Shown here: positions 1 to 64,000 of the stretch, in pieces | How the letters are laid out: the number at the start of each line of letters is the position of its first letter | Numbering within the stretch: position 1 is the stretch's first letter | Assembly: GCA_015066565.1 (NCBI GenBank) | Contig: SVOB01000001.1 | Span: 930,001-994,000, forward strand | Length of the DNA stretch: 64,000 bases | Reading direction: 5' to 3' | Source: Oscillospiraceae bacterium | GTDB lineage: Bacteria; Bacillota; Clostridia; Oscillospirales; Acutalibacteraceae | Program-made: the position numbers and the translations under genes | Notes under the pieces: generated by a model | Told to the model about the DNA's origin: nothing | Databases searched by the model: none | Seen by the model: the letters and a program-made list of their open reading frames with translations, nothing else

Positions 1-1
1 A

Positions 2-1144
2 TCAGAATTTTTTAACAAGCTCTCTTGCAAGAGAGTCAATTTCCATAACGTCGTCGTATGTGTAATCTTCATACGTCGGTATTTTTTCAAGCACCGAAGC
101 GCTTCTTTCGTAAATATCGAGAAAACCGATTTTTCCCTCGCGGAACATTTTGTTCGCCTGCTCGTTAGCGGAATTAACCGCCGCAGGAAAAAGCCCGCCC
201 ATTGTGATTGCCTTTCGGCAGAGATTAATACACTTGAAGGTGTCATAATCAGGCTCAAAGAATGTAAGCGAGCCGCATTTCGCAAGGTTAAGCTCGCCTA
301 CGGGCGACGGGAACCTGTCGGGATAAGTCAGCGCGTACTGAATAGGTATTCTCATATCGGGAAGTCCGAGCTGAGCGAGCACCGAATTATCGTCAAACTC
401 GATAAGAGAATGGACAATGCTCTCTCTGTGAACAACAATGTCAATGTCCTCGGGCTTCATTTTAAAAAGCCATACCGCCTCGATAAGCTCAAGCCCCTTA
501 TTCATCATTGTAGCAGAGTCGATGGTTATTTTTGCACCCATTGACCAGTTCGGGTGTTTAAGGGCGTTTTCAACGGTAACGTTTTTAAGCTCGTCAATAG
601 TTTTCCCGAAAAACGGGCCGCCCGACGCGGTAAGAATAAGTTTTTTCAGCTGTTTTTTATCGTAACAGCCCTGAAGGCACTGAAAAATCGCCGAATGCTC
701 ACTGTCAACGGGTAAAATATCAACGCCGTATTTTTCGGCGTTCTCATAAACGAGCTTTCCGCCCGCTACAAGCGTTTCCTTATTGGCGAGCGCTATTTTC
801 TTTTTCGCTTCAATTGCCGCAAGAGTCGGTTTAAGTCCCGCCATACCGACAACGGAATTGAGGACCGTGTCGCAGGTTTCTTCCCTTGCGCACTCGCAGA
901 CGCCGTCAAGCCCCGAAAGCACCTTTACCGACATATCGGCAAGCTTTATTTTTAAATCTGCCGCCGCCTTTTCGTCAACGAGCGCCGCCATTTTCGGCTT
1001 GAATTCACGCGCCTGTTTTTCAATTAAATCAACATTGGAAAAAGCCGCAAGAGCAGAGATGCGGTAATCCCTTTTTCTTGCGACATCAAGACTTTGAGTT
1101 CCTATTGAGCCTGTTGAGCCCAAAATCGAAAGCACCTTCGTCAT
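2..1144 (-). CDS. dxr: 1-deoxy-D-xylulose 5-phosphate reductoisomerase
   Basis: This cytosolic enzyme converts DXP to 2-C-methyl-D-erythritol 4-phosphate, the committed step of the MEP isoprenoid pathway, using NADPH and a divalent metal. The 380 residues are the usual family length. The N-terminal LGSTGSIGTQSLDV is the dinucleotide-binding motif. VDSEHSAIFQCLQG and SATMMNKGLELIEA are the metal and substrate regions. The stop codon lies two bases inside the window, so the gene is complete. Its ATG overlaps the cdsA stop by four bases (ATGA), so it is the last visible gene of the pyrH-frr-uppS-cdsA-dxr operon. Confidence 0.97.
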   Translation of the reverse strand: MTKVLSILGSTGSIGTQSLDVARKRDYRISALAAFSNVDLIEKQAREFKPKMAALVDEKAAADLKIKLADMSVKVLSGLDGVCECAREETCDTVLNSVVGMAGLKPTLAAIEAKKKIALANKETLVAGGKLVYENAEKYGVDILPVDSEHSAIFQCLQGCYDKKQLKKLILTASGGPFFGKTIDELKNVTVENALKHPNWSMGAKITIDSATMMNKGLELIEAVWLFKMKPEDIDIVVHRESIVHSLIEFDDNSVLAQLGLPDMRIPIQYALTYPDRFPSPVGELNLAKCGSLTFFEPDYDTFKCINLCRKAITMGGLFPAAVNSANEQANKMFREGKIGFLDIYERSASVLEKIPTYEDYTYDDVMEIDSLARELVKKF

Positions 1145-2010
1145 GATAAAATTCCCCTGTAAATAACAATTATTGCGTTAAGAGCCGCAATTACAAATAA
1201 ACCCGAGTCGAACCTGTCCATAACTCCGCCGTGACCGGGAACAACGTTTCCGAAATCCTTTACGTTGAAATTGCGCTTGATAACCGAAGCCGAAAGGTCG
1301 CCGACCATACTGATAAGCGCAAGAAGAAGCGAAATTATAATAACCTCAATGTAATTCATATTATGCTTTTCAAAGAAGAAATTATCATAAACCGCAAAAA
1401 GAATTACACAGCTGAGAACTCCGCCGACAATTCCGCCTATGGCGCCCTCAACGGTTTTTTTCGGGCTGATATTCGGGCACATCTTATGCTTTCCGATAAG
1501 ACTCCCCGTGAAATACGCAAAGGTGTCGGTAAGCCACGCCGCAAGAAGCGCAAAAAGGATGAAAAATCTTCCGTAATGCTTATCGTAAACGTCTGGGTAG
1601 GTTACCCACATATCCCTCAGCCTGAAGAGCGAAGCAAAAGCGTAGGGTACAAGCACGCTTGAAACGATAACGGACGCAACCTCTTCAAACTTGGTTTCCT
1701 CATATTTCGCAAGCATAAGTCCCATAAGAAGAATTATGTAAAACACAAGAAAAGCTACGGGTGAAAACTTAATATTAAGTAAACTGTTTATTTCCTCGGC
1801 ATATTCATAATAAGCCGGAATAATCGCCGCTACGCAAACACTGATATAGTAAATCGGCTTGTTCTTAAGACCTATGCACTTGTTCAACTCAAAGCACGCT
1901 GTTGCCGAAAGAGCCGCAACCGTAATAACCATAGCGGGCGTATAGCAAAAGACGATAATTGTAATGCCGAACAAAGCGGCAAGTATTCCGAAAACTGTTC
2001 TTTTTAACAT
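1141..2010 (-). CDS. cdsA: Phosphatidate cytidylyltransferase
   Basis: This integral membrane enzyme makes CDP-diacylglycerol from CTP and phosphatidic acid for phospholipid synthesis. It has about seven or eight hydrophobic segments. The C-terminal family signature is visible: SVIKRNFNVKDF followed by PGHGGVMDRFDS. I place the start at the ATG at 2010 (MLKRTVFG), 14 bases after the uppS stop and behind a GAGG motif. The longer frame starting at 2058 would run into uppS without a convincing ribosome site. It is cotranscribed with uppS upstream and dxr downstream, the common Firmicutes order. Confidence 0.95.
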   Translation of the reverse strand: MLKRTVFGILAALFGITIIVFCYTPAMVITVAALSATACFELNKCIGLKNKPIYYISVCVAAIIPAYYEYAEEINSLLNIKFSPVAFLVFYIILLMGLMLAKYEETKFEEVASVIVSSVLVPYAFASLFRLRDMWVTYPDVYDKHYGRFFILFALLAAWLTDTFAYFTGSLIGKHKMCPNISPKKTVEGAIGGIVGGVLSCVILFAVYDNFFFEKHNMNYIEVIIISLLLALISMVGDLSASVIKRNFNVKDFGNVVPGHGGVMDRFDSGLFVIAALNAIIVIYRGILS

Positions 2011-2023
2011 AATAAAACTAACC

Positions 2024-2758
2024 TCACACGCCGCCGAAACGACGGTTCCTTTTTTCAAATTCTCTCAACGCCTCGTTGAGATCCTCTTTCGAGAAATCCG
2101 GCCAGAGCACGTTTGACGACCAGAACTCGGCATAAGCCGCCTGCCAGAGCAGGAAATTCGAGAGCCTGTGCTCGCCGCTCGGTCGGATAATAAGGTCGGG
2201 GTCGGGCTGACCGGCGGTATAGAGATGCTCTGAAACCGTTTCCTCGGTAATATCGTCGGGCGAAAGCTTACCCGCCTTAACGAGCTTTGCGATTTCCTTT
2301 GTTGAATTCGTAATCTCCTGACGGCTTCCGTAGTTAATGGCGATATTTACAATAACCTTATGCTGTTTTCCGCTGACGCGCTCAATTTTATTCATAAGCG
2401 CGCGCATATCAAGAGGCAGGTTGCTTCTGTCTCCGAGGAAGGTCATATGAATACCCTTTTCCTCGTTTTCAGCCTTGCGTTCGTCAGCCTCTTTAAGATA
2501 TTCCCTGAAAAGCTCCATAATAGCGTTGACCTCTTCCTTGGGTCTGCGCCAGTTTTCAGTTGAAAAGGCATAAAAGGTCATACACTTAATGCCTATGTCA
2601 GCGGCATATTCGCCTATAACCCTGAAGGTTTTTGCGCCTTCGATATGGCCCTTGTAACGGGGCAGGCCACGCTGTTGCGCCCACCTTCCGTTACCGTCCA
2701 TAATAAAGCCTATATGCTCGGGCAATACGTCAAATTTAGGTAAACTGTTATCTTCCAT
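2024..2758 (-). CDS. uppS: Isoprenyl transferase (undecaprenyl diphosphate synthase)
   Basis: This is a cis-prenyltransferase that makes undecaprenyl diphosphate, the lipid carrier for peptidoglycan and wall polymers. The catalytic Asp region MDGNGRWAQQRGLPR lies near residue 20. Conserved FYAFSTENWRRP and RPSGEHRLSNFLLWQ follow, with the last holding the IPP-binding arginines. The 244 residues match the family. The gene starts four bases after the frr stop, consistent with translational coupling inside the operon. Confidence 0.96.
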   Translation of the reverse strand: MEDNSLPKFDVLPEHIGFIMDGNGRWAQQRGLPRYKGHIEGAKTFRVIGEYAADIGIKCMTFYAFSTENWRRPKEEVNAIMELFREYLKEADERKAENEEKGIHMTFLGDRSNLPLDMRALMNKIERVSGKQHKVIVNIAINYGSRQEITNSTKEIAKLVKAGKLSPDDITEETVSEHLYTAGQPDPDLIIRPSGEHRLSNFLLWQAAYAEFWSSNVLWPDFSKEDLNEALREFEKRNRRFGGV

Positions 2759-2762
2759 AGCG

Positions 2763-3317
2763 TCAGATTTCCATTATTTCCTTTTTCTTTTCGTCGCTCG
2801 ACTCGTCAATAAGCTTTGTGAACTTATCCGTAATCTTCTGAACCTTTTCCTTGCCTTCCTTAAGGTCGTCCTCGGTAATTTCGGAGTCCTTCTTCATCTT
2901 TTCAAGCTTGTCGATGGCGTCGCGTCTGATATTTCTTACGGAAACCTTAGCTTCCTCTCCGTATTTCGCAACGTCTTTTGTAAGCATAATTCTTCTCTCC
3001 TCGGTAAGAGGCGGGAAGGTAAGGCGGATAACTCTGCCGTCATTCTGCGGATTAATTCCGAGGTCAGAGGACTGAATAGCCTTCATAATCGGGTTAAGAG
3101 TTGAGGCGTCCCACGGCTGAATTGTAAGAATTCTCGCCTCGGCAACCGAAACGGCAGCCATCTGGTTAATGGGAGTGGGAACGCCGTAGTAGTCAACCAT
3201 AATTTTATCAAGCACGGAAGCCGTAGCTCTGCCCGCTCTCATTGAGCCGTACTCGTGATTGAGAGCATCGAGTGTTTTCTGCATTTTTTCTTCGGTAAAA
3301 TCAAAAACTGCTTTCAT
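2763..3317 (-). CDS. frr: Ribosome recycling factor
   Basis: This factor splits post-termination ribosomes together with EF-G. The full-length 184-residue protein shows MRAGRATASVLDKI and the C-terminal helical hairpin with SVRNIRRDAIDKLEKMKKD, both typical of RRF. It follows pyrH by 17 bases and precedes uppS by four, as in many Firmicutes operons. Confidence 0.97.
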   Translation of the reverse strand: MKAVFDFTEEKMQKTLDALNHEYGSMRAGRATASVLDKIMVDYYGVPTPINQMAAVSVAEARILTIQPWDASTLNPIMKAIQSSDLGINPQNDGRVIRLTFPPLTEERRIMLTKDVAKYGEEAKVSVRNIRRDAIDKLEKMKKDSEITEDDLKEGKEKVQKITDKFTKLIDESSDEKKKEIMEI

Positions 3318-3334
3318 AATAATTCTCCTTAAAA

Positions 3335-4039
3335 TTATTTAACGATTGTGCCGATTTTCTTTCCGCATACTGCGTCAACAATATTCTGCGGATTATTGAG
3401 ATTGAACACCAGAATAGCGATTCCGTTGTCTCTGCAAAGCGAAGCGGCGGTGCTGTCCATAACCGCAAGTCCCTTTGAAAGAACCTCGTTATGAGTAAGC
3501 TCGTCATATTTTACCGCGTCGCTGAACTTATTGGGGTCTTTATCGTAAACGCCGTCGACGTTTGTCGCCTTGAAGATAATGTCAGCGTCGATTTCAGCCG
3601 CCCTGAGAGCCGCTGCGGTATCGGTTGTAAAGAACGGGTTGCCCGTTCCGCAGCCGAAGATAACCACCCTGCCCTTTTCAAAATGGCGCGTTGCTTTATT
3701 CCTGATATAAGGCTCGGCAATCGAGCGCATTTCAATAGCGGTCTGAACTCTTACGGGAACGCCCATCTGCTCAAGCGAGTCGCAAAGCGCAAGCGAGTTC
3801 ATAACAGTTGCGAGCATACCCATATGGTCAGCCCTTGTTCTGTCCATCTTGCCCGAGCTTCTTCCCCTCCAGAAGTTGCCGCCGCCGACAACAATACCGA
3901 CCTGAACGCCAAGCTCGGTTACCTGCTTTACGGCAGAGCAGATGCTGTCAACGGTATTGAAATCAATACCCTTTTTCTCGTCACCGGCAAGCACCTCGCC
4001 GCTGAGCTTTAATAATATTCTTTTGTAAACGGGAGCCAT
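3335..4039 (-). CDS. pyrH: UMP kinase
   Basis: This bacterial UMP kinase of the amino acid kinase fold phosphorylates UMP to UDP. It opens with [13 protein letters not shown] and contains [12 protein letters not shown]-type and [20 protein letters not shown] motifs. The ATG at 4039 is chosen because GGAGGA lies seven bases upstream and the product (234 residues, [10 protein letters not shown]) then has normal length. The upstream extension has no ribosome site. It is the first gene of the operon, behind the promoter at 4083-4111. Confidence 0.96.
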
Positions 4040-4082
4040 TTTTAATTCCTCCAAACATAATTTTCCATTATGAATATATTTT

Positions 4083-4111
4083 ATAATATTTATATCTATA
4101 TGTAAAGACAA
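4083..4111 (-). promoter_or_regulatory. Sigma-A type promoter for pyrH operon
   Basis: On the minus strand TTGTCT (4106-4111), a 17-base spacer and TATTAT (4083-4088) lie about 45 bases upstream of the pyrH ATG. It diverges from the promoter of the sugar kinase gene. Confidence 0.55.
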
Positions 4112-4124
4112 TTTTGATTTAATG

Positions 4125-4153
4125 TTGACTATTGATTGTAAAAATTTTATAAT
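4125..4153 (+). promoter_or_regulatory. Sigma-A type promoter for the NahK-like kinase
   Basis: TTGACT (4125-4130), a 17-base spacer and TATAAT (4148-4153). The inferred transcript begins about 25 bases before the start codon, leaving room for the GGGGAGGA ribosome site. Confidence 0.7.
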
Positions 4154-4185
4154 AATTTTTGTTGAAAATGAGGGGAGGAAAAATT

Positions 4186-5280
4186 ATGAACGAGGAACTC
4201 ACGGGAATTATAAATTCCTTCGATATTCCCGGCGAACCAGTCAGCTTTGACGCCATTACGGACGGTCACATCAACCGCACATACAAGGTCGAAGTTGAAA
4301 CGGAAAACGGAAGTGAATTTTTCCTTGTACAGAGAATAAACACCTTTGTTTTCAAGAATCCCGACGAGCTTATGGAAAATATCGTCAACGTAACCGGTTT
4401 TCTGAAAGAAAAAATCCGTAAAAACGGCGGCGACGAAAACAGGGAAACGCTGACCGTAATAAAGACAAAGGACGGCAGAAACTATTTTAAAACCGATAAA
4501 AACGACTGTTGGCGTGTCTATTCCTTTGTCAGAGACACCTATGCTTTAAACAGTATTGACAACCCCGAAATCTTTTATGAAACGGGAAGGGCTTTCGGCA
4601 TTTTTCAGCGACTTCTTTCGGATTATCCTATTGATTCGCTTTTTGAAACCATTCCCGATTTTCACAACACCGAAAAAAGATATGAAAGCCTTGAAAAAGC
4701 AATAAAAAACAACAGGGCGAACCGCGTCGGCGAGGTGGAAAAGGAAATTGAATTTATAAGGCAGAGGAAAGACGACGCGCGTCTTTTCACAGACCTTTTA
4801 AGAAAAAAAGAGTTACCCGTACGGGTAACTCATAATGACACGAAGCTCAACAATATTCTTTTTGACAAAAAGACCGACAAGGGCATCTGCGTAATTGACC
4901 TTGACACCGTTATGCCCGGCCTTTCACTTTACGATTTCGGCGACTGTATCCGTTACGGCGCTTCAACGGCGAAGGAGGATGAAAAGGATTTGTCGCGCGT
5001 TTCAATTGACCTTGATTTGTTTGAAGCCTACTCGAAAGGCTATCTTGAAGCTGCGGGGCAATCCCTTACGGAAAAGGAAAAATCGCTTCTTGCCGTTTCG
5101 GTAAAGATAATGACGCTTGAGCTTGCAATCCGTTTTCTTGAGGACTATCTCAACGGCGACGAATATTTTAATATAAATTATCCCGACCACAATTTAGCGA
5201 GGACAAGAACTCAGATAAAACTGGTCGCGGATATAGAAAAAAAGCTTCCTCAGATGGAAAAAATCATTAACAGTCTTTAA
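4186..5280 (+). CDS. Phosphotransferase family sugar kinase, NahK-like
   Basis: This 364-residue protein has the aminoglycoside/choline kinase fold. Its N-terminal DGHINRTYKV, LVQRIN and FKNPDELMENI resemble bifidobacterial N-acetylhexosamine 1-kinase. The Brenner-type motif is VTHNDTKLNNILFD and the metal-binding segment is VIDLDTVMPG. It probably phosphorylates the anomeric position of an N-acetylhexosamine or related sugar, but the substrate is inferred from similarity only. The ATG at 4186 is chosen over an upstream TTG because GGGGAGGA precedes it. It stands alone, convergent with the GH31 gene across a shared terminator. Confidence 0.75.
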   Translation: MNEELTGIINSFDIPGEPVSFDAITDGHINRTYKVEVETENGSEFFLVQRINTFVFKNPDELMENIVNVTGFLKEKIRKNGGDENRETLTVIKTKDGRNYFKTDKNDCWRVYSFVRDTYALNSIDNPEIFYETGRAFGIFQRLLSDYPIDSLFETIPDFHNTEKRYESLEKAIKNNRANRVGEVEKEIEFIRQRKDDARLFTDLLRKKELPVRVTHNDTKLNNILFDKKTDKGICVIDLDTVMPGLSLYDFGDCIRYGASTAKEDEKDLSRVSIDLDLFEAYSKGYLEAAGQSLTEKEKSLLAVSVKIMTLELAIRFLEDYLNGDEYFNINYPDHNLARTRTQIKLVADIEKKLPQMEKIINSL

Positions 5281-5291
5281 TAAAAGAATAA

Positions 5292-5333
5292 GGCGGCGTA
5301 ACGCTTAATAAGCGCTACGCCGCCGCTTTTTTA
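5292..5333. terminator. Bidirectional rho-independent terminator
   Basis: A GGCGGCGTA...TACGCCGCC stem extends inward with one mismatch and is followed by a T-run on the plus strand and A/T-rich sequence on the other. It sits between convergent genes ending at 5280 and 5336. Confidence 0.85.
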
Positions 5334-5335
5334 TT

Positions 5336-7627
5336 CTATATTCTTTCTTCAATAAGAAGCTTAAGCTCCTCGGGCATTGACGAGCTCTTAAGCTTTTCAC
5401 GGATTTCTTCGGGCTTTGTCAGCTTGTTGAACGGCATAAAAACAGCGTTCTTTTTCATCGTTCCGCCCTGCCAGCGTGAAAACGCCCAGATAACCTCGTC
5501 TCTCGGCTCGTTCTTCTCTTTTCTCTTAACGTTTTCAAGGGTGAGAGTTTTCGGCGAAGAAACGGAAAGGTCATTGAATTCAAGGACAGCTTCGCTACCG
5601 TCGGAATTTACAAGGTCTTTGAATTTAACAACGTAATTTCTCTTTTCGGGAAGCACCGAAAGGTCGCCCTCGGCAGCGTTTACGGTAAACGAAACCGAGC
5701 CGTTTTCATATTTCATTTCAAAGCGTGTTTTGGCGTTGTGATCCTTATAGTCAACCTTTGAGTCATCCTCGTAAAGAGTAAATTCGCCGTTGCCTGAAAA
5801 CGCCCAGATTTCAAGGTTTTCGGGGTTATCCGTCCTGTTGCCCTTATCAGCCGAAAGGGGTATAATTGCGCCCTCCTTTGCGAGAACCGGAATGGTGTCC
5901 ATATCCCTGAAAAGCGTTATGTTTCTGTCGCCTTCATAAGCCTGACAGGTGAAAATATCAACCCATCTGCCCTTGGGAAGCCACGCTTCAACCGAGCCCA
6001 TATTAATGCTCTTAATCTGCTTTTTAGTAATCGGACATACAAGAAGCTCTGTTCCGAACATATACTCGTTTTTATATTTATATGCGCTCTCGTTTTCGGG
6101 ATAGGAATAATACAAGGGTTCGCAAATCGCCTCGCCGCTTTCGTGGGTGCGGTAATCCATTGTGAAAAGATACGGAATAAGAGCGTGTCTGAAACGAAGC
6201 CATCTTTCAGAGTATTCATGAATATCCGAGCGATACTTCCACGGCTCCTTACCGAGAACCTCAATTGCGGTTGAATGAAGCCTCATAATAGGTGAAAAGA
6301 CTCCGAACTGAATCCAACGAAGATAAAGCTCGTCGTCACGGTAGCCGAAATGGTGGCCGCCGATATCGTGGCTCCACCACGAATAAGCCGCGTTCGCCGC
6401 CGTAACCGTAAAGTAAGGCTGGAAGTCAAACACCTTGTGGTTTATCGCCGTGTCGCCCGAAAAGCCGAGAGGATATCTGTGAGAGCCGAGACCTGCGTAA
6501 CGGGAGAGTATCAAAGGCATTCTGCCGTCCTCGGCATTATCGAGAAAATGATAATGGTTAAGGGCGTTAAGCGGGTCAAGTCCGTCGACGTCGCTCTCAG
6601 TTCCCTGTTGCCAGTCAATCCACCAGAAATCAACGCCCTCTCTTTCATAGGGCTTATGAAGAACGTCAAAATAAGCGTTCCAGTGGTCGTCGTTTCCGCA
6701 TTTGAACTCAACCGTCTGCTTGCTCGCAGGGTCAATTCCCACTGCTTTCGCCATCTCTTCATACATATCCTCGTAGCAGTGAACTCCGTCGGCGGGGTGA
6801 AGGTTGAGGGTGATATGGAGATTTCTCTCCTTAAGCTCTCTTAAAAACTGTCTGTAATCGGGGAAAAGCTCGCTGTTCCACGAATAACCCGTCCAGCCGC
6901 TGTAATCAACGCCGAACTGTTCCTTTAAATTCTTTACCCAGTGCCAGTCCATATCGACCGTGGCAACGGTTATCGGCACCTTTTCCTCGGCGAACTTATC
7001 CATAAGCGAAAGATATTCGTTCTGGGTATATGCGTGGTAACGGCTCCACCAGACGCCGAGGGCAAACCTCGGGATAAGGGGAACGAAGGAGCTGATGCGG
7101 TAAAACTCTCTTATTGTTTCCCTGTAATCCTTTCCGTAGGCGAAAGCGTAATAGTCGGTGGAATTCTTCTGCCTCTTTATAAAATGGCCCGTTTCGTCAA
7201 GCAATACCGACTTGCTGTCGTCAAGAAGATATGCTCCGCCGTCAGTTATAAGACCGTCGTTGAGCTTTACCGCGCCGAAGGTGCCGTCAAGAGTACGGCG
7301 GGTACCTTTAAGATTTTTTTGCTTTGAGAAGATTTCGGTTTTCCCCGTGTCCTTAAAAACAACGCTATAGGGCTTAAACTGTTTGATAAGGAAAATTCTG
7401 TCCTCGGTTTCAACGATAACCTCACCGTTAACTTTTGTAACATTCATTTTCCCCGCATCAAAGCGCCTGTTAAACACGGTAAAAGACGCAAGGTCAGTTG
7501 TCAGGTCAGCCTGCTCAACCCTTATGAGCTTTGAAGAAAGCAAGGTAATTCTTACCCCGTATCCGATAAAAATCTGACTTTCATCCGCTTTTGCGTCGGT
7601 TTTTGCAATAAGTGAATCCTTTAACAT
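5336..7627 (-). CDS. Glycoside hydrolase family 31 (alpha-glucosidase type)
   Basis: This 763-residue retaining alpha-glycosidase has no signal peptide, so it probably acts in the cytoplasm. An N-terminal beta-sandwich is followed by the (beta/alpha)8 barrel. The nucleophile region is DFWWIDWQQG and the acid/base region is LGFSGDTAINH; both are GH31 landmarks, as are WWSHDIGGHH and FSPIMRLHS. The family cleaves alpha-glucosides, alpha-xylosides and related sugars; I cannot assign the substrate. Its ATG has AAGGAGTGATAAA upstream and lies four bases after the FkbM gene, so the two form an operon. Confidence 0.9.
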   Translation of the reverse strand: MLKDSLIAKTDAKADESQIFIGYGVRITLLSSKLIRVEQADLTTDLASFTVFNRRFDAGKMNVTKVNGEVIVETEDRIFLIKQFKPYSVVFKDTGKTEIFSKQKNLKGTRRTLDGTFGAVKLNDGLITDGGAYLLDDSKSVLLDETGHFIKRQKNSTDYYAFAYGKDYRETIREFYRISSFVPLIPRFALGVWWSRYHAYTQNEYLSLMDKFAEEKVPITVATVDMDWHWVKNLKEQFGVDYSGWTGYSWNSELFPDYRQFLRELKERNLHITLNLHPADGVHCYEDMYEEMAKAVGIDPASKQTVEFKCGNDDHWNAYFDVLHKPYEREGVDFWWIDWQQGTESDVDGLDPLNALNHYHFLDNAEDGRMPLILSRYAGLGSHRYPLGFSGDTAINHKVFDFQPYFTVTAANAAYSWWSHDIGGHHFGYRDDELYLRWIQFGVFSPIMRLHSTAIEVLGKEPWKYRSDIHEYSERWLRFRHALIPYLFTMDYRTHESGEAICEPLYYSYPENESAYKYKNEYMFGTELLVCPITKKQIKSINMGSVEAWLPKGRWVDIFTCQAYEGDRNITLFRDMDTIPVLAKEGAIIPLSADKGNRTDNPENLEIWAFSGNGEFTLYEDDSKVDYKDHNAKTRFEMKYENGSVSFTVNAAEGDLSVLPEKRNYVVKFKDLVNSDGSEAVLEFNDLSVSSPKTLTLENVKRKEKNEPRDEVIWAFSRWQGGTMKKNAVFMPFNKLTKPEEIREKLKSSSMPEELKLLIEERI

Positions 7628-7631
7628 TTTA

Positions 7632-8666
7632 TCACTCCTTCGGTAAAGCTATAATGTCCGTATCCCAGTCGGGAAGCGACGGCTCATGTCTTAAATAAAA
7701 CGTGTATTTATCGCTTATTTTATTAATCAGAAGAGGAAAATTGAAGATATCCCCGCTTCTGTGATAGGCTGCAATTTTCATTTTAGGAAGGTACTTTGTT
7801 ATCGTTTTTTCTGCGCCGATTATCGCCTTTTCCTCGTTGCCCTCAACGTCAAATTTAATATACGTCGCCCTTTTTCCGCCGAGAATTGAATCGACGCTTC
7901 TCTGTTGAATTATTTTACCCGTTTCTGAGACTGCCGAGCCTCTTCCCCTGTTGTCCGAGATAAGCGCTTCGCCGTCGCTTTCGGCAATAACACAGTTAAA
8001 ATAATTAACATTATTAATGCTTTCAGTATTCTTTTTCAGCTTTTCAAAGCTCTTTTTATCGGGCTCAACGGCATAGACAGCTTCAAGCGAACACAGGTTA
8101 TTCACCTCGAGAACGGTGTCGCCTCTGTATGCGCCGAGGTCAACGAATATTTCGTTTTCAAGCTTAAGCAGTTTATAGTTTTCTTCTCTTTCTGTTTCAA
8201 TTTCAAAAAGCCTGTTTATATTTCCGCTTAACCTGTATTCAATTATTCCGTCGTAAACCGCCCTTGACTTTTCGTCGGCGAAAAGAGAACGGGCATTTTT
8301 TATTCTTTCTTCGTTTCTTCCGTAAAAGTCTGAATTGAAAATCTCTTTTCCGTAAACGGGAACGCTCGGAGCCAGAAGGGTTATTTCTTCCGCCTTTTGT
8401 TTAATTGACTCAATTACCTCGGGAAGAGCCGAGCCGAAGCACAAAAGAGCCGTCATATCGGGGTGCTTTTTTCTCGCTTCGCTGTAACTCTCAACCGTAA
8501 AACCTCTGAAAAGCTGGTGACGCACAAAGCCGTCGGACGCAAAAACGCCCTTAACCTCAATACCCTGTCTGATACATTCGTCAAGAATTTTCTCAGCCCC
8601 GTTACCCATTCCGTAAAGGTAAACAGGGCGCGCTTCGCCTTTAAGCCTTTGCCATAAATCAATCAT
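7632..8666 (-). CDS. FkbM family methyltransferase
   Basis: This 344-residue protein has two parts. Residues 1-130 resemble a Rossmann-like segment (VYLYGMGNGAEKILD). The C-terminal half is an S-adenosylmethionine-dependent methyltransferase, with EIFVDLGAYRGDTVLE as motif I and FDVEGNEEKAIIGAEKTI as the FkbM signature. Such enzymes O-methylate sugars or secondary metabolites; the acceptor here is unknown. It lies four bases upstream of the GH31 gene, which hints at a shared glycan-related role. Ribosome site GGAGAAAGCAATG. Confidence 0.8.
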   Translation of the reverse strand: MIDLWQRLKGEARPVYLYGMGNGAEKILDECIRQGIEVKGVFASDGFVRHQLFRGFTVESYSEARKKHPDMTALLCFGSALPEVIESIKQKAEEITLLAPSVPVYGKEIFNSDFYGRNEERIKNARSLFADEKSRAVYDGIIEYRLSGNINRLFEIETEREENYKLLKLENEIFVDLGAYRGDTVLEVNNLCSLEAVYAVEPDKKSFEKLKKNTESINNVNYFNCVIAESDGEALISDNRGRGSAVSETGKIIQQRSVDSILGGKRATYIKFDVEGNEEKAIIGAEKTITKYLPKMKIAAYHRSGDIFNFPLLINKISDKYTFYLRHEPSLPDWDTDIIALPKE

Positions 8667-8694
8667 TGCTTTCTCCGTTTTTCTTGTTAGTTAC

Positions 8695-8723
8695 ATATTA
8701 CCAAAAGTATTCGGCGTTTTCAA
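8695..8723 (-). promoter_or_regulatory. Promoter for FkbM-GH31 operon
   Basis: Minus-strand TTGAAA (8718-8723), a 17-base spacer and TAATAT (8695-8700), ending about 28 bases before the FkbM start codon. Confidence 0.5.
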
Positions 8724-8810
8724 GTAAATAACTTAATAAGTCGACAAAAACCGACATTTTTATTTCGCAAAGCGACCTATTATTATTATTATAATTTAAC
8801 AATTTGTTCA

Positions 8811-8839
8811 TTGAATTATTTAAATAATTATGGTATTAT
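8811..8839 (+). promoter_or_regulatory. Extended -10 promoter for citrate synthase
   Basis: TTGAAT (8811-8816), a 17-base spacer and TATTAT (8834-8839), with an upstream TGG giving an extended -10. The surrounding sequence is very AT-rich. The start codon is about 33 bases downstream of the -10. Confidence 0.6.
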
Positions 8840-8871
8840 ATCAGTCCACTTCAGAAAAGGAGGGTAAAAGT

Positions 8872-10242
8872 ATGAGTAAGAAAATAGATTATTCTGCAAT
8901 TACTCCCGAAATTGAAAAGTATTCGGGATTGTGTCTTAACGACTGTATTATCAAGCCTGAGCTTTATGTTGAGCACAAGGTAAACCGAGGACTCCGCGAC
9001 CTTAACGGCAAGGGCGTTCTTACAGGACTTACCGAGATTTCCGAAATCAACTCAAAACAGTTAATAAACGGCGAAGAGGTTCCCTGCGAAGGTACTTTGT
9101 ACTATCGCGGTTACAATATAGTTGACCTTGTAAACGGCTTTGTAAAGGACAACCGTTTCGGCTTTGAAGAGATTACCTATCTTCTGCTTTTCGGCTCGCT
9201 TCCGACGGCTCAAGAGCTTGAAGAATTCAAGGGCGTTCTCAATTCCTACCGTTCGCTTCCGAACTCGTTTATCAGAGATATTATTATGAAAGCGCCGTCA
9301 ACGGATATGATGAACTCGCTTGCCAGAAGCGTTCTTACAATGTATTCGTATGACAATAACCCGAACGACACAAGCATACCGAATGTTCTTCGCCAGTGCT
9401 TACAGCTTATAGCGACATTTCCGCTTCTTTCGGTTTACGGCTATCTTTCATATAATTATTATATAAAGGACTCCTCAAGCTTCTTTATTCACAGACCCGA
9501 GCCCGAGCTTTCAACGGCGGAAAATATTCTTCATATGTTAAGAATTGATTCGTCCTTTACTCCCCTTGAAGCTAAAATACTTGACCTTGCGTTAGTTCTT
9601 CACGCAGAGCACGGCGGCGGTAACAACTCGACCTTTACAACCCACGTTGTTTCTTCCTCGGGAACAGACACATATTCGGCAATTGCGGCGGCTTTAGGCT
9701 CGTTGAAGGGTCCGAAGCACGGCGGAGCGAACATTAAGGTCTGCCATATGTTTGAGGATATAAAGAAAAATGTTAAGGACTGGACTGACGAAGAAGAGCT
9801 TAGCGCCTATCTTACTAAAATTCTTCATAAGGAGGCCTTTGACAAAACGGGTCTTATTTACGGAATCGGCCATGCGATTTACTCCGTTTCCGACCCGAGA
9901 GCCAACATTTTCCGTTCCTATGTCCAGTCGCTTTCCGAAGAAAAGGGGCTGACGGAAGAATTCAACCTCTATTCAAGCGTTGAAAGACTTGCGCCCGAAA
10001 TAATTTCGAAGGAACGTAAGATGTATAAGGGCGTCAGCGCTAACATCGACTTTTACAGCGGTTTCGTTTATGATATGTTAAAGCTCCCCTTTGAGCTTTA
10101 CACTCCGATTTTCGCTATCGCAAGAATCAGCGGTTGGTCGGCTCACAGAATAGAAGAGCTAATCAACGCAGGAAAAATTATCCGTCCCGCTTATATGGCG
10201 GTTCATCCGAGACGTAGCTATCAGAGCTTAAACGACAGATAA
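8872..10242 (+). CDS. gltA: Citrate synthase
   Basis: This enzyme condenses oxaloacetate and acetyl-CoA to citrate, probably feeding glutamate synthesis through a partial TCA path. The 456 residues fit the clostridial form. Catalytic motifs are visible: LHAEHGGGNNST and SLKGPKHGGAN carry the first active-site His region, and YGIGHAIYSVSDPRA the second. The ATG at 8872 is chosen because AAGGAGGG lies eight bases upstream; the in-frame ATG at 8830 falls inside the promoter. It is a single-gene unit ending in a strong terminator. Confidence 0.95.
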   Translation: MSKKIDYSAITPEIEKYSGLCLNDCIIKPELYVEHKVNRGLRDLNGKGVLTGLTEISEINSKQLINGEEVPCEGTLYYRGYNIVDLVNGFVKDNRFGFEEITYLLLFGSLPTAQELEEFKGVLNSYRSLPNSFIRDIIMKAPSTDMMNSLARSVLTMYSYDNNPNDTSIPNVLRQCLQLIATFPLLSVYGYLSYNYYIKDSSSFFIHRPEPELSTAENILHMLRIDSSFTPLEAKILDLALVLHAEHGGGNNSTFTTHVVSSSGTDTYSAIAAALGSLKGPKHGGANIKVCHMFEDIKKNVKDWTDEEELSAYLTKILHKEAFDKTGLIYGIGHAIYSVSDPRANIFRSYVQSLSEEKGLTEEFNLYSSVERLAPEIISKERKMYKGVSANIDFYSGFVYDMLKLPFELYTPIFAIARISGWSAHRIEELINAGKIIRPAYMAVHPRRSYQSLNDR

Positions 10243-10250
10243 AATTAAAA

Positions 10251-10277
10251 CGGGTGTTGATTAACACCCGTTTTTTT
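10251..10277 (+). terminator. Rho-independent terminator after gltA
   Basis: CGGGTGTT, a GATT loop and AACACCCG form an eight-pair stem followed by seven Ts. It may also serve the convergent gene that ends at 10276. Confidence 0.9.
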
Positions 10278-10542
10278 AATTATTTTTGTGGGAATAAGGA
10301 TTTTTGTTTTCCCTCTCGGGCATTTCGCTGTTACCGCCCCAACGGGCAAAAACGATTAAAAGATACCGAATAAATCCTGCGAGCAGCCATACAATAAGCG
10401 TTGCTATAAACCATTTCCACGAAAGACCGATTACAAAGTGAAGAATGAGCGTCAGCCACATAGGAACAGAGCAAAGCCACGAGCTTATTCTGAAAAACAG
10501 AACGAACATAAGCCCGTAAAGAAAATTGCCGATTTTTTTCAT
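10276..10542 (-). CDS. Small membrane protein of unknown function
   Basis: This 88-residue protein has two or three hydrophobic segments (residues about 8-24, 28-40 and 43-66) and a short hydrophilic tail rich in Asn, Glu and Lys. I do not recognise a family. The ATG at 10542 has AAAGGAG eight bases upstream, which supports translation. It lies alone between the gltA terminator and the GGGtGRT terminator region. Confidence 0.6.
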   Translation of the reverse strand: MKKIGNFLYGLMFVLFFRISSWLCSVPMWLTLILHFVIGLSWKWFIATLIVWLLAGFIRYLLIVFARWGGNSEMPERENKNPYSHKNN

Positions 10543-10610
10543 TCTTCACAACTCCTTTTATCAGTTCTTAAATCATTATACAATACGGGAAAAGTTATTT
10601 CAACAAAGAA

Positions 10611-10636
10611 AAAGCCTGTCCGTTCGGACAGGCTTT
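10611..10636 (-). terminator. Terminator after GGGtGRT gene
   Basis: AAAGCCTGTCC, a four-base loop and its complement form an 11-pair stem. Read on the minus strand it ends in a T-run, just downstream of the stop at 10653. Confidence 0.85.
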
Positions 10637-10652
10637 AATATTCGGTTAAGAC

Positions 10653-11651
10653 TTATTTCATAGCCTCTTCAACTGCAACTGCGACTGCAACTGTAGCGCC
10701 GACCATCGGGTTGTTACCCATACCGATAAGTCCCATCATTTCAACGTGCGCGGGAACTGAAGAAGAACCTGCGAACTGAGCGTCGGAATGCATTCTGCCC
10801 ATTGTGTCTGTCATACCGTAGCTTGACGGACCTGCAGCCATATTATCGGGATGAAGAGTACGTCCTGTACCGCCGCCGGAAGCAACCGAGAAATAGTTTA
10901 CGCCGTTTTCAACGCACCATTTCTTGTAAGTGCCTGCAACGGGATGCTGGAAGCGAGTCGGGTTAGTTGAGTTACCTGTGATTGAAACACCTACGTTTTC
11001 AAGCTTCATGATAGCAACGCCCTCGGGAACATTGTCAGCGCCGTAGCACTTAACGTCAGCTCTCGGTCCCTTTGAGAAGGGAATCTGCTTTGTAACAGTA
11101 ACTGTTTCAGTATAGGGGTCAAACTCTGTTTCACAATATGTGAAGCCGTTGATTCTTGAAATAATATAAGCTGCGTCCTTTCCGAGACCGTTAAGAATAA
11201 CTCTTAAGTTCTTTTCACGAACCTTGTTAGCGTTGAGGGCGATTTTGATAGCGCCTTCAGCGGCAGCAAAGCTTTCGTGACCTGCGAGGAAGCAGAAGCA
11301 CTCGGTTTCTTCACTCAGAAGCATTTTACCGAGATTGCCGTGGCCGAGACCGACCTTACGGTTTTCGGCAACTGAACCGGGGATGCAGAATGACTGCAAG
11401 CCGATACCGATAGCGGCAGCTGCGTCGGCAGCCTTTGTGCAACCGCTCTTAATAGCGATAGCCGCGCCTACGGTGTAAGCCCACTTTGCGTTTTCAAAGC
11501 AGATGGGCTGAGTTTCCTGAACGATTGTATAAGGGTCAATTCCCTTAGCGTCGCAAATCTCCTTACATTCGTCAATGGAGGAGATACCGTATTTTTTAAG
11601 AGTTTCGAGGATTTTAGCCTCTCGTCTTTCGTAGCCTTCAAACTGTGCCAT
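10653..11651 (-). CDS. GGGtGRT family protein
   Basis: This 332-residue protein carries the signature that names the family: ASGGGTGRTLHPDN near residue 265, followed by the Gly/Met-rich GLIGMGNNPMVGATVAVAVA at the C-terminus. The family is widespread in anaerobes and has no established biochemical role. It lies 18 bases downstream of a NifU-like scaffold gene, its usual partner, so a role connected with iron-sulfur or redox chemistry is plausible but unproven. It starts at the ATG behind AGGAGG. Confidence 0.9.
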   Translation of the reverse strand: MAQFEGYERREAKILETLKKYGISSIDECKEICDAKGIDPYTIVQETQPICFENAKWAYTVGAAIAIKSGCTKAADAAAAIGIGLQSFCIPGSVAENRKVGLGHGNLGKMLLSEETECFCFLAGHESFAAAEGAIKIALNANKVREKNLRVILNGLGKDAAYIISRINGFTYCETEFDPYTETVTVTKQIPFSKGPRADVKCYGADNVPEGVAIMKLENVGVSITGNSTNPTRFQHPVAGTYKKWCVENGVNYFSVASGGGTGRTLHPDNMAAGPSSYGMTDTMGRMHSDAQFAGSSSVPAHVEMMGLIGMGNNPMVGATVAVAVAVEEAMK

Positions 11652-11669
11652 TAGTAATTCCTCCTTCTA

Positions 11670-12365
11670 TTATTCTTTTCTCGGGTCAATATACTTAGCA
11701 GCTTCGTCAAATCTACCGTAAGTACCGAGTGACTTTTCATAAGCCTCGTTAGGTGACATACCCTTCTTTATAAAGTCTGTCATCTTGCCGAGAGAAACGA
11801 ATTCGTAGCCGATAACCTCGTCATTTTCGTCAAGAGCCATTCTTGTGCAATAGCCCTCGGTCATTTCGAGATAACGAACGCCCTTTGCCCTAGTGCCGTA
11901 CATTGTTCCGACCATTGAGCGGAAGCCCTTGCCGAGGTCCTCCATGCCTGCGCCGACAACAAGACCGTCGTCGGAGAAAGCGGACTGAGTACGACCGTAA
12001 ACAATCTGAAGGAACAGCTCTCTCATAGCGGTGTTGATAGCGTCGCATACGAGGTCGGTGTTAAGAGCCTCGAGAACAGTTTTGCCGGGAAGAATTTCAG
12101 CAGCCATAGCAGCCGAATGAGTCATACCCGAGCAACCGATTGTTTCAACGAGAGCCTCTTCAATAATGCCGTCTTTAACGTTAAGTGAAAGCTTGCAGGC
12201 GCCCTGCTGAGGTGCGCACCAGCCAACGCCGTGAGTATAGCCTGAAATATCGGTAATCTGTTTAGCTTCTACCCATTTACCTTCTTCAGGAATCGGCGCG
12301 GGTCCGTGGTTGGGACCTTTTTTAACGCAGCACATTTCTTTAACTTCATTTGAATAGTTAATCAT
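11670..12365 (-). CDS. NifU-like iron-sulfur cluster scaffold family protein
   Basis: This 231-residue protein is related to NifU/IscU N-terminal domains. The conserved ETIGCSGMTHSAA region carries a Cys, and additional Cys residues lie at CCVKKG, GWCAPQQGACK and GYCTRM. It probably binds or transfers an iron-sulfur cluster. The gene always seems to travel with GGGtGRT proteins, as here with an 18-base gap. AAAGGAG precedes the ATG. The -10/-35 at 12410-12439 should drive both genes. Confidence 0.8.
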   Translation of the reverse strand: MINYSNEVKEMCCVKKGPNHGPAPIPEEGKWVEAKQITDISGYTHGVGWCAPQQGACKLSLNVKDGIIEEALVETIGCSGMTHSAAMAAEILPGKTVLEALNTDLVCDAINTAMRELFLQIVYGRTQSAFSDDGLVVGAGMEDLGKGFRSMVGTMYGTRAKGVRYLEMTEGYCTRMALDENDEVIGYEFVSLGKMTDFIKKGMSPNEAYEKSLGTYGRFDEAAKYIDPRKE

Positions 12366-12409
12366 AAATGCGAACTCCTTTATTTTATTGATAAAAATTT
12401 ACCGAAGTT

Positions 12410-12439
12410 ATTATACAACTTTATAAGACAAAATATCAA
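12410..12439 (-). promoter_or_regulatory. Promoter for NifU-like/GGGtGRT operon
   Basis: Minus-strand TTGATA (12434-12439), an 18-base spacer and TATAAT (12410-12415), about 45 bases before the start codon. Confidence 0.65.
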
Positions 12440-12519
12440 TAGTAAATATACAATAAAAAAACGTTTCCGCCCCGTTTTTTTATGACAAAATCGACCATTG
12501 GGTTTTTAAAAGCGTAAAA

Positions 12520-12548
12520 TTGACATTCCTCAACGCATAAAGTATAAT
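12520..12548 (+). promoter_or_regulatory. Perfect consensus sigma-A promoter
   Basis: TTGACA (12520-12525), exactly 17 bases, then TATAAT (12543-12548). This is the full consensus and predicts strong constitutive expression of the small envelope protein downstream. Confidence 0.85.
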
Positions 12549-12582
12549 TGAATAAATCTTAATTTCGAGGACAGTGAGAAAA

Positions 12583-13089
12583 ATGAAAAAGCCATTCGCT
12601 ATTTTACTGGCTCTTATGCTTTGCGCCGCGCTGGCGGTTACAGGTTATTTTGCCTTCTTTAACAAGGGAAACACAGCCCCGAAGAAAAAGGAAAAAACGA
12701 ACTCAAAAACAAACTTAGCCGACATTATTTCTTCCGCAAATGAAAGTAATACCGCTGAAGAAAACGAAAAGGCAGACGGCGAAGAAAAGACAACTCAAAA
12801 AACTTCGCAGGAAAGCAAGACCGAACCGACAACACCTGCAAGAACAATTGTCGGTCTCTGGGCGGGCGCTACGGACAACGAATTCTATTATCTTTTCAAC
12901 GACGACAAAACAGGCTCGTTCGCACTCGGCGGCGAAATAAAGGATTTCACCTATACCGATAACGGCGACAGCGTTACAATTGTTTTCAACAACAACACAA
13001 AGGAACACATTTTCAAGTATTCAATTGACGGGGATGTTCTTTCAATCGAAAACGATTTCGGCGCAATAGAAAAATACAACCTGCAATAA
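12583..13089 (+). CDS. Membrane-anchored extracytoplasmic protein with beta-rich C-terminal domain
   Basis: This 168-residue protein begins with a signal-anchor (hydrophobic residues about 5-25). A Lys/Glu/Thr/Ser-rich linker follows (about 30-85), then a compact domain. In that domain VGLWAGATDNEFYYLFNDD, KTGSFALGG and DSVTIVFNN recall the small lipocalin-like DUF5640 type of Firmicutes surface proteins. The Cys in the hydrophobic stretch lacks a proper lipobox, so I do not call it a lipoprotein. ATG 12583 is preferred; GTG 12574 sits too close to GAGG. A perfect consensus promoter precedes it. Function unknown. Confidence 0.6.
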   Translation: MKKPFAILLALMLCAALAVTGYFAFFNKGNTAPKKKEKTNSKTNLADIISSANESNTAEENEKADGEEKTTQKTSQESKTEPTTPARTIVGLWAGATDNEFYYLFNDDKTGSFALGGEIKDFTYTDNGDSVTIVFNNNTKEHIFKYSIDGDVLSIENDFGAIEKYNLQ

Positions 13090-13100
13090 CAAAAATGAAA

Positions 13101-13130
13101 ACGGCGGTTCAGTGAAAACTGAACCGCCGT
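13101..13130. terminator. Bidirectional terminator
   Basis: ACGGCGGTTCAGT, a GAAA loop and its exact complement form a 13-pair stem between convergent genes, with A/T-rich flanks on both sides. Confidence 0.9.
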
Positions 13131-13144
13131 TATTATTTTAATAA

Positions 13145-13993
13145 TCAGTATTCGGAATAATACTTTTTAATAAGCAACGCAACCATTATTGCAACCGCCG
13201 TCTCACAACCGTAAATGACCGCCGTAAGAGGAGAAGATGTAACCGAGCTTAAAGCGCCCAAACCGCTGAAAACGGCAAAAACTATCATCCATACATAAGT
13301 GATATTTCTGTTTTCAAGGGCGTTTGTGTTCGACTGAATGTTCTCGTAACAGCTCTTAACGAACTTATGAATTTTTCCGTAAGAGAAGAAGGTCAGAACA
13401 GCCAAAAGAACCGCAACAAATATAAATATCGTTCCTATAACTCCGCCGCCGAGCGAGAACACAGCGTCAAACGCCGAGTCAGCATAGGCGTTACCCGAAA
13501 AGGCGTCGGTAAACATGTCAATCCACTTTGCAGAGGAAAAGAAGCAGAGAATACCCGCCAGAAATACAATGCCCGAAATAACATAAGAAATAACTTTCGC
13601 AGCATAAACACAGCCGCTGATTATTCTTATGCGCTTGGCGTCGGGAAGCTGTTTATTTTTTTCGGAATAAAGAATCCACAAAAATACGGTAATAATTATT
13701 GACGGAATATTAATCCCGGCTTTTAAGCCCTTTGCGAGCGGAAGCGCGCAGACAACCGTCATTAAAATACACAGCGCAAGATAAAGCTTATCTTTAATCA
13801 GCGCGTCGGTTTTTGCAAGTAATGGGTTAATCATACCCATACCCATTTCGGGCGTCGAGGGATAAAGCTGTCCGTTCGGAACTGCCTGCTCGGGAGGAGC
13901 GTCATTTATTACGGTATCCTGAATCGGCGCGCCGCATTCGGGACAGAATTTTGCGTCACCGTCAAATTCCGCTGAACAAACTTTACAAATCAT
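13145..13993 (-). CDS. Zinc-ribbon multi-pass membrane protein
   Basis: This 282-residue protein starts with a zinc ribbon (CKVC at residues 3-6, CPEC near 17-20), followed by a Pro/Gln-rich linker. About six transmembrane segments fill residues 70-275. Proteins of this layout are common in Firmicutes and generally uncharacterised. ATG 13993 is chosen because AAAGGA lies eight bases upstream; the ATG at 14002 would touch the ribosome site. Convergent with the preceding gene. Confidence 0.65.
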   Translation of the reverse strand: MICKVCSAEFDGDAKFCPECGAPIQDTVINDAPPEQAVPNGQLYPSTPEMGMGMINPLLAKTDALIKDKLYLALCILMTVVCALPLAKGLKAGINIPSIIITVFLWILYSEKNKQLPDAKRIRIISGCVYAAKVISYVISGIVFLAGILCFFSSAKWIDMFTDAFSGNAYADSAFDAVFSLGGGVIGTIFIFVAVLLAVLTFFSYGKIHKFVKSCYENIQSNTNALENRNITYVWMIVFAVFSGLGALSSVTSSPLTAVIYGCETAVAIMVALLIKKYYSEY

Positions 13994-14114
13994 AGAAATC
14001 ATCCTTTCACTGTTTCTGTCCTTATTATATTTTATAAGACCCGTTTTGTCAATTTAACGGCGGGAACGAATAAACCGCCGATAATCACACATATTTTAAT
14101 ATGGGGTGATGAAA

Positions 14115-14591
14115 ATGAAAAATAAACCTTGGAAAAACTATGTTTTCTGGATTCTTCTGACCGAAGCGGTTGGCTTTGTTTCGGGTTTTCTGATACGAAA
14201 CGGAACCGAAATATATAAAAATACGATTACAAAGCCTCCCCTCTCGCCGCCTGCGATAGTTTTTCCCATTGTCTGGACGTTGCTTTACGCTTTGATGGGC
14301 TATTGCGCCGCAAGAGTAAGCTTAACCTCGCCGTCAAAGAACAGACGAAGCGCGATTTACGTTTATCTTTTACAGCTTGCGTTCAACTTCTTCTGGAGTA
14401 TAATTTTCTTCAATATTCAGGCGTTTTTGTTCGCTTTTTTCTGGCTTATCGTCCTCTGGGGACTGATTGTTCTTACAATAAAGCTTTTCAAAAAGGTTGA
14501 TTCTTCAGCGGGAAATCTTCTTATCCCCTATCTTGTGTGGGTGACGTTTGCGCTCTATCTCAATATCGGCGTATGGCTTCTTAACAGATGA
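14115..14591 (+). CDS. tspO: TspO/MBR family protein
   Basis: This 158-residue membrane protein has five hydrophobic helices. Family landmarks are the KPPLSPPAIVFPIVWTLLY segment near residue 40, the ALMGYCAARV segment, and Trp-rich helices with FNFFWSIIFF. TspO proteins bind porphyrins and related ligands and affect stress responses. Start chosen with GGGGTG six bases upstream; two other in-frame starts lie within nine bases. Confidence 0.88.
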   Translation: MKNKPWKNYVFWILLTEAVGFVSGFLIRNGTEIYKNTITKPPLSPPAIVFPIVWTLLYALMGYCAARVSLTSPSKNRRSAIYVYLLQLAFNFFWSIIFFNIQAFLFAFFWLIVLWGLIVLTIKLFKKVDSSAGNLLIPYLVWVTFALYLNIGVWLLNR

Positions 14592-14650
14592 AAAAAGCAA
14601 GGTTAGGGCTTAAACATCCTTATCGGTGTCGCCCTTTTCCTTGCTTTTTT
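14591..14650 (+). terminator. Terminator after tspO, branched stem
   Basis: AAGCAAGG...CCTTGCTT forms the outer stem and AGGGC...GCCCT an inner stem, followed by a run of Ts. Confidence 0.75.
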
Positions 14651-14717
14651 TCTTTTATTTTAGTATGATATTACAGTAAAACACAGAAAACCCATATTAC
14701 AAAAAGGGGCGAATATA

Positions 14718-15194
14718 ATGTTCAGGGAAATGAGAAGAAAAAAGCAACAGATAACAAATGAAGAATGTATTTCGGTTTTAAAGGAAACCAAAAGAGGCGT
14801 GCTTTCCCTTATGGGCGAGGACGGTTACCCCTACGGAATACCTATGAATCACTGGTACTGTGAAGAGGACGGAAAAATCTATTTTCACGGCGCAAAGCAG
14901 GGTCATAAGCTCGACGCAATTAAAATGAACAACAAAGTCGGCTACTGCGTTTATGACGAGGGGTACAGAAAAGACGGCGACTGGTCGTTAAACATTAAAA
15001 GCGTTGTTATTTTCGGAACAATAAAGCCCGTTGAAAGCGAAGAAAAGGCAAAGGAAATCTGCACCTTTCTCGTAAAGAAATTCACCGACGACGAGGAATA
15101 TCTCGAAAAGGAACTTAAAAACGCCTTTCCGAGAGTGCTGTGTCTTGAACTGACAATCGACCATATGACAGGAAAGCTTGTAAACGAAGCTTAA
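14718..15194 (+). CDS. Pyridoxamine 5'-phosphate oxidase-fold flavoprotein, NimA-like
   Basis: This 158-residue split-barrel protein is of the NimA/PNPOx-related type. GVLSLMGEDGYPYGIPMNHWY near residue 35 and KIYFHGAKQGHKLDAIKMNN near 60 form the flavin-binding barrel, and the Nim-type His region is kept. Such proteins bind FMN and reduce small substrates, including nitro compounds in some relatives. Resistance is not implied by sequence alone. AAAAGGGGCG precedes the ATG. Confidence 0.82.
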   Translation: MFREMRRKKQQITNEECISVLKETKRGVLSLMGEDGYPYGIPMNHWYCEEDGKIYFHGAKQGHKLDAIKMNNKVGYCVYDEGYRKDGDWSLNIKSVVIFGTIKPVESEEKAKEICTFLVKKFTDDEEYLEKELKNAFPRVLCLELTIDHMTGKLVNEA

Positions 15195-15207
15195 TAGTTT
15201 ACATAAA

Positions 15208-15240
15208 GAAACAGCGCCGCTTCTCGCGGTGCTGTTCTTT
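15208..15240. terminator. Terminator between convergent genes
   Basis: ACAGCGCCGC, a TTCTC loop and GCGGTGCTGT pair with one G-T, flanked by T-rich sequence on the plus strand and A-rich sequence before it. Confidence 0.75.
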
Positions 15241-15247
15241 ATTCTGC

Positions 15248-15946
15248 TTACAGTCTGAACTGTTTGAAATCGTCAAGTCTTAAGAGAACCGGCTCGTTTC
15301 CGTAAGCCGCCCCGCAATCAATACAGGTCCAGGTTTTCGTTGTAAGAATTTTTCCGTCAAGGTCTTCGGAAAAAAGCTTCGTAGGCGTGTGTCCGAAAAC
15401 GGTATGCACGTCCTTATAGTAATTATCATCTATATTCGGTTGCGCCCAGATTAGTTCGTCGGGCGAATAGTCGCTCAATTTCTTTTCTTCGCTGAAATTA
15501 TCGTAACCCGAGTGAACAAGAATAAAATCCCTGCCGCCTGCCGTCACCGCCTCGTACAACGGGCAATCCCGAAGATAATCGAGAATATCCGCCTGGGTGT
15601 TCTTCGGAAGCGAGCGCATAGCCTTTAACGTAACTGACCCGCCGTTGAGAATATAGTTATTTAAAACGGCGAGCTGTCTTTCGTCAAGCCTTTCGAGAAA
15701 CGAATCGGTAATTTCGTCGAACACGAAATCGCACGAAAGAAGCATAGCCTCGTGATTTCCCAAAATAAGCTGAGCGTTGAGGCTTTCAAGAAGCCAGAGA
15801 AGAACGCTTACTCCCCCGTCGCCGTTACGGTCGATTACGTCGCCGATTATGTAGAGAAAATCGTCTTCGCCGAACGACACCTTTTCAAGAAGCTTTTTTA
15901 GTTTTTCGACGGGATAACCGTGTAAATCCGAAATAACGTAGGTCAT
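15248..15946 (-). CDS. Calcineurin-like metallophosphatase (PrpA/ApaH type)
   Basis: This 232-residue protein has the dimetal phosphoesterase motifs in order: ISDLHGYPVEKL (D-x-H), IIGDVIDRNGDG (G-D-x-x-D-R), LGNHEAML (G-N-H-E), LVHSGYD and FGHTPT. This order resembles bacterial Ser/Thr phosphatases and ApaH enzymes. It is the last gene of the operon with YihY and the partner-switching proteins, 30 bases after the YihY stop. Confidence 0.85.
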   Translation of the reverse strand: MTYVISDLHGYPVEKLKKLLEKVSFGEDDFLYIIGDVIDRNGDGGVSVLLWLLESLNAQLILGNHEAMLLSCDFVFDEITDSFLERLDERQLAVLNNYILNGGSVTLKAMRSLPKNTQADILDYLRDCPLYEAVTAGGRDFILVHSGYDNFSEEKKLSDYSPDELIWAQPNIDDNYYKDVHTVFGHTPTKLFSEDLDGKILTTKTWTCIDCGAAYGNEPVLLRLDDFKQFRL

Positions 15947-15976
15947 TTTTAAAATCCTGAATCTTGCCCGACGGCG

Positions 15977-16849
15977 TTATTTTTTACGCTTTGTGAAAAA
16001 GCTCTTTATCTGTTCCTCGTAATGCTTGTTTATAACTCCGCCTATAAGGATAATTGAAATACTGAAATAAACCCAGATAAGAAAAACCGCGTTTACGGTA
16101 AGGCTTCCGTAAAACGATTTATATATATTTCCCCTGTTGTTGTAGATAGCGAAGAATATTGAAAATACAGAGGTTCCTACTGCCGCGAACAAGGCGCCCG
16201 GAAGCTGATGAACAAGCTTTCTTTTGCCCGACGGCGCAAAGCGGTATATAAGCGCAAAAACGGCTGTCAGTACAATAAGGCTTAAAATATTGTGTCCCCT
16301 TTTCGCCCAGGCTTCAAACATAGCCTTTGTCGGAAAAGCGGTCGAGATAATATCCTCTATGCTGTGACCTCTTGCGAATACAACAAGCAGTCCGCCGACA
16401 ATCACAAGCGCGGCGACAGTATAAAGAAGCGCAAAACCTATCATCGAAATATAGGGTCTTCGTTCCTTTACGTCATAGACCATATCAAGCGACTGGATAA
16501 CCGAAAGCATAGCCTTTGACGAAGCCCAGAGAAGAAAGACTGCCGAAACCGAAAAAATCGCTTTTCTTGCGGTATAGGCTTCCGTCACGACAAGGGCTAC
16601 AAGCTCGTGAACAGCGTCGGGGGTAATATTTACAATTGCATCCTGCAGCTCGTTTTCGCTTATTCCCGTAAACGGAAGCTGGGCGCACAGCAGGATAAAC
16701 AGCGGTATCATTGAAATAAAGGCATAGAACGAAATGCTTGAAGCGTTACGTCCGATTTTACTTCTGCCGATTTCATCCGTAAAGGAAAAAATAAAATCCG
16801 CAGCCTTGTTTTTCGCTCTTAATTCATCAAACTTCTGCCCTATTTTCAT
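15977..16849 (-). CDS. YihY/virulence factor BrkB family membrane protein
   Basis: This 290-residue integral membrane protein has six hydrophobic helices. The N-terminal SSISFYAFISMIPLFILL and the C-terminal GALFAAVGTSVFSIFFAIYN are typical of the YihY/BrkB family. Function is not established. It lies 24 bases after the SpoIIE-type phosphatase gene, in the same operon. Confidence 0.88.
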   Translation of the reverse strand: MKIGQKFDELRAKNKAADFIFSFTDEIGRSKIGRNASSISFYAFISMIPLFILLCAQLPFTGISENELQDAIVNITPDAVHELVALVVTEAYTARKAIFSVSAVFLLWASSKAMLSVIQSLDMVYDVKERRPYISMIGFALLYTVAALVIVGGLLVVFARGHSIEDIISTAFPTKAMFEAWAKRGHNILSLIVLTAVFALIYRFAPSGKRKLVHQLPGALFAAVGTSVFSIFFAIYNNRGNIYKSFYGSLTVNAVFLIWVYFSISIILIGGVINKHYEEQIKSFFTKRKK

Positions 16850-16873
16850 AAACCTGTAGCTTCTCCTGCCGTT

Positions 16874-18628
16874 TTATAAGATATTCTTTTTCATTGTGAA
16901 AACGTTTTTACCGTCAACATATTCGTACGAAACAAAATCCATATTCTTTTTCGTAAGAAAAATTCCGAGTCCGCCTATCTCCCTTTCGTCAGCCGAAAGA
17001 GAAATATCGGGGTCTTCCTTTTCAAGCGGGTTATAAGGCACGCCGCTGTCTTTAAAAATAACCGTGACCTCGCCGTTGCTGTTATCAACTGAAATTTCAG
17101 CCTTGCCCGTACCCTCGCCGTAGGCGTAGTTGGCAATATTTACATATATTTCTTCAACGGAAAGGTCAATCTGCATCTGCGCCTTCGGCGGACAGCCGTT
17201 CTCTTCAAGAAAGCCGTCAATAAAATCGTTGACCGCGGTAAGATTTTCGTTTGTAGCTTCTACGGTAAGAGTTTTCATTTTATTTCTCTCTTTAAGCTCA
17301 ATGCACATCATTGTCAAATCGTCGAACTGAGGCGCGTCTCCGACAAAGGACGCAACGGCCTCGTTAATGCCGTCAAGAACGCCCTTGGGATTTTTGTCGC
17401 TGCTGTTATTAAGGGAAGAAAGCATACGCTCAAAGCCGAACATATTATTATCCTTATCGGTAGCCTCGGGAACCCCGTCGGTGAAAAGGAACAGCTTGTC
17501 GCCCTCGTTAAGCTGAATTTCAAAATCCCTGTATTTTACGCCTGCCATAGCGCCTATGACAAGTCCGTGTTTGTTTTTAACAATTTCAAATTTTCCGTTT
17601 TTACGGTAAACGGCGGGGTCGTCGTGGCCTGCGTTCGCCGCAGTGAGCTTTCCCGTTGAAATTTCAAGAATACCAAGCCAGGCAGTAACGAACATATCCG
17701 CCTTGTTGTGTTCGCAAAGGTTGTTATTGACAAAGGTCAGTATTTCGGCGGGAGTTCCTCCCATACGGGTACGGTCGCTGATTAAAATATTCGTAACCAT
17801 CATAAACAGCGCCGCGGGAATACCCTTTCCCGAAACGTCGGCAATTACCATGGCGATATGGTCGTCGTCTATAAGGAAGAAATTGTAAAAGTCGCCGCCG
17901 ACCTCCTTTGCGGGAGTCATTGAAGCGTAAATATCAAATTCCTCTCTTTCGGGGAAGGCGGGGAAAATATTCGGAATTGAGTTTTCCTGAATGGTTTTTG
18001 CGATATCAAGCTCCGACTGCAGGCGGCCTTTCTCGACAACAAGACCTCTTTGCTTTTCGGTATAGGTTATTATTGTCACCATCAGAGCAAATCCCACCGC
18101 ATTTATAAGTATAAACGGAAGTGCAATTTGTTTAACTATATCTACCGCCGTCTCATAGGGTTTTACCATAATAAGAACGATACTCAGGTGAAAAACCTCA
18201 AAAAAAGCTCCGAAAATAAAAGCGACATACGGCTTTTTGATTAACTCACGCCATTTCAAAGACAAAAGTCCGCTTATCAAGCCGATACAGCACGTTGCGA
18301 CAACGCACGCATTGGCAGTTATACCGCCGAGAAAAAGCCTGTGAAGTCCTGCTATTATTCCCGCGATAACACCGCCTAACGGTCCGCTTACGAAACCCGC
18401 AAGCATAGGTCCGATATCCCTTACGGAAATCACGGCGCCGTTCAGATTAAAACCGGAAATATTGCCGTAAACGCCGAACAGTCCTCCGATAATACCGAAC
18501 AATACGGAATACTTCCATTTTTTATCGGTTTTGAAAAATCTGGACAGCGTATCGCTGCCTCCGATAAATGCGGCAACAATCAGAACCACCGCCAGAGTTC
18601 CTATCAGTTTAGTGAAAATGTTTTCCAT
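16874..18628 (-). CDS. Membrane SpoIIE-type PP2C phosphatase with C-terminal anti-sigma-type kinase domain
   Basis: This 584-residue protein has three parts. Residues 1-190 form a multi-helix membrane sensor; GGVIAGIIAGLHRLFLGG resembles the 5TM-LYT receptor domain. Residues about 225-440 are a SpoIIE/PP2C phosphatase, with AKEVGGDFYNFF and VIADVSGKGIPAAL metal motifs. Residues about 455-580 are an RsbW-like HATPase, with IDLSVEEIYVNIANYAY as the N-box and IGGLGIFLTKKNMD as the ATP lid. It combines the two opposing activities of partner switching in one chain. The likely substrate is the STAS protein encoded 13 bases upstream. Confidence 0.88.
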   Translation of the reverse strand: MENIFTKLIGTLAVVLIVAAFIGGSDTLSRFFKTDKKWKYSVLFGIIGGLFGVYGNISGFNLNGAVISVRDIGPMLAGFVSGPLGGVIAGIIAGLHRLFLGGITANACVVATCCIGLISGLLSLKWRELIKKPYVAFIFGAFFEVFHLSIVLIMVKPYETAVDIVKQIALPFILINAVGFALMVTIITYTEKQRGLVVEKGRLQSELDIAKTIQENSIPNIFPAFPEREEFDIYASMTPAKEVGGDFYNFFLIDDDHIAMVIADVSGKGIPAALFMMVTNILISDRTRMGGTPAEILTFVNNNLCEHNKADMFVTAWLGILEISTGKLTAANAGHDDPAVYRKNGKFEIVKNKHGLVIGAMAGVKYRDFEIQLNEGDKLFLFTDGVPEATDKDNNMFGFERMLSSLNNSSDKNPKGVLDGINEAVASFVGDAPQFDDLTMMCIELKERNKMKTLTVEATNENLTAVNDFIDGFLEENGCPPKAQMQIDLSVEEIYVNIANYAYGEGTGKAEISVDNSNGEVTVIFKDSGVPYNPLEKEDPDISLSADEREIGGLGIFLTKKNMDFVSYEYVDGKNVFTMKKNIL

Positions 18629-18641
18629 TTACAAATCAACC

Positions 18642-18938
18642 CTATTCGATACACAGAATATCCGAAAATCCCGTCATTTCAAAAATTTCCATAACAGCGC
18701 TCTGAACGTTCTTTACCTTCATAGAGCCCTGAGCGTTCATAAGCTTCTGAGCCTTAAGAAAAACACGAAGCCCCGCTGATGAGGTGTAATCCATATCCTT
18801 CAAATCGAGGATAAGCTCTTTAACGTCAGAGGTGTTTTCGTTTATATACTTTTCAAGCTCGGGAGCCGTTGCGGTATCAACTCTTCCCGAAACATTAACT
18901 GTAAGGGTGCTGCCGTTTTTATCTGAAGTAATCTGCAT
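18642..18938 (-). CDS. STAS domain anti-sigma factor antagonist
   Basis: This is a 98-residue single STAS domain. LILDLKDMDYTSSAGLRVFL holds the conserved phosphorylatable Ser region, as in SpoIIAA and RsbV. It should be phosphorylated by an RsbW-type kinase and dephosphorylated by a PP2C enzyme, both present in its downstream neighbour. The C-terminal part closely resembles the N-terminal domain of the STAS-kinase fusion upstream (IFEMTGFSDILCI), so the two probably arose by duplication. Confidence 0.92.
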   Translation of the reverse strand: MQITSDKNGSTLTVNVSGRVDTATAPELEKYINENTSDVKELILDLKDMDYTSSAGLRVFLKAQKLMNAQGSMKVKNVQSAVMEIFEMTGFSDILCIE

Positions 18939-18953
18939 AATTATCTCCTCCGT

Positions 18954-20099
18954 TTAAAAATAAAGCTTTTCGGTTTTCGGAACATACTTTATAAGATAGT
19001 TCTTACAGTAATCAATTACGGCTTTTACGTAATCGTCGTTGACATCCTTCTTGGTTGTAAACCAACGGAGCAGACGGGTGTAACAGATAATAGCCGCCAT
19101 ATTGATAACGGACTGTTTATAGTCTTCATCCCTGTCGCTGAAATAATACTCGACCGTGTATTTCCAGAAATCGTCGCAGGCTTCCTTTTTAATACCGAGG
19201 AACTCCTGAGCGTTTAATTTATCGACACAGCTGAAGCCGATATACGCGGCGTAAATCGCGGCGAACTCAAAAATAGGATGACCCATTGAAAGAGTGTCCA
19301 TATCGATAAGAAGGTTTTCGCCGTTCTGCTGCATAATATTCTTGATATGGAAATCTCCGTGGAGCATTGTATTCGTGTCGGGAATATCGTTAAACAACTT
19401 TAAAAGCTTTTCTCCAATTTCGGCGGGGAGCTGCGCCGAGGTGAACTCAGCCCACTTCATAGCCTCTTTCTTTTTGTCGGGAAGCTCGCCGTCTTTAAGA
19501 ACAGTTGCGTGCATAGCCTTTAAAATATCAACGCTCTGCTTTGCAAGAAGCTCTACCGACTCGCCCGCATTTATGAGTTTAGCAAACGACTTTGCGTTAA
19601 GAAGCTCAAAAACCGAGCCGTAAAGGTCGCCTACCTGAACAACGTCATAGGGAATAGCCGTCGGAATACCCATAACGAAGGCCTTCCTTGCAAGCTCTCT
19701 TTCATTATGGATTACGTCAAGCGAATCCGGGTTCTTATAAACCTTAACGATTGTGTCGGGGTCTGTTCTGTAAACGATTCCGTTAGCGCCCTCGCCTATG
19801 ACCTCACAGCCGTCAACCGAAAGCTTCCTGTAAGCCTTTTTGACCTCCATCATCTCCGAAAAGCCCGTCATATCAAAAATTTCATATACATCCGAGCTGC
19901 AGTTGATAACCTTTGTTGTATTATTGGCCTTTTTAAGTCTTAAAATAACGCGAAGCCCTGCGCTCGAGATATACTCAAGTTCGCTTGCGTCAAGAGTAAG
20001 AAAGCCGTCAAACGCGCCTATTTCGTCATTGATTTTCTTCTCAACATCGGCGGCGTTAGCCGAATCGATTCTTCCTGTAAGCTTAATAATTTTTTCCAT
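18954..20099 (-). CDS. STAS domain fused to aminoglycoside/choline kinase-like domain
   Basis: This 381-residue fusion starts with a STAS domain at residues 1-90 (LDASELEYISSAGLRVIL, then IFDMTGFSEMMEV). A protein-kinase-like phosphotransferase follows at about 95-370: GEGANGIVYR as the glycine loop, TIVKVYKN with the lysine, LHGDFHIKNIM as the catalytic loop and LIDMDTLSMG with the metal ligand. The kinase part resembles the TIGR02172 group, whose substrates are unknown. The Ser region of the STAS domain is intact, so the kinase may be controlled by partner switching. Gap of 15 bases to the STAS gene. Confidence 0.82.
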   Translation of the reverse strand: MEKIIKLTGRIDSANAADVEKKINDEIGAFDGFLTLDASELEYISSAGLRVILRLKKANNTTKVINCSSDVYEIFDMTGFSEMMEVKKAYRKLSVDGCEVIGEGANGIVYRTDPDTIVKVYKNPDSLDVIHNERELARKAFVMGIPTAIPYDVVQVGDLYGSVFELLNAKSFAKLINAGESVELLAKQSVDILKAMHATVLKDGELPDKKKEAMKWAEFTSAQLPAEIGEKLLKLFNDIPDTNTMLHGDFHIKNIMQQNGENLLIDMDTLSMGHPIFEFAAIYAAYIGFSCVDKLNAQEFLGIKKEACDDFWKYTVEYYFSDRDEDYKQSVINMAAIICYTRLLRWFTTKKDVNDDYVKAVIDYCKNYLIKYVPKTEKLYF

Positions 20100-20111
20100 A
20101 AATTTTCCTCC

Positions 20112-20675
20112 TTATCTGTACTTGCCGAACACTCTGTCAAAAAGCGACTGATATTCCTTATACGCAGGATAATCGGAAAGTTCTTTAATATATTCAAGCA
20201 CTGTTTCGTGATACCAACGTTGCTCTTTCGGATTTTTTTCGTTAAAACGGTCAAAAACCTTTTCGCCTATCGTTTCATAATCCTTTACAAGCGAGCGCAT
20301 ATTTGAAAGCTTATCGCTTAACCAGAGGATTTTTGAATCAATCGGGCTGTCCTTAAGAACGGCAAGACTTTCTACCTTTCTTATCTTCCAGCTTTCGCTC
20401 GCCGCCATTTCCGGACGTTTATCCTCGGTTTCGTGGGCGACAAGCTCGGCAATTTTCGGACCGAAGTTCTCAAGTATGTCCTCAGCCGTCACCGCCGTAT
20501 CCTCAACCGTATCGTGAAGCACGGCCGCCGACAGAACGTCGAGGTCCCTTGTCATAGTACCGGCTATCACCGCAACCTCAAGCGGATGCAAAATGTATGT
20601 CGAGCCGTCCTTTCTCGTCTGACCCTCGTGGGCCTTTACCGCAAAAGCTACAGCCCTGTCAAAAACAGTGCTCAT
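20112..20675 (-). CDS. HD domain phosphohydrolase, ppGpp hydrolase-like
   Basis: This 187-residue HD enzyme is similar to the hydrolase half of RelA/SpoT and to MESH1. KAHEGQTRKDGSTYILHPLEV and AAVLHDTVEDTAVTAEDI carry the metal-binding His and HD residues. It could hydrolyse (p)ppGpp or another nucleotide; this is inference. ATG 20675 is chosen for the AGGAG eight bases upstream rather than the longer frame. It is the first gene of the partner-switching operon. Confidence 0.82.
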   Translation of the reverse strand: MSTVFDRAVAFAVKAHEGQTRKDGSTYILHPLEVAVIAGTMTRDLDVLSAAVLHDTVEDTAVTAEDILENFGPKIAELVAHETEDKRPEMAASESWKIRKVESLAVLKDSPIDSKILWLSDKLSNMRSLVKDYETIGEKVFDRFNEKNPKEQRWYHETVLEYIKELSDYPAYKEYQSLFDRVFGKYR

Positions 20676-20717
20676 AAAACTATCTCCTAAAATACTAAAA
20701 TGAAAATACAATAATTT

Positions 20718-20746
20718 ATTATAACAAATATATTTCTGTAATTCAA
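20718..20746 (-). promoter_or_regulatory. Promoter for HD/STAS/SpoIIE operon
   Basis: Minus-strand TTGAAT (20741-20746), a 17-base spacer and TATAAT (20718-20723), about 43 bases before the ATG. Gaps of 12-30 bases downstream suggest one transcript reaching 15248. Confidence 0.65.
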
Positions 20747-20851
20747 TATGTCATTTCTTTTGAAGTTCGATATTTCGGTTAAATTCGTTAAAGTGTTCAA
20801 AGCAGGTTGGAAAATTTTTGCGCTTTGTTTTTTGTTTCTAAGATATTTGTT

Positions 20852-20880
20852 TTGCTTTTACCCGTCTTTCGTTGTATAAT
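20852..20880 (+). promoter_or_regulatory. Promoter for metallophosphoesterase/YdcF pair
   Basis: TTGCTT (20852-20857), a 17-base spacer and TATAAT (20875-20880), with the start codon 45 bases further on behind AAAGGAAA. Confidence 0.65.
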
Positions 20881-20925
20881 ACTCTCTGAATTATGCTTTT
20901 TCATAATAAATGAAAGGAAACTCAA

Positions 20926-22032
20926 ATGAATATTTTTTTATCGTGGACGCTGCTGTTTGTTGCAGCCCAGATTATTATTTCGCTCATTCAGTTTTTCTTG
21001 AGGAAAAAGGATTTTAGACCTGCGGTAAGAATTGTTTTTATCGTTTTAAAGCTTCTTCTGGCAATAGCCTTTGCGGTTCTGCCCATGGCTGGACCCGTTC
21101 AGCTTCGCCCCGTTCAGCCGTTTATGATGGCTCTCTACGCGGCTCTTCTGGCGGACGCCTTTGCCGACCTCGTTTACAGCGTTATCTGTCTTATCCGCAA
21201 GTCGGAAAGAAAATTCGTTACGGCGAAAATTCTCAGCGTAGTATTCGGAATACTGTTTTTTGTTTACGGAACCGTCAATATGCAGGTTGTTTTGCCGAAG
21301 TACCATACTTACAAATCTGCGAAGCTTAAGAATGAACATAAAATCGTTTTTGCGGCTGATATCCACGTCGGAAGCGCCCAGCCGTTTTCTGTTCTTGAAA
21401 AGGAAGTCAGGGCTATGACGGACGAGAAGCCCGAATGTATTATTCTCGGCGGCGACATTACGGACGATTACACCACGAAGGAAGAAATGGAAAAAACCTT
21501 TGAGCTTTTCGGAAACTGCGGCGTTCCCGTTTATTATCTTTACGGAAACCACGACAGGCAGAAGCACGCCGAATATGCAAACGGACTGCAGTTTACAGCC
21601 GAAGAGCTTGAAAACGCAATCGAAGAAAACGGCATTATTATTCTCAGAGATGAATACGCCGTTCTTTCCGACGATTTGCTTCTTTTAGGAAGAGAGGATA
21701 TAAGCGAAGGCGGCGAAAGATTAAGCGCCGAAGCGCTCAAAAACCCCGACAGTGAAAAATATCTTATTGTCGCCGACCATCAACCCTTTGAGTTTAAAGA
21801 AAATCTTGTTGTCGGAACAGACCTACAGCTTTCGGGCCATACCCACGCAGGTCAGCTGTTCCCGCTTTGTCCGCTTTATTCCGTTATCGGCTACGCCTAC
21901 GGCGATTTTTATGAGGGCGACGCCGTTATGAACGTCAGCGCGGGCGCTTGCGGTTGGCGTGTTCCGTTCAGGACCGAAAAACACTGTAATTTTGAAGTCA
22001 TTACTCTCACACCCGAAAACTCTCAAAAATAA
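20926..22032 (+). CDS. Membrane-anchored metallophosphoesterase
   Basis: This 368-residue protein has four N-terminal transmembrane helices (residues about 4-125) and a C-terminal calcineurin-like domain. Motifs in order are FAADIHVG, ILGGDITDD, YLYGNHDRQKH, VADHQPFEF and LSGHTHAGQLFP. The layout matches YkoQ-type phosphoesterases, which act near the membrane on unknown substrates. It precedes a YdcF gene by 13 bases. Confidence 0.85.
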   Translation: MNIFLSWTLLFVAAQIIISLIQFFLRKKDFRPAVRIVFIVLKLLLAIAFAVLPMAGPVQLRPVQPFMMALYAALLADAFADLVYSVICLIRKSERKFVTAKILSVVFGILFFVYGTVNMQVVLPKYHTYKSAKLKNEHKIVFAADIHVGSAQPFSVLEKEVRAMTDEKPECIILGGDITDDYTTKEEMEKTFELFGNCGVPVYYLYGNHDRQKHAEYANGLQFTAEELENAIEENGIIILRDEYAVLSDDLLLLGREDISEGGERLSAEALKNPDSEKYLIVADHQPFEFKENLVVGTDLQLSGHTHAGQLFPLCPLYSVIGYAYGDFYEGDAVMNVSAGACGWRVPFRTEKHCNFEVITLTPENSQK

Positions 22033-22045
22033 AACGGAGAATTAA

Positions 22046-23521
22046 ATGAAAAGAAAAAGTCAATTTTTTATAGCGCTCGGCTTTGTCGCCATAGTTCTGT
22101 TTACGGTAATTTCAATTCTTACTTTCGGAAAAAGCTATACCGCATATCTGCCGAACCAATATAATTCAAAAGATGTTGAGGTCAGTTTCAAGCCCGAGGG
22201 CATTGCCGAGCTTAAAGACGTCGGCTTTAACGACGAATACGCTCTTATAAAAGTCAGGTCGCTTAAAGCGGGTGCAACAGATATGATTGCAACTGTTTAC
22301 AATAGCGAAAACCGTTCGGAATACACAAGTATTCACGTCAGCTTCACCGTTCTTCCCACGGGCGTTTTATATCTGGCAGGCTTTGAATACGGCGGGTATA
22401 TCTTTACGGTAATCGGAATGGCATTGCTGACGGTCTACTCCTTTGCGGTTTGCTTAACGCAGTTTCTCAAAAGGAGAAAAAGTCAGTTTTTCTCATACAA
22501 AACAATGCTCGACCTGGCTCTTTCAGTCTTTTTCGGCTTGCAGGGACTTATGTATTCGGGCTTGTCCGTAGCGGGACTGATTATGCCCGAAAGAGCTGAA
22601 GGCTGGCAGATTTATAATATTGCAGGCTTTATTATGTCGGTCCTGTTTTTAGTTTCGTTGCCGCTTTTAGTTATTTTTGCCGGTTTTCTTTCAATCAGCA
22701 ATCTTTCGCTCATAAGGCATGAGGGATTCGGTAAAAATAATCTGTTCGGTCTTTTTATAAGCCTCGTGCTTTTTATCGGCTCGGTCGCTTGCGCCTACAC
22801 TGCGGTGAAAAATCCGAATTCAACCGATATTGAGCTGGAATTGGTAAAGGACGCAGTTATACGAACTGTTGTTTCCTCGGCGTTTGTATATTTCGAGTGT
22901 ATTCTCTTATCCGCCGTGTTCTGTACTCAGTACGCCGCAAAGCACGAGCCGAAATACAACCAGGATTTTATTATGATTCTCGGCTGCAAGGTCGGAAGGG
23001 ACTCAAAGCCGCTTCCGCTTCTTAAAGGGAGAATTGACCGCGCGCTCGATTTTTACAGAAATCAGCTTGAAAAGACAGGCAAAAAGGCCTGCTTTATACC
23101 CTCGGGCGGCAAGGGAAGCGACGAAACAATAAGCGAAGCGGAATGTATAAAAAACTACCTCGTTGAACAGGGAATTGACGAAAGCACTATCTTCCCCGAA
23201 ACCGAATCGACGACAACGCTTGAAAATATGCTGTTTTCAAAAAGAATCGCCGAGGAACATAAGAAAAACGCAAATATTCTTTTCTCAACAACTAACTACC
23301 ATGTTTTCAGAAGCGGTATGCTTTCGGCAAAGGCGGGTATGCGCTCCGACGGCATAGGCGCAAAAACAAAATGGTATTTCTGGCCCAACGCCCAGATGAG
23401 AGAGTTTATCGGTCTTATTGTCAGCGAATGGAAAATCAATATTCTTCTTATTCTTGCCATAGTCGGCGTTTCAACGCTTTTCGCCAATATAAGCTCCCTT
23501 ATCAACTTTATTGTAAAATAA
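22046..23521 (+). CDS. YdcF/DUF218 family membrane protein
   Basis: This 491-residue protein has an N-terminal helix, an extracytoplasmic beta-rich segment (about 30-110) and several helices (about 115-310). A C-terminal YdcF/ElyC-type domain begins at FIMILGCKVGRDSKPLPLL; PSGGKGSDETISEAE and TTTLENMLFSK are typical. Relatives affect envelope or polysaccharide processes in other bacteria. It is cotranscribed with the metallophosphoesterase gene. Confidence 0.8.
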   Translation: MKRKSQFFIALGFVAIVLFTVISILTFGKSYTAYLPNQYNSKDVEVSFKPEGIAELKDVGFNDEYALIKVRSLKAGATDMIATVYNSENRSEYTSIHVSFTVLPTGVLYLAGFEYGGYIFTVIGMALLTVYSFAVCLTQFLKRRKSQFFSYKTMLDLALSVFFGLQGLMYSGLSVAGLIMPERAEGWQIYNIAGFIMSVLFLVSLPLLVIFAGFLSISNLSLIRHEGFGKNNLFGLFISLVLFIGSVACAYTAVKNPNSTDIELELVKDAVIRTVVSSAFVYFECILLSAVFCTQYAAKHEPKYNQDFIMILGCKVGRDSKPLPLLKGRIDRALDFYRNQLEKTGKKACFIPSGGKGSDETISEAECIKNYLVEQGIDESTIFPETESTTTLENMLFSKRIAEEHKKNANILFSTTNYHVFRSGMLSAKAGMRSDGIGAKTKWYFWPNAQMREFIGLIVSEWKINILLILAIVGVSTLFANISSLINFIVK

Positions 23522-23539
23522 AAATAATTGTAAATACCC

Positions 23540-23568
23540 TTTACAATTCACCCGATTTCTTATAGAAT
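23540..23568 (+). promoter_or_regulatory. Promoter with overlapping inverted repeat, GDPD gene
   Basis: TTTACA (23540-23545), a 17-base spacer and TAGAAT (23563-23568). An 8-base inverted repeat ATTGTAAA...TTTACAAT (23527-23547) covers the -35, as an operator would. Confidence 0.5.
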
Positions 23569-23605
23569 AGTTTTCGGAAATTTTTAAGTAAAAGAGGTTA
23601 TAATT

Positions 23606-24346
23606 ATGCCACTTGTTTTAGCACACAGAGGCGCTAATAAAAGAGCTCCTCAGAACACTCTTCCCGCTTTCAGAAAGGCGGTTGAGTTCAATGCCGACGG
23701 TATCGAAACCGACGTTCATCTTTCAAAGGACGGCGAAATAGTCATCTGTCATAACTACACTATCGACGCCACCTCGAACGGCGAGGGTCTTATAAGAGAT
23801 TACACCTGCGACGAGCTTAAGAAATTTGACTTCGGTTCATATTTCAGCGATGAGTTTAAAGGCGTTACTCTTCCGACTCTTTCCGAAGCTCTTGACATTG
23901 TTAAGGATATGCAGCTTATCAATATTGAAATCAAGGCTCCCCAGGTTAAGAACGACCTCGTTAAGCGCACCGTAGATATGGTTCAGAAATACGGTCTTCG
24001 CGACAGAGTTATCATTTCCTGCTTTAACCCCGAGTGTATAAGGGAGTCAAAGGAAATTGACCCCGGAATCAGAACCGGCCTTCTTTATGAGAACGATGAC
24101 CTCGGAAAAGAGATAATGGCTTTCGGCGTTGAAAAATACTGCGCTCAGTTAAACGCAAACGCCGCTCATCCCGGCAAGGATTTAATCACCGAAGAAGAGG
24201 TTAAACGTCTTCACGAGATGAATATGATGGTCAACGTCTGGACCGTCAATGAAAAAGAGGATATCCTCAGGCTCACCGAATGGGGTTGCGATGCACTTAT
24301 TTCCGACATTCCCGATTTCGTTATGAGCGTTTTACAGAACAGATAA
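23606..24346 (+). CDS. Glycerophosphodiester phosphodiesterase
   Basis: This 246-residue GDPD TIM barrel hydrolyses glycerophosphodiesters to glycerol 3-phosphate and an alcohol. All key residues are present: LAHRGANKRAPQNTLPAF (His-Arg), DGIETDVHLSKDG (Glu and Asp) and VICHNYTID (second His). The Met near residue 1 is followed directly by the barrel, so the enzyme is cytoplasmic. A second, divergent GDPD gene lies convergently next to it. Confidence 0.92.
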   Translation: MPLVLAHRGANKRAPQNTLPAFRKAVEFNADGIETDVHLSKDGEIVICHNYTIDATSNGEGLIRDYTCDELKKFDFGSYFSDEFKGVTLPTLSEALDIVKDMQLINIEIKAPQVKNDLVKRTVDMVQKYGLRDRVIISCFNPECIRESKEIDPGIRTGLLYENDDLGKEIMAFGVEKYCAQLNANAAHPGKDLITEEEVKRLHEMNMMVNVWTVNEKEDILRLTEWGCDALISDIPDFVMSVLQNR

Positions 24347-24360
24347 AACAAAACAAAGTA

Positions 24361-24385
24361 AAACCCCGACTGTGTCGGGGTTTTT
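24361..24385. terminator. Terminator between the two GDPD genes
   Basis: AAACCCCGAC, a TGT loop and GTCGGGGTTT are followed by Ts. The reverse strand also ends in a T-rich tract. Confidence 0.88.
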
Positions 24386-24402
24386 GTTGTGCTTTTAAAT
24401 AT

Positions 24403-25245
24403 TTACTTTTGATTTTCAATCCACCATTCGGTAAATGCGTCGGGATAGTTGGTCTTAAAGCCCTCTATTCCCATTTCACATATTTTCTTCCACCATTCGG
24501 GATAATCGCCGAGATTTGAAAAGACCTTAATCCCCATCCCGTCGAACATATCAACGTCTTCCTTTGTAAAAGCCTCGTTGTTCAGCCCGACTTCCCAAAG
24601 GTCGGAACGGCGTACAAAATCCATTGTTTTTTCGTTGATAAAGCGGATATTCGCCCCGAGCCTTAAACCCTCGGGTTTACCGTTCTGACGGTAATGAGCC
24701 TGCATTTCCTCAAGCACATCCCAATCTCCCGAAAAGAAAATATAACGGGAAACATTTGACGAAGCGGAAAGTATTTCATCCATTCTCCTGCACATACCCG
24801 TTGTCTTGAATTCAACCTCAACCGTAAAATCGCCCTTCACGGTTGAAAGCCACCCGTCAAACTCCTTAAAGGTTATCAGACGGGTTACCCTGTCCTCTCT
24901 GTAATCGGGAGGAGTAATCATACGCCGTCCGCCGTCATGCTCGGTCCAGGGGTAAGGCGGGTATTTAAGCTTGAGCGCATTCCGGTAAGGAATATCGACT
25001 TGCTTTATTTCATTCGCGGTTAAGTCCTTAAGAAAAGCTCTGTTTCGCTCAAACGTCATATAGCCGAGGCTGTTATTATGGGTGACAATTATCTCTCCGT
25101 CACCGCAAAGCTGAATATCAAGCTCAACGCCCTCGCAGCCGAGTTCAACCGCCTTTTTAAACGCTTCAAGCGTGTTTTCCGGCGCAAACTGGGTTACGCC
25201 CGTGTGGACAAGGCGCATAGGTTTACCTGTATAATCTTTTTTCAT
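24403..25245 (-). CDS. GDPD-family protein with substituted active-site Arg
   Basis: This 280-residue GDPD-family barrel has the canonical His-Arg-Gly changed to His-Thr-Gly (RLVHTGVTQFAPENTLEAF, His14). The Glu/Asp pair (GVELDIQLCGDG) and second His (VTHNN) remain. The arginine normally contacts the phosphate, so the substrate or activity may differ; this is inference. A Tyr/Pro-rich insertion near residues 75-100 is not in the neighbouring copy. ATG 25245 is chosen over the GTG at 25254 because AAAGGAG then sits eight bases upstream. Confidence 0.8.
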   Translation of the reverse strand: MKKDYTGKPMRLVHTGVTQFAPENTLEAFKKAVELGCEGVELDIQLCGDGEIIVTHNNSLGYMTFERNRAFLKDLTANEIKQVDIPYRNALKLKYPPYPWTEHDGGRRMITPPDYREDRVTRLITFKEFDGWLSTVKGDFTVEVEFKTTGMCRRMDEILSASSNVSRYIFFSGDWDVLEEMQAHYRQNGKPEGLRLGANIRFINEKTMDFVRRSDLWEVGLNNEAFTKEDVDMFDGMGIKVFSNLGDYPEWWKKICEMGIEGFKTNYPDAFTEWWIENQK

Positions 25246-25306
25246 TTTGCTCACTCCTTTTTATAGAACTTGTTTTTCAAAGCCGATTACCCTGTTTCCG
25301 CCATTA

Positions 25307-26464
25307 TCAGTTAACCTTATACTTAACACGATTGCCATATTTGACAGAAGTAAGAAGTCCAAGTTTCTCAAACTTAAGAACAAATGCTCTGATAGTTGCA
25401 TAAGCTGCGTCTCCAAAATCCTTTTCTATCTGTTTTGTTGAGAACTCTTCCGTTCCGTAGCAGGAAAGAACGAACTTCCATAGGTTTACTTCTTTTTCGG
25501 TTATCTTGCCGTCTTTTAAAGCCGAGTCAAATACCTTCATAGTATTAATTGAAGTAGAATCGCCGCTCATTCTGTTATAAACATATTCGATGAAATAAAG
25601 CACAAATGGCGTAACATCTATAACGCCACTATATTTTCTGTTTTCTTCAATAGCCGTGTATGCATCATAATACGCCTTACGATTCTTTTCAATTTGGCTT
25701 GAAAACGGAATAAACAACGCAGACTGGTATCCCTTTTGTATCAGGTACCAGAGATGTACAAGACGAGCCACTCTACCGTTGCCGTCAAAATATGGATGAA
25801 CATAAGCTATATAAAAATGAATAATAGCAGCTTTAATGAGATCGTTTATTTCATCATCTGCATTAATAAAATCAATAAGTGTTTTCATATATTTTGGTAC
25901 TTTTTTATAATCAAGTCCCGAATGTTCAATGCGGTCGCTGACAATAAACACTTCATCGTGTCGATAATATTTGTTGTGGTTAAGTTTATCTTCATCCGGA
26001 AGAAAATCATCGACTGTCATTTTATACAATGCATAGAGGTTTTCTTCCGTAATCATATTTGTCGTATCGGCAATGAATTCAAGTCCGTGTTTAATACCCA
26101 GAATTCTGTTTTCCTGCTCGTCCTTAGGTGCAAATCCCTTTAAGATATTGCGCACACTGTCTCTGCTGAAATCAATGCTTTCAATGGAAGCTGTTGCGAT
26201 GATTTCATCTTCGGCAGCTTTTATACCGTATGACTTACTCTGCGACTGCAAAAGCAGCTTGACCGCATTCTGATTTATAGCTGCATGATTTTCAATAAAA
26301 ACTAATTTATTACCAATGAAATCCTGAAGCGGCAATTCTTTATAATACAGATCAGAAAGCGTACTCAGGAACGATTCAAAGTCATTGGAATACTTGTGCT
26401 TTAACTTTTCATAATCTGTAAAACACTTGTCGGCAAGCATTTTTGTAAAGATTTTAATATCCAT
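25307..26464 (-). CDS. Fic family protein with C-terminal winged-helix region
   Basis: This 385-residue protein has the Fic motif HPYFDGNGRVAR near residue 215. Fic enzymes AMPylate or otherwise modify proteins with nucleotide parts. Upstream, ATASIESIDF resembles the inhibitory [S/T]xxxE[G/N] helix but with Ser in the last position. The last 90 residues (KEVNLWKFVLSCYG to the end) look like a winged helix, as in many single-chain Fic regulators. It begins the AT-rich part of the window. GGAGGG lies five bases before the ATG, and a GATAC repeat lies just upstream. Confidence 0.88.
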   Translation of the reverse strand: MDIKIFTKMLADKCFTDYEKLKHKYSNDFESFLSTLSDLYYKELPLQDFIGNKLVFIENHAAINQNAVKLLLQSQSKSYGIKAAEDEIIATASIESIDFSRDSVRNILKGFAPKDEQENRILGIKHGLEFIADTTNMITEENLYALYKMTVDDFLPDEDKLNHNKYYRHDEVFIVSDRIEHSGLDYKKVPKYMKTLIDFINADDEINDLIKAAIIHFYIAYVHPYFDGNGRVARLVHLWYLIQKGYQSALFIPFSSQIEKNRKAYYDAYTAIEENRKYSGVIDVTPFVLYFIEYVYNRMSGDSTSINTMKVFDSALKDGKITEKEVNLWKFVLSCYGTEEFSTKQIEKDFGDAAYATIRAFVLKFEKLGLLTSVKYGNRVKYKVN

Positions 26465-26474
26465 AAAGCCCTCC

Positions 26475-26500
26475 GATACAATTTAGTATCAATTTGTATC
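26475..26500 (-). promoter_or_regulatory. GATAC repeat operator upstream of fic
   Basis: GATAC (26475-26479) and GTATC (26486-26490) form an inverted repeat with a six-base spacer. A third GTATC (26496-26500) lies exactly ten bases further, one helical turn. It sits 11-36 bases before the start codon, suiting autoregulation by the winged helix of the Fic protein. Confidence 0.45.
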
Positions 26501-26627
26501 AGTTTATCACACTCAACATTTAATGTCAAGAATAATTATTAGATAATTGATTAACAAAATACGCCTTTTTATTGTATTCTGTGAGAATGAACTATAAAGC
26601 CAGCCAATAGTCTACAGATACAAAAAA

Positions 26628-26655
26628 GCACCGCTCGTTAAATAACAAGCGACGC
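26628..26655 (-). terminator. Terminator after agrC
   Basis: Minus-strand GCGTCGCTTGTTA and TAACGAGCGGTGC form a 13-pair stem with three G-T pairs, followed by six Ts. Confidence 0.75.
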
Positions 26656-26672
26656 CTTTTTATTATTCTTAA

Positions 26673-27959
26673 TTATTTATTAAACAGAATATTGTAATGG
26701 AACTCCATTTCGTTTTCATTGAAGTTCCACTGACAAACACCATTATATTTTTCAGCCGTCTTTTCGATGCTCTTTGTTCCGTAACCATGAAATCTTTTAT
26801 CCGTCTTTGTGCTTACTAACTTATCATTATCTATTACAGGTACAGATGAACAGCTGTTTATTACGCTTAACAAAACGAAGGATTTCTCATTGTTAGTAAT
26901 CATTAACACCTTCTTTTGCGTGCTTGTCCTTGCAGCTTCAAAGGCATTGTCCAGCAGGTTTCCTAACAAGGAAACTAAATCATTATCATCTATAAACAAC
27001 AAATTAGAAGTTCTAATGTCAGCCTTAAATTCAATTCCTTCGTTCTTAGCTAACATGCTATACTTGTTCAATATCAAATCCAGCATTTTGTTATTTGTTC
27101 TGCCAATATACTGATATTTTTCTAAATCCGGGTTAATACCGCTTATATAATTTTTAATCTCAGTTGTATCATTCATAGCACTTATAGCAAACAAATGATG
27201 TTTAATATCGTGCGTTAAAACCCTTTGTTCCTCGTTTTTCTGTTCTAATAATTGATAAAAAGTCCTATTTAGTTCATCCTTTTCTTTTAAGGTTTGCAGC
27301 GTCATTAATTCTAATTGTTGCTTTTGAACCCATTGGTTATATATAAAAATGAAACAACAAAAAACAATTGAAAGAAAGCTTAAGACAACGCAAGCCATAT
27401 TTAGCTCTCTGGAAAAATTATATTTAACAGATGCGTATAGCAATGTTGTCAGCATAGCAATTGTCATTAAAGGGTAAATAAAGAGTACGGAAGTTCTTTT
27501 AAAATCGGCTTCTGATAACTTTTTGTATGAAAAAAAGTGAGAAATCAACTTACAAACAAAAAAGTAAACAGTTTTGCTAATCACCACCAAAATAACAAAA
27601 GCTGAGAAACTTTCCCTGTAAGCATCTAAAGGGATATGCAGAAGATATGACATCATAGCGCTTGTAATTAATTCAGCTGAAAACAATACAGCTAACAAAA
27701 AAGATGAATGAAATATACTACTTTTAGTTGAAATATTAAAACAAATCTTACTAAATAAAAAGTTAACAACCAACATAGTTATTTCATTTACATAACTTGT
27801 ATTGTTTGCATAGATATTTACTAAAAATGCTATCAAATAAAGAACAAACAATATTGGGAACAAATATGCCTTTTTAATTCTTTCCTTATAATTATCAGAG
27901 AAATACAAGTATGCAACAATGGCCTCAAATATGTATATAAAGAAGTAAAATAATTGCAT
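26673..27959 (-). CDS. AgrC-like sensor histidine kinase
   Basis: This 428-residue kinase has about six N-terminal membrane helices (1-210), a coiled linker, and a GHKL-type catalytic region. The phospho-acceptor His lies in VLTHDIKHHLFAIS near residue 250, the N-box is LLGNLLDNAFEAA and the G-box is FHGYGTKSIEKTAEKYNG. This is the AgrC/ComD class that detects peptide pheromones at the membrane. It begins one base after the response regulator stop, with its ribosome site GGAGGGG inside the upstream gene. The encoded signal is probably the AgrD peptide at 29298. Confidence 0.88.
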   Translation of the reverse strand: MQLFYFFIYIFEAIVAYLYFSDNYKERIKKAYLFPILFVLYLIAFLVNIYANNTSYVNEITMLVVNFLFSKICFNISTKSSIFHSSFLLAVLFSAELITSAMMSYLLHIPLDAYRESFSAFVILVVISKTVYFFVCKLISHFFSYKKLSEADFKRTSVLFIYPLMTIAMLTTLLYASVKYNFSRELNMACVVLSFLSIVFCCFIFIYNQWVQKQQLELMTLQTLKEKDELNRTFYQLLEQKNEEQRVLTHDIKHHLFAISAMNDTTEIKNYISGINPDLEKYQYIGRTNNKMLDLILNKYSMLAKNEGIEFKADIRTSNLLFIDDNDLVSLLGNLLDNAFEAARTSTQKKVLMITNNEKSFVLLSVINSCSSVPVIDNDKLVSTKTDKRFHGYGTKSIEKTAEKYNGVCQWNFNENEMEFHYNILFNK

Positions 27960-27960
27960 A

Positions 27961-28662
27961 TCACCCCTCCATCAGCATCATAAACTTCCGTTTGAAATCT
28001 ACACGTTTTGAATATGCAATTGGTATAGTGTATTTGCCGTTAAGTATTATATAATCCTTTTGAAAATATGTAATATAGTTAGTGTTTACTATAAACGAAT
28101 TGTGCGGAGAAATGAAATAAGATTTATTCAACTTCATTTTCCATTCTCTAATATTGTCCCTTGTAAAGAATTCCTTACCATTCTTGTCGACCACCTTTGT
28201 CTTTCGGCCTTTTATTTCAACAAACACTATGTCATTGGCTCGAATGCAAGCCGTTCCGTTTTTCTCATCTTTTAAATGAAAAACTATTTCGGCTTTATCC
28301 ACTTTGTCAATTGCTTTTTCAAATCCTTTATAGAATCTTTGCGAATCAATAGGCTTGCTGAAAAATCTAATAATACCAAGGTCAAGAGCTTCATCAAGAT
28401 AGTGTTCAAATGCCGTTACGTAGATTAGAACTATATCCGGATTAATGTTTTGCAAGCATTTTCCGACTTCAAGGCCATCCATATCTTCCATTTCAATATC
28501 AAGAAAAGCAATATCAAACGGAATGCTTTGTTCAATTAATTCTTTTCCGTTACTATACTTAAAAACTTCAACAGTTAATCCATGCTCAAAACAGTATTGG
28601 TTAATATGCTTCTCAACATCGTTTATATACTCTATTTCATCATCACAAATTGCAATTTTCAT
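27961..28662 (-). CDS. AgrA-like LytTR response regulator
   Basis: This 233-residue regulator has a receiver domain at residues 1-120 (acidic AICDDE, phospho-acceptor Asp in IAFLDIEMEDMDG) and a LytTR DNA-binding domain at about 130-230 (VFVEIKGRKTKV, then ISPHNSFIVNTNYI). It should be phosphorylated by the adjacent AgrC-like kinase and bind promoters in the agr intergenic region. ATG 28662 is chosen with GGGG eight bases upstream; a GTG at 28671 overlaps that site. Confidence 0.9.
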   Translation of the reverse strand: MKIAICDDEIEYINDVEKHINQYCFEHGLTVEVFKYSNGKELIEQSIPFDIAFLDIEMEDMDGLEVGKCLQNINPDIVLIYVTAFEHYLDEALDLGIIRFFSKPIDSQRFYKGFEKAIDKVDKAEIVFHLKDEKNGTACIRANDIVFVEIKGRKTKVVDKNGKEFFTRDNIREWKMKLNKSYFISPHNSFIVNTNYITYFQKDYIILNGKYTIPIAYSKRVDFKRKFMMLMEG

Positions 28663-28684
28663 ATACTTCACCCCTACAAAAAGT

Positions 28685-28720
28685 AATACTGTAAACTTAT
28701 CAGTGCAAGTTTACAGTATT
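28685..28720 (-). terminator. Strong hairpin between HTH gene and agrA
   Basis: AATACTGTAAACTT and its exact complement form a 14-pair stem with an eight-base loop, then ACTTTTTG on the minus strand. It ends 23 bases before agrA, and no separate agrA promoter is evident. Confidence 0.7.
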
Positions 28721-28725
28721 CTTAA

Positions 28726-29061
28726 TTACTTTGTCAAATTATTTTTATTTCTTTCTGCGCAAAAGTTGATAATTTCAACTATCATTTCTTTATCAGCTTC
28801 AGAACACAGCATCAAACTATCCATAATATTTTCTTCCATATTCTTTCTGATATTTCCCAGCAGAAAATAATCATATGTTGTGTTAAGTTCTTGGCACAAG
28901 GAAGCAAGCATTTCGAGTGTTGTACGTCGTCTTCCCGTTTCCAAGGATGACAGGTATTTATAATCAATTCCTATTCTATCTGCGAGCTCAGCCTGCTTAA
29001 TTTTTAATTCTTTGCGCCTTTGACTTATCCTTGAGCCAACTCTCACATAATTAATTCCCAT
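28726..29061 (-). CDS. XRE-family helix-turn-helix regulator
   Basis: This 111-residue protein has an N-terminal Cro/CI-type HTH (RISQRRKELKIKQAELADRI, then DYKYLSSLETGRR at residues 8-60). A helical tail of about 45 residues (SEADKEMIVEIINFCAERN) may mediate dimerisation. It is the first gene on the agrA/agrC side and lies opposite agrDB, so it is well placed to control both directions. Start at ATG 29061 with GGGTG upstream. Confidence 0.88.
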   Translation of the reverse strand: MGINYVRVGSRISQRRKELKIKQAELADRIGIDYKYLSSLETGRRRTTLEMLASLCQELNTTYDYFLLGNIRKNMEENIMDSLMLCSEADKEMIVEIINFCAERNKNNLTK

Positions 29062-29113
29062 ATAAATCACCCTTTTAAATTCTAACAGAAGAAACTTCGC
29101 GCCAAAACGTACA

Positions 29114-29165
29114 AATAGTAATACAGTCCTACTATTTGACAGAATTTTCTATCAAAGAATAGTAG
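29114..29165. promoter_or_regulatory. AATAGTA operator-like half-sites in the agr intergenic region
   Basis: AATAGTA (29114-29120), TACTATT (29130-29136) and AATAGTA (29158-29164) give two inverted pairs. The third half-site is within CTACTATT...AATAGTAG (29129-29136/29158-29165). A TTGACA (29136-29141) lies among them and could be a -35 for agrDB, although the -10 at 17 bases (ATAGTA) is poor, as at activated promoters. Confidence 0.45.
29149..29160. repeat. Left copy of 12-base inverted repeat, agr region
   Basis: CTATCAAAGAAT here is the exact reverse complement of ATTCTTTGATAG at 29244-29255, 83 bases apart. The pair may be a binding site for the HTH or LytTR protein, with looping between them. 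Confidence 0.6.
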
Positions 29166-29243
29166 TTTTGTATTTTTTGTTGTTCTTTTTGTGTTTTTAC
29201 ACACCTGAAAATATGTTTTTGCTTTTTTATTGAAACAAGAATA

Positions 29244-29255
29244 ATTCTTTGATAG
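29244..29255. repeat. Right copy of 12-base inverted repeat, agr region
   Basis: ATTCTTTGATAG, reverse complement of 29149-29160. It ends 42 bases before the agrD start and overlaps a possible promoter (TTGAAA 29230-29235, 17 bases, TAGCAT 29253-29258). Confidence 0.6.
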
Positions 29256-29297
29256 CATTGAATTGCATTTGGAAATACAAAGAAAGGAGAATGCGCA

Positions 29298-29450
29298 ATG
29301 AAAACTTACAACAAAAAGAAATCTGTTATGAAAAAGGTTGTTAATCTTGCATTAAAGGGTAATGCAAACAGCACAACATGTGTCATGGTTTATCAGCCTA
29401 AAGCACCTAAAGAGCTTAAAAAGTTCAGCAAAATGAATAATGGTAAATAA
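29298..29450 (+). CDS. AgrD-like cyclic lactone autoinducer peptide precursor
   Basis: This 50-residue ORF has AAAGGAG eight bases upstream. The N-terminus is a basic amphipathic leader (MKTYNKKKSVMKKVVNLALK). Next comes the predicted signal region NSTTCVMVY with the single Cys28, then the tail QPKAPKELKKF. A Cys followed four residues later by an aromatic residue, then QPKxPxEL, is the hallmark of clostridial AgrD precursors. The mature signal would be a thiolactone ring of Cys28-Val-Met-Val-Tyr32 with a short tail. The gene overlaps agrB by 11 bases in another frame, indicating translational coupling. Confidence 0.88.
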   Translation: MKTYNKKKSVMKKVVNLALKGNANSTTCVMVYQPKAPKELKKFSKMNNGK

Positions 29451-30048
29451 GTTATCATTATTATTATCTCACAAGCTCAAAAATGATGGAAAAATAGCTG
29501 AGACTGAGATTGATTTATATTCATACGGTTTTTTTGTACTGATATCTCAAATTCTGCTGTTTTTAGTAACAATTATCATTGGGTTCATACTTTCTTGCGC
29601 CTTGGAAAGTGTCATTTTTTTCATCTCCTTTCAGAGCATAAGAAAGTTTGCCGGCGGATATCACGCTTCAACTGAAACTCGATGCGAATTATTGTCAACT
29701 CTTTCTATTTTGATATGTGTTGTATTAATCCGACTGTCTCAAATATACAACTATAATGCTGTCCTATTGTTTTTAACAGCCTGTTCAGCGTGTTGTATAT
29801 TCATATCATGTCCGCTTGATACGCCTGAAAAACCATTATCAGATGATGAGTTTGTACATTTTCGTAAGATTACGCATATTATTCTATTGGCAATATCAGC
29901 TGCTATAACTTTATCTTTCGTTTTCAAGCTTTACTTTATAATGTATCCTGCTTGCTTAAGTTTGATACTTGAAAGCATTTTATTATTAGTTGGAAAAATT
30001 AAACAGTCAAGTTTAAAACGAAAAGATGCGAGAGAACAATCTGCTTGA
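29440..30048 (+). CDS. AgrB-like autoinducer peptide-processing protease
   Basis: This 202-residue membrane cysteine protease cleaves and cyclises AgrD. The catalytic pair is in RKFAGGYHASTETRC: His75 and Cys82, with the seven-residue spacing of staphylococcal AgrB (His77/Cys84). About six hydrophobic helices are present. It overlaps agrD by 11 bases. The gene is AT-rich like the other Agr genes and ends before a strong terminator. Confidence 0.93.
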   Translation: MVNKLSLLLSHKLKNDGKIAETEIDLYSYGFFVLISQILLFLVTIIIGFILSCALESVIFFISFQSIRKFAGGYHASTETRCELLSTLSILICVVLIRLSQIYNYNAVLLFLTACSACCIFISCPLDTPEKPLSDDEFVHFRKITHIILLAISAAITLSFVFKLYFIMYPACLSLILESILLLVGKIKQSSLKRKDAREQSA

Positions 30049-30090
30049 CAAGCGAATCCAAAAGAGTCTTAAGAGAACTACACAACAAAC

Positions 30091-30130
30091 AAAACAAAGC
30101 CCTTGACGACCTCGTCAAGGGCTTTGTTTT
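30091..30130 (+). terminator. Terminator after agrDB
   Basis: AAAACAAAGCCCTTGACGA and its exact complement form a 19-pair stem with a two-base apex, ending in GTTTTG. It is 42 bases past the agrB stop. Confidence 0.88.
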
Positions 30131-30160
30131 GTCCTAAACTTCCATTTGAACAAATAATAA

Positions 30161-30191
30161 AACCGCATGAAACCGTTAATTTCAAGCGGTT
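30161..30191 (-). terminator. Probable terminator after the DUF2971 gene
   Basis: Minus-strand AACCGC-TTGAAA and TTTCA-GCGGTT pair around a seven-base loop with one mismatch, followed by TTATTATTTG. It lies about 90 bases after the stop at 30277. Confidence 0.55.
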
Positions 30192-30251
30192 GCTAATCGG
30201 AGTGTAGAGTATACAGAGCGAAAAAGTCAAGCGTTTAGGCGATTTGTTGAA

Positions 30252-30281
30252 TCTTTGGTTGGCTTATGGTTGACATTCAGG
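30252..30281 (+). repeat. Left copy of direct repeat bracketing the element
   Basis: TCTTTGGTTGGC, four variable bases, GGTTGAC, one base, TTCAGG. It matches 25 of 30 positions of the copy at 42395-42424, in the same orientation. It may be integrase-binding sequence near the attachment site. Confidence 0.6.
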
Positions 30282-31413
30282 ATTTTTTATAATTAGGACA
30301 GTTTTCACAAAGCACATCACAGTCCTGCATCTCAAATACTTCAGGATTTCTCGTTACACCAGTATAAGGAATATTCTTTTCATGACAAATGCTAATTATT
30401 TCTTTTCTCCTTTCTGGAGACATACGATTTCCAAGATATACTTTAGAAATAGGAAAGAATTCAACATTATAATTGCCGTTATAGTAGTTACGTGGAAGCA
30501 CAAATCTCCACTCATTTTGAAAAGCCCAATCTATGCTTTTTCTTAACACTCCATGAGAATATAGGTCCCACAAGGTTTCAGTAGTTGGGGGCTTGTCCTT
30601 CATTCCAACGAGTCTTTTCGCCATATTCGGTCTTGTTTTACAGTATATTACTGGATAAAGATTGTTAAAAACATCGTTATATTTTTGATCATTCGGCATA
30701 ACGCTGTATTCCACACAAAAACCTTTGTGACAGTTAGCATACATACCGCCCCACATTAACTGTGAGTATGGAGTTGTTGTGAAACAAACGGTTCTGAAAG
30801 TTTTCTTTAGCTCAGAAGTGTATTCATTGTACTCGTCAAATAATGCAGTTTTTACAGCAGCACCGAACTCGCTTTTTTTAACTATATAATTTTCAATTCT
30901 TAAAGCGAATAATTTATTGGCAAGGTTTTCTTCTTCGGATTCCGAAACAACAAAAGCATCTTCAAGAGACTTATTTTCTGCAAAATACTCATAAAGTTTT
31001 TTCACAAGCAAGTTACCTATACTTTGCGTGTCTTTTAAATCTTCTGTTTCAATTCCGCATCTACGGCAGTATTCAATCAATCTTAAATGTTCGTATTCAT
31101 CATAACTAATAGATATATCTGAATCGTATACATCATCAAATTCAGTGGGAGATTGCAGAAACACAGTGTTATTCTTTAATCCTTGTATTGAATAATTAAC
31201 GAATTCACCTGTTTCCTTATCTCGTGTTTCTATATCAGGGAAATAGCGATAAAGATGGGTTGGCATATTGATTTTTGAGCGAACTGAAAATTCGTCACAA
31301 CCCATTTTTTCAACATCTTCAAGTTTAAGAATTTCACCATTAACAATACAATATGAATTCAAGAATGCCGGACCATATTGCATAAGACTCTTTAACATAT
31401 TCGGAATGTCCAT
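30277..31413 (-). CDS. DUF2971 family protein
   Basis: This 378-residue protein belongs to DUF2971, recognised by THLYRYFPDIE, NTVFLQSPTEFDDVYDSD and CFTTTPYSQLMWGGMYANCHKGFCVEY. The family has no confirmed biochemical activity and is often found in mobile and defence regions. The C-terminus has CxxC-like Cys residues (MQDCDVLCENCPNY), which may bind metal. ATG 31413 is chosen for the GAGGGAG nine bases upstream. It is the outermost gene of the element and terminates just outside its left repeat. Confidence 0.75.
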   Translation of the reverse strand: MDIPNMLKSLMQYGPAFLNSYCIVNGEILKLEDVEKMGCDEFSVRSKINMPTHLYRYFPDIETRDKETGEFVNYSIQGLKNNTVFLQSPTEFDDVYDSDISISYDEYEHLRLIEYCRRCGIETEDLKDTQSIGNLLVKKLYEYFAENKSLEDAFVVSESEEENLANKLFALRIENYIVKKSEFGAAVKTALFDEYNEYTSELKKTFRTVCFTTTPYSQLMWGGMYANCHKGFCVEYSVMPNDQKYNDVFNNLYPVIYCKTRPNMAKRLVGMKDKPPTTETLWDLYSHGVLRKSIDWAFQNEWRFVLPRNYYNGNYNVEFFPISKVYLGNRMSPERRKEIISICHEKNIPYTGVTRNPEVFEMQDCDVLCENCPNYKKS

Positions 31414-31495
31414 ATAATAAACTCCCTCAATACACTTTCCTATTTTGTCAAGAACAATTATACCATATTTTTGGAAACAGTACAATAAACAGAAA

Positions 31496-31530
31496 AATCA
31501 AACAACCCTTGAAAAAACGATTGTTTGATT
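31496..31530 (-). terminator. Terminator after integrase gene
   Basis: AATCAAACAA (31496-31505) and TTGTTTGATT (31521-31530) form a ten-pair stem. The minus strand continues with TTTTTCTGTTT. Confidence 0.7.
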
Positions 31531-31537
31531 ATCTATA

Positions 31538-32710
31538 TTATACATTTACCGCTAATCCCGCACCACTTAAGTACTCGTCAACTTTCGCTACGTTCTCATT
31601 CTGGAAATTATCAAAGACATCGGAGTAAGTATCAAGCGTCACCTTTATATCAGTATGCCCTAACAGATTCTGCAGCACCTTCGGCGGCATGCCCGACTCG
31701 ATACATCGGGTCGCATAGGTGTGACGGAGGCTGTGCAGTGTAAGGCTGCCGCTTACCATTTCATCTTTAATATCATACCTTTTAACGATACGCTGAAACT
31801 CCATATTCACCAGGCTTGTAGGCACGAGCGTTCCCGTCGTAGTGTGAAACAGAAAGCCGTCTTTTGTGGGAACATATTCCTTCAGCACCTTTTCAATAAC
31901 AGGTTTCACCAAAGTGTTGATAGGGACCTGTCTGTTGCCCTTATCCGTTTTCGCAGAGTCGTTGACAAACGCTTCGCCGTGCTCTCCTTTGGCAATTGTC
32001 TTTTCTATATTAATAAAGTTGAAATTCGTGTTGATGTCCTTCTTCGTTAAGGCGTTAATTTCTCCCATACGCATTCCGGTATATACGGATATAAGCATCT
32101 GCTCCGCATAGCGCACGGGCTCATGCTGAAGGACCTCCAGGAACCGCTTCTGCTCATCAAGGGTTAACGCCCGTATCTTTTTCGACTTCTTTGATGACTT
32201 CGGGCGGCGGACATCCAGCATAGGGTTATCGACAATGATTTTACGCTTGACAGCCTCTGCAAAACCCTGGTTGAGCATCATATGAATTTTGCGGATATAT
32301 GACTGCGAATAATGCACCTTGGAAAGCATAAGTTCTTTCAGCATCGTGCTGTCTACCTTCTGAATAGGAATATCTCTGATGGGACGGCAGTGCTTAAGCG
32401 TATCAAGATGGCGGAAATAGGTCTGGTCCTGGATTTCATTCATAGCACGCTTTTCGTTCAGCATCTGCATCATCAACTGCTCAAAGGTAATGGTGGACGC
32501 GTCAACGAACTTGCCGGAGTAAACATCGAACTTAACCTTCTGCATTTTTTCCTCAACCTCTTCAGGCGTGTTGCCGAGAACGGTTTTACGGATACGCTTA
32601 CCGTTTTCGTCCTTGCCGAGGTCAAGCTGTCCCATCCACTTTTTCTTACTCTCGATATAGAAGATGCTGCCCTGACCGTAGTGATTCTTCGGCTTCTTTG
32701 CTTTTGCCAT
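31538..32710 (-). CDS. Tyrosine recombinase / integrase
   Basis: This 390-residue phage-type integrase has an N-terminal arm-binding region (residues 1-55, KNHYGQGSIFYIE), a SAM-like core-binding domain (about 65-165) and a catalytic domain. Catalytic residues are visible: Arg in SVYTGMRMGE, HSLRH at 326-330, LLGHTDIK, and the nucleophile Tyr362 in TLDTYSDVF. It should integrate and excise the surrounding element. ATG 32710 is supported by GGAGGTG seven bases upstream; the longer frame has no such site. Confidence 0.95.
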   Translation of the reverse strand: MAKAKKPKNHYGQGSIFYIESKKKWMGQLDLGKDENGKRIRKTVLGNTPEEVEEKMQKVKFDVYSGKFVDASTITFEQLMMQMLNEKRAMNEIQDQTYFRHLDTLKHCRPIRDIPIQKVDSTMLKELMLSKVHYSQSYIRKIHMMLNQGFAEAVKRKIIVDNPMLDVRRPKSSKKSKKIRALTLDEQKRFLEVLQHEPVRYAEQMLISVYTGMRMGEINALTKKDINTNFNFINIEKTIAKGEHGEAFVNDSAKTDKGNRQVPINTLVKPVIEKVLKEYVPTKDGFLFHTTTGTLVPTSLVNMEFQRIVKRYDIKDEMVSGSLTLHSLRHTYATRCIESGMPPKVLQNLLGHTDIKVTLDTYSDVFDNFQNENVAKVDEYLSGAGLAVNV

Positions 32711-32826
32711 AGTATTCACCTCCGCTTGCATAGTAACTCTTAAAATAGTCAATTACAAGTCTTTCGGCGAAGTTTGTTTTTTCAGTCCCAAAAAGCGTAC
32801 ACTATTGCTTAAAACCATCTCAATAA

Positions 32827-32855
32827 TTGAATGTTAACTAATTATATGATAAAAT
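32827..32855 (+). promoter_or_regulatory. Promoter for the 622-residue HEPN-motif gene
   Basis: TTGAAT (32827-32832), a 17-base spacer and TAAAAT (32850-32855) with TGA before it. The start codon lies 36 bases downstream. Confidence 0.5.
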
Positions 32856-32890
32856 ATATTAAACTATAAACCATGCTACAAGGTGCGATT

Positions 32891-34759
32891 ATGAAAGGCT
32901 ACAAACTACCTATAGACCATCTTAATGATTTTAACGAAACTCAAATATATACTCTTGATGAACAATTAGAGTTTTATGAAAGCACATTAAGAGTTAACAG
33001 CGAAGTTTTAAAGAAGGAAAAATATGCTTCCATCAATAAAAGTATTGTTACAATGTTAGCAAGGTCTTTTTCCAATATTTGTGATGATAATATCAAAAGT
33101 ATTTTTTCATCTATTGATGGTTCAAATACGGATTTGTTTTGGAAGGCATTTGATAAGTTCAATTTGGAAAAAAAGATCAATGAAAGTGTGATGAATACAC
33201 TGTTTTCATTGGATAACTTTATACTGTGGCAGATAATAAAGTTCCGACAGATTGTAAAAAGTTATGATGAAATTATTGCAGATTATATGGTTAATCATCC
33301 GTTGGACGCAGCTCCGTTGCTTATAGATGAGTATTTAGTTGAAAACAGGCTGTCAAATAAGAAATACTTTTTCCCAATATCGTTAAACAAAGAACAAAAA
33401 CATACAATTATAGATAAATTCGTTGAATCAAATCCTTCTAATTTTGATTATTTAAGAATAATAGCAGAAGCTCAAAGTAGTGTCGATTTGCCGCTTAATG
33501 CAAAAACACAGATAAAAGCAAAGCACCTATATGACGAAAGTTTGGAACGCTTTTTTCATGATGACAGTACCACGCATAGCGGATATGGTGTCCAAATCTC
33601 ATTTGAAAACATAGATGAAGATTTCGTTATTACCAACGAGAACAACATAGAAAAAATAGTTTATAACGATAATTGGATTCGAGAAAATTTAGATTATCCA
33701 ACGATACTTAATAATTTTATATATCTTTTTGGCTTTACAAATTTGCATTATATTTGTCAATTTGTAGCTAAAGAACATCTTGCTGGTGTTTTTAGTCTTT
33801 TTGGATTAAAGGGCAAAAAAGAATATAAGATTACTCCCACTTCGCAGGTTGGAATGATGAAATCTAAATTTCAAATGCATTTATATTATAGAATTCTAAA
33901 ATCATTAGGTGTAGATTTTGAGGATATAATTAAATGGTTTTTTGAAGAATACTTAAAAGAAGAATTTGGTGCAGAAGGCTTCTCATTTAGTGTGCCGTCA
34001 AAAGAATCGAACTATTTAAACAAGTGCAAATCTCTTGTTACTGAAATGGATGGTATCTTAAGACAATACAAAATCTTTTGTGAAGAAGGAGTTGTTGACC
34101 GAGAACTATTAGAATTCAGCTCTGAGCACATCAAATTAAATGCGCTTCCCAGTATGGCAAAGAAAAAGTATGCATATGCAAGTGATAAATTTTTTCAATA
34201 TACCTATATACTTTTTAACGAGGAATCTGGAATAACATATATTGAAAAATTCAAAGATAGATACGATACTCTGTTAAATCTTATTATGTCAGAAAATGTT
34301 TTCAAAGAAGATTTTCGTTCATGGGATCAGCCGAAAATACAGGAGTTGATAGATAATAAGGTTCTGATTATAAACAAAGATGGATTTATTAAACCGGAAC
34401 CTTCCCGAGTAACTTTTTTGAGAGTGCTATATAACGACTGTGTTCTTTGCCTAAATTATTATACGGGTTTTGATGAGGTAATTAATGATTTATACGACAA
34501 CGACCTTCTGTTTCATGAAGAAACATTGTTTACGAGGACAGAACAGCAATTTATAAACTATATTTTGAATCGTTCAGAGTTCAGTAACGGATTAGATTTG
34601 AGAAATAAATATAGTCACGGTTCAAACTCTATAAACGATGATCAAAACTATAATGATTATATTGAATTATTAAGAATTATGGTTTTGATAATAATAAAAA
34701 TCAACGAAGAAATGCTATTAAGAGAAAAAGAACAAGGTAGCATCACGCAAGAAGAGTAA
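32891..34759 (+). CDS. Large uncharacterised protein with C-terminal HEPN-like motif
   Basis: This 622-residue, mostly alpha-helical, Asn/Lys/Phe-rich protein has no domain I recognise over most of its length. Near residue 570, LDLRNKYSHGSNS contains Arg-x4-His, the catalytic pattern of HEPN ribonucleases. It is followed by a helix ending in NEEMLLREKEQG. It has its own promoter and sits among defence-type cargo, so an RNA-targeting abortive infection role is possible but unproven. ATG 32891 is chosen for AAGGTG six bases upstream. Strong AT bias suggests recent transfer. Confidence 0.55.
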   Translation: MKGYKLPIDHLNDFNETQIYTLDEQLEFYESTLRVNSEVLKKEKYASINKSIVTMLARSFSNICDDNIKSIFSSIDGSNTDLFWKAFDKFNLEKKINESVMNTLFSLDNFILWQIIKFRQIVKSYDEIIADYMVNHPLDAAPLLIDEYLVENRLSNKKYFFPISLNKEQKHTIIDKFVESNPSNFDYLRIIAEAQSSVDLPLNAKTQIKAKHLYDESLERFFHDDSTTHSGYGVQISFENIDEDFVITNENNIEKIVYNDNWIRENLDYPTILNNFIYLFGFTNLHYICQFVAKEHLAGVFSLFGLKGKKEYKITPTSQVGMMKSKFQMHLYYRILKSLGVDFEDIIKWFFEEYLKEEFGAEGFSFSVPSKESNYLNKCKSLVTEMDGILRQYKIFCEEGVVDRELLEFSSEHIKLNALPSMAKKKYAYASDKFFQYTYILFNEESGITYIEKFKDRYDTLLNLIMSENVFKEDFRSWDQPKIQELIDNKVLIINKDGFIKPEPSRVTFLRVLYNDCVLCLNYYTGFDEVINDLYDNDLLFHEETLFTRTEQQFINYILNRSEFSNGLDLRNKYSHGSNSINDDQNYNDYIELLRIMVLIIIKINEEMLLREKEQGSITQEE

Positions 34760-34879
34760 CGAACTGTATAGGCACATTGTTCAAATTCTTTACTCAAACT
34801 ATTTAAAGGGTACGGAAATATTCTTCTGGACTTTGGGCGGCGGTTGTGGTATTGGTGTTTGTTACAAGGAGGTGGCAAA

Positions 34880-35131
34880 ATGCCGAATACAATTGTTGAA
34901 ACCATACTCAACTCAAAGTATCAGAAGGAATACAATTTCAAAAACCTTGCTGATAAGGTTGAACTGTGCGAGAAACTGAAACATCTGGAAGCGGAGATAA
35001 CGACGCAGCTTGACCGTGAGCACAAAAGGATGTTCGCCGAGTATGCGGAGTGCTGGGACAGACTTCATACTGAGTTAAGTCTCGACACCTTCGCCTCAGG
35101 AATGAAGTTCGCAGAAATACATAACAGGTAA
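34880..35131 (+). CDS. Small DUF6809-like protein, copy 1
   Basis: This 83-residue helical protein ends in DTFASGMKFAEI, similar to the F-x-x-G-hydrophobic ending of DUF6809 proteins from Clostridia mobile elements. The family function is unknown. AAGGAGGTGG precedes the ATG. A related gene lies at 38859, and the two share upstream sequence, so they bracket the restriction-modification cassette. A strong terminator follows directly. Confidence 0.6.
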   Translation: MPNTIVETILNSKYQKEYNFKNLADKVELCEKLKHLEAEITTQLDREHKRMFAEYAECWDRLHTELSLDTFASGMKFAEIHNR

Positions 35132-35133
35132 AA

Positions 35134-35165
35134 AACAGGGGCGGCGTAATGCCGCCCCTGTTTCA
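35134..35165 (+). terminator. Terminator after DUF6809-like copy 1
   Basis: AACAGGGGCGGC, a GTAAT loop and the exact complement, then TTTC. It begins three bases after the stop codon. Confidence 0.88.
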
Positions 35166-35345
35166 TTACAACTTGTATATTTTTACAATGACTGTTTATA
35201 GAGTGACAAGCCGCTGTCTAAAAATAACACACAGACCAAGACATTCTTGTATTCCCGAAGAGACCACCCAAAAATGACTTTTTCAAGAGCGCATAATAAT
35301 ACAAATTGTAATTGAAAGCAATTTCTCTTTGTTAGGAGGTATATA

Positions 35346-35456
35346 GTCACGCTTTTGGCAGTTTTTTCATCAGTGTTTTCAAGGCTTTCGGGACTCGGTT
35401 TTGAGTTCTTAAGGTGGTTACACCTAATTCGGCGTTTTAGGGGTTAAAAGCGTGAC
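35346..35456. repeat. 111-base element bounded by 11-base inverted repeat
   Basis: GTCACGCTTTT (35346-35356) and AAAAGCGTGAC (35446-35456) are exact reverse complements. The interior holds a GGTG-GTTA-CACC hairpin (35413-35424) and a GC-richer segment than its surroundings. It could be a structured RNA or a small non-autonomous element. Confidence 0.55.
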
Positions 35457-35747
35457 GGTAGCCGATTTCAGCCAACAGAAACAACAGAAGCAAAGCACAA
35501 TACATATACTTGAAACTGAATGGCTAACTCGCATATTTCCCAAGCGTAGAGCAATGCTTTTTACCGAAAATCGCCTTATAAATCGCATAACGATTTTTCC
35601 TGTGAAATTTGCAATGCGCTACTAATAAAACAATTGAAAAATCAAAATAAAGTTCGAAAAAAACTCTAACGCAACTAGAAATAAAATGCATAACTAATCT
35701 CCTTCGGCTTACTGAAGGAATTTGTGCTATTTTGTTATACAAAGCGC

Positions 35748-35776
35748 TTGCTTTTGTTCCGAGAAAAGAATATAAT
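35748..35776 (+). promoter_or_regulatory. Promoter for the DNA methyltransferase
   Basis: TTGCTT (35748-35753), a 17-base spacer and TATAAT (35771-35776). The ATG is 31 bases downstream, behind AGGAG. Confidence 0.7.
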
Positions 35777-35806
35777 AAGGGTAATCACAAAACAGGAGTA
35801 TCAATT

Positions 35807-37987
35807 ATGGAATACATTACTGTAAAAGATGCAGCAGAAAAATGGGGAATTTCAGAAAGAAGAATTAGTACATTATGTTCTGAAGGAAGAATCGAAGGAG
35901 CTCAACGATTTGGTTGGAGCTGGGCAATTCCGGAATTTGCGGATAAGCCAACAGACGCGCGAAAAAAAGACTTTGAAGAAGGTCCATCAGCATCAAAATC
36001 AAGAAGCGGTATTGAAATTGAACGAATATGGGCAATGCCGAATAAGAATACTTTCGATATTAAACCAATTAAAAATCTCATTTTGTCAGAATTAACTGAC
36101 GGCTTATGGATTGACCCATTCGCAAATAAAAACAAATTGGCATCAGTAACAAATGATTTGAATCCTGATTTTGATACGGACTATCACATGGATGCATTAG
36201 ATTTTATGAAGATGTTCGATACAGAGTCAGTTGATGGAGTTCTATATGATCCACCTTACTCACCAAGACAGGTTAGTGAGTGTTATAATGATGTCGGTTA
36301 TAATGTTACATGGGATACTACAAAAGCGTCCTTTTGGGGAAATCATAAAAGAGAAATATCAAGAATTGTCAAAGTCGGCGGTAAGGTAATTACATTCGGA
36401 TGGAATAGCGGCGGCATCGGTGCAAAATATGGATTCAAAATTGAAAGAATACTATTAGTGCCTCACGGCGGTTGGCACAACGATACTATCTGTACGGTGG
36501 AAGTTAAAGTTAAAAGTAATAATGATAATGAATCCGAAGATATGAATATAACATTTGACGATCTGCAAAATAACAGCGAAGACGAAGCACTTATTAACAA
36601 AATAAAGAGCCTGCCAATTGATTATTGGGATTTTCGGAACGATGATACTCGCGAATTGACGCACGGGCTACATACATATCCAGCAGTAATGATATACCCA
36701 ATAAGCAGAAATATAATATCACTACTTAAAGGAATTACAAGTGTCGACACATTGCTAGACCCGTTTTCTGGGTCCGGAACAGTTTTGGTTGAAGGTCAGT
36801 TAGCCGGAATAAAAAGCATTTACGGTAATGACTTGAACCCGCTTGCTAAGTTTATAAGCGAAGTTAAAACAAAACCAATAGATAGCGAAGACTTACTTTT
36901 AGCTTGGCAGCACCTGAATTTCGATATTGAAGATGAATATTTAAAGTATTCTGGGATCGTTAATTCAGTTAATGACTACTTCATTGGAATCGGGATTGAT
37001 CTTGCCGGAAAAGATGATTGGGGCGAAAATGCATTTGCTCTGCTAAAGGACTATCTAAATGAGCAACACATGGAATTAGACATTCCCAATTTTAAAAAGA
37101 TGGGATATTGGTTTAAACCAAGCGTTATCATTGAACTGCAAATTATTAAGAATTGCATATCTTCAATAGAAAATGATACCATTAGAAACTTTACTCTTCT
37201 TGCCTTCAGTGAATGCATTAGGCTTGTATCGAATCGAAGAAACGGTGAGTTTAAAATGTACAGAATGGCTCCGGATAAAGTCAGAGCCTTCAATCCTGAT
37301 GTTAAGAAAGAGTTTTATAGTATTCTTGAACGAAACATTGATAAGATGAATGATTATTCATCTCGAATTTCTAATGCTGAAAATTCATTTGTGAAAGTAT
37401 TTGCCAGCGATTCACGAGTACTTCCCGATATTGAAGATGAATCAGTCGATTTGGTAATAACATCCCCTCCATATGGTGACAGCAGAACAACCGTGGCATA
37501 TGGTGAATTCAGCAGATTATCTTTGCAATGGATTGACTTATACGAAACTCAAAATAAAGATGTCACTAAGATTGATAAATCATTGATGGGAGGGTCAAAA
37601 TACCGAAATGGTTTTGAATTTAACCTAAGCAGCGAAACTCTTAAGTCATCTCTTGAACAAATATTTAGTGTTGATATTGAAAGAGCCGGTGATGTATATA
37701 GTTTCTATAAAGATTTAGATGAAGCAATAAAAACCATTTCACAAAAGACCAAGAAGGGCGGTTATCACTTCTGGGTAGTCGGTAACAGAACTGTCAAAGG
37801 CGTAAACCTAAAGACCGACAAAATCATCGCAGAACTTGGAAACAGCCATAACCTAAGACATCTTTATACAATAGAAAGAAATATATCAAACAAGGTAATG
37901 CCTAACAGAAATTCACCGACAAATAAAAAAGGCAAGACCGAAACTACAATGACAAAAGAATACATTGTTATTATGAAAAAAGCATAA
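35807..37987 (+). CDS. DNA methyltransferase with N-terminal helix-turn-helix and two catalytic motifs
   Basis: This 726-residue modification enzyme begins with an excisionase/MerR-like HTH at residues 1-50 (YITVKDAAEKWGISERRIS, then GWSWAIPE). A methyltransferase-like segment has DGVLYDPPYSPRQ near residue 150. A second has the AdoMet motif LLDPFSGSGTVLVEGQ near 318 and catalytic TSPPYGDSRT near 550. DPPY and SPPY motifs belong to amino-methyltransferases (N6-adenine or N4-cytosine). Next to an MvaI/BcnI-type endonuclease, N4-cytosine methylation of a CCNGG-like site is likely. The fused HTH may regulate the system. ATG supported by AGGAG. Confidence 0.85.
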   Translation: MEYITVKDAAEKWGISERRISTLCSEGRIEGAQRFGWSWAIPEFADKPTDARKKDFEEGPSASKSRSGIEIERIWAMPNKNTFDIKPIKNLILSELTDGLWIDPFANKNKLASVTNDLNPDFDTDYHMDALDFMKMFDTESVDGVLYDPPYSPRQVSECYNDVGYNVTWDTTKASFWGNHKREISRIVKVGGKVITFGWNSGGIGAKYGFKIERILLVPHGGWHNDTICTVEVKVKSNNDNESEDMNITFDDLQNNSEDEALINKIKSLPIDYWDFRNDDTRELTHGLHTYPAVMIYPISRNIISLLKGITSVDTLLDPFSGSGTVLVEGQLAGIKSIYGNDLNPLAKFISEVKTKPIDSEDLLLAWQHLNFDIEDEYLKYSGIVNSVNDYFIGIGIDLAGKDDWGENAFALLKDYLNEQHMELDIPNFKKMGYWFKPSVIIELQIIKNCISSIENDTIRNFTLLAFSECIRLVSNRRNGEFKMYRMAPDKVRAFNPDVKKEFYSILERNIDKMNDYSSRISNAENSFVKVFASDSRVLPDIEDESVDLVITSPPYGDSRTTVAYGEFSRLSLQWIDLYETQNKDVTKIDKSLMGGSKYRNGFEFNLSSETLKSSLEQIFSVDIERAGDVYSFYKDLDEAIKTISQKTKKGGYHFWVVGNRTVKGVNLKTDKIIAELGNSHNLRHLYTIERNISNKVMPNRNSPTNKKGKTETTMTKEYIVIMKKA

Positions 37988-38021
37988 AAAAACAAGAGCG
38001 TTAAAAACGCTCTTGTTTTTT
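37986..38021. terminator. Bidirectional terminator between methyltransferase and endonuclease genes
   Basis: AAAAACAAGAGCGTT, a three-base loop and the complement, with T-runs on both strands. Confidence 0.92.
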
Positions 38022-38739
38022 ACACTATCCTGTTCCTTACTTTGAATAACAAATCTTCATCAGATTTTCTTATACGAAAACCAGTGCCGTGATCATGTGT
38101 ACTGCCGTCAGGATATTGTCCAATTCTCAAATCAACGAATATTTTTCCATGTTCAAGCAAATCAATAATAGCATCAAAATCAAATCCTGAAACTTGATAT
38201 GCCTCTGTAAAATGAAATTCTTCATTTGCGCCTTTTCCTCTACAGAGTGCTTTCGCATATACAAATTCGCCTTTATACTTATTCTCAAAAGCAGCTTGCA
38301 AGAAATCCTTTGTCCAGTAAACAGGTTCGATTCCTTCCTCGGATTCAATAGAAATCTTTTCTTCGTCACAAGTGAGTTTTAAATGGTGACCTGTGCTGGA
38401 TATCGGTACAAATCTTTCAGCTGTAAGAGTTGAATGTAACACTTTTCTGTCGTTATCATATGCATCACTTGCATAACCATATTTTTCTCTGAGATATGAA
38501 TTACCAATTGTCGAATTAGGCTTTCTGGTGAACATAGTTAACATACTTGTTGTATTGATTCGCGCCGACTTTAATTCGTATACACCAAAATCTGGTCCGT
38601 CAATGTTGTTCTCTTCTATACCTAATAAATCTTCAATTGTTTTGCCTATGCCAGTAGGACCACTACGATGTGTTGTTATCCATCCTTGCTCTTTAATTAT
38701 TGTGTATTCTCTAATGAAATCGTCTAAAGTTTCAATCAT
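38020..38739 (-). CDS. MvaI/BcnI family type II restriction endonuclease
   Basis: This 239-residue protein has THRSGPTGIGKTIEDLLGI and the catalytic stretch GPDFGVYELKS. Asp50, Glu55 and Lys57 match the numbering and spacing I recall for MvaI's catalytic triad. His-rich GSTHDHGTGFRI lies near the C-terminus. MvaI and BcnI cut CC(A/T)GG and CC(C/G)GG respectively as monomers; the site recognised here cannot be read from sequence. It is convergent with its methyltransferase and has its own strong promoter. Confidence 0.9.
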   Translation of the reverse strand: MIETLDDFIREYTIIKEQGWITTHRSGPTGIGKTIEDLLGIEENNIDGPDFGVYELKSARINTTSMLTMFTRKPNSTIGNSYLREKYGYASDAYDNDRKVLHSTLTAERFVPISSTGHHLKLTCDEEKISIESEEGIEPVYWTKDFLQAAFENKYKGEFVYAKALCRGKGANEEFHFTEAYQVSGFDFDAIIDLLEHGKIFVDLRIGQYPDGSTHDHGTGFRIRKSDEDLLFKVRNRIV

Positions 38740-38757
38740 ATGTATCCCTCCAAAAAA

Positions 38758-38786
38758 ATTATATCACAAAGGACTTTCAAAAACAA
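38758..38786 (-). promoter_or_regulatory. Endonuclease promoter with overlapping inverted repeat
   Basis: Minus-strand TTGTTT (38781-38786), a 17-base spacer and TATAAT (38758-38763) with TGA before it. AAACAAT (38781-38787) and ATTGTTT (38794-38800) form an inverted repeat covering the -35, a likely control site. The leader to the ATG is only about a dozen bases. Confidence 0.6.
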
Positions 38787-38808
38787 TAGAGCGATTGTTT
38801 TAAATTTG

Positions 38809-38840
38809 TCTGGACTTTCAAATGCAATTGTGATATTGGT
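38809..38840 (+). repeat. Upstream sequence shared with the first DUF6809-like gene
   Basis: From TCTGGACTTT through ATTGGT, 25 of 32 ungapped positions match 34825-34856, at about the same distance before the two small genes. This suggests a duplicated promoter/leader or a recombination scar. Confidence 0.55.
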
Positions 38841-38858
38841 TTGTGTTGAGGTGACACA

Positions 38859-39119
38859 ATGACTACGATTGAAAATCTATACCACGGAAATATAAATCCG
38901 AGTGAAAATAATCATCTTCAGGGGAGAGAAGATTACAAAAACCTGCTCGCACTTGTCAGCAGAGCGCAGGAAAAATTAGTCGCAACGTTTTCTGCTGAAC
39001 AATGCAAAATGTTTGAAAATTATTTGATAAATACTGAAGAATTATCCGTAATAATTGAAGAAGAAATGTTCAAAGCAGGCTTCTCCATTGCGATGAAATT
39101 TGTTATGGAAATACAATGA
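38859..39119 (+). CDS. DUF6809 family small protein, copy 2
   Basis: This 86-residue protein has the family pattern: IENLYHGNINPSE at the start and EMFKAGFSIAMKFVMEI at the end. Such proteins are frequent in mobile elements of Clostridia and their function is unknown. GAGGTG precedes the ATG. With copy 1 at 34880 it flanks the restriction-modification cassette in the same orientation. Confidence 0.75.
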   Translation: MTTIENLYHGNINPSENNHLQGREDYKNLLALVSRAQEKLVATFSAEQCKMFENYLINTEELSVIIEEEMFKAGFSIAMKFVMEIQ

Positions 39120-39122
39120 TTA

Positions 39123-39158
39123 AACCGTCTTGCATTACGCGAGGCGGTTATCATTTTT
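39123..39158 (+). terminator. Terminator after DUF6809 copy 2
   Basis: AACCGTC and GGCGGTT pair (one G-T) around a 13-base loop, followed by ATCATTTTT. Confidence 0.6.
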
Positions 39159-39268
39159 AAAAATATAAAAATGTATATTGTCTTAATTATAAAGTCAAGA
39201 AAAATCGTTTCAACCTATTCTAATAATTGTTATTCTGTCCAAGAATTTGTACTAACTTTAAGTTGATA

Positions 39269-39297
39269 TTGAAACGCAGTTTCGTAGGCGTTATGAT
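39269..39297 (+). promoter_or_regulatory. Promoter for mobilization genes
   Basis: TTGAAA (39269-39274), a 17-base spacer and TATGAT (39292-39297), 56 bases before the HTH gene. Confidence 0.5.
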
Positions 39298-39352
39298 TAA
39301 AGTGGACAAGGTTCCGAATGAAATATTCTGATTTGCGGAAGGAGGATTGTAT

Positions 39353-39757
39353 ATGGATTACAGGCAGCAGGTTGAGTATCTGAAAGCGGGAAATTATTTC
39401 TTTATCCCCAACGATATATTCAGTTATGACTTAACGCCGAAGGCGTTTATCGTCTTGTGTTACCTCGCTCACATCAGCGATAATATGGGCGAGAGTCATC
39501 CCTCAAGATACACCATAGGCAAGCATTGTCACATCACTCGTTCAACTGTTGATAGGGCGCTGAAAGAACTGGAAATTAACGGGCTGATTGAAATTGAAAA
39601 GCGCTACAAGGATAACATACAAACTACAAGCTCATATTCACTCTGTTACATCACCAAAAAGAATAAAACCATATACAACCTTGTAGCAGATATGAACGGA
39701 GTACTGGAAGGTAACAAAAGACGCGGAACCAGGTATTTAAGCGGTAAAAGAGGTTAG
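39353..39757 (+). CDS. Helix-turn-helix protein of mobilizable element
   Basis: This 134-residue protein has a winged helix in residues about 25-90. LTPKAFIVLCYLAHISDN and YTIGKHCHITRSTVDRALKELE form the HTH, and NGLIEIEKRYKDN the wing. A basic tail follows (EGNKRRGTRYLSGKRG). Such proteins often stand at the head of mobilization or replication modules as regulators or replication accessory factors. ATG 39353 is preceded by AAGGAGG. Confidence 0.75.
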   Translation: MDYRQQVEYLKAGNYFFIPNDIFSYDLTPKAFIVLCYLAHISDNMGESHPSRYTIGKHCHITRSTVDRALKELEINGLIEIEKRYKDNIQTTSSYSLCYITKKNKTIYNLVADMNGVLEGNKRRGTRYLSGKRG

Positions 39758-39786
39758 TAAACGGAATTAGGTTATAGGCGAGTTTC

Positions 39787-39849
39787 GGCTTTGTATATCG
39801 CTCGCCCGAGGCGGCGATACAAAGCCAATGGGGCTGGCGCCCCAAACCC
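39787..39849 (+). other. Candidate origin of transfer (oriT)
   Basis: GGCTTTGTAT (39787-39796) and ATACAAAGCC (39817-39826) form a ten-base inverted repeat around a GC-rich core. A second hairpin GGGGC-TGGC-GCCCC (39830-39843) and AAACCCC follow. The position directly upstream of mobC and relaxase genes, and the GC contrast, suit an oriT. The nick site is not identified. Confidence 0.5.
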
Positions 39850-39869
39850 CGCGTTTTCAGGAGATGGAT

Positions 39870-40178
39870 ATGAACAGAAATATCGTTTTGAATTTCAGAG
39901 TGACGGAGAAAGAACGGCAGATAATTGAAGATAAGGCATATATAAAGTATGATTCGCTTGCGCCGTATCTTCGAGACGCAGCGCTCGGTAAGGACATTTA
40001 TGTTGTGCCCGGTCTGACGGGAATAGATGAAGAACTGAATGCAATCGGCAACAATTTGAATCAGTTAACACGCCTTGCTAATATGGGCAAGATTGAGTGT
40101 GTTGATTTGAGTGATACCCGAAAAGAGGTGGCAAAGATATGGCGATTATTAAACTCACTTCTGGAAAAATATCAGTAG
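39870..40178 (+). CDS. mobC: MobC-like mobilization protein
   Basis: This 102-residue protein opens with NIVLNFRVTEKERQIIEDKA, a ribbon-helix-helix-like pattern of MobC relaxosome proteins. The family motif ELNAIGNNLNQLTRLAN lies near residue 60. It should help the relaxase melt oriT. ATG 39870 is chosen for AGGAG six bases upstream. It overlaps the relaxase gene by 40 bases, so the two are coupled. Confidence 0.85.
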   Translation: MNRNIVLNFRVTEKERQIIEDKAYIKYDSLAPYLRDAALGKDIYVVPGLTGIDEELNAIGNNLNQLTRLANMGKIECVDLSDTRKEVAKIWRLLNSLLEKYQ

Positions 40179-41128
40179 GAATTATTGTAAACTATGTCAC
40201 ACAGAAAGAGAAAACCGAGGACAAGTTAATCAGCGGCGTAAACTGTATGCCCGAGAGCGTACTCGATGAATTTGAAATGACAAAGCTCAAGTACAACAAA
40301 CTCGGCGGCAGAACATATTATCATATGATGCAGTCATTCGCTGTGGACGATGACATCACGCCGGAGAAAGCGCACGAAATCGGTTTGCAGATGGCGGAGC
40401 ATTGCTTCCCAGGGTATCAGGTTCTTGTTACCACACACATAGACCGTCATCATACGCACAATCATTTTGTTATCAATTCCGTCAATATGCTTGACGGAAA
40501 GAAAATGAATGTGGCGCCGCAGGATTTGATTGCCATCAAGAATTACAGTAATTATCTTTGCGAGAAAAACGGATTCAAAACTACCGAAGCAAAGACGGAC
40601 AGGAACAGAGAACCGCGCTGGAAATTTGAAATCAAAATGATGGCGCTGCGGATGATGAAAGAGTCGTATTCGATGTCCGACTTTATTCAAAAAATGAGAC
40701 TTCACGGAGTAGAAGTAAAATACAATCCTGACTACAAGTATATGACCTACACCGACGCTAACGGTCATCGTGTTCGTGACGCAAAATTATTTGATGAAAG
40801 GCTGCTGAAAGAAAATCTGCAAACATATTTCTGGCTCGGAGGTTGTGAATCGCCGCTTGCGGAAACGATTGAAACATATGAAACGCCGAAGTCAGGCGAC
40901 TGCACAACGGGACTGGATAACTTAATCTTCGATACGCTTGCAGCGTTGCCGACACCTGAACCCGACTTTGATAATTACGATTACGCTGACCTTGACGACC
41001 AAGTGCTTGAAGTATTAGTTCTGAAAATGCGTGCGCATGGCTACAAGGTTACAAAGTCCGAACTCAACAGAAAAATCTCGTACAATATGCCGTATGAGCA
41101 AGACCAGGAACAGGGATTATTTATGTAA
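40139..41128 (+). CDS. Relaxase/mobilization nuclease
   Basis: This 329-residue MobA/VirD2-type relaxase has the three-His motif HIDRHHTHNHFVIN near residue 103 and a likely nucleophile Tyr in the N-terminal NYVTQKEKTED region. It nicks oriT and pilots single-stranded DNA. It is shorter than many relaxases (usually over 400 residues), with a compact acidic C-terminal tail. GAGGTGG inside mobC supplies its ribosome site. Confidence 0.88.
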   Translation: MAIIKLTSGKISVGIIVNYVTQKEKTEDKLISGVNCMPESVLDEFEMTKLKYNKLGGRTYYHMMQSFAVDDDITPEKAHEIGLQMAEHCFPGYQVLVTTHIDRHHTHNHFVINSVNMLDGKKMNVAPQDLIAIKNYSNYLCEKNGFKTTEAKTDRNREPRWKFEIKMMALRMMKESYSMSDFIQKMRLHGVEVKYNPDYKYMTYTDANGHRVRDAKLFDERLLKENLQTYFWLGGCESPLAETIETYETPKSGDCTTGLDNLIFDTLAALPTPEPDFDNYDYADLDDQVLEVLVLKMRAHGYKVTKSELNRKISYNMPYEQDQEQGLFM

Positions 41129-41139
41129 AGGAGTTAACG

Positions 41140-41352
41140 ATGGAAGAAATTATTAAAGAAGAAATCGCAACCGAAAAGGAAGATGAACTCGTGTTTCTCA
41201 CGCCGATGGATGTATCAAAAATCATTGGCTGTTCCGTTCAGGCGGCGAGAGAATTATTTTATCGCGAGGACTTTCCGACTATCAAGGTCGGCAAAAACTT
41301 CAAGGTAATGAAATCCGCCTTCATTGACTGGTGCAGGTCAAGGAGAGTATAA
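41140..41352 (+). CDS. Excisionase-like helix-turn-helix protein
   Basis: This 70-residue protein has an HTH_17/excisionase fold: VFLTPMDVSKIIGCSVQAARELFY, then FPTIKVGKNFKVMKSAFIDWC. Such proteins bend DNA to direct excision, or regulate transfer genes. AAAGGAG lies eight bases before the ATG and 11 bases after the relaxase stop. Confidence 0.8.
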   Translation: MEEIIKEEIATEKEDELVFLTPMDVSKIIGCSVQAARELFYREDFPTIKVGKNFKVMKSAFIDWCRSRRV

Positions 41353-41446
41353 CAATCCTATTATGGTACAGTGATACTTCTTCTTGAACTACGCTTATAG
41401 TTAATGTTATAATAGTATCAACTTTTGAATGATATGAGGACAAAAT

Positions 41447-42379
41447 ATGAAAGAAGCAAACAACGAGATATATACAAAAGTTGATGAAAAATTCATTGCT
41501 GAATTTGATAAGAATCATTTATCTTTTATGAAAAATTATTATTATGGATTCTATAAACGGTATTGTAACAGCATTAGTAGAAAACCTTTATCTAAAAAAG
41601 ATTTTTATACAAATATGCATTATAGACGTATTCAACTTTACCAACTTTGTTGTCCTTACTGCGGTAGTATAGTAACTATTCTCAGTGATAAAAGAATGAG
41701 TGAATCAGGAACGTATAATTATTGCTTCAACTGTGGTAAGGAGTCTGTTGTGGAATTAATAAAAAACAAGGCAGCAAAATTCTATAGTCTGTTAACCACC
41801 ATTGAAGTCGGTCTAGAAAAAAGAAAAGAAGTGTTTCCAGATACTGATGAATGGATATTAGCATATGAATTTTATCAGGTTGAAATTGTCGAATTAGCAT
41901 CTATTATTGAAGTCGTATTTCGTGATTATTTTGAAGCGCTATTATTTGTTGAAAAAAATGGACTAGATGATCAGTTTATAAAAAAGATAATACAAAAATA
42001 CACCGGAAATGACTTTATGAATATTGAAAAAGCTAGCAACGATTATAAAAAAGCGTTTGGTATTGATTTAAAGAACATTCTAGATGTTGAAGTATGGATG
42101 ACTTTGGAGGACATAGTAAATCTAAGAAATATGATTGTTCATAACAATGGTAGAATTGATGCTCGTTTTAAAACAACTAAAACATTTTCTCGTAATAAGA
42201 CTAATATTGTGGGTGATTTATATAAATTAGACAAAGACACAATAATGAAATATTTTGCAAATCTTATTATCGCTATGGCGGACATATCAAATATTTTTTT
42301 AAACAGATATAAAGCCTCTGTAAACTCAACAATTGCGAATTATTATTTCAACAACAAAATGCAACAACCTCAACAGTAG
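41447..42379 (+). CDS. Zinc-ribbon protein with HEPN-like motif
   Basis: This 310-residue protein has CPYC (residue about 70) and CFNCG (about 94), a probable zinc ribbon, within a helical body. VNLRNMIVHNNGRID near residue 226 contains Arg-x4-His preceded by a hydrophobic helix, as in HEPN toxins and RiboL-PSP-like domains. I infer a possible RNA-cleaving or stress-response role but recognise no named family. It is the last gene inside the right repeat of the element and is strongly AT-rich. Confidence 0.6.
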   Translation: MKEANNEIYTKVDEKFIAEFDKNHLSFMKNYYYGFYKRYCNSISRKPLSKKDFYTNMHYRRIQLYQLCCPYCGSIVTILSDKRMSESGTYNYCFNCGKESVVELIKNKAAKFYSLLTTIEVGLEKRKEVFPDTDEWILAYEFYQVEIVELASIIEVVFRDYFEALLFVEKNGLDDQFIKKIIQKYTGNDFMNIEKASNDYKKAFGIDLKNILDVEVWMTLEDIVNLRNMIVHNNGRIDARFKTTKTFSRNKTNIVGDLYKLDKDTIMKYFANLIIAMADISNIFLNRYKASVNSTIANYYFNNKMQQPQQ

Positions 42380-42394
42380 GTGTCGAGGTTTAAT

Positions 42395-42424
42395 TCTTTG
42401 GTTGGCAAGCGGTTGACGTTCAGG
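42395..42424 (+). repeat. Right copy of direct repeat bracketing the element
   Basis: TCTTTGGTTGGC, AAGC, GGTTGAC, G, TTCAGG, matching 30252-30281. Additional GTCAAC and GTCAGCC motifs in the next 40 bases resemble inverted copies and may be further recombinase-binding sites. Confidence 0.6.
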
Positions 42425-42428
42425 CAAA

Positions 42429-42519
42429 CTCAAGTCAACTAACGGCAACCCAAGTCAGCCATTCAAAAATTCGCATATTGTGTATAACGCCTATTTAAGC
42501 CGATTTGGAGCGATTTGCA
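42429..42519. other. Right-end flank of the element, no gene
   Basis: AT-rich sequence between the right repeat and the tRNA terminator. It has GTCAAC and GTCAGCC motifs and two copies of CGATTTG (42501 and 42511); GCGATTTG also occurs at 30239-30246 near the left end. No gene is visible. Confidence 0.4.
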
Positions 42520-42550
42520 TAAAAATAAAGCAGGTTAAAAACCTGCTTTA
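42520..42550 (-). terminator. Terminator after tRNA-Pro
   Basis: Minus-strand AAAGCAGGTT and AACCTGCTTT form a ten-pair stem and then ATTTTTATG, starting three bases after the CCA end. Confidence 0.85.
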
Positions 42551-42552
42551 TT

Positions 42553-42628
42553 TGGTCGGAGTGACTGGACTCGAACCAGCGGCATCTTGCTCCCAAAGCA
42601 AGCGCGCTACCAACTGCGCTACACCCCG
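42553..42628 (-). tRNA. tRNA-Pro (anticodon UGG), CCA encoded
   Basis: The 76-base cloverleaf has a CGGGGTG/CACTCCG acceptor stem (one G-T) and the D-arm region AGCGCAGTTGGTAGCGC. The anticodon stem CTTGC/GCAAG has loop TTTGGGA, giving anticodon TGG. The T-arm contains GGTTCGAGTCC. The discriminator is A, followed by an encoded CCA. It has its own promoter, leader and terminator. Confidence 0.97.
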
Positions 42629-42635
42629 TTATTGT

Positions 42636-42737
42636 ACGAGGGATACCCTCGTGTGAAATTTTTGCTTCGCAAAAGTGAAATTGCCTTACGGCAGTGAAAT
42701 TCGTTTCTTACGAAACGAGTGAAATTTGCCTTCGGCA
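42636..42737 (-). repeat. Array of small hairpins separated by GTGAAATT in the tRNA-Pro leader
   Basis: Read on the plus strand, GTGAAATT occurs at 42653, 42675, 42694 and 42719. Between and beside these lie five different hairpins: CGAGGG-ATA-CCCTCG, TTTGC-TTC-GCAAA, GCC-TTAC-GGC, CGTTTC-TTAC-GAAACG and TGCC-TTC-GGCA. The spacing (22, 19, 25) is unlike CRISPR. All lie between the predicted promoter and the tRNA 5' end, so they should be transcribed. Confidence 0.8.
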
Positions 42738-42784
42738 AGTTGGGCAGGTTTCTTGAAAAATATTTCTTCTCAAACCGCCGTGCT

Positions 42785-42814
42785 ATTATACAACAGCGTC
42801 GGCGGTTTTGTCAA
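42785..42814 (-). promoter_or_regulatory. Consensus promoter for tRNA-Pro
   Basis: Minus-strand TTGACA (42809-42814), 18 bases, TATAAT (42785-42790). Both hexamers are perfect. The predicted leader to the tRNA is about 150 bases. Confidence 0.75.
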
Positions 42815-42842
42815 TTATAATCAGGCTTGACGTCTTGAGATA

Positions 42843-43805
42843 TTAAGGGTTAACAACATTTATCGGGTTGCCGTTTATAAACGCTTCGATATTGCTTCTG
42901 AAAACGCTGACGAGCCTTTGCCTTGTTTCAAAGCCCGCCCAGGCAATATGGGGCGTAATCAGGCAATTTTTCGCTTTGAGAAGCGGGTTGTCGGGCTTGG
43001 GCGGTTCGGTTGAAAGAACGTCGACCCCTGCGCCTGCGAGATAGCCGCTGTTGAGCGCGTCGGCAACCGCCTTTTCATTAAGAACAGGGCCTCTTGACGT
43101 GTTTATAAGGATTGCTCCCCTTTTCATTTTTGAAATAAATTCTTCGTCAACCATACCCGTGGTTTTAGGCGTTAACGGACAGTGTAAGGTTACAAAATCA
43201 GACTTTTCAAGCAACTCGTCAAGCGACGAAGCCCACCTGAAATTTTTTCTGTCGCTCTGGTCGGTTTCGTGGCCCGAAACGGCGAGAATATTCATATTGA
43301 AGCCCGCCGCAATATCGGCGACAGCCTGGCCGATTTTTCCGAAGCCGACTATGCCGATAGTCTTGTTTTCAAGCTCGGTCAGAGGAGTTTTCCAGTAACA
43401 GAAATCCTTACAGCTTTCCCACTCGCCGTTGTGAACGGAGGCGGAATGAAGCGAGACGGCGTTTGTAAACTCAAGTATGAATGAAAAGGTCAACTGCGCC
43501 ACAGCCGAGGTTGAATAGGTAGGAATATTTGAAACTGGAACGCCGATTTCCTTAGCGTATTCGCAGTCGACAACATTGTATCCCGTTGAGAGAAGGGCTA
43601 TGAATTTAAGCTCGGGAAGCCTTGAAAGCATAGCCTTGTCAAGCGGGGTTTTATTGGTAACGACTATCTGAGCGTCCTTAATTCTTTCGTATATATCGCC
43701 CTCGTCCGTCCTGTCGTACACTGTCACCTCGCCGAAGTCATTAAGAAAGCTCCAGTCAAGGTCGCCGGGATTTGTTGTGAAAGCGTCAAGCATTACAATT
43801 TTCAT
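42843..43805 (-). CDS. D-2-hydroxyacid dehydrogenase
   Basis: This 320-residue NAD-dependent enzyme of the D-isomer family has the dinucleotide motif GIVGFGKIGQAVADIAAG near residue 146. Catalytic Arg lies in LINTSRGPVLNEKAV, Glu in DVLSTEPP and His in CLITPHIAWAG. The closest familiar group is glycerate/hydroxypyruvate reductases, but substrate is not certain. ATG 43805 follows GGAG by eight bases; the longer frame has no site. A glycerate kinase is encoded at 57929, though not in the same operon. Confidence 0.88.
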   Translation of the reverse strand: MKIVMLDAFTTNPGDLDWSFLNDFGEVTVYDRTDEGDIYERIKDAQIVVTNKTPLDKAMLSRLPELKFIALLSTGYNVVDCEYAKEIGVPVSNIPTYSTSAVAQLTFSFILEFTNAVSLHSASVHNGEWESCKDFCYWKTPLTELENKTIGIVGFGKIGQAVADIAAGFNMNILAVSGHETDQSDRKNFRWASSLDELLEKSDFVTLHCPLTPKTTGMVDEEFISKMKRGAILINTSRGPVLNEKAVADALNSGYLAGAGVDVLSTEPPKPDNPLLKAKNCLITPHIAWAGFETRQRLVSVFRSNIEAFINGNPINVVNP

Positions 43806-43897
43806 ACTTTTTTCTCCAAGCAATTTATTTATGTTTAAATTATAACATATATTTACACTATAATAAAATATTTTATTGAAAATTTTTACAAAATAAA

Positions 43898-43926
43898 TTG
43901 ACCTGAACTTAAATATAGTATAAAAT
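43898..43926 (+). promoter_or_regulatory. Promoter for TVP38-galK operon
   Basis: TTGACC (43898-43903), a 17-base spacer and TAAAAT (43921-43926). The start codon is about 40 bases downstream. Confidence 0.55.
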
Positions 43927-43967
43927 TATAATGTTATATTCTGTTCAGTACAGAGGAGTTTTTGTTT

Positions 43968-44717
43968 TTGAAAAAGAAAAAGTGGACGAGAAAACGGGTG
44001 ATGAATCTCATCGGCGTTATTCTCATTATCACGGGCGCTGTGCTTTTGTTTCTGGCGATTCTTTTCGGCATAGAAGGGTTTACGGATAAAATCCGCGCCA
44101 TTCAGGAAAAGCTCAACGAATTTGAAATGTTCGTCGCTTCGCTTCCCAATAAATGGCTGGTTATAGTTGCGGTTCTTTTCCTGTTCTGTCTTAAAGCCTT
44201 CGCGCCCATACCGATACCGACGATTTGTCTTATTTCGGGAATTGTTTTTCCCTCTTATGCTTCGTTCATAATAAACGTTATCGGCATATCGTTGCTTCTT
44301 ACAATTAAATTTTTCTGGGGCAAACGCTTCGGCCCGGGCGCAGTGAGTAAGCTTTATAAAAAGAACGAAGCTATTACAAACGCGCTTGAATCCAAGGAGG
44401 GAAGAGGAAACCCGTGGTTGCTTTTCGGGTTAAGAATAGTTCCCTATGCCCCGCTTAATATGGTCAGCCAGATTTACGGCTCGATGAACTGTGAATACGA
44501 CCTGTTTATGATTATTTCACTTCTCGGATTTCTTCCGAAGTTGCTTTCATATACGCTCATCGGTCAGAATGTCTTTAACCCGTTCTCGCTGGCGTTCATT
44601 CTTCCGATTGTAATTCTGTTTATGATTTCGGGCGTTTCACTTATCGGATTTAATTTGCTTCTTGAAGCTATTCAAAAACAAAAATCAGGCAAAAGTATTA
44701 TTAAGGAGGACAAATAA
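43968..44717 (+). CDS. TVP38/TMEM64 family membrane protein
   Basis: This 249-residue membrane protein has a VTT (DedA-related) domain: AFAPIPIPTICLISGIVFPSY near residue 75 and LFGLRIVPYAPLNMVSQIYG near 150. These proteins are linked to lipid handling at membranes. A TTG start at 43968 is inferred because AGGAG lies nine bases upstream; the TTG at 43962 is too close and the first ATG is 11 codons in. Its stop overlaps the galK start (TAATG). Confidence 0.85.
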   Translation: MKKKKWTRKRVMNLIGVILIITGAVLLFLAILFGIEGFTDKIRAIQEKLNEFEMFVASLPNKWLVIVAVLFLFCLKAFAPIPIPTICLISGIVFPSYASFIINVIGISLLLTIKFFWGKRFGPGAVSKLYKKNEAITNALESKEGRGNPWLLFGLRIVPYAPLNMVSQIYGSMNCEYDLFMIISLLGFLPKLLSYTLIGQNVFNPFSLAFILPIVILFMISGVSLIGFNLLLEAIQKQKSGKSIIKEDK

Positions 44718-45994
44718 TGTTCACTTCGGCTCTTATTTCAGCTATTAAAAACGGGGAGTTTGACGAAAGATTCAAAAGAATCTATGTTACCCCCTCTCAG
44801 ATAAAGGCTCAGTATGACAGGTACATAGAGCTTGCCGAAACCTTTACGGAGCTTTTCGGCGAAAACAGAGATTTGAGAATGTTCACGGCGCCCGGAAGAA
44901 CCGAGGTCGGCGGAAACCACACCGACCACAATCACGGAAAGGTTCTTGCGGCGGGCATCAATCTTGACGCTATAGCTATCGCTTCAAAGAATGACGACAA
45001 TACAGTCAGAATCAAGTCAAAGGGCTATAAGATGGATGTCGTTGACCTTAACGAGCTTGTAGTAAAGCCCGAGGAATTCGGCAAATCCCAGGCTCTCGTA
45101 AGAGGCGTTTGCGACGGTTTCGTTCAGAACGGCTACAAGGTCGGCGGCTTTGACGCCTGCACTATGTCGAGCGTTCTTTCAGGTTCGGGACTTTCATCCT
45201 CGGCGGCGTTTGAGGTGCTTGTCGGAACAATGCTCAACTACCTTTACAACGACGGAAAGGTTGACGCTGTTACAATTGCGAAAATCGCCCAGTACGCCGA
45301 AAACAAATTCTTTGACAAGCCCTGCGGACTTATGGACCAGACAGCCTGCTCGGTAGGCTCTTTTGTAACAATCGACTTTGAAAACCCCTCCTCACCCGTT
45401 ATTGAAGAGGTTAAATTTGACTTTGCTTCCTGCGGTCATTCGCTTTGCATTGTCGATACAAAGGGAAATCACTCCGACCTTACCGACGACTACGCCGCAA
45501 TCCGTTCCGAAATGGAAAGCGTTGCCGAATTCTTCGGAAAAAAGGTTCTCCGCGAGGTCAAAAAGGACGATTTCTATAAGAACATCCCCGCTATCAGAGA
45601 AAAGCTCGGCGACAGACCCGTGCTCAGGGCAATTCATTTCTATAATGACAACGAAAGAGTTGACAGAGAAGTTTCTGCCCTTAAGGCAAATGATTTTGAA
45701 GCATTCAAGGCGACGGTGCTTGAAAGCGGACTTTCCTCATATATGTATAACCAGAACGTCTTTTCTTCAAAACAGCCCAACGTTCAGCCCGTTTCGGTAG
45801 CTCTTGCTATAAGCGAAAGCGTTTTAAGCGGCAAGGGCGCTTGGCGAGTTCACGGCGGCGGCTTCGCAGGCACTATTCAGGCCTTCGTTCCCAACGAATT
45901 GCTTGACGAATACAAAGCCGAAATTGAAAGAGTTTTCGGTGAGGGAAGCTGCCACGTTCTTTCAATCCGTCCTGTCGGCGGCGCAGAGGTTTAA
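44717..45994 (+). CDS. galK: Galactokinase
   Basis: This 425-residue GHMP kinase phosphorylates galactose at C1. The galactokinase signature FTAPGRTEVGGNHTDHNHGKV lies near residue 57, the ATP motif SSVLSGSGLSSSAAFEV near 157, and GAWRVHGGGFAGTIQAF near the C-terminus. AAGGAGGA is inside the preceding gene, with one-base stop/start overlaps on both sides. No galT is visible here, so the rest of the Leloir pathway must be elsewhere. Confidence 0.93.
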   Translation: MFTSALISAIKNGEFDERFKRIYVTPSQIKAQYDRYIELAETFTELFGENRDLRMFTAPGRTEVGGNHTDHNHGKVLAAGINLDAIAIASKNDDNTVRIKSKGYKMDVVDLNELVVKPEEFGKSQALVRGVCDGFVQNGYKVGGFDACTMSSVLSGSGLSSSAAFEVLVGTMLNYLYNDGKVDAVTIAKIAQYAENKFFDKPCGLMDQTACSVGSFVTIDFENPSSPVIEEVKFDFASCGHSLCIVDTKGNHSDLTDDYAAIRSEMESVAEFFGKKVLREVKKDDFYKNIPAIREKLGDRPVLRAIHFYNDNERVDREVSALKANDFEAFKATVLESGLSSYMYNQNVFSSKQPNVQPVSVALAISESVLSGKGAWRVHGGGFAGTIQAFVPNELLDEYKAEIERVFGEGSCHVLSIRPVGGAEV

Positions 45995-46731
45995 TGATTA
46001 AGCTTTTAGATGAGAATACACCGTTTCCGCTTCTTGACGACGGTGTGTTCTCGCTTCGTCAGAGGGCGTTTTTTGACGCATACGGGCTTTCTGAACGCTT
46101 CTTTTCGGTCTGGGTTCAGACTGACGAAAAAGAAAGCACAGTTTCCGTTATCACCTCGCTTTCGGGCGACGTTACGCTCTCACTTTCGGACGGAGCAGGT
46201 TTTGAAGAGATAAACGAATTTCTGGCTGTTATAGGTTTTTCAAGCCTGTTTTTTAATAAAAAATATTCCGATTTCTTTTCTTTCGGGAAAAGAGAATACG
46301 GAAAAATTATGGAACTCAGAAGGCAACTGCCCGTTTGTGAGGTTACCTTTTCCGAGCCTGATTACAGGGCGGTTTTTGACCTGCTTTTTAACGAAAACGA
46401 AGCTTCTTTTTCCGATTGGTTTACCGATATTTCATACCGTGTTCGCCGTTCAAAAGCTCTTATTGACGAAATAAGGGTTGACGGCAAAACGGTTTCCTGC
46501 GCTCTCTGTCAGGCTATGACGGACAAAAAGGCGCTTATCGGCTCGGTTAAGACGGACGAAAATTACAGAAACCGAGGCTACGCAACAACGCTTGTAACAA
46601 GGCTTTGTTCGTTTCTTCAGCAAAATAATCTGCAGGTCTTTCTCTGCAGGGAAAACAACAAAAACGAGGTTTTTTATTCCCGTATCGGTTTTGAAAACTG
46701 CGGTGAATGGATGAGTATAAAAAATGAGTGA
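45994..46731 (+). CDS. GNAT family N-acetyltransferase
   Basis: This 245-residue protein has a C-terminal GNAT domain. LIGSVKTDENYRNRGYATTLVTRLC is the acetyl-CoA-binding motif A near residue 180, followed by VFLCRENNKNEVFYSRIGFENCGEW. The N-terminal 110 residues resemble a degenerate second GNAT-like half. Substrate unknown. It overlaps galK by one base and the next gene by eight. Confidence 0.78.
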   Translation: MIKLLDENTPFPLLDDGVFSLRQRAFFDAYGLSERFFSVWVQTDEKESTVSVITSLSGDVTLSLSDGAGFEEINEFLAVIGFSSLFFNKKYSDFFSFGKREYGKIMELRRQLPVCEVTFSEPDYRAVFDLLFNENEASFSDWFTDISYRVRRSKALIDEIRVDGKTVSCALCQAMTDKKALIGSVKTDENYRNRGYATTLVTRLCSFLQQNNLQVFLCRENNKNEVFYSRIGFENCGEWMSIKNE

Positions 46732-48001
46732 ATATTTTTCTTTCAGTAAAAGAATAGACGATTTATCCGAAATTGCCCTTAAAAAAGCCGAGGGGCAGTT
46801 CAGGGAAATCGAAAGGATTTCAAAAATTAATCAGCAAAAGGTTCTGAAGGCTTTTATTGACCACAAGGTCAGCGAGGCTCATCTCGGAACAAGCACGGGC
46901 TACGGCTACGGCGACACGGGGCGGGACACGCTTGACAAAATTGTAGCCGAAATTTTCAACACCGAGGACGCTGTTATAAGAACTTCCCTTGTCAGCGGGA
47001 CCCACACGCTCTGCGTTTCGCTTTTCGGCGTTTTAAGACCCGAAGATGTTTTACTCTGTGTTTCGGGAACTCCATACGACACGCTTCATTCGACAATCGG
47101 AATTGACGGCGACAAGAACACGGGTAACGGAACGTTAAAGGATTTCGGCGTAATCTATAAGGAAATCGGACTAACCGAAAACGAGAGCTTCAATCTCGGC
47201 GAAATTCGCCGTCAGGCTTCTGAAGATAACGTTAAAATGGTTTATATTCAGCGGTCCCGTGGCTATGACACCCGTCACTCATTTTCGGTTGACGAAATAA
47301 AAGAGGTTTGCGACGCAGTTCACGCGGTAAATAAAAATGCGATAGTTTTTGTTGACAACTGCTACGGTGAATTTGTTGAAGAAAAAGAGCCGACAGATGT
47401 CGGAGCCGACCTTATGGCAGGCTCGCTTATTAAGAACATGGGCGGCGGCGTAGCGCTTTGCGGCGGGTATATTGCAGGCAGGCACGATTTAGTCGAGCTA
47501 TGCACCTACAGGATGACTACCCCCGGTCTCGGCAGAGAGGTCGGCGCTTCGCTGAACCAGAACAGAAACCTTTATCTCGGGCTTTTCCACGCCCCTCACG
47601 TCGTCGGCGAAGCGCTTAAAACCGCTGTCTTTGCCTCGGCGCTGTTCGAGGAAATGGGCTTTGAAACCGACCCGAAATATAACGATAAACGCCACGATAT
47701 AGTTCAGTTGATAAAGCTTAAAAACGCCGAAAACCTCTGCGCTTTCTGCAGGGGAATTCAGAAAGGCTCGCCCGTTGACTCTTACGTCACTCCCGAGCCG
47801 TGGGATATGCCCGGTTATGACAATAAGGTCATTATGGCGGCGGGAACATTTACGGGAGGCTCGTCAATAGAGCTTTCGGCTGACGCGCCGCTGAGAGAGC
47901 CGTTCGCAGTCTGGATGCAGGGCGGACTGAACTTTGCAAGCGGCGAGGTTGCGGTTAAATTTGCCGCTACGGAGGTAGAAAATGAAACTGGCATTTCTTA
48001 A
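46724..48001 (+). CDS. PLP-dependent methionine gamma-lyase family (aluminium-resistance type) protein
   Basis: This 425-residue fold-type I PLP enzyme is in the group annotated as aluminium-resistance or cystathionine-lyase-like (Met_gamma_lyase family). The PLP Lys lies in GSLIKNMGGGVALCGGYIAG near residue 230. TSTGYGYGDTGRDTLD-like and GTHTLCVSLFGVLRPED segments are typical. Physiological reaction uncertain. It overlaps the GNAT gene by eight bases and the phosphohexomutase gene by 20. Confidence 0.85.
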   Translation: MSEYFSFSKRIDDLSEIALKKAEGQFREIERISKINQQKVLKAFIDHKVSEAHLGTSTGYGYGDTGRDTLDKIVAEIFNTEDAVIRTSLVSGTHTLCVSLFGVLRPEDVLLCVSGTPYDTLHSTIGIDGDKNTGNGTLKDFGVIYKEIGLTENESFNLGEIRRQASEDNVKMVYIQRSRGYDTRHSFSVDEIKEVCDAVHAVNKNAIVFVDNCYGEFVEEKEPTDVGADLMAGSLIKNMGGGVALCGGYIAGRHDLVELCTYRMTTPGLGREVGASLNQNRNLYLGLFHAPHVVGEALKTAVFASALFEEMGFETDPKYNDKRHDIVQLIKLKNAENLCAFCRGIQKGSPVDSYVTPEPWDMPGYDNKVIMAAGTFTGGSSIELSADAPLREPFAVWMQGGLNFASGEVAVKFAATEVENETGIS

Positions 48002-49469
48002 AAGCGGAACGGACATAAGAGGAAGCGCCGTTTCAACCGAAAAGAAACCCGATTACGACCTTACCGACGGGGTTGTTCAGCGTTTTACGGCGGGCTTTGT
48101 TGATTTCTTAATGAAAAAAACGGGCAAAACCTCTCTTCTTATTTCCGTCGGCCACGACAGCCGTGTTTCTGCTGAAAGAATTTCAGACGCGGTTAAAAGA
48201 GAACTCGGGGTTTTTGATATAAAAATTCTTGATTGCTCGCTTTGTTCGACACCCGCTATGTTTATGACTACGGTTGAAAAGGGCTGTGACGGCGCAATCC
48301 AGATTACCGCAAGCCATCACCCCTGGGACCGGAACGGGCTTAAATTCTTCACCCGCGACGGCGGTCTTGAGGGAAGCGAGCTTGACGAAATAATTTCCTT
48401 TGCCGAAAATTACGAGCCAAAGGGCGCCGAAATAAAGAATGTTGAGAAGATTGATTTCTTATCGGACTACTCAAAAATTCTTCGTGAAATGATTAAAAAC
48501 GGCGTCAACGCCGTCAACTTTGACAAGCCGCTTGACGGATTTAAAATCATAGTTGACGCGGGCAACGGCGCAGGCGGTTTTTATGCTTATGATGTACTCG
48601 AGCCTTTGGGCGCGGATATTTCGGGAAGTCAGTTTCTTGAGCCTGACGGTATGTTTCCCAATCATATTCCCAACCCCGAAAACAAGCAGGCTATGGCTTC
48701 GGCTTGTGAAGCGACGGTCAAATCAGGCGCTGATTTAGGCGTTATCTTCGACACTGACGTTGACAGAGCGGGCTGCGTTGACAAAAGCGGGCTTGAAATC
48801 AACCGAAACCGCCTTGTTGCTCTTGCGGCGGCTATTGCGCTTGAAGGAAACGATGGCGGAACGATTGTCACGGACTCCGTTACTTCGTCGGGACTGACCG
48901 ATTTTATTAATAACCGTCTCGGCGGAAAGCACCTGCGCTTTAAACGCGGCTACAAAAACGTAATTGACGAGGCAATCCGCAGGAACAAAAACGGCGAAAA
49001 CTCCCCTCTTGCGATTGAAACCTCGGGTCACGCCGCCTTTAAAGAGAACTATTTTCTTGATGACGGCGCATATCTTGTAACGAAGATTATTATTCTTGCC
49101 GCAAAGCTCAGAAAAGAGGGAAAGGATATATCCTCGGTTATTTCTTCGCTCAGGGAACCTGTTGAAGCCGAAGAAATAAGGCTGAATATTCTCTGCGAAG
49201 GCTTTAAGGAATACGGTCAGAACGTAATAAAAGAGCTGACCGTTTACGCCGAAAAAACAGACGGCTGGCTTTTGGCTGACGACAATTACGAGGGCGTTAA
49301 GGTTTCGTTTGATAAAGAAAACGGCAACGGCTGGTTTCTTCTTCGCTTAAGCGTTCACGACCCCGTTATGCCGTTGAACATTGAAAGCGACGAAAAAGGC
49401 GGGAATAAGATTATAATTGAAAAGGTGCGTTCCTTCCTTTCAAAATACGAATACTTAAGCAAATTTTAA
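47982..49469 (+). CDS. Phosphohexomutase (phosphomannomutase/phosphoglucomutase)
   Basis: This 495-residue alpha-D-phosphohexomutase has the catalytic Ser in IQITASHHPWDRNGLKFF near residue 107, Mg-binding IFDTDVDRAGCVD near 248 and the sugar-binding loop IETSGHAAFKE near 345. The family interconverts hexose 1- and 6-phosphates. With galK in the same operon, a role in routing galactose- or glucose-phosphates is likely. Its start is inside the preceding gene (20-base overlap). Confidence 0.88.
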   Translation: MKLAFLKSGTDIRGSAVSTEKKPDYDLTDGVVQRFTAGFVDFLMKKTGKTSLLISVGHDSRVSAERISDAVKRELGVFDIKILDCSLCSTPAMFMTTVEKGCDGAIQITASHHPWDRNGLKFFTRDGGLEGSELDEIISFAENYEPKGAEIKNVEKIDFLSDYSKILREMIKNGVNAVNFDKPLDGFKIIVDAGNGAGGFYAYDVLEPLGADISGSQFLEPDGMFPNHIPNPENKQAMASACEATVKSGADLGVIFDTDVDRAGCVDKSGLEINRNRLVALAAAIALEGNDGGTIVTDSVTSSGLTDFINNRLGGKHLRFKRGYKNVIDEAIRRNKNGENSPLAIETSGHAAFKENYFLDDGAYLVTKIIILAAKLRKEGKDISSVISSLREPVEAEEIRLNILCEGFKEYGQNVIKELTVYAEKTDGWLLADDNYEGVKVSFDKENGNGWFLLRLSVHDPVMPLNIESDEKGGNKIIIEKVRSFLSKYEYLSKF

Positions 49470-49478
49470 CTGTTTTTC

Positions 49479-49506
49479 TTGACAAATCATTAAAAATATT
49501 TAATAT
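49479..49506 (+). promoter_or_regulatory. Promoter for acpP
   Basis: TTGACA (49479-49484), a 16-base spacer and TAATAT (49501-49506), 28 bases before the ATG. Confidence 0.6.
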
Positions 49507-49534
49507 CTAATTATAGCTTTTAAGGAGTTTTATT

Positions 49535-49768
49535 ATGGTATTTGAAATTATTAAAAAAATCGTTGCCGAGCAGTTCGGCATAAGCGAAAACGAGATTACC
49601 CTCGATTTGAGATTTGAAGAGGACCTTGACGCCGACAGCCTTGACTTAGTCGATATTGCGATGAGCCTTGAGGACGAATTCAAGCTCGAAATCACGGGTG
49701 ATGAATTCGACGACCTTGACCATCCGCTGACAGTCGGCGACATTGTTAATTTTGTAGAAGAAAACTAA
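49535..49768 (+). CDS. acpP: Acyl carrier protein
   Basis: This 77-residue acidic four-helix protein has the phosphopantetheine attachment Ser in [18 protein letters not shown] near residue 36. It carries acyl chains in fatty acid synthesis. AAGGAG precedes the ATG. It is unusually separated from fab genes, standing between a phosphohexomutase and proS. The proS gene follows after 19 bases, so they may share a transcript. Confidence 0.95.
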
Positions 49769-49787
49769 AGATAAGGACTTGTTAAAA

Positions 49788-51224
49788 ATGGCAGAACAGA
49801 AAAAAATGGTAGCCGAAATCACCTCTATGGAGGAGGATTTTGCAAAATGGTACACAGACGTAGTAAAAAAGGCTGAGCTTATAGGCTATACAAGCGTTAA
49901 GGGCTGTATGGCAATACGCCCCTACGGCTACGCAATCTGGGAAAATATGGTTTCGCTTCTTGACGGCGCGTTCAAAAAAACGGGTCACAAGAACGTAAAT
50001 ATGCCTATGTTTATTCCCGAAAGCCTTCTCAATAAAGAAAAGGACCACGTTGAAGGCTTCGCCCCCGAGGTTGCGTGGGTCACTCACGGCGGAAACGAGC
50101 CTCTTGAAGAGAGAATGTGCGTTCGTCCTACAAGCGAAACTCTCTTCTGTGACTACTATGCGAATACAATTCAGTCTTACAGAGACCTGCCCCAGCTTCT
50201 TAACCAGTGGGTAAGCGTTGTAAGATGGGAAAAGACAACAAGACCTTTCCTGCGTTCAAGAGAATTCTTATGGCAGGAGGGCCATACAATCCACGAAACA
50301 GCCGAGGAGGCTATTGCAGAAACCGAGCGGATGTTAAACATCTATGCAGACTTCTTTGAAAACAGCCTTGCAATCCCCGTTGTTAAAGGCCTGAAGACCG
50401 ACAAGGAAAAGTTTGCGGGCGCTGAAAAGACCTATACAATCGAGGCTCTTATGCACGACGGCAAAGCGCTTCAGAGCGGTACTTCCCATTATTTCGGCGA
50501 CGGCTTTGCAAAGGCTTTCGGTATTCAGTTCTTAGGAAGAGATAACAAGCTTCACTATCCTTTCCAGACCTCGTGGGGAACTACTACAAGGATGATAGGC
50601 GCGGTTATTATGGCTCACGGCGACAACAACGGTCTTGTCCTTCCGCCCGCCATTGCGCCTGTTCAGGTTATCGTTCTGCCTATAGCCCAGCATAAAGAGG
50701 GCGTTCTCGAAAAGGCAAGCGAGATTAAAGAAAGAATTTCCGCTTTCTGCCGCGCCGACATTGACGACAGCGACAACAGCCCCGGCTGGAAATTCTCACA
50801 GTATGAGATGAAGGGCGTTCCGCTCCGTCTTGAAATAGGTCCTAAGGATATAGAGAATAACCAGTGCGTACTCGTTCGCCGTGATACAAGAGAAAAGTAT
50901 TTCGTATCTCTCGACGAGCTTGAAACAAAAATCCCCGAGCTTCTCAAGGCGGTTCACGACGGTCTTTATAACGCCTGCCTTGAAAGACGTGAGAAGATGA
51001 CCTACGTTGCGAAAACCCTTGACGAGTTAAAGGATATCGCCGAAAACAAGCCCGGCTTTATAAAGGCTATGTGGTGCGGCGACGAGGAATGTGAAAACAT
51101 CCTTAAGGAGCAGGCGGGCGTTACCTCAAGATGTATTCCGTTTGAGCAGGAATGTCTTGACGAAAACTGCGTAGTCTGCGGTAAAAAAGCAAAGCACATG
51201 CTCTATTGGGGCAAGGCTTATTAA
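49788..51224 (+). CDS. proS: Proline--tRNA ligase, type 3
   Basis: This 478-residue class II synthetase is the archaeal/type 3 form without the bacterial editing insertion. Motif 2 region is [22 protein letters not shown] and motif 3 region is [21 protein letters not shown]. The C-terminus carries Cys residues in CGDEECENI and [13 protein letters not shown], the zinc site of this group, and ends in Tyr as expected. Its cognate tRNA-Pro lies in this window at 42553. ATG 49788 is chosen; a TTG at 49779 is possible. Confidence 0.95.
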
Positions 51225-51231
51225 AATCAGT

Positions 51232-51266
51232 TCGCCTGAACCCTTTTGGATTCAGGCGAGTTTTTT
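51232..51266 (+). terminator. Terminator after proS
   Basis: TCGCCTGAA and TTCAGGCGA form a nine-pair stem with a ten-base loop, then GTTTTTT. Confidence 0.85.
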
Positions 51267-51277
51267 GAGGAATTTTT

Positions 51278-52582
51278 ATGTTGTATTATGTTGAAGATTT
51301 CGGCGCAGTCGGCAACGGCGTGACCGATGACAGTCAGGCGATACAAAAAGCGATAGACACCTGCTGTGAAAACGGCGGCGGAAGCGTTGTGCTCTCAAGC
51401 GGCAAGCCCTATTACAGCAGTTCAATCACGTTAAAGAAAAATGTTGACCTGCATTTTGAAAAGAACGCCGTTCTTAAAGCGAACGCCGATATTGACTCGT
51501 ATATCCGCCCGTGCGAAATGATAAACAATCCCGAAACCGCTCTTATCGGAAACCCCGTAACGGGCAAGCCATCGTTTGTTTTTATCTACGGCTTTGAAGC
51601 GGACAACTGCTCGGTTACGGGCGAGGGCGTTATTGACCTTAACGGCGACGCCTTTGTTGAGAGAAAAAGTCCGTATTACGTCACGGGCAATTTTTACCCG
51701 AGACCGACGGGTATCTATATCGAAAACAGCCGTCATATTTCTTTTAAGGATATAACGCTGACTAACGCTCCGTTCTGGACTCTTCACCCCGCAGGCTGTG
51801 ACGATGTGCTTATTTCAAATATCCGTATTCTCAATCCCCTCGACAGGGCGAATTCGGACGGCATTGACCCCGACCACTCTTCAAATGTGAGAATTCTCGG
51901 CTGTCATATCGAATGCGCCGACGATTGCATTTGCCTTAAAACCACAAACGGTAACCGCGAATACGGACCGACGGAAAACGTTATTATTTCGGATTGCACT
52001 CTTACTTCGACCTCGGCGGCGATTAAAATCGGCACCGAAGGCGTAGGGAATTTCAGAAATATTGATGTTCACGACTGTGTTATTTCACGCTCGAACAGAG
52101 GTATTTCCATTCAGATTCGTGACGGCGGAAATGTTGAAAACGTCAGCTTTTCAAATATTTCAATCGAAACAAGACGCTTTTGCGAGGACTGGTGGGGAAC
52201 TGCCGAGCCCATAGCGATTACCTGCTTTGACAGGGACGAAAACACCTCGGCGGGAAAGATTAAAAATATTCGCTTTTTCAATATTAACTGTAAGGGCGAA
52301 AACGGAATTCTTGTTCACTCAACCGATAAGAACAGAATTGAAAACCTGCTTTTTGAAAATGTTTCCGTCACTCTTTCAAAGACGAGCAAATGGCCCTGCG
52401 GGCTTTACGATTTAAGACCGTGCCTTGAATACGGCGTAATAAATCAGAAGAATTCGCCCGTGTTTATGAGGTACGCTGATAACGTAACCTTCAGACACTG
52501 CGGTTTCTCAATTGAAAAGCCCAGCGAAAGCTACGGCGAAATAAAGAATATTGAAAACTGTGAAAATGTAATTTTTGAATAA
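51278..52582 (+). CDS. Glycoside hydrolase family 28 (polygalacturonase-like)
   Basis: This 434-residue parallel beta-helix protein starts directly with VEDFGAVGNGVTDDSQAIQKAI and has no signal peptide, so it would act on imported pectin oligomers. GH28 landmarks are NSDGIDPDHSSNV (first Asp), ADDCICLKTTN (Asp pair) and SAAIKIGTEGVGNF. The canonical G-H-G is not obvious, so the active site should be modelled. Single gene behind the proS terminator. It suggests pectin use by the host. Confidence 0.85.
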   Translation: MLYYVEDFGAVGNGVTDDSQAIQKAIDTCCENGGGSVVLSSGKPYYSSSITLKKNVDLHFEKNAVLKANADIDSYIRPCEMINNPETALIGNPVTGKPSFVFIYGFEADNCSVTGEGVIDLNGDAFVERKSPYYVTGNFYPRPTGIYIENSRHISFKDITLTNAPFWTLHPAGCDDVLISNIRILNPLDRANSDGIDPDHSSNVRILGCHIECADDCICLKTTNGNREYGPTENVIISDCTLTSTSAAIKIGTEGVGNFRNIDVHDCVISRSNRGISIQIRDGGNVENVSFSNISIETRRFCEDWWGTAEPIAITCFDRDENTSAGKIKNIRFFNINCKGENGILVHSTDKNRIENLLFENVSVTLSKTSKWPCGLYDLRPCLEYGVINQKNSPVFMRYADNVTFRHCGFSIEKPSESYGEIKNIENCENVIFE

Positions 52583-52591
52583 TATAAAAAG

Positions 52592-52625
52592 AACGGGCAG
52601 ACGGTCAACCGTCTGCCCGTTTTAT
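52592..52625. terminator. Bidirectional terminator
   Basis: AACGGGCAGACGG, a TCAA loop and the exact complement, between convergent genes, followed by TTTATTATTT. Confidence 0.9.
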
Positions 52626-52628
52626 TAT

Positions 52629-53084
52629 TTATCTCTCTTTATAGAAATAAGAGTTTTCAAATTGGTCAAAAAGCGGGTAATCCTTACTCCAGTCCGCCCA
52701 TTCAAAGCCCTCGTCATAGAAATTGGCGTCCTTAACCCAGATATATCTGTGACCGTTTTCGTCCTGATATACGGCGTAGGTATATCTGTCGCGGAAAGCC
52801 TGGTCAACCCTGCTTTCGCCCTCACGCCTTGCCCCGCCGAGCCATTCGGCTTTGACAAGGGTCAGGTTTTCGGGCGCTTTTTCAACAGAATAAAAATAAC
52901 TGCCGTCAAAGGTAAGATGAGAGAAATCGGAACTTACCGCAACGGGATTATATTTTTCGACATTAACAACCCTTGAAGCGAAGCCTACGGCGACAAGAAG
53001 AAAAACAAGAAGCATAGCGCCGAAAACAGTATATATTATTCTTTTTTCAAAAGTGCGCTTTTTAGCCTTCTTTTTTTCTTTCAT
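52629..53084 (-). CDS. Membrane-anchored protein of MurT/pseudo-GatD operon
   Basis: This 151-residue protein has a Lys-rich N-terminus (KEKKKAKKRTFEKR), one transmembrane helix at about residues 17-36, and an extracytoplasmic Tyr/Trp/Asp-rich domain (FRDRYTYAVYQDENG, FEWADWSKDYPLFDQF). I recognise no family. It starts four bases after the EctB-like aminotransferase gene, so it is the last member of the operon. It could act at the outer membrane face on the product of the pathway, but this is speculative. Confidence 0.6.
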   Translation of the reverse strand: MKEKKKAKKRTFEKRIIYTVFGAMLLVFLLVAVGFASRVVNVEKYNPVAVSSDFSHLTFDGSYFYSVEKAPENLTLVKAEWLGGARREGESRVDQAFRDRYTYAVYQDENGHRYIWVKDANFYDEGFEWADWSKDYPLFDQFENSYFYKER

Positions 53085-53088
53085 TTTT

Positions 53089-54336
53089 TTACCCGTTTAC
53101 GACCTCAAGTACACCGTTCTTAACTATCTCAAGTCCTCTTAAAAGCTCTTCCTTGGTTACTGTCAGAGCGGGCATAAGCTTAACCACGCCGTTATCCCTG
53201 CCTGCTCTTTCAAGGATGAGATTATGCTCAAAGCAATACTTTACAACAGCCTGTGACAGCTCGCTGACCTTCATATCAATACCCCAGATACAGCCGATAC
53301 CCCTGATTTCAAAGCCGAGGTTACCGAGGTTTTCGTTAAGATATTTTCCGATAATCTCGCCTGCGTCGCGAGCCATCTTTTCAACATTGTTTTCAAGATT
53401 GAACTCAATACCCGCCTTGGAAGCGACCATAGCCATCTGGTTACCTCTGAACGTTCCGTTGTGCTCGCCAGGTGTGAACACGTCGTATTCGGGCTTGAAA
53501 AGGGTTAAGGCGAACGGGAAACCGTAGCCGCCTATTGATTTTGAAAGGACTACCATATCGGGAACAATGCCCGCCCTCTCGAACGAGAAGAAGGTGCCGG
53601 TTCTTGCGTTGCCGACCTGAATATCGTCAACGATAAGAATAATCCCGTGCTTTGTGCAGAATTCTCTTACCGCCTTTAAATAATCGTTGCCGAGAACGTA
53701 AACGCCGCCCTCAGCCTGAACTGTTTCAAGAATGAAAGCCGCCGGCTTTTCAACTGCCGAATGGTCGTCGGAAAGAAGCGTTTCCATATATTCGACCGTA
53801 TCGAAATTTTCAAACATATACGGCGCGGGGATATGAAGAACGTCGTTAAGAGGAACTCCTGCGCCGCCCCTTGAGCCTTCGTCGCTTGTAAGAGCGAGCG
53901 AACCGAGAGTCATTCCGTGGAAAGCGCCCATAAGCGCCCAGACAGTGCGCCTTTTAGTGTATTTTCTCGCAAGCTTCAGCGCCGCCTCAACTGCGTTAGT
54001 ACCTGTCGGACCGGGGAACATAATTTTATAGTCAAGTCCTCTGGGCTTTAAGAGCTTATTTTCAATAGTGTCAATAAGCTGAGCCTTCGGCACAGTCATC
54101 ATATCAAGCCCGTGCATAAGACCGTCGTTTACAAGATAGTCAACAAGCTTTTCTTTTATATAATCGTTATTGTGGCCGTAGTTAAGAGCGCCCGCGCCGT
54201 TAAAGAAATCAAGGTATTCGTTACCGTTTTCATCAACAATTGTCGAGCCCTTTGCCTTTGAGAAAACTGCGGGGAAATTTCTGCAGTAAGAGCGTACGTT
54301 TGACTCGTACTCTTCAAAAATTCTTGAATTATCCAT
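53089..54336 (-). CDS. EctB-like diaminobutyrate aminotransferase
   Basis: This 415-residue class III aminotransferase closely follows EctB: IFEEYESNVRSYCRNFP, DFFNGAGALNYGHNN, GPTGTNAVEAALKLARKYT, IILIVDDIQVGNARTGTFF, and the PLP Lys in VLSKSIGGYG. EctB makes L-2,4-diaminobutyrate from aspartate semialdehyde and glutamate. No ectA or ectC is near, so ectoine is not the likely end product. It lies 16 bases after the GatD-like gene and four before the membrane protein gene. A different diamino acid or amino-group transfer is possible. Confidence 0.82.
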   Translation of the reverse strand: MDNSRIFEEYESNVRSYCRNFPAVFSKAKGSTIVDENGNEYLDFFNGAGALNYGHNNDYIKEKLVDYLVNDGLMHGLDMMTVPKAQLIDTIENKLLKPRGLDYKIMFPGPTGTNAVEAALKLARKYTKRRTVWALMGAFHGMTLGSLALTSDEGSRGGAGVPLNDVLHIPAPYMFENFDTVEYMETLLSDDHSAVEKPAAFILETVQAEGGVYVLGNDYLKAVREFCTKHGIILIVDDIQVGNARTGTFFSFERAGIVPDMVVLSKSIGGYGFPFALTLFKPEYDVFTPGEHNGTFRGNQMAMVASKAGIEFNLENNVEKMARDAGEIIGKYLNENLGNLGFEIRGIGCIWGIDMKVSELSQAVVKYCFEHNLILERAGRDNGVVKLMPALTVTKEELLRGLEIVKNGVLEVVNG

Positions 54337-54352
54337 TTAAAAGCACCGTCCT

Positions 54353-55066
54353 TTATCCAAAATAAACCGTTTTGGGGTTTTCAAATTCCTTTAATCTTTT
54401 TTCGTAAGCTGTTCTTATATCCTCTTCGCAGGGAACCGAAGCGTTCTCAATTCCGAGAAGCGAAAGAAGGTATTTTGTAAAATCGGGATTGAGAATGAGA
54501 AGCGGACCTAAAAGATAGGTTCCAAAAAAGTTGTTTCTCCTCAGACCCTCGAATTTGCTTCCGGGGTGAAGCCCGTCGCCTCTTAAGGTGTTGAACAGAC
54601 CCTCGCTTTCGTTTTCGCCGTAGGAATGGGAAAACTGAGCCTTGAAGCCTACGATTTTAATGCCGTCAAGCTCGCCGAAATAAAGGGAGTTATATCTGTT
54701 CATCATTTTCCTCTTGGCATAAGTGTTAAAAATGCCGAGAGCCTTTATTTTTGTTCCGTCCTCGTTTTCAATGTAATCGCCGAAAATTTCAAGCGCATTA
54801 CCGATAATAAGGAAAACCTTATTTTCGCTTATAAGCTGTTCAAGCCTTTCCTTAAAAGGCGAAAGCTTTTCGATAACAATTTCCTGACCTCTTTCGGTCA
54901 TAGGACCCATATAGATAAGGTCAACGTCGTTCTTTACGAAATACGGCTCTTCGTTGACCTTTGTCTTAACGATTTCTGCGTCGGGAAGGCATTTTTCGAT
55001 ATATTTCATTTCAACCGCTTCGCCGTAGAGATTGGCAAGCGCAGGATATAAAAACTCAACTGTCAT
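54353..55066 (-). CDS. GatD-like amidotransferase homologue lacking Cys and His catalytic residues
   Basis: This 237-residue GATase_3-fold protein resembles GatD, the glutaminase subunit of lipid II isoglutaminyl synthase. Where GatD has the nucleophile in ICGGYQ, this protein has IGNALEIFG (Gly89 at the Cys position). Where GatD has GTYLHGP, it has GTYLLGP (Leu186 for His). Other fold segments (DGTKIKALGIFNTY, GIKIVGFKAQFSHSYG) remain. It therefore should not hydrolyse glutamine. Its start overlaps the MurT-like stop (ATGA), so the two are made together. Confidence 0.85.
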   Translation of the reverse strand: MTVEFLYPALANLYGEAVEMKYIEKCLPDAEIVKTKVNEEPYFVKNDVDLIYMGPMTERGQEIVIEKLSPFKERLEQLISENKVFLIIGNALEIFGDYIENEDGTKIKALGIFNTYAKRKMMNRYNSLYFGELDGIKIVGFKAQFSHSYGENESEGLFNTLRGDGLHPGSKFEGLRRNNFFGTYLLGPLLILNPDFTKYLLSLLGIENASVPCEEDIRTAYEKRLKEFENPKTVYFG

Positions 55067-56445
55067 CAGCCTTCACCTCCCTGCTTCTGACGAAGCCGTC
55101 TTTTTATTTCGTCACGGACGGCGAGCGCCTCGTCATTTCTGTAAAGCTCGTGTAATACATAAATTTTATCGGCGTCCCATCTGACAGCGTCAGGCGTGTC
55201 GGACTCCTTTTCAACACAGACGATTTTTTCCTTGCCGACGCCCGCGATTTCAAGCCTGACCTTATAGTCAATAGCTCTTACGCCGCCGATGATAACCCTT
55301 TTAATACTTTCATCGCCGAGAAATTCAAAGTCGGCGTCATAAATCCAACAGATGTTTTCGCTTGAAACGGCGTTATCGTGAACGTCGTCAAGAAGCAGAA
55401 TAACCTCTTTTGTGCCCTCGGCTTTTCTTACATAATCGAAAACGCACGAGCAGGCAATCGGGTTCTGACCCTTTGCCATATTTGAAATAACCTCAATATT
55501 TCCGATTTTTTCGTTTGAAAAACGGGTTTCAACAATTTTCTGGTTTGAAATAACCTCGGAAAGCTTTTCGGGGTCAATTCCGAACTGTTCAAGAAGCGCA
55601 ACGACAGCGGTAAGGTTATATGCGTTGAAAATGCTGTCGTTTACGAGTTTAAACTGAAAGCTCTTTGAGTCATGCTTCATTGTCAAGGAAAGGTTTTTAA
55701 AATCAACCGTCGCCTTATATTCGGGGTCGGGTGAAGCAAAATCACAGTTCGGACAGTGCGCCCTGCCGATATGGTGATAGCGGACAAAATCATATTCAAG
55801 CTCGCTGTTACAGACAGGACAGAGCCGCATATCGTTTACAATATTTATTGATTCGGGAAGGTCGCTTTCCATTTTTTCAATTCCGAAATAAACCCTCTCG
55901 TTTTCGGGAGCGATTCTTGAGGAAACAAGGTCGTCGGCATTTAAAACGAGTTTAGTTGATTTGGGAACATATTTTGAAATAATATCGAGTATATATTCCG
56001 AGTGAGCGTTTCTTCTTATTGAGTCTCTGAAAAGATTTGTGCAGAGAAGATAGTTCGGCTTAACATAGGGGTAAATTCGCACCGAGCTTCTTTCGTCAAT
56101 TTCAAAAACGGCTATTCTTTTCTTCGCCTTTCCGAAAAGAGTGCTTCCGGAAATGAGCGAGCTTGCAACGCCCGCGTTGATATTCGAGCCGAACCTGTTA
56201 TTGAGAACGTCATAGCCCAAGTCCGTAAGAGAGTCGATTATCAGGTTACAGCAGGTCGTTTTTCCGTTCGTACCCGTAACGCCGATTATCGTTTCGGGCT
56301 TGTCAATTCTGCCTAAAAAATCGGGGCAGAGAGTAATCGCTATTTTACCGGGAAAATAGCTCGCGTTCATTTTCAGAAGCCTTTGGGCGACCATAGCCGC
56401 CTTGGCAACGAAAAGAGCGATAAAAAACCTTAAATTCTTTTTCAA
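55066..56445 (-). CDS. MurT-like Mur ligase family protein
   Basis: This 459-residue Mur-ligase-fold protein has the ATP loop GVTGTNGKTT at residues 55-64. The zinc ribbon CPVC/CPNC lies near 208-230, as in MurT, and the C-terminal DUF1727 region keeps ICWIYDADFE. In S. aureus, MurT with GatD amidates the stem-peptide glutamate of lipid II. Here the partner is a dead glutaminase, so ammonia must come from elsewhere or another amine is joined. Translation starts at TTG 56445, with GAGAGG nine bases upstream. Confidence 0.88.
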   Translation of the reverse strand: MKKNLRFFIALFVAKAAMVAQRLLKMNASYFPGKIAITLCPDFLGRIDKPETIIGVTGTNGKTTCCNLIIDSLTDLGYDVLNNRFGSNINAGVASSLISGSTLFGKAKKRIAVFEIDERSSVRIYPYVKPNYLLCTNLFRDSIRRNAHSEYILDIISKYVPKSTKLVLNADDLVSSRIAPENERVYFGIEKMESDLPESINIVNDMRLCPVCNSELEYDFVRYHHIGRAHCPNCDFASPDPEYKATVDFKNLSLTMKHDSKSFQFKLVNDSIFNAYNLTAVVALLEQFGIDPEKLSEVISNQKIVETRFSNEKIGNIEVISNMAKGQNPIACSCVFDYVRKAEGTKEVILLLDDVHDNAVSSENICWIYDADFEFLGDESIKRVIIGGVRAIDYKVRLEIAGVGKEKIVCVEKESDTPDAVRWDADKIYVLHELYRNDEALAVRDEIKRRLRQKQGGEG

Positions 56446-56505
56446 TTCGGAATACCTCTCAAAATCAAGAATATAAAACTACACAATAAATTGTAATATC
56501 GATTT

Positions 56506-56534
56506 ATTATATCACTACCTATTGTAACTTGCAA
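56506..56534 (-). promoter_or_regulatory. Promoter for MurT/pseudo-GatD/EctB operon
   Basis: Minus-strand TTGCAA (56529-56534), a 17-base spacer and TATAAT (56506-56511) with TGA before it. The leader to the TTG start is about 55 bases. Confidence 0.65.
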
Positions 56535-56594
56535 TAAAAAATCAGTAAATATAATAAGTATATGAAAAAATTTATTCAAAACTCATATTTATAA

Positions 56595-56623
56595 TTGAAT
56601 TATCCCCTGATTTTTGATAGAAT
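56595..56623 (+). promoter_or_regulatory. Promoter for flavodoxin-fold reductase
   Basis: TTGAAT (56595-56600), a 17-base spacer and TAGAAT (56618-56623) with TGA before it, an extended -10. Confidence 0.6.
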
Positions 56624-56662
56624 TACAGTAACGCTAAACTAAAAACCGAAAGGATGAACTAT

Positions 56663-57280
56663 ATGAAAGTGCTTATAATCAACGGAAGCCCCAGGGCTAA
56701 CGGCAACACCGTTCTCGCTTTAAGGGAAATGGAAGCGGTTTTTCACGAAAACGGAGTTGAAACCGAAATTGTAACAGTCGGCAACAAGGATATAAGAGGC
56801 TGTATCGCCTGCGGCAGCTGCGCAAAGAACGGAAAATGCGCATTTGACGACCTTGTAAACGAAACCGCGCCTAAATTCAAGGAGGCAGACGGGCTTATTA
56901 TCGCTTCGCCCGTTTACTACGCTTCGGCAAACGGAACTCTTATTTCGTTTTTAGACAGGCTTTTCTATTCGTCGCATTTTGACAAAACGATGAAGGTCGG
57001 CGCTTCGGTTGCCGTTGCAAGAAGAGCGGGCACAACAGCCACCTTTGACGAAATGAACAAGTATTTTACAATCTGCGGAATGCCCGTCGCTTCCTCAAAC
57101 TATTGGAACGAGGTTCACGGCAGAGAAAAGGGCGACGTAACAGAGGATAAAGAGGGTATGCAGACCCTCCGCACGCTCGCAAGAAATATGACCTTCCTTA
57201 TGAAGAGCATTGAGCTTGGCAAGGAAAAATTCGGTCTTCCCGAAAAAGAGGAAAAGGTCTGGACTCATTTTGTAAGATAA
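56663..57280 (+). CDS. Flavodoxin family NAD(P)H-dependent reductase
   Basis: This 205-residue protein has the FMN phosphate-binding loop VLIINGSPRANGNTV at residues 3-17 and ASPVYYASANGTLISFLDR near 88. The Cys-rich loop IRGCIACGSCAKNGKCAFDD is common in iron-sulfur flavoprotein-like reductases of anaerobes and may bind a cluster. Substrate unknown. ATG 56663 is chosen because AAAGG sits at proper distance; the ATG at 56654 is too near. Confidence 0.85.
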   Translation: MKVLIINGSPRANGNTVLALREMEAVFHENGVETEIVTVGNKDIRGCIACGSCAKNGKCAFDDLVNETAPKFKEADGLIIASPVYYASANGTLISFLDRLFYSSHFDKTMKVGASVAVARRAGTTATFDEMNKYFTICGMPVASSNYWNEVHGREKGDVTEDKEGMQTLRTLARNMTFLMKSIELGKEKFGLPEKEEKVWTHFVR

Positions 57281-57290
57281 GAATGAAAAA

Positions 57291-57327
57291 GCAGGGCGGT
57301 ATCGGTTAACCGATACCGCCTGTTTTT
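57291..57327. terminator. Bidirectional terminator
   Basis: GGCGGTATCGG, TTAA and CCGATACCGCC form a near-perfect stem with AGCA/TGTT flanks and T-runs, between convergent genes. Confidence 0.88.
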
Positions 57328-57329
57328 AT

Positions 57330-57932
57330 TTATTTTTGACCTTCCTTATAAGCCTTATAGTCAAACTCCGTTATCCTGTCGCCCTTGACCATAAAGACCC
57401 TCTTTGCCATTTCCATAAGCGGAGCGTCGCTTATCGAATCGGTATAAAAATCGTCGATTTCGGCGTCGGGGAAAATCTCTTTAAACGCCTTCGCCTTATT
57501 CTCGCGGTAATTGACCCTGCCGATTTCGCCCGTTGAAAGGTCAACCTCGGTACCTATCATACGGCTTTCGTCAATGCCCATTCTTTTAAGCATTATTTTA
57601 AGCATCGGCTCGGGACACGCCGAAACGATAACATCGTCGTCTTTTCTGACCGTTTCATAAAACGGCTTGATTTTTTTCTCATGAGCGTCCCAGAATTTTT
57701 CAAGCTCGTTTTCAAGATTATCAACCTTCGCAAGATAGTCCTTGAGCATATAGCCGTATTCGTTCTTTACGTCGTCAATCTGAATGAGATTTCTTTTATA
57801 TTTTATAAAGCCCTCGCCGAATTTTCCGACGTATTTAAAAACACCGAACGGGTCCTTTTTAAAGAAATGAAGAAAAATTCCAAGTCCGCTTTCTCCGTCG
57901 TATATTGTATTGTCAAAATCGTAAACGTTCAT
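57330..57932 (-). CDS. HAD superfamily (IB) phosphatase
   Basis: This 200-residue HAD hydrolase has motif I YDFDNTIYDGES, motif II VSACPEP and motif III/IV FYTDSISDAPLMEMA. Subfamily IB phosphatases dephosphorylate phosphoserine, lysophospholipid-like or sugar phosphates; the substrate is unknown. Its start overlaps the glycerate kinase stop by four bases. Confidence 0.85.
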   Translation of the reverse strand: MNVYDFDNTIYDGESGLGIFLHFFKKDPFGVFKYVGKFGEGFIKYKRNLIQIDDVKNEYGYMLKDYLAKVDNLENELEKFWDAHEKKIKPFYETVRKDDDVIVSACPEPMLKIMLKRMGIDESRMIGTEVDLSTGEIGRVNYRENKAKAFKEIFPDAEIDDFYTDSISDAPLMEMAKRVFMVKGDRITEFDYKAYKEGQK

Positions 57933-59044
57933 CTTTCTACCTCAATGTTTTTTGCTGTTTCCACAAGAAGATTATATGCATTTTTTATTGCATTTTCAAG
58001 GGTAATTGACTTATTCATTATTTTATATGCGCTTTCAAAGCCCATTCCCTTTATATCGGCGTCGGGTGAAATGTCGCCGCTTAAAAGGACGCACCTTTTA
58101 CCGTATTTTTTACAAAGGGCGCTGATTTTAAAGGGAAGCTTTCCGAAGGAGGTCTGATAATCGGTTCTGCCCTCACCCGTTATTACAAGGTCGGCTGACT
58201 TAATCAGCTCTTCAAGTCCCGCCTTTTCGCTCAAAACGTCAAAGCCCGATTTGATTTCGCAGTCAAAAAACGAATACAGCCCGCCGCAAAGTCCGCCTGC
58301 CGCGCCCGAGCCGCTGACCGACTGAATATCTTTCTTTGAAAAGGAATTATAGATTTCCGAAAGGTTTTTAAGTCCCCTGTCAAGAAACTCAATTTCCTTT
58401 TCGCCCGCTCCCTTTTGAGAAGCGAAAACGTACGCCGCCCCGTTTTTCCCGTAAAACGGGTTTTCAACGTCGCAGGCGAGAGTGAATTTTATATTTTTGT
58501 ATTTAGAAAATTCATCTCTTATAGAAACGCTTTTAGCCCTTATCATATTTTCGCCCGAAGGCTCAAGGACTTTTTGGTTTTCATCAAGAAAATCAACGCC
58601 GAGTGCGTTAAGGGCGCCCATTCCGCCGTCATTCGTAGCCGAGCCGCCAAGCCCGACAATAATTCTGTCCGCGCCGTTTTCAACCGACTTTTTTATAATC
58701 AGACCCGTTCCATAGGTCGAGGCTTTAAGGGGATTGAGCCTTGGCTTTTCAACGGTCATTATTCCGCTTGCAGTCGCCGTTTCAACAAAAGCCGAGCCGT
58801 CTTTGAGCAAAAGGAAATCGCCGTCAAGTTCTTCAAAAAATATATTTTTTGTTTTTACCTTTCTATATTCCCCGCCGACAATTCTTTTTAAGCATTCGGC
58901 TGTCCCCTCGCCTCCGTCGGCAAGAGGAAGCAGGGTTATTTCGCTATCGGGACTGTTTTTCAGTATTCCCTCTTTTACGGCGTTCGCCGCTTCATAGGAA
59001 GAAAGACTGCCCTTAAAGGAGTCGGGGCAAACAAGAATTTTCAT
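57929..59044 (-). CDS. Glycerate kinase
   Basis: This 371-residue enzyme is of the GarK/GlxK type. CPDSFKGSLSSYEAANAVKEG at the N-terminus and LPLADGGEGTAECL, VGLGGSATNDGGMGALNALG and DLVITGEGRTDYQTSFGKLP are diagnostic. It phosphorylates D-glycerate to 2-phosphoglycerate. The start codon overlaps the mfd stop, and the stop overlaps the HAD phosphatase start. Confidence 0.93.
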   Translation of the reverse strand: MKILVCPDSFKGSLSSYEAANAVKEGILKNSPDSEITLLPLADGGEGTAECLKRIVGGEYRKVKTKNIFFEELDGDFLLLKDGSAFVETATASGIMTVEKPRLNPLKASTYGTGLIIKKSVENGADRIIVGLGGSATNDGGMGALNALGVDFLDENQKVLEPSGENMIRAKSVSIRDEFSKYKNIKFTLACDVENPFYGKNGAAYVFASQKGAGEKEIEFLDRGLKNLSEIYNSFSKKDIQSVSGSGAAGGLCGGLYSFFDCEIKSGFDVLSEKAGLEELIKSADLVITGEGRTDYQTSFGKLPFKISALCKKYGKRCVLLSGDISPDADIKGMGFESAYKIMNKSITLENAIKNAYNLLVETAKNIEVER

Positions 59045-62000
59045 TATTTGTCGCCCTCCTTTTTTATATAGGAGAAAATTTCCTTTAAGGTTTCAAGCGA
59101 GGACTGATTAGGAAGCTTTCTGGCCGAAATACAGCTCTTTCCCGTGAAAACAACATTCACTCTTGAACGGAGAGCCGCCGAAAGATTAAGAGCAACCGAG
59201 GTGTCGATTTCACGCATATAAAGGTAAATGACCTCGCCCTTCTGGCCGATTTCGTATATTCCGTTTTCGGAAGCGGTATTACGAAGAAGCGAAACATCCA
59301 TAAGTCCCATAACGCTTTCGGGGATTTTTCCGAAACGGTCCTCAAGCTCGTCAATACAGTCAAGTCTGTCCTCTTCGGAACGAATATCCGCAATTCTTCT
59401 GTAAACGGACAGCCTTTGGGGGATGGATGAAATATAGCTTTCGGGAATATGAGCGTCAATCTGAAGGTCAATAAGACATTCTTTTTCGTTCTTTATCTTT
59501 TCGCCCTTTTTCTTTCCAACGGCTTCGTTGAGAAGTTGGATATACATATCATAGCCGACAGCCGCCATATAACCGTGCTGCTGAGCGCCGAGAATATTTC
59601 CCGCGCCCCTGATTTCAAGGTCGCGCATAGCGATTTTAAAGCCCGAACCAAACTCGGTGAATTCCCTTATGGCGTTAAGTCGCCTTGTTGCGATTTCGCT
59701 CAGTTCCTTGCCTCTTGTAAAGGTGAAATAAGCGAACGCCCTTCTTGCGCTTCTTCCGACCCGCCCTCTTATCTGGTGAAGCTGGGCAAGTCCTAACCTG
59801 TCGGCGTCCTCGATAATAAGCGTGTTTACGTTAGGCACGTCAACGCCCGTTTCGATTATGGTCGTACAGACAAGAATGTCTATTTCGCCGTTCGTCAGCC
59901 GTTCCCAGATTGACGAAAGCTTTTCCTCGGTCATTTTTCCGTGGGCTACCTCAATTTTCGCCTCGGGAAGAAATTCCCTGATTTTAGCCGCTGTTTTTTC
60001 AATCGTTTCAACCCTGTTGTGAAGATAATAAACCTGTCCGCCTCTTCTGAGCTCTTTTTCCATAGCCTCGCAAAGCACGCCCATATCGTGTTCAAGAACG
60101 TAGGTCTGAACGGGTCTTCTGTCCTGAGGGGCTTCTTCGATAGTTGACATATCGCGGATACCCGACATGGCCATATTCAGCGTTCTGGGAATAGGCGTTG
60201 CGGAAAGCGTAAGCACGTCGACAGTCGGGAATAATTCCTTAAGCTTTTCCTTCTGGGCAACGCCGAAGCGCTGTTCCTCGTCAACGATTACAAGTCCTAA
60301 ATCCCTGAACTTGACGTCGTTTGAAATAAGGCGGTGAGTTCCGACGATAATATCAATCGAGCCGTGCTTTAATCTTTTGATTATCTTTTCCTGCTGAGCG
60401 GGAGTGCGGAAGCGCGAAAGCATTTCCGCTTCAATCGGAAAGCCGCCGAAGCGGTTCATAATAGTCTGATAATGCTGAAAAGCGAGAATAGTTGTCGGTA
60501 CTAAGATAGCGCACTGTTTCCCGTCGGCTATGCACTTGAAAGCCGCCCTGAGAGCCACCTCGGTTTTACCGAAGCCAACGTCGCCGCAAAGCAGTCTGTC
60601 CATAGGGTGCGGGCGTTCCATATCCCTTTTGATTTCGTCAACCGCCCTAAGCTGGTCCTCGGTTTCGTCATAGGGAAAACGCCTTTCAAAGTCGGACTGC
60701 ATATCAATATCGGGCGAAAAGGCGTGACCCGGCTCGTTCATTCGTTCGGAATACAGCTTTATTAACTGGTCAGCCATATCCTGAACAGCCTTTGAAACAC
60801 GTTTTCTCGTGTTCTCCCAGTCGTGAGAGCCCATCCGATTAAGCTTTACGGGCTTGTCATTTTCACTTCTGGCGTTGATATATTTTGAAACAAGGTCAAG
60901 CTGAGTGACGGGAACATATAAAACGTCATTCTTCGCGTAAAGAATTTTAATATAATCCTTTATGATATTTCCCATCTGAAGCTTCTGTATGCCGTCAAAA
61001 ATTCCTATTCCGTGAGTGGAATGAACAACATAGTCGCCCCTGTGCAACTCATCAAGAGAATGAATTGAATCGGAAAAATGCCTGTTCTTATTTCTCTTTG
61101 AGGCGGTAGCCGCAGCTCCCCTTCCGTAAGAAATGAGATTAAATCTCAGCGAAGCGAGGTTTTCGCCGTTAGAAAACGAGCCGACAATAACGCTTACGGC
61201 GCCCTTCGGAAATTCATCGGGTATTTTTTTGAACGCAAAAGCAGAGACGTTCTCTTTATTAAGGTCGTTGGCAATACTCTGCGCCGCCTTAAACGTACCC
61301 GTTGAAACAACGTAAACGCTTCTCTTTTCGACAGGCGAGGGAATATCCTCAAGAAGAACGGAAATCTGACCGTTCCAGGGGGCAGTCTGAATTGCGTTTA
61401 TTGTAGTAAGATTTTTAACGGGGGTGTCAAAACTTCCCCTCGCGAAATTGTCAAAATAGGTTGCGCCCGAATCCGAAAACACCTTGTAGGTTTCTTCTGT
61501 TGTCAGTGCAAAGCGGTCAAGCCCCTTACATAAAATCGAATCCTCAAAGCCCGCCTTTATATCCTCGAGCAAAAGCTTTTCGGAATTCTTAAGATGCTCG
61601 CTTACCGCCGCCGATTCGCTTACGAACAGCATACCGTCCTTCGGAAGATAGTCAAAAACAGTTGAAAATTCGTTATAGATAAGCGGAATATACTTGTCGA
61701 CCGACGAAACCTTAACGCCGTTATTGAGCCTGTCAATATCGCTCTGAAGATTTTCTCTCGCCTTAACGCTTCCCTTGCCCTTGACCGTTGAATAAAGCTC
61801 GGAAATAAGCAGTGAAAAATCGGCGTTTGCGGGAACAAGCGCCTCGGTTGACGGGGTTAAGCGAATCTGTTTGATATGCTCAATTCTCCTCTGGCTTTCA
61901 ACGTCAAAATAGCAGAGCGTATCTACCGTATCGCCCCAAAGCTCGGCGCGGACGGGGTATTCGCTGTCAGTAGGGAAGAAATCGAGTATTCCGCCCCTGA

Positions 62001-62523
62001 CGGCAAACTGGCCTATGCCCTCAACCATTTCGCTTCTTTCGTAGCCGCAGGCGGTAAGAATTCTCACTGCATCGTCAAGCTTCAGTACGCCGTCCTTTTT
62101 TATTACGAGGGTGTTATTTTTCAGTTCTTTCGGCGGAATTGTCCGCTGAACAGCAGCCGGAGCGGAACAGACAACAGCCGTGTATTTTCCCGAAAGCATT
62201 TTATTGAGAACCGAAATCCGCCTTTGCTCATATTCTCTTGACTGCCCCTGACTTTCACGGAAAAGGAAATCCCTTTGCGGATAGATAAGGGCATTCCCGC
62301 CGAACGAGTTTATATCGTTGGCGAGCTTTGTCGCCGTCGCCTCGTCGGGCGTGAGAACAAGAGCCTTGCGGGAAAGAAACTCGCAAAGCGAAGAAATATA
62401 ATGCGCCTTATTAACGTGCGAAAGCCCCAGAACGCCTTGGGGGAGGAGGTTGTTTTCAATTCCTCTCGCCACCTCAAGAAATTCAGGGGAGTCCTTGAGC
62501 ACCTTTAAAAATGCTGTCGACAT
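59044..62523 (-). CDS. mfd: Transcription-repair coupling factor
   Basis: This 1159-residue Mfd displaces stalled RNA polymerase and recruits UvrA. N-terminal UvrB-like domains occupy residues 1-350, and the polymerase-interaction domain lies near 490-550 (LHRGDYVVHSTHGIGIF). The helicase core has Walker A GDVGFGKTEVALRAAF and the DEEQ box VIVDEEQRFGVAQKEKLKE. The TRG motif and C-terminal domain follow. Full family length. It follows pth by eight bases. Confidence 0.97.
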   Translation of the reverse strand: MSTAFLKVLKDSPEFLEVARGIENNLLPQGVLGLSHVNKAHYISSLCEFLSRKALVLTPDEATATKLANDINSFGGNALIYPQRDFLFRESQGQSREYEQRRISVLNKMLSGKYTAVVCSAPAAVQRTIPPKELKNNTLVIKKDGVLKLDDAVRILTACGYERSEMVEGIGQFAVRGGILDFFPTDSEYPVRAELWGDTVDTLCYFDVESQRRIEHIKQIRLTPSTEALVPANADFSLLISELYSTVKGKGSVKARENLQSDIDRLNNGVKVSSVDKYIPLIYNEFSTVFDYLPKDGMLFVSESAAVSEHLKNSEKLLLEDIKAGFEDSILCKGLDRFALTTEETYKVFSDSGATYFDNFARGSFDTPVKNLTTINAIQTAPWNGQISVLLEDIPSPVEKRSVYVVSTGTFKAAQSIANDLNKENVSAFAFKKIPDEFPKGAVSVIVGSFSNGENLASLRFNLISYGRGAAATASKRNKNRHFSDSIHSLDELHRGDYVVHSTHGIGIFDGIQKLQMGNIIKDYIKILYAKNDVLYVPVTQLDLVSKYINARSENDKPVKLNRMGSHDWENTRKRVSKAVQDMADQLIKLYSERMNEPGHAFSPDIDMQSDFERRFPYDETEDQLRAVDEIKRDMERPHPMDRLLCGDVGFGKTEVALRAAFKCIADGKQCAILVPTTILAFQHYQTIMNRFGGFPIEAEMLSRFRTPAQQEKIIKRLKHGSIDIIVGTHRLISNDVKFRDLGLVIVDEEQRFGVAQKEKLKELFPTVDVLTLSATPIPRTLNMAMSGIRDMSTIEEAPQDRRPVQTYVLEHDMGVLCEAMEKELRRGGQVYYLHNRVETIEKTAAKIREFLPEAKIEVAHGKMTEEKLSSIWERLTNGEIDILVCTTIIETGVDVPNVNTLIIEDADRLGLAQLHQIRGRVGRSARRAFAYFTFTRGKELSEIATRRLNAIREFTEFGSGFKIAMRDLEIRGAGNILGAQQHGYMAAVGYDMYIQLLNEAVGKKKGEKIKNEKECLIDLQIDAHIPESYISSIPQRLSVYRRIADIRSEEDRLDCIDELEDRFGKIPESVMGLMDVSLLRNTASENGIYEIGQKGEVIYLYMREIDTSVALNLSAALRSRVNVVFTGKSCISARKLPNQSSLETLKEIFSYIKKEGDK

Positions 62524-62531
62524 TGTTTACC

Positions 62532-63137
62532 TCAACTGTTAAATTTGTTCATAGCTTCGTCTATTTTACCGTCAATTATCAGTTCAACCGCCTTTGAGGC
62601 TGACTGTAAAACGGGTAAAAGCTCTTTCTGTTCGCTTTCGGTAAAGCGGGAAAGCACCCAATCGGCTAAATCGTAATCAGGGTTCGGCTTCTTGCCTACG
62701 CCGATTTTCACCCTCGGGAAATTATCGCTCTGAAGATGATAGATAATGCTTTTAATCCCGTTGTGACCGCCGTCAGTGCCCTTTCGGCGAATACGCATTT
62801 TGCCTATGTCAAGCGAAACGTCGTCGAAAATAATTATTATATTTTCGGGCTTTATTTTATAAAACGAGGCGGCCTCCCTTACGGCAAGCCCGCTGTTGTT
62901 CATATAGGTTGACGGCTTCATAACAAGAACTCCCCTGCCTGCAATTTCGGTTCTTGCGGTAAGGGACTTGAATTTCAGCCTGTCGACCTTAAAGCCGTAA
63001 TTTTCAGCCATTTCGTCAACGCACAAAAACCCCGAATTATGTCTTGTAAGGGCGTATTTCCTGTCGGGATTTCCAAGCCCTACAACCAAAAATTCAGGTG
63101 TTTTCGAGCAGGTGTTTTTCTTAAACCTGTTAAACAT
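62532..63137 (-). CDS. pth: Peptidyl-tRNA hydrolase
   Basis: This 201-residue enzyme recycles peptidyl-tRNA. VVGLGNPDRKYALTRHNSGF holds the catalytic His region, PSTYMNNSGLAVREA and the RRKGTDGGHNGIKSI motif follow, all typical of bacterial Pth. An N-terminal extension of about 15 residues (FNRFKKNTCSKTPE) precedes the usual start. It is 19 bases downstream of glmU. Confidence 0.96.
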   Translation of the reverse strand: MFNRFKKNTCSKTPEFLVVGLGNPDRKYALTRHNSGFLCVDEMAENYGFKVDRLKFKSLTARTEIAGRGVLVMKPSTYMNNSGLAVREAASFYKIKPENIIIIFDDVSLDIGKMRIRRKGTDGGHNGIKSIIYHLQSDNFPRVKIGVGKKPNPDYDLADWVLSRFTESEQKELLPVLQSASKAVELIIDGKIDEAMNKFNS

Positions 63138-63156
63138 TCTTTTAAGTCCTGTTCTG

Positions 63157-64000
63157 TTATTCTTTATCTCTGTTCTTAAAGCGGGATACCCAGCCCTCTT
63201 TGTTAATCTGCCTTGCCCTGGCTATTCCGAGCGACGAAGCGGGAACGTCCTCTGTTATCGTCGAGCCCGCCGCCGTATAGGAGTTATCGCCGACCTTAAC
63301 GGGAGCGACAAGGTTAGTGTTACAGCCTATGAAAACGTTATCGCCGATAGTCGTTCGGTATTTGGCCTTTCCGTTATAGTTTACGGTAACCGTTCCGCAA
63401 CCGAAGTTTACGTTTTTACCTACGTCCGAGTCGCCTACATAGGTCAGATGGGAAACCTTTGTTCCGTCGTCGATTGTCGAATTCTTAACCTCAACGAAAT
63501 TGCCGAGATGTACCTTATCCCTGATAACCGAATTCGGTCTTATCTGAACAAACGGGCCGATTGAAGCGAACGAGCCGACCTTTGAAAGACGGCATTTGGT
63601 GTTGTCAAGCGTGCTGTTATCACCTACGGTGCTGTCCTCAATATAGGAATTCGGACCTATTACGCAGTTTTTACCGATTTTTGTTTCTCCGCTGATAATC
63701 GTGTTCGGCAAAATAACCGTGTCCATACCGATTTCGACATTAGGGTCAATCATAACTCCGTCAAAGCAGGGAATATCGACTCCCGAATCAAGAAGCTTGT
63801 AAATCGAAGCCATACGGGCTTTTTCATTAAGCTCGCTGAGTTCTCTTCTTGTATTTGCGCCGAGAGCCACGTCAGCGTTTTCCGAAAGATAGACGCCTGC
63901 GCCGAAGCCGTTTTCAATAAGCATTGAAACAACGTCGACAAGGTTATATGTTCCGTCCTCGCGGACGTTTATGTTGTCAAGCGCCTCGAGTAAGGTCGAA
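63157..64000 (-). CDS. glmU: Bifunctional GlmU, C-terminal part (cut by window edge)
   Basis: The frame runs off the right end of the window; about 280 residues are visible. Upstream of the first Met, STLLEALDNINVREDG and TYNLVDVVS continue the pyrophosphorylase domain. The rest is the left-handed beta-helix acetyltransferase, with hexapeptide repeats, VHLGNFVEVKNS, HLTYVGDSDVGKNVNFGCGTVTVNYNG and AAGSTITEDVP. GlmU makes UDP-N-acetylglucosamine for the cell wall. A start at 63924 would be false. Confidence 0.95.
   Translation of the reverse strand, partial: STLLEALDNINVREDGTYNLVDVVSMLIENGFGAGVYLSENADVALGANTRRELSELNEKARMASIYKLLDSGVDIPCFDGVMIDPNVEIGMDTVILPNTIISGETKIGKNCVIGPNSYIEDSTVGDNSTLDNTKCRLSKVGSFASIGPFVQIRPNSVIRDKVHLGNFVEVKNSTIDDGTKVSHLTYVGDSDVGKNVNFGCGTVTVNYNGKAKYRTTIGDNVFIGCNTNLVAPVKVGDNSYTAAGSTITEDVPASSLGIARARQINKEGWVSRFKNRDKE

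What the first reader, a model, noticed from the sequence alone, without database searches (positions are those of the whole stretch)
52629..56445. Operon joining a MurT-like ligase, a dead GatD, an EctB-like aminotransferase and a membrane protein
Seen: four genes with gaps of -1 (ATGA), 16 and 4 bases behind one clear promoter. Known: MurT/GatD amidates lipid II glutamate; EctB makes 2,4-diaminobutyrate. Inference: the ligase may attach diaminobutyrate or another amine to a Mur-pathway or other carboxylate, giving a modified wall precursor or a new metabolite, with the anchored protein acting outside. I know of no described system with this set.
Basis: partly seen in the sequence, partly recalled or inferred. 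Interest (0 to 1): 0.82.

Follow-up and report, generated by a model that had tools for sequence, protein, structure and literature searches.

The report
Cell-wall ligase with retired glutaminase
A gut bacterium carries a relative of the enzyme pair that puts ammonia on cell-wall building blocks, but its ammonia-releasing half has lost its active site and it sits beside an enzyme that makes the amino acid diaminobutyrate, which suggests that it attaches a different molecule to the wall.

Summary
The four-gene operon is real. The GatD-like protein has Gly and Leu for the catalytic Cys94 and His189, and the MurT-like protein has Asn for Asp349; C94G and D349N are tested inactive mutants in S. 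aureus with glutamine. No second MurT was found in the genome. This is clade-wide: 0 of 101 clade rows keep Cys94 or His189, a new motif (T-G-N-x-x-E) fills the nucleophile elbow, and ATP, acceptor and glutamine-capture residues stay. The diaminobutyrate transaminase lies beside the pair in 8 of 103 loci, in two gene orders, including Coriobacteriales. A PF14397 ATP-grasp ligase lies beside the pair in 10 of 103; one subfamily of it also pairs with the transaminase. The membrane protein is not conserved. Best reading (inferred): an ATP-dependent ligase on a wall-precursor carboxylate whose donor is no longer glutamine-derived ammonia, here probably diaminobutyrate. Against: 10 of 20 family carriers and 13 of 16 class-sample carriers lack the transaminase, and a Cys-less S. 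aureus complex still uses free ammonia at pH 8.5.

The parts
55066..56445 (-). MurT-like Mur ligase (459 aa): P-loop GTNGKT, four-Cys zinc ribbon, Asn at the place of S. aureus Asp349
   Evidence: PF08353 and PF08245; alignment to solved MurT; residues
54353..55066 (-). GatD-like class I glutaminase fold without the catalytic Cys and His (Gly89, Leu186); Arg124 (Sa Arg128) kept
   Evidence: PF07685; AlphaFold2 model pLDDT 94.3, TM 0.85 to 5n9m
53089..54336 (-). Diaminobutyrate--2-oxoglutarate transaminase (EctB-like, 415 aa)
   Evidence: NF006733 570.3 bits; closest solved chains are diaminobutyrate transaminases, 391.7 bits
52629..53084 (-). 151-aa protein with one likely N-terminal membrane helix (seen by eye); lineage-specific, found only in the close relative L166 among 80 named loci
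   Evidence: No Pfam or NCBIfam match
56506..56534 (-). Extended -10 promoter-like site TTGCAA-17-TATAAT
   Evidence: nearly identical in L166
52590..52623 (.). Two-way intrinsic-terminator-like hairpin, 15 pairs

Best explanation
The MurT/GatD-like pair is an ATP-dependent, two-subunit Mur-type ligase. Its GatD subunit is no longer a glutaminase but a conserved structural and probably ligand-binding partner. MurT activates a carboxylate on a peptidoglycan precursor, most likely the alpha-carboxyl of D-Glu on a lipid-linked precursor as in canonical MurT, and joins it to an amino acid or amine other than glutamine-derived ammonia. In this organism the operon supplies that donor: the transaminase makes L-2,4-diaminobutyrate from aspartate semialdehyde and glutamate. 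The product would be a diaminobutyrate branch on D-Glu, formally like the linkage of group B peptidoglycan or the polyamine substituents of Negativicutes. Shown: operon, loss of the three triad residues, kept ATP and acceptor residues, the new conserved motif, the repeated gene association. Inferred: acceptor, donor, product.
For: Triad lost clade-wide: 0 of 101 rows with Cys94 or His189; Asp349 is Asn in 65 of 77 named rows and never Asp there. New conserved residues instead of drift: GatD T-G-N-x-x-E (Thr 94, Asn 99, Glu 98 of 101) and MurT Asn146 92/95, His148 91/95, Glu363 95/96. Arg128, which in S. aureus is needed for glutaminase activity and was seen holding glutamine (PMC5871853, passages), is kept in 98/101. 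Asn88 (the acceptor Asn), Asp117 and Glu118 are 94/94 (roles from PMC6085368, passages). Transaminase beside the pair in 8 of 103 loci in two gene orders; 5-6 changes on the tree, at least 3 forced by starred branches; 3 of 10 family genomes that have both genes have them within 5 kb, expected 0.045. Co-occurrence 10 of 20 against 12 of 130. ATP-grasp partner shared by both.
Against: 10 of 20 family carriers and 13 of 16 class-sample carriers have no transaminase at E <= 1e-100. Outside the own genome the class-sample association rests on two genomes of one genus (p=0.04). The transaminase label is somewhat clustered on the tree (as low in 7 of 500 shuffles), so the number of independent origins is uncertain. 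Neighbours of most loci are housekeeping genes. S. aureus MurT/GatD-C94G still uses NH3 at pH 8.5 (PMC3266927, passages). No chemical evidence.
Confidence: 0.4

Rival explanations
1. Ammonia-fed isoglutaminyl synthase: in ammonia-rich gut and rumen the glutaminase became dispensable. GatD stays only because MurT needs its partner, and the pair makes ordinary D-isoglutamine from free NH3. The transaminase serves something else.
For: S. aureus MurT/GatD-C94G keeps NH3-dependent activity at pH 8.5, and MurT alone is inactive (PMC3266927, passages). Most carriers lack the transaminase. The named loci come largely from gut, rumen and faecal assemblies (titles).
Against: The same mutant does not use NH3 at pH 7.5. 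MurT-D349N, the natural state here, abolished glutamine-dependent amidation in S. aureus (PMC6113224, passages; NH3 use of that mutant not seen), though the pneumococcal Asp355Ala only lost part. A new motif and Arg128 are conserved, which a mere scaffold would not need. It leaves the transaminase and ATP-grasp links unexplained. A Glu in the old pocket could also hold NH4+, so the motif does not exclude it.
Confidence: 0.25
2. Donor that varies by host: the same altered ligase joins different amines or amino acids (diaminobutyrate, ornithine, putrescine, glycine), fixed by what each lineage makes.
For: Carriers with and without transaminase are mixed on the tree; one carrier has an arginase-family gene right behind GatD (L202).
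Against: No other amine-producing gene recurs beside the pair among the neighbours that I annotated (a part of all neighbours). One arginase neighbour may be chance.
Confidence: 0.2
3. Non-wall acceptor: the pair and the ATP-grasp ligase build a small diaminobutyrate peptide or a modified cofactor.
For: Neighbours are rarely wall genes, and the DNAAD motif of canonical MurT, proposed to meet the stem-peptide lysine (PMC6113224, passages), is changed.
Against: Zinc ribbon (four Cys, 96/96), acceptor Asn and Mg-site acids are conserved. In 6 of 8 genomes where the transaminase adjoins the pair there is a single MurT. One transaminase gene overlaps a penicillin-binding-protein gene by 4 bases (L096).
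Confidence: 0.1

Closest known systems
MurT/GatD lipid II isoglutaminyl synthase (S. aureus, S. pneumoniae, S. pyogenes, M. tuberculosis)
   Same: Two adjacent genes, MurT_C and GATase_3 folds, zinc ribbon, ATP site, acceptor residues, Arg128
   Different: Cys94, His189 and Asp349 lost; new T-G-N-x-x-E motif; scores far below the NCBIfam equivalog cut-offs (188-209 of 800; 58-75 of 400-450 bits)
Archaeal MurT-like ligases without GatD (PMC11915815, passages)
   Same: MurT relatives that cannot use a GatD glutaminase
   Different: There GatD is absent; here it is kept, with a rebuilt active site. No tree against them was made.
EctB diaminobutyrate transaminase of ectoine synthesis
   Same: Same subfamily
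   Different: No ectoine synthase EctC in the own genome; sits with wall-type ligases
PF14397 ATP-grasp ligases
   Same: Lie beside the pair and beside the transaminase in relatives
   Different: No match in the window's own genome at E <= 1e-20; role unknown
Polyamine-substituted peptidoglycan of Negativicutes and group B peptidoglycan with diaminobutyrate (PMC10628300, PMC4156110; passages)
   Same: Known walls with the kind of substituent proposed here (polyamine on the D-Glu alpha-carboxylate; a diamino acid bridge)
   Different: Their attaching ligase is not named in what I read; the MurE here is of the DAP type

Membership tests
MurT/GatD lipid II isoglutaminyl synthase (glutamine-hydrolysing) | adjacent murT and gatD genes with MurT_C and GATase_3 domains | tested here: met
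MurT/GatD lipid II isoglutaminyl synthase (glutamine-hydrolysing) | ATP site (GTNGKT, Glu108) and four-Cys zinc ribbon of MurT | tested here: met
   (Cys 96/96, Glu108 94/94 in the clade; window has all)
MurT/GatD lipid II isoglutaminyl synthase (glutamine-hydrolysing) | catalytic Cys94 and His189 of GatD | tested here: not met
   Gly and Leu in the window; 0 of 101 rows keep either
MurT/GatD lipid II isoglutaminyl synthase (glutamine-hydrolysing) | MurT Asp349 of the shared triad | tested here: not met
   Asn in the window; Asp in 0 of 77 named rows and 2 of 18 family rows
MurT/GatD lipid II isoglutaminyl synthase (glutamine-hydrolysing) | curated equivalog score cut-offs (NCBIfam) | tested here: not met
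MurT/GatD lipid II isoglutaminyl synthase (glutamine-hydrolysing) | amidation of lipid II with glutamine | not testable with these tools
   needs an assay
EctB diaminobutyrate transaminase | subfamily score over its cut-off | tested here: met
   NF006733 570.3 against 438
EctB diaminobutyrate transaminase | equivalog score for ectoine EctB | tested here: not met
   TIGR02407 538.6 against 552.2
EctB diaminobutyrate transaminase | ectoine synthase EctC in the genome | tested here: not met
   no PF06339 match in G000
Group B peptidoglycan organism | diamino acid on the D-Glu alpha-carboxyl, cross-linked to position 4 | not testable with these tools
   needs muropeptide analysis
Group B peptidoglycan organism | residue other than DAP at position 3 (typical, recalled) | tested here: inconclusive
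   MurE of G000 has DNPR, recalled as the DAP-type motif

The most novel reading that the evidence does not exclude
A widespread family of MurT/GatD-like complexes in gut Clostridia, Erysipelotrichaceae and Coriobacteriales has turned an amidotransferase into an amino-acid-adding wall ligase. The former glutaminase site is rebuilt as a binding chamber for the incoming amino acid, and in transaminase-linked lineages it hangs diaminobutyrate on the D-Glu alpha-carboxyl. It would be the first ligase that I know of for that class of wall modification.
Probability: 0.33. Interest if true: 0.82.

Novelty: new variant of a known kind. Interest (0 to 1): 0.65.

Why it matters
Substituents on the D-Glu alpha-carboxyl (amide, glycine, polyamines, group B bridges) shape cross-linking and how hosts sense wall fragments, but the amide is the only one whose enzyme I know of (recalled, and not contradicted by the passages read). 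A clade with a disabled glutaminase, a new conserved motif and repeated partnership with a diaminobutyrate transaminase gives a concrete candidate that can be tested in one enzyme assay and one muropeptide run. It also warns against naming every MurT/GatD pair an isoglutaminyl synthase.

Tried and rejected
Ectoine synthesis: EctC in 1 of 22 transaminase genomes, and that match covers 64 of 127 positions. NRPS use of diaminobutyrate: condensation domains in 7 of 22 genomes; the own genome has one weak match (38.1 bits). Decarboxylation to 1,3-diaminopropane: 9 of 22 have some group II decarboxylase match, but only 2 (G136, G108) a long one, and the own genome none (other decarboxylase folds were not searched).

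Conserved operon with the membrane gene: rejected, 1 of 80 named loci. Viral relatives: none confirmed. Rfam at 51000-58000: no match at gathering score. The same-genus genome G088 lacks both genes; its Mfd-like region gave no empty site because synteny ends there. The 19-row GatD alignment was too diverse for the named scan, so a 7-row one was used; 147 relatives were found and the best 80 kept, which biases the named set towards window-like GatD. Clade B: also without Cys/His in 9 of 9 loci inspected, no transaminase within those loci. Of 52 GatD matches in the family sample, 33 were inspected by residue and 19 were not. The MurE motif script picked the wrong ORF for G033 and G030 (G033 read correctly).

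Literature searches returned no description of this gene set or of a group B ligase. They cover open-licence PMC papers only; two searches returned 0 papers, mostly noise. Papers beyond those cited as passages were seen as listings or not at all.
Full report
OBSERVATION. The window holds four minus-strand genes at the stated coordinates, with junctions TGATG (1-base overlap), 16 and 4 bases, behind an extended -10 promoter-like site at 56534-56506 and closed by a two-way terminator at 52590-52623. The promoter stretch is almost identical in L166, a water-buffalo rumen MAG whose GatD is 84% identical and which has the same four genes in the same order.

IDENTITY. Pfam and NCBIfam give MurT, GatD (GATase_3), diaminobutyrate transaminase and an unassigned 151-aa protein. 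The MurT-like protein matches S. aureus MurT (6gs2) at 186.3 bits; the GatD-like protein matches 9sq9 (S. pyogenes GatD) at 60.6 bits. An AlphaFold2 model of the GatD-like protein (pLDDT 94.3) finds only GatD structures in its nine best matches, with TM 0.85 to 5n9m at 25% identity, so the fold is intact. The transaminase matches solved diaminobutyrate transaminases at 391.7-373.9 bits, and the next kind of enzyme at 178.7.

A DEAD GLUTAMINASE, CLADE-WIDE. In the family sample 49 of 150 genomes (own genome included) have a GatD relative, 52 matches in all. I inspected 33 loci by residue, the window included: window-like clade A (21 loci, 20 genomes), a second Cys-less clade B (9 loci) and canonical ones (3 loci, with Cys, His and Asp). 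The other 19 matches were not inspected. In 80 named clade A loci, mostly MAGs titled Oscillospiraceae, Lachnospiraceae, Clostridia, Erysipelotrichaceae and Coriobacteriales, Cys94 is Gly in 76, Ser in 2, Asn in 1 and Tyr in 1; His189 is never His; Asp349 is Asn in 65 of 77 and never Asp. Two family clade A rows keep Asp there (L038, L039). In S. aureus, GatD-C94G and MurT-D349N abolish glutamine-dependent amidation (PMC3266927 and PMC6113224, passages); in pneumococcus Asp355Ala only reduced it (PMC6085368, passage). One MurT_C match was found in the own genome, so no canonical pair is seen there.

NOT DRIFT. Clade B shares T-G-N-x-x-E (Glu in 8 of 9) and an R-N-G-H loop. That MurT loop lies at the GatD interface in the pneumococcal structure (PMC6085368, passages). 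Residues for ATP, Mg and the acceptor carboxylate stay, and so does Arg128 (98/101), whose Ala mutant was inactive and which was seen holding glutamine in S. aureus (PMC5871853, passages). I read this as a rebuilt donor site; that is inference.

THE TRANSAMINASE LINK. It lies within 4 kb of the pair in 3 of 21 family loci (window, L045, L047), 5 of 80 named loci (L166, L167, L180, L226, L231) and 0 of 9 class-sample loci: 8 of 103 after removing 7 repeats. It follows GatD in the window, L166, L167, L180 and, 2.4 kb away, L047; it precedes MurT in L045, L226 and L231. On a 94-row MurT+GatD tree the label needs 5-6 changes, at least 3 forced by starred branches, though it is also somewhat clustered (as low in 7 of 500 shuffles). 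Among 10 family genomes with both genes, 3 have them within 5 kb against 0.045 expected. The transaminase is in 10 of 20 clade A genomes against 12 of 130 others (p=4e-5). Against this, in a class-wide sample of 391 genomes only 3 of 16 clade-A-like carriers have it, against 7 of 375 others (p=0.006; 0.04 without the own genome, and the other two are one genus). So diaminobutyrate cannot be the donor everywhere unless it is made or taken up in another way.

A THIRD PARTNER. An ATP-grasp ligase (PF14397) lies beside the pair in L042, L044, L047, L195, L209, L229, L237, L242, L245 and L289 (10 of 103), between GatD and MurT in L245. It lies beside the transaminase in 8 of 22 family transaminase genomes (G017, G021, G025, G056, G099, G100, G108, G136; the G056 transaminase frame holds a stop) and in 1 of 7 further class-sample transaminase loci (G238). 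One well-supported clade of 15 holds seven transaminase-linked, three MurT-linked and five other members. The family has many unlinked members (54 of 150 genomes match), and the window's genome has no match at E <= 1e-20. Three genes that pair in all combinations suggest one process that uses diaminobutyrate and forms amide bonds. The other neighbours that I annotated are mostly housekeeping genes without a pattern; one transaminase gene overlaps a penicillin-binding-protein gene by 4 bases (L096).

ALTERNATIVE USES. EctC is missing in 21 of 22 transaminase genomes, the one match being partial. Long group II decarboxylase matches occur in 2 of 22 (9 of 22 with any match), and condensation domains in 7 of 22. 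None of these explains the operon.

MECHANISM AND RIVALS. The strongest rival is use of free ammonia (0.25), because the S. aureus C94G complex still does this at pH 8.5, though not at 7.5 (PMC3266927, passages). A donor that varies by host (0.2) and a non-wall acceptor (0.1) remain. MurE of this genome has the motif DNPR, recalled as the DAP type, so any diaminobutyrate would be a branch rather than part of a classical group B2 stem.

COMPARISON. It works on the plan of MurT/GatD but fails that family's defining glutaminase residues, so I do not file it as an isoglutaminyl synthase. Polyamines on the D-Glu alpha-carboxylate (PMC10628300) and group B walls with diaminobutyrate (PMC4156110) are precedents for the proposed product (passages). 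No paper found describes this gene set (open-licence library only). A role for the membrane protein is not supported.

Noticed in passing
L052-L060: A second Cys-less GatD clade (B) shares T-G-N-x-x-E and an R-N-G-H MurT loop but has Glu or Asp at Asp349 (6 and 3 of 9); no transaminase link was seen. Its donor is a separate question.
   Followed up: partly
L105-L134: MurE in this family comes in DNPR and DNSR/DNCR forms, and 4 of 30 genomes searched (G006, G033, G068, G110) have two MurE genes over the cut-off.
   Followed up: no
L184:6613-10564: Frisingicoccus caecimuris has two MurT/GatD-like pairs in tandem, the second MurT-like ORF being shorter (372 aa).
   Followed up: no
L202:8723-9568: An arginase-family gene lies 20 bases behind a clade A GatD; it could supply ornithine or putrescine.
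   Followed up: no
L096:5860-8483: A diaminobutyrate transaminase gene overlaps a penicillin-binding-protein transpeptidase gene by 4 bases.
   Followed up: no
window 56500-56545: The promoter stretch, including TTACAATAGGTAGTGATATAAT, is almost unchanged in L166 while the flanks diverge, so it may also hold an operator.
   Followed up: no
L263 and L264: Still more diverged MurT/GatD-like pairs in the class sample, in which the elbow reads I-N-N and the GP after the histidine place is changed.
   Followed up: no
L226:6652-11003: Two proteins starting MSGIVG and MCGICG, which look by eye like asparagine-synthase-type amidotransferases, lie next to the Coriobacteriales MurT-like locus.
   Followed up: no
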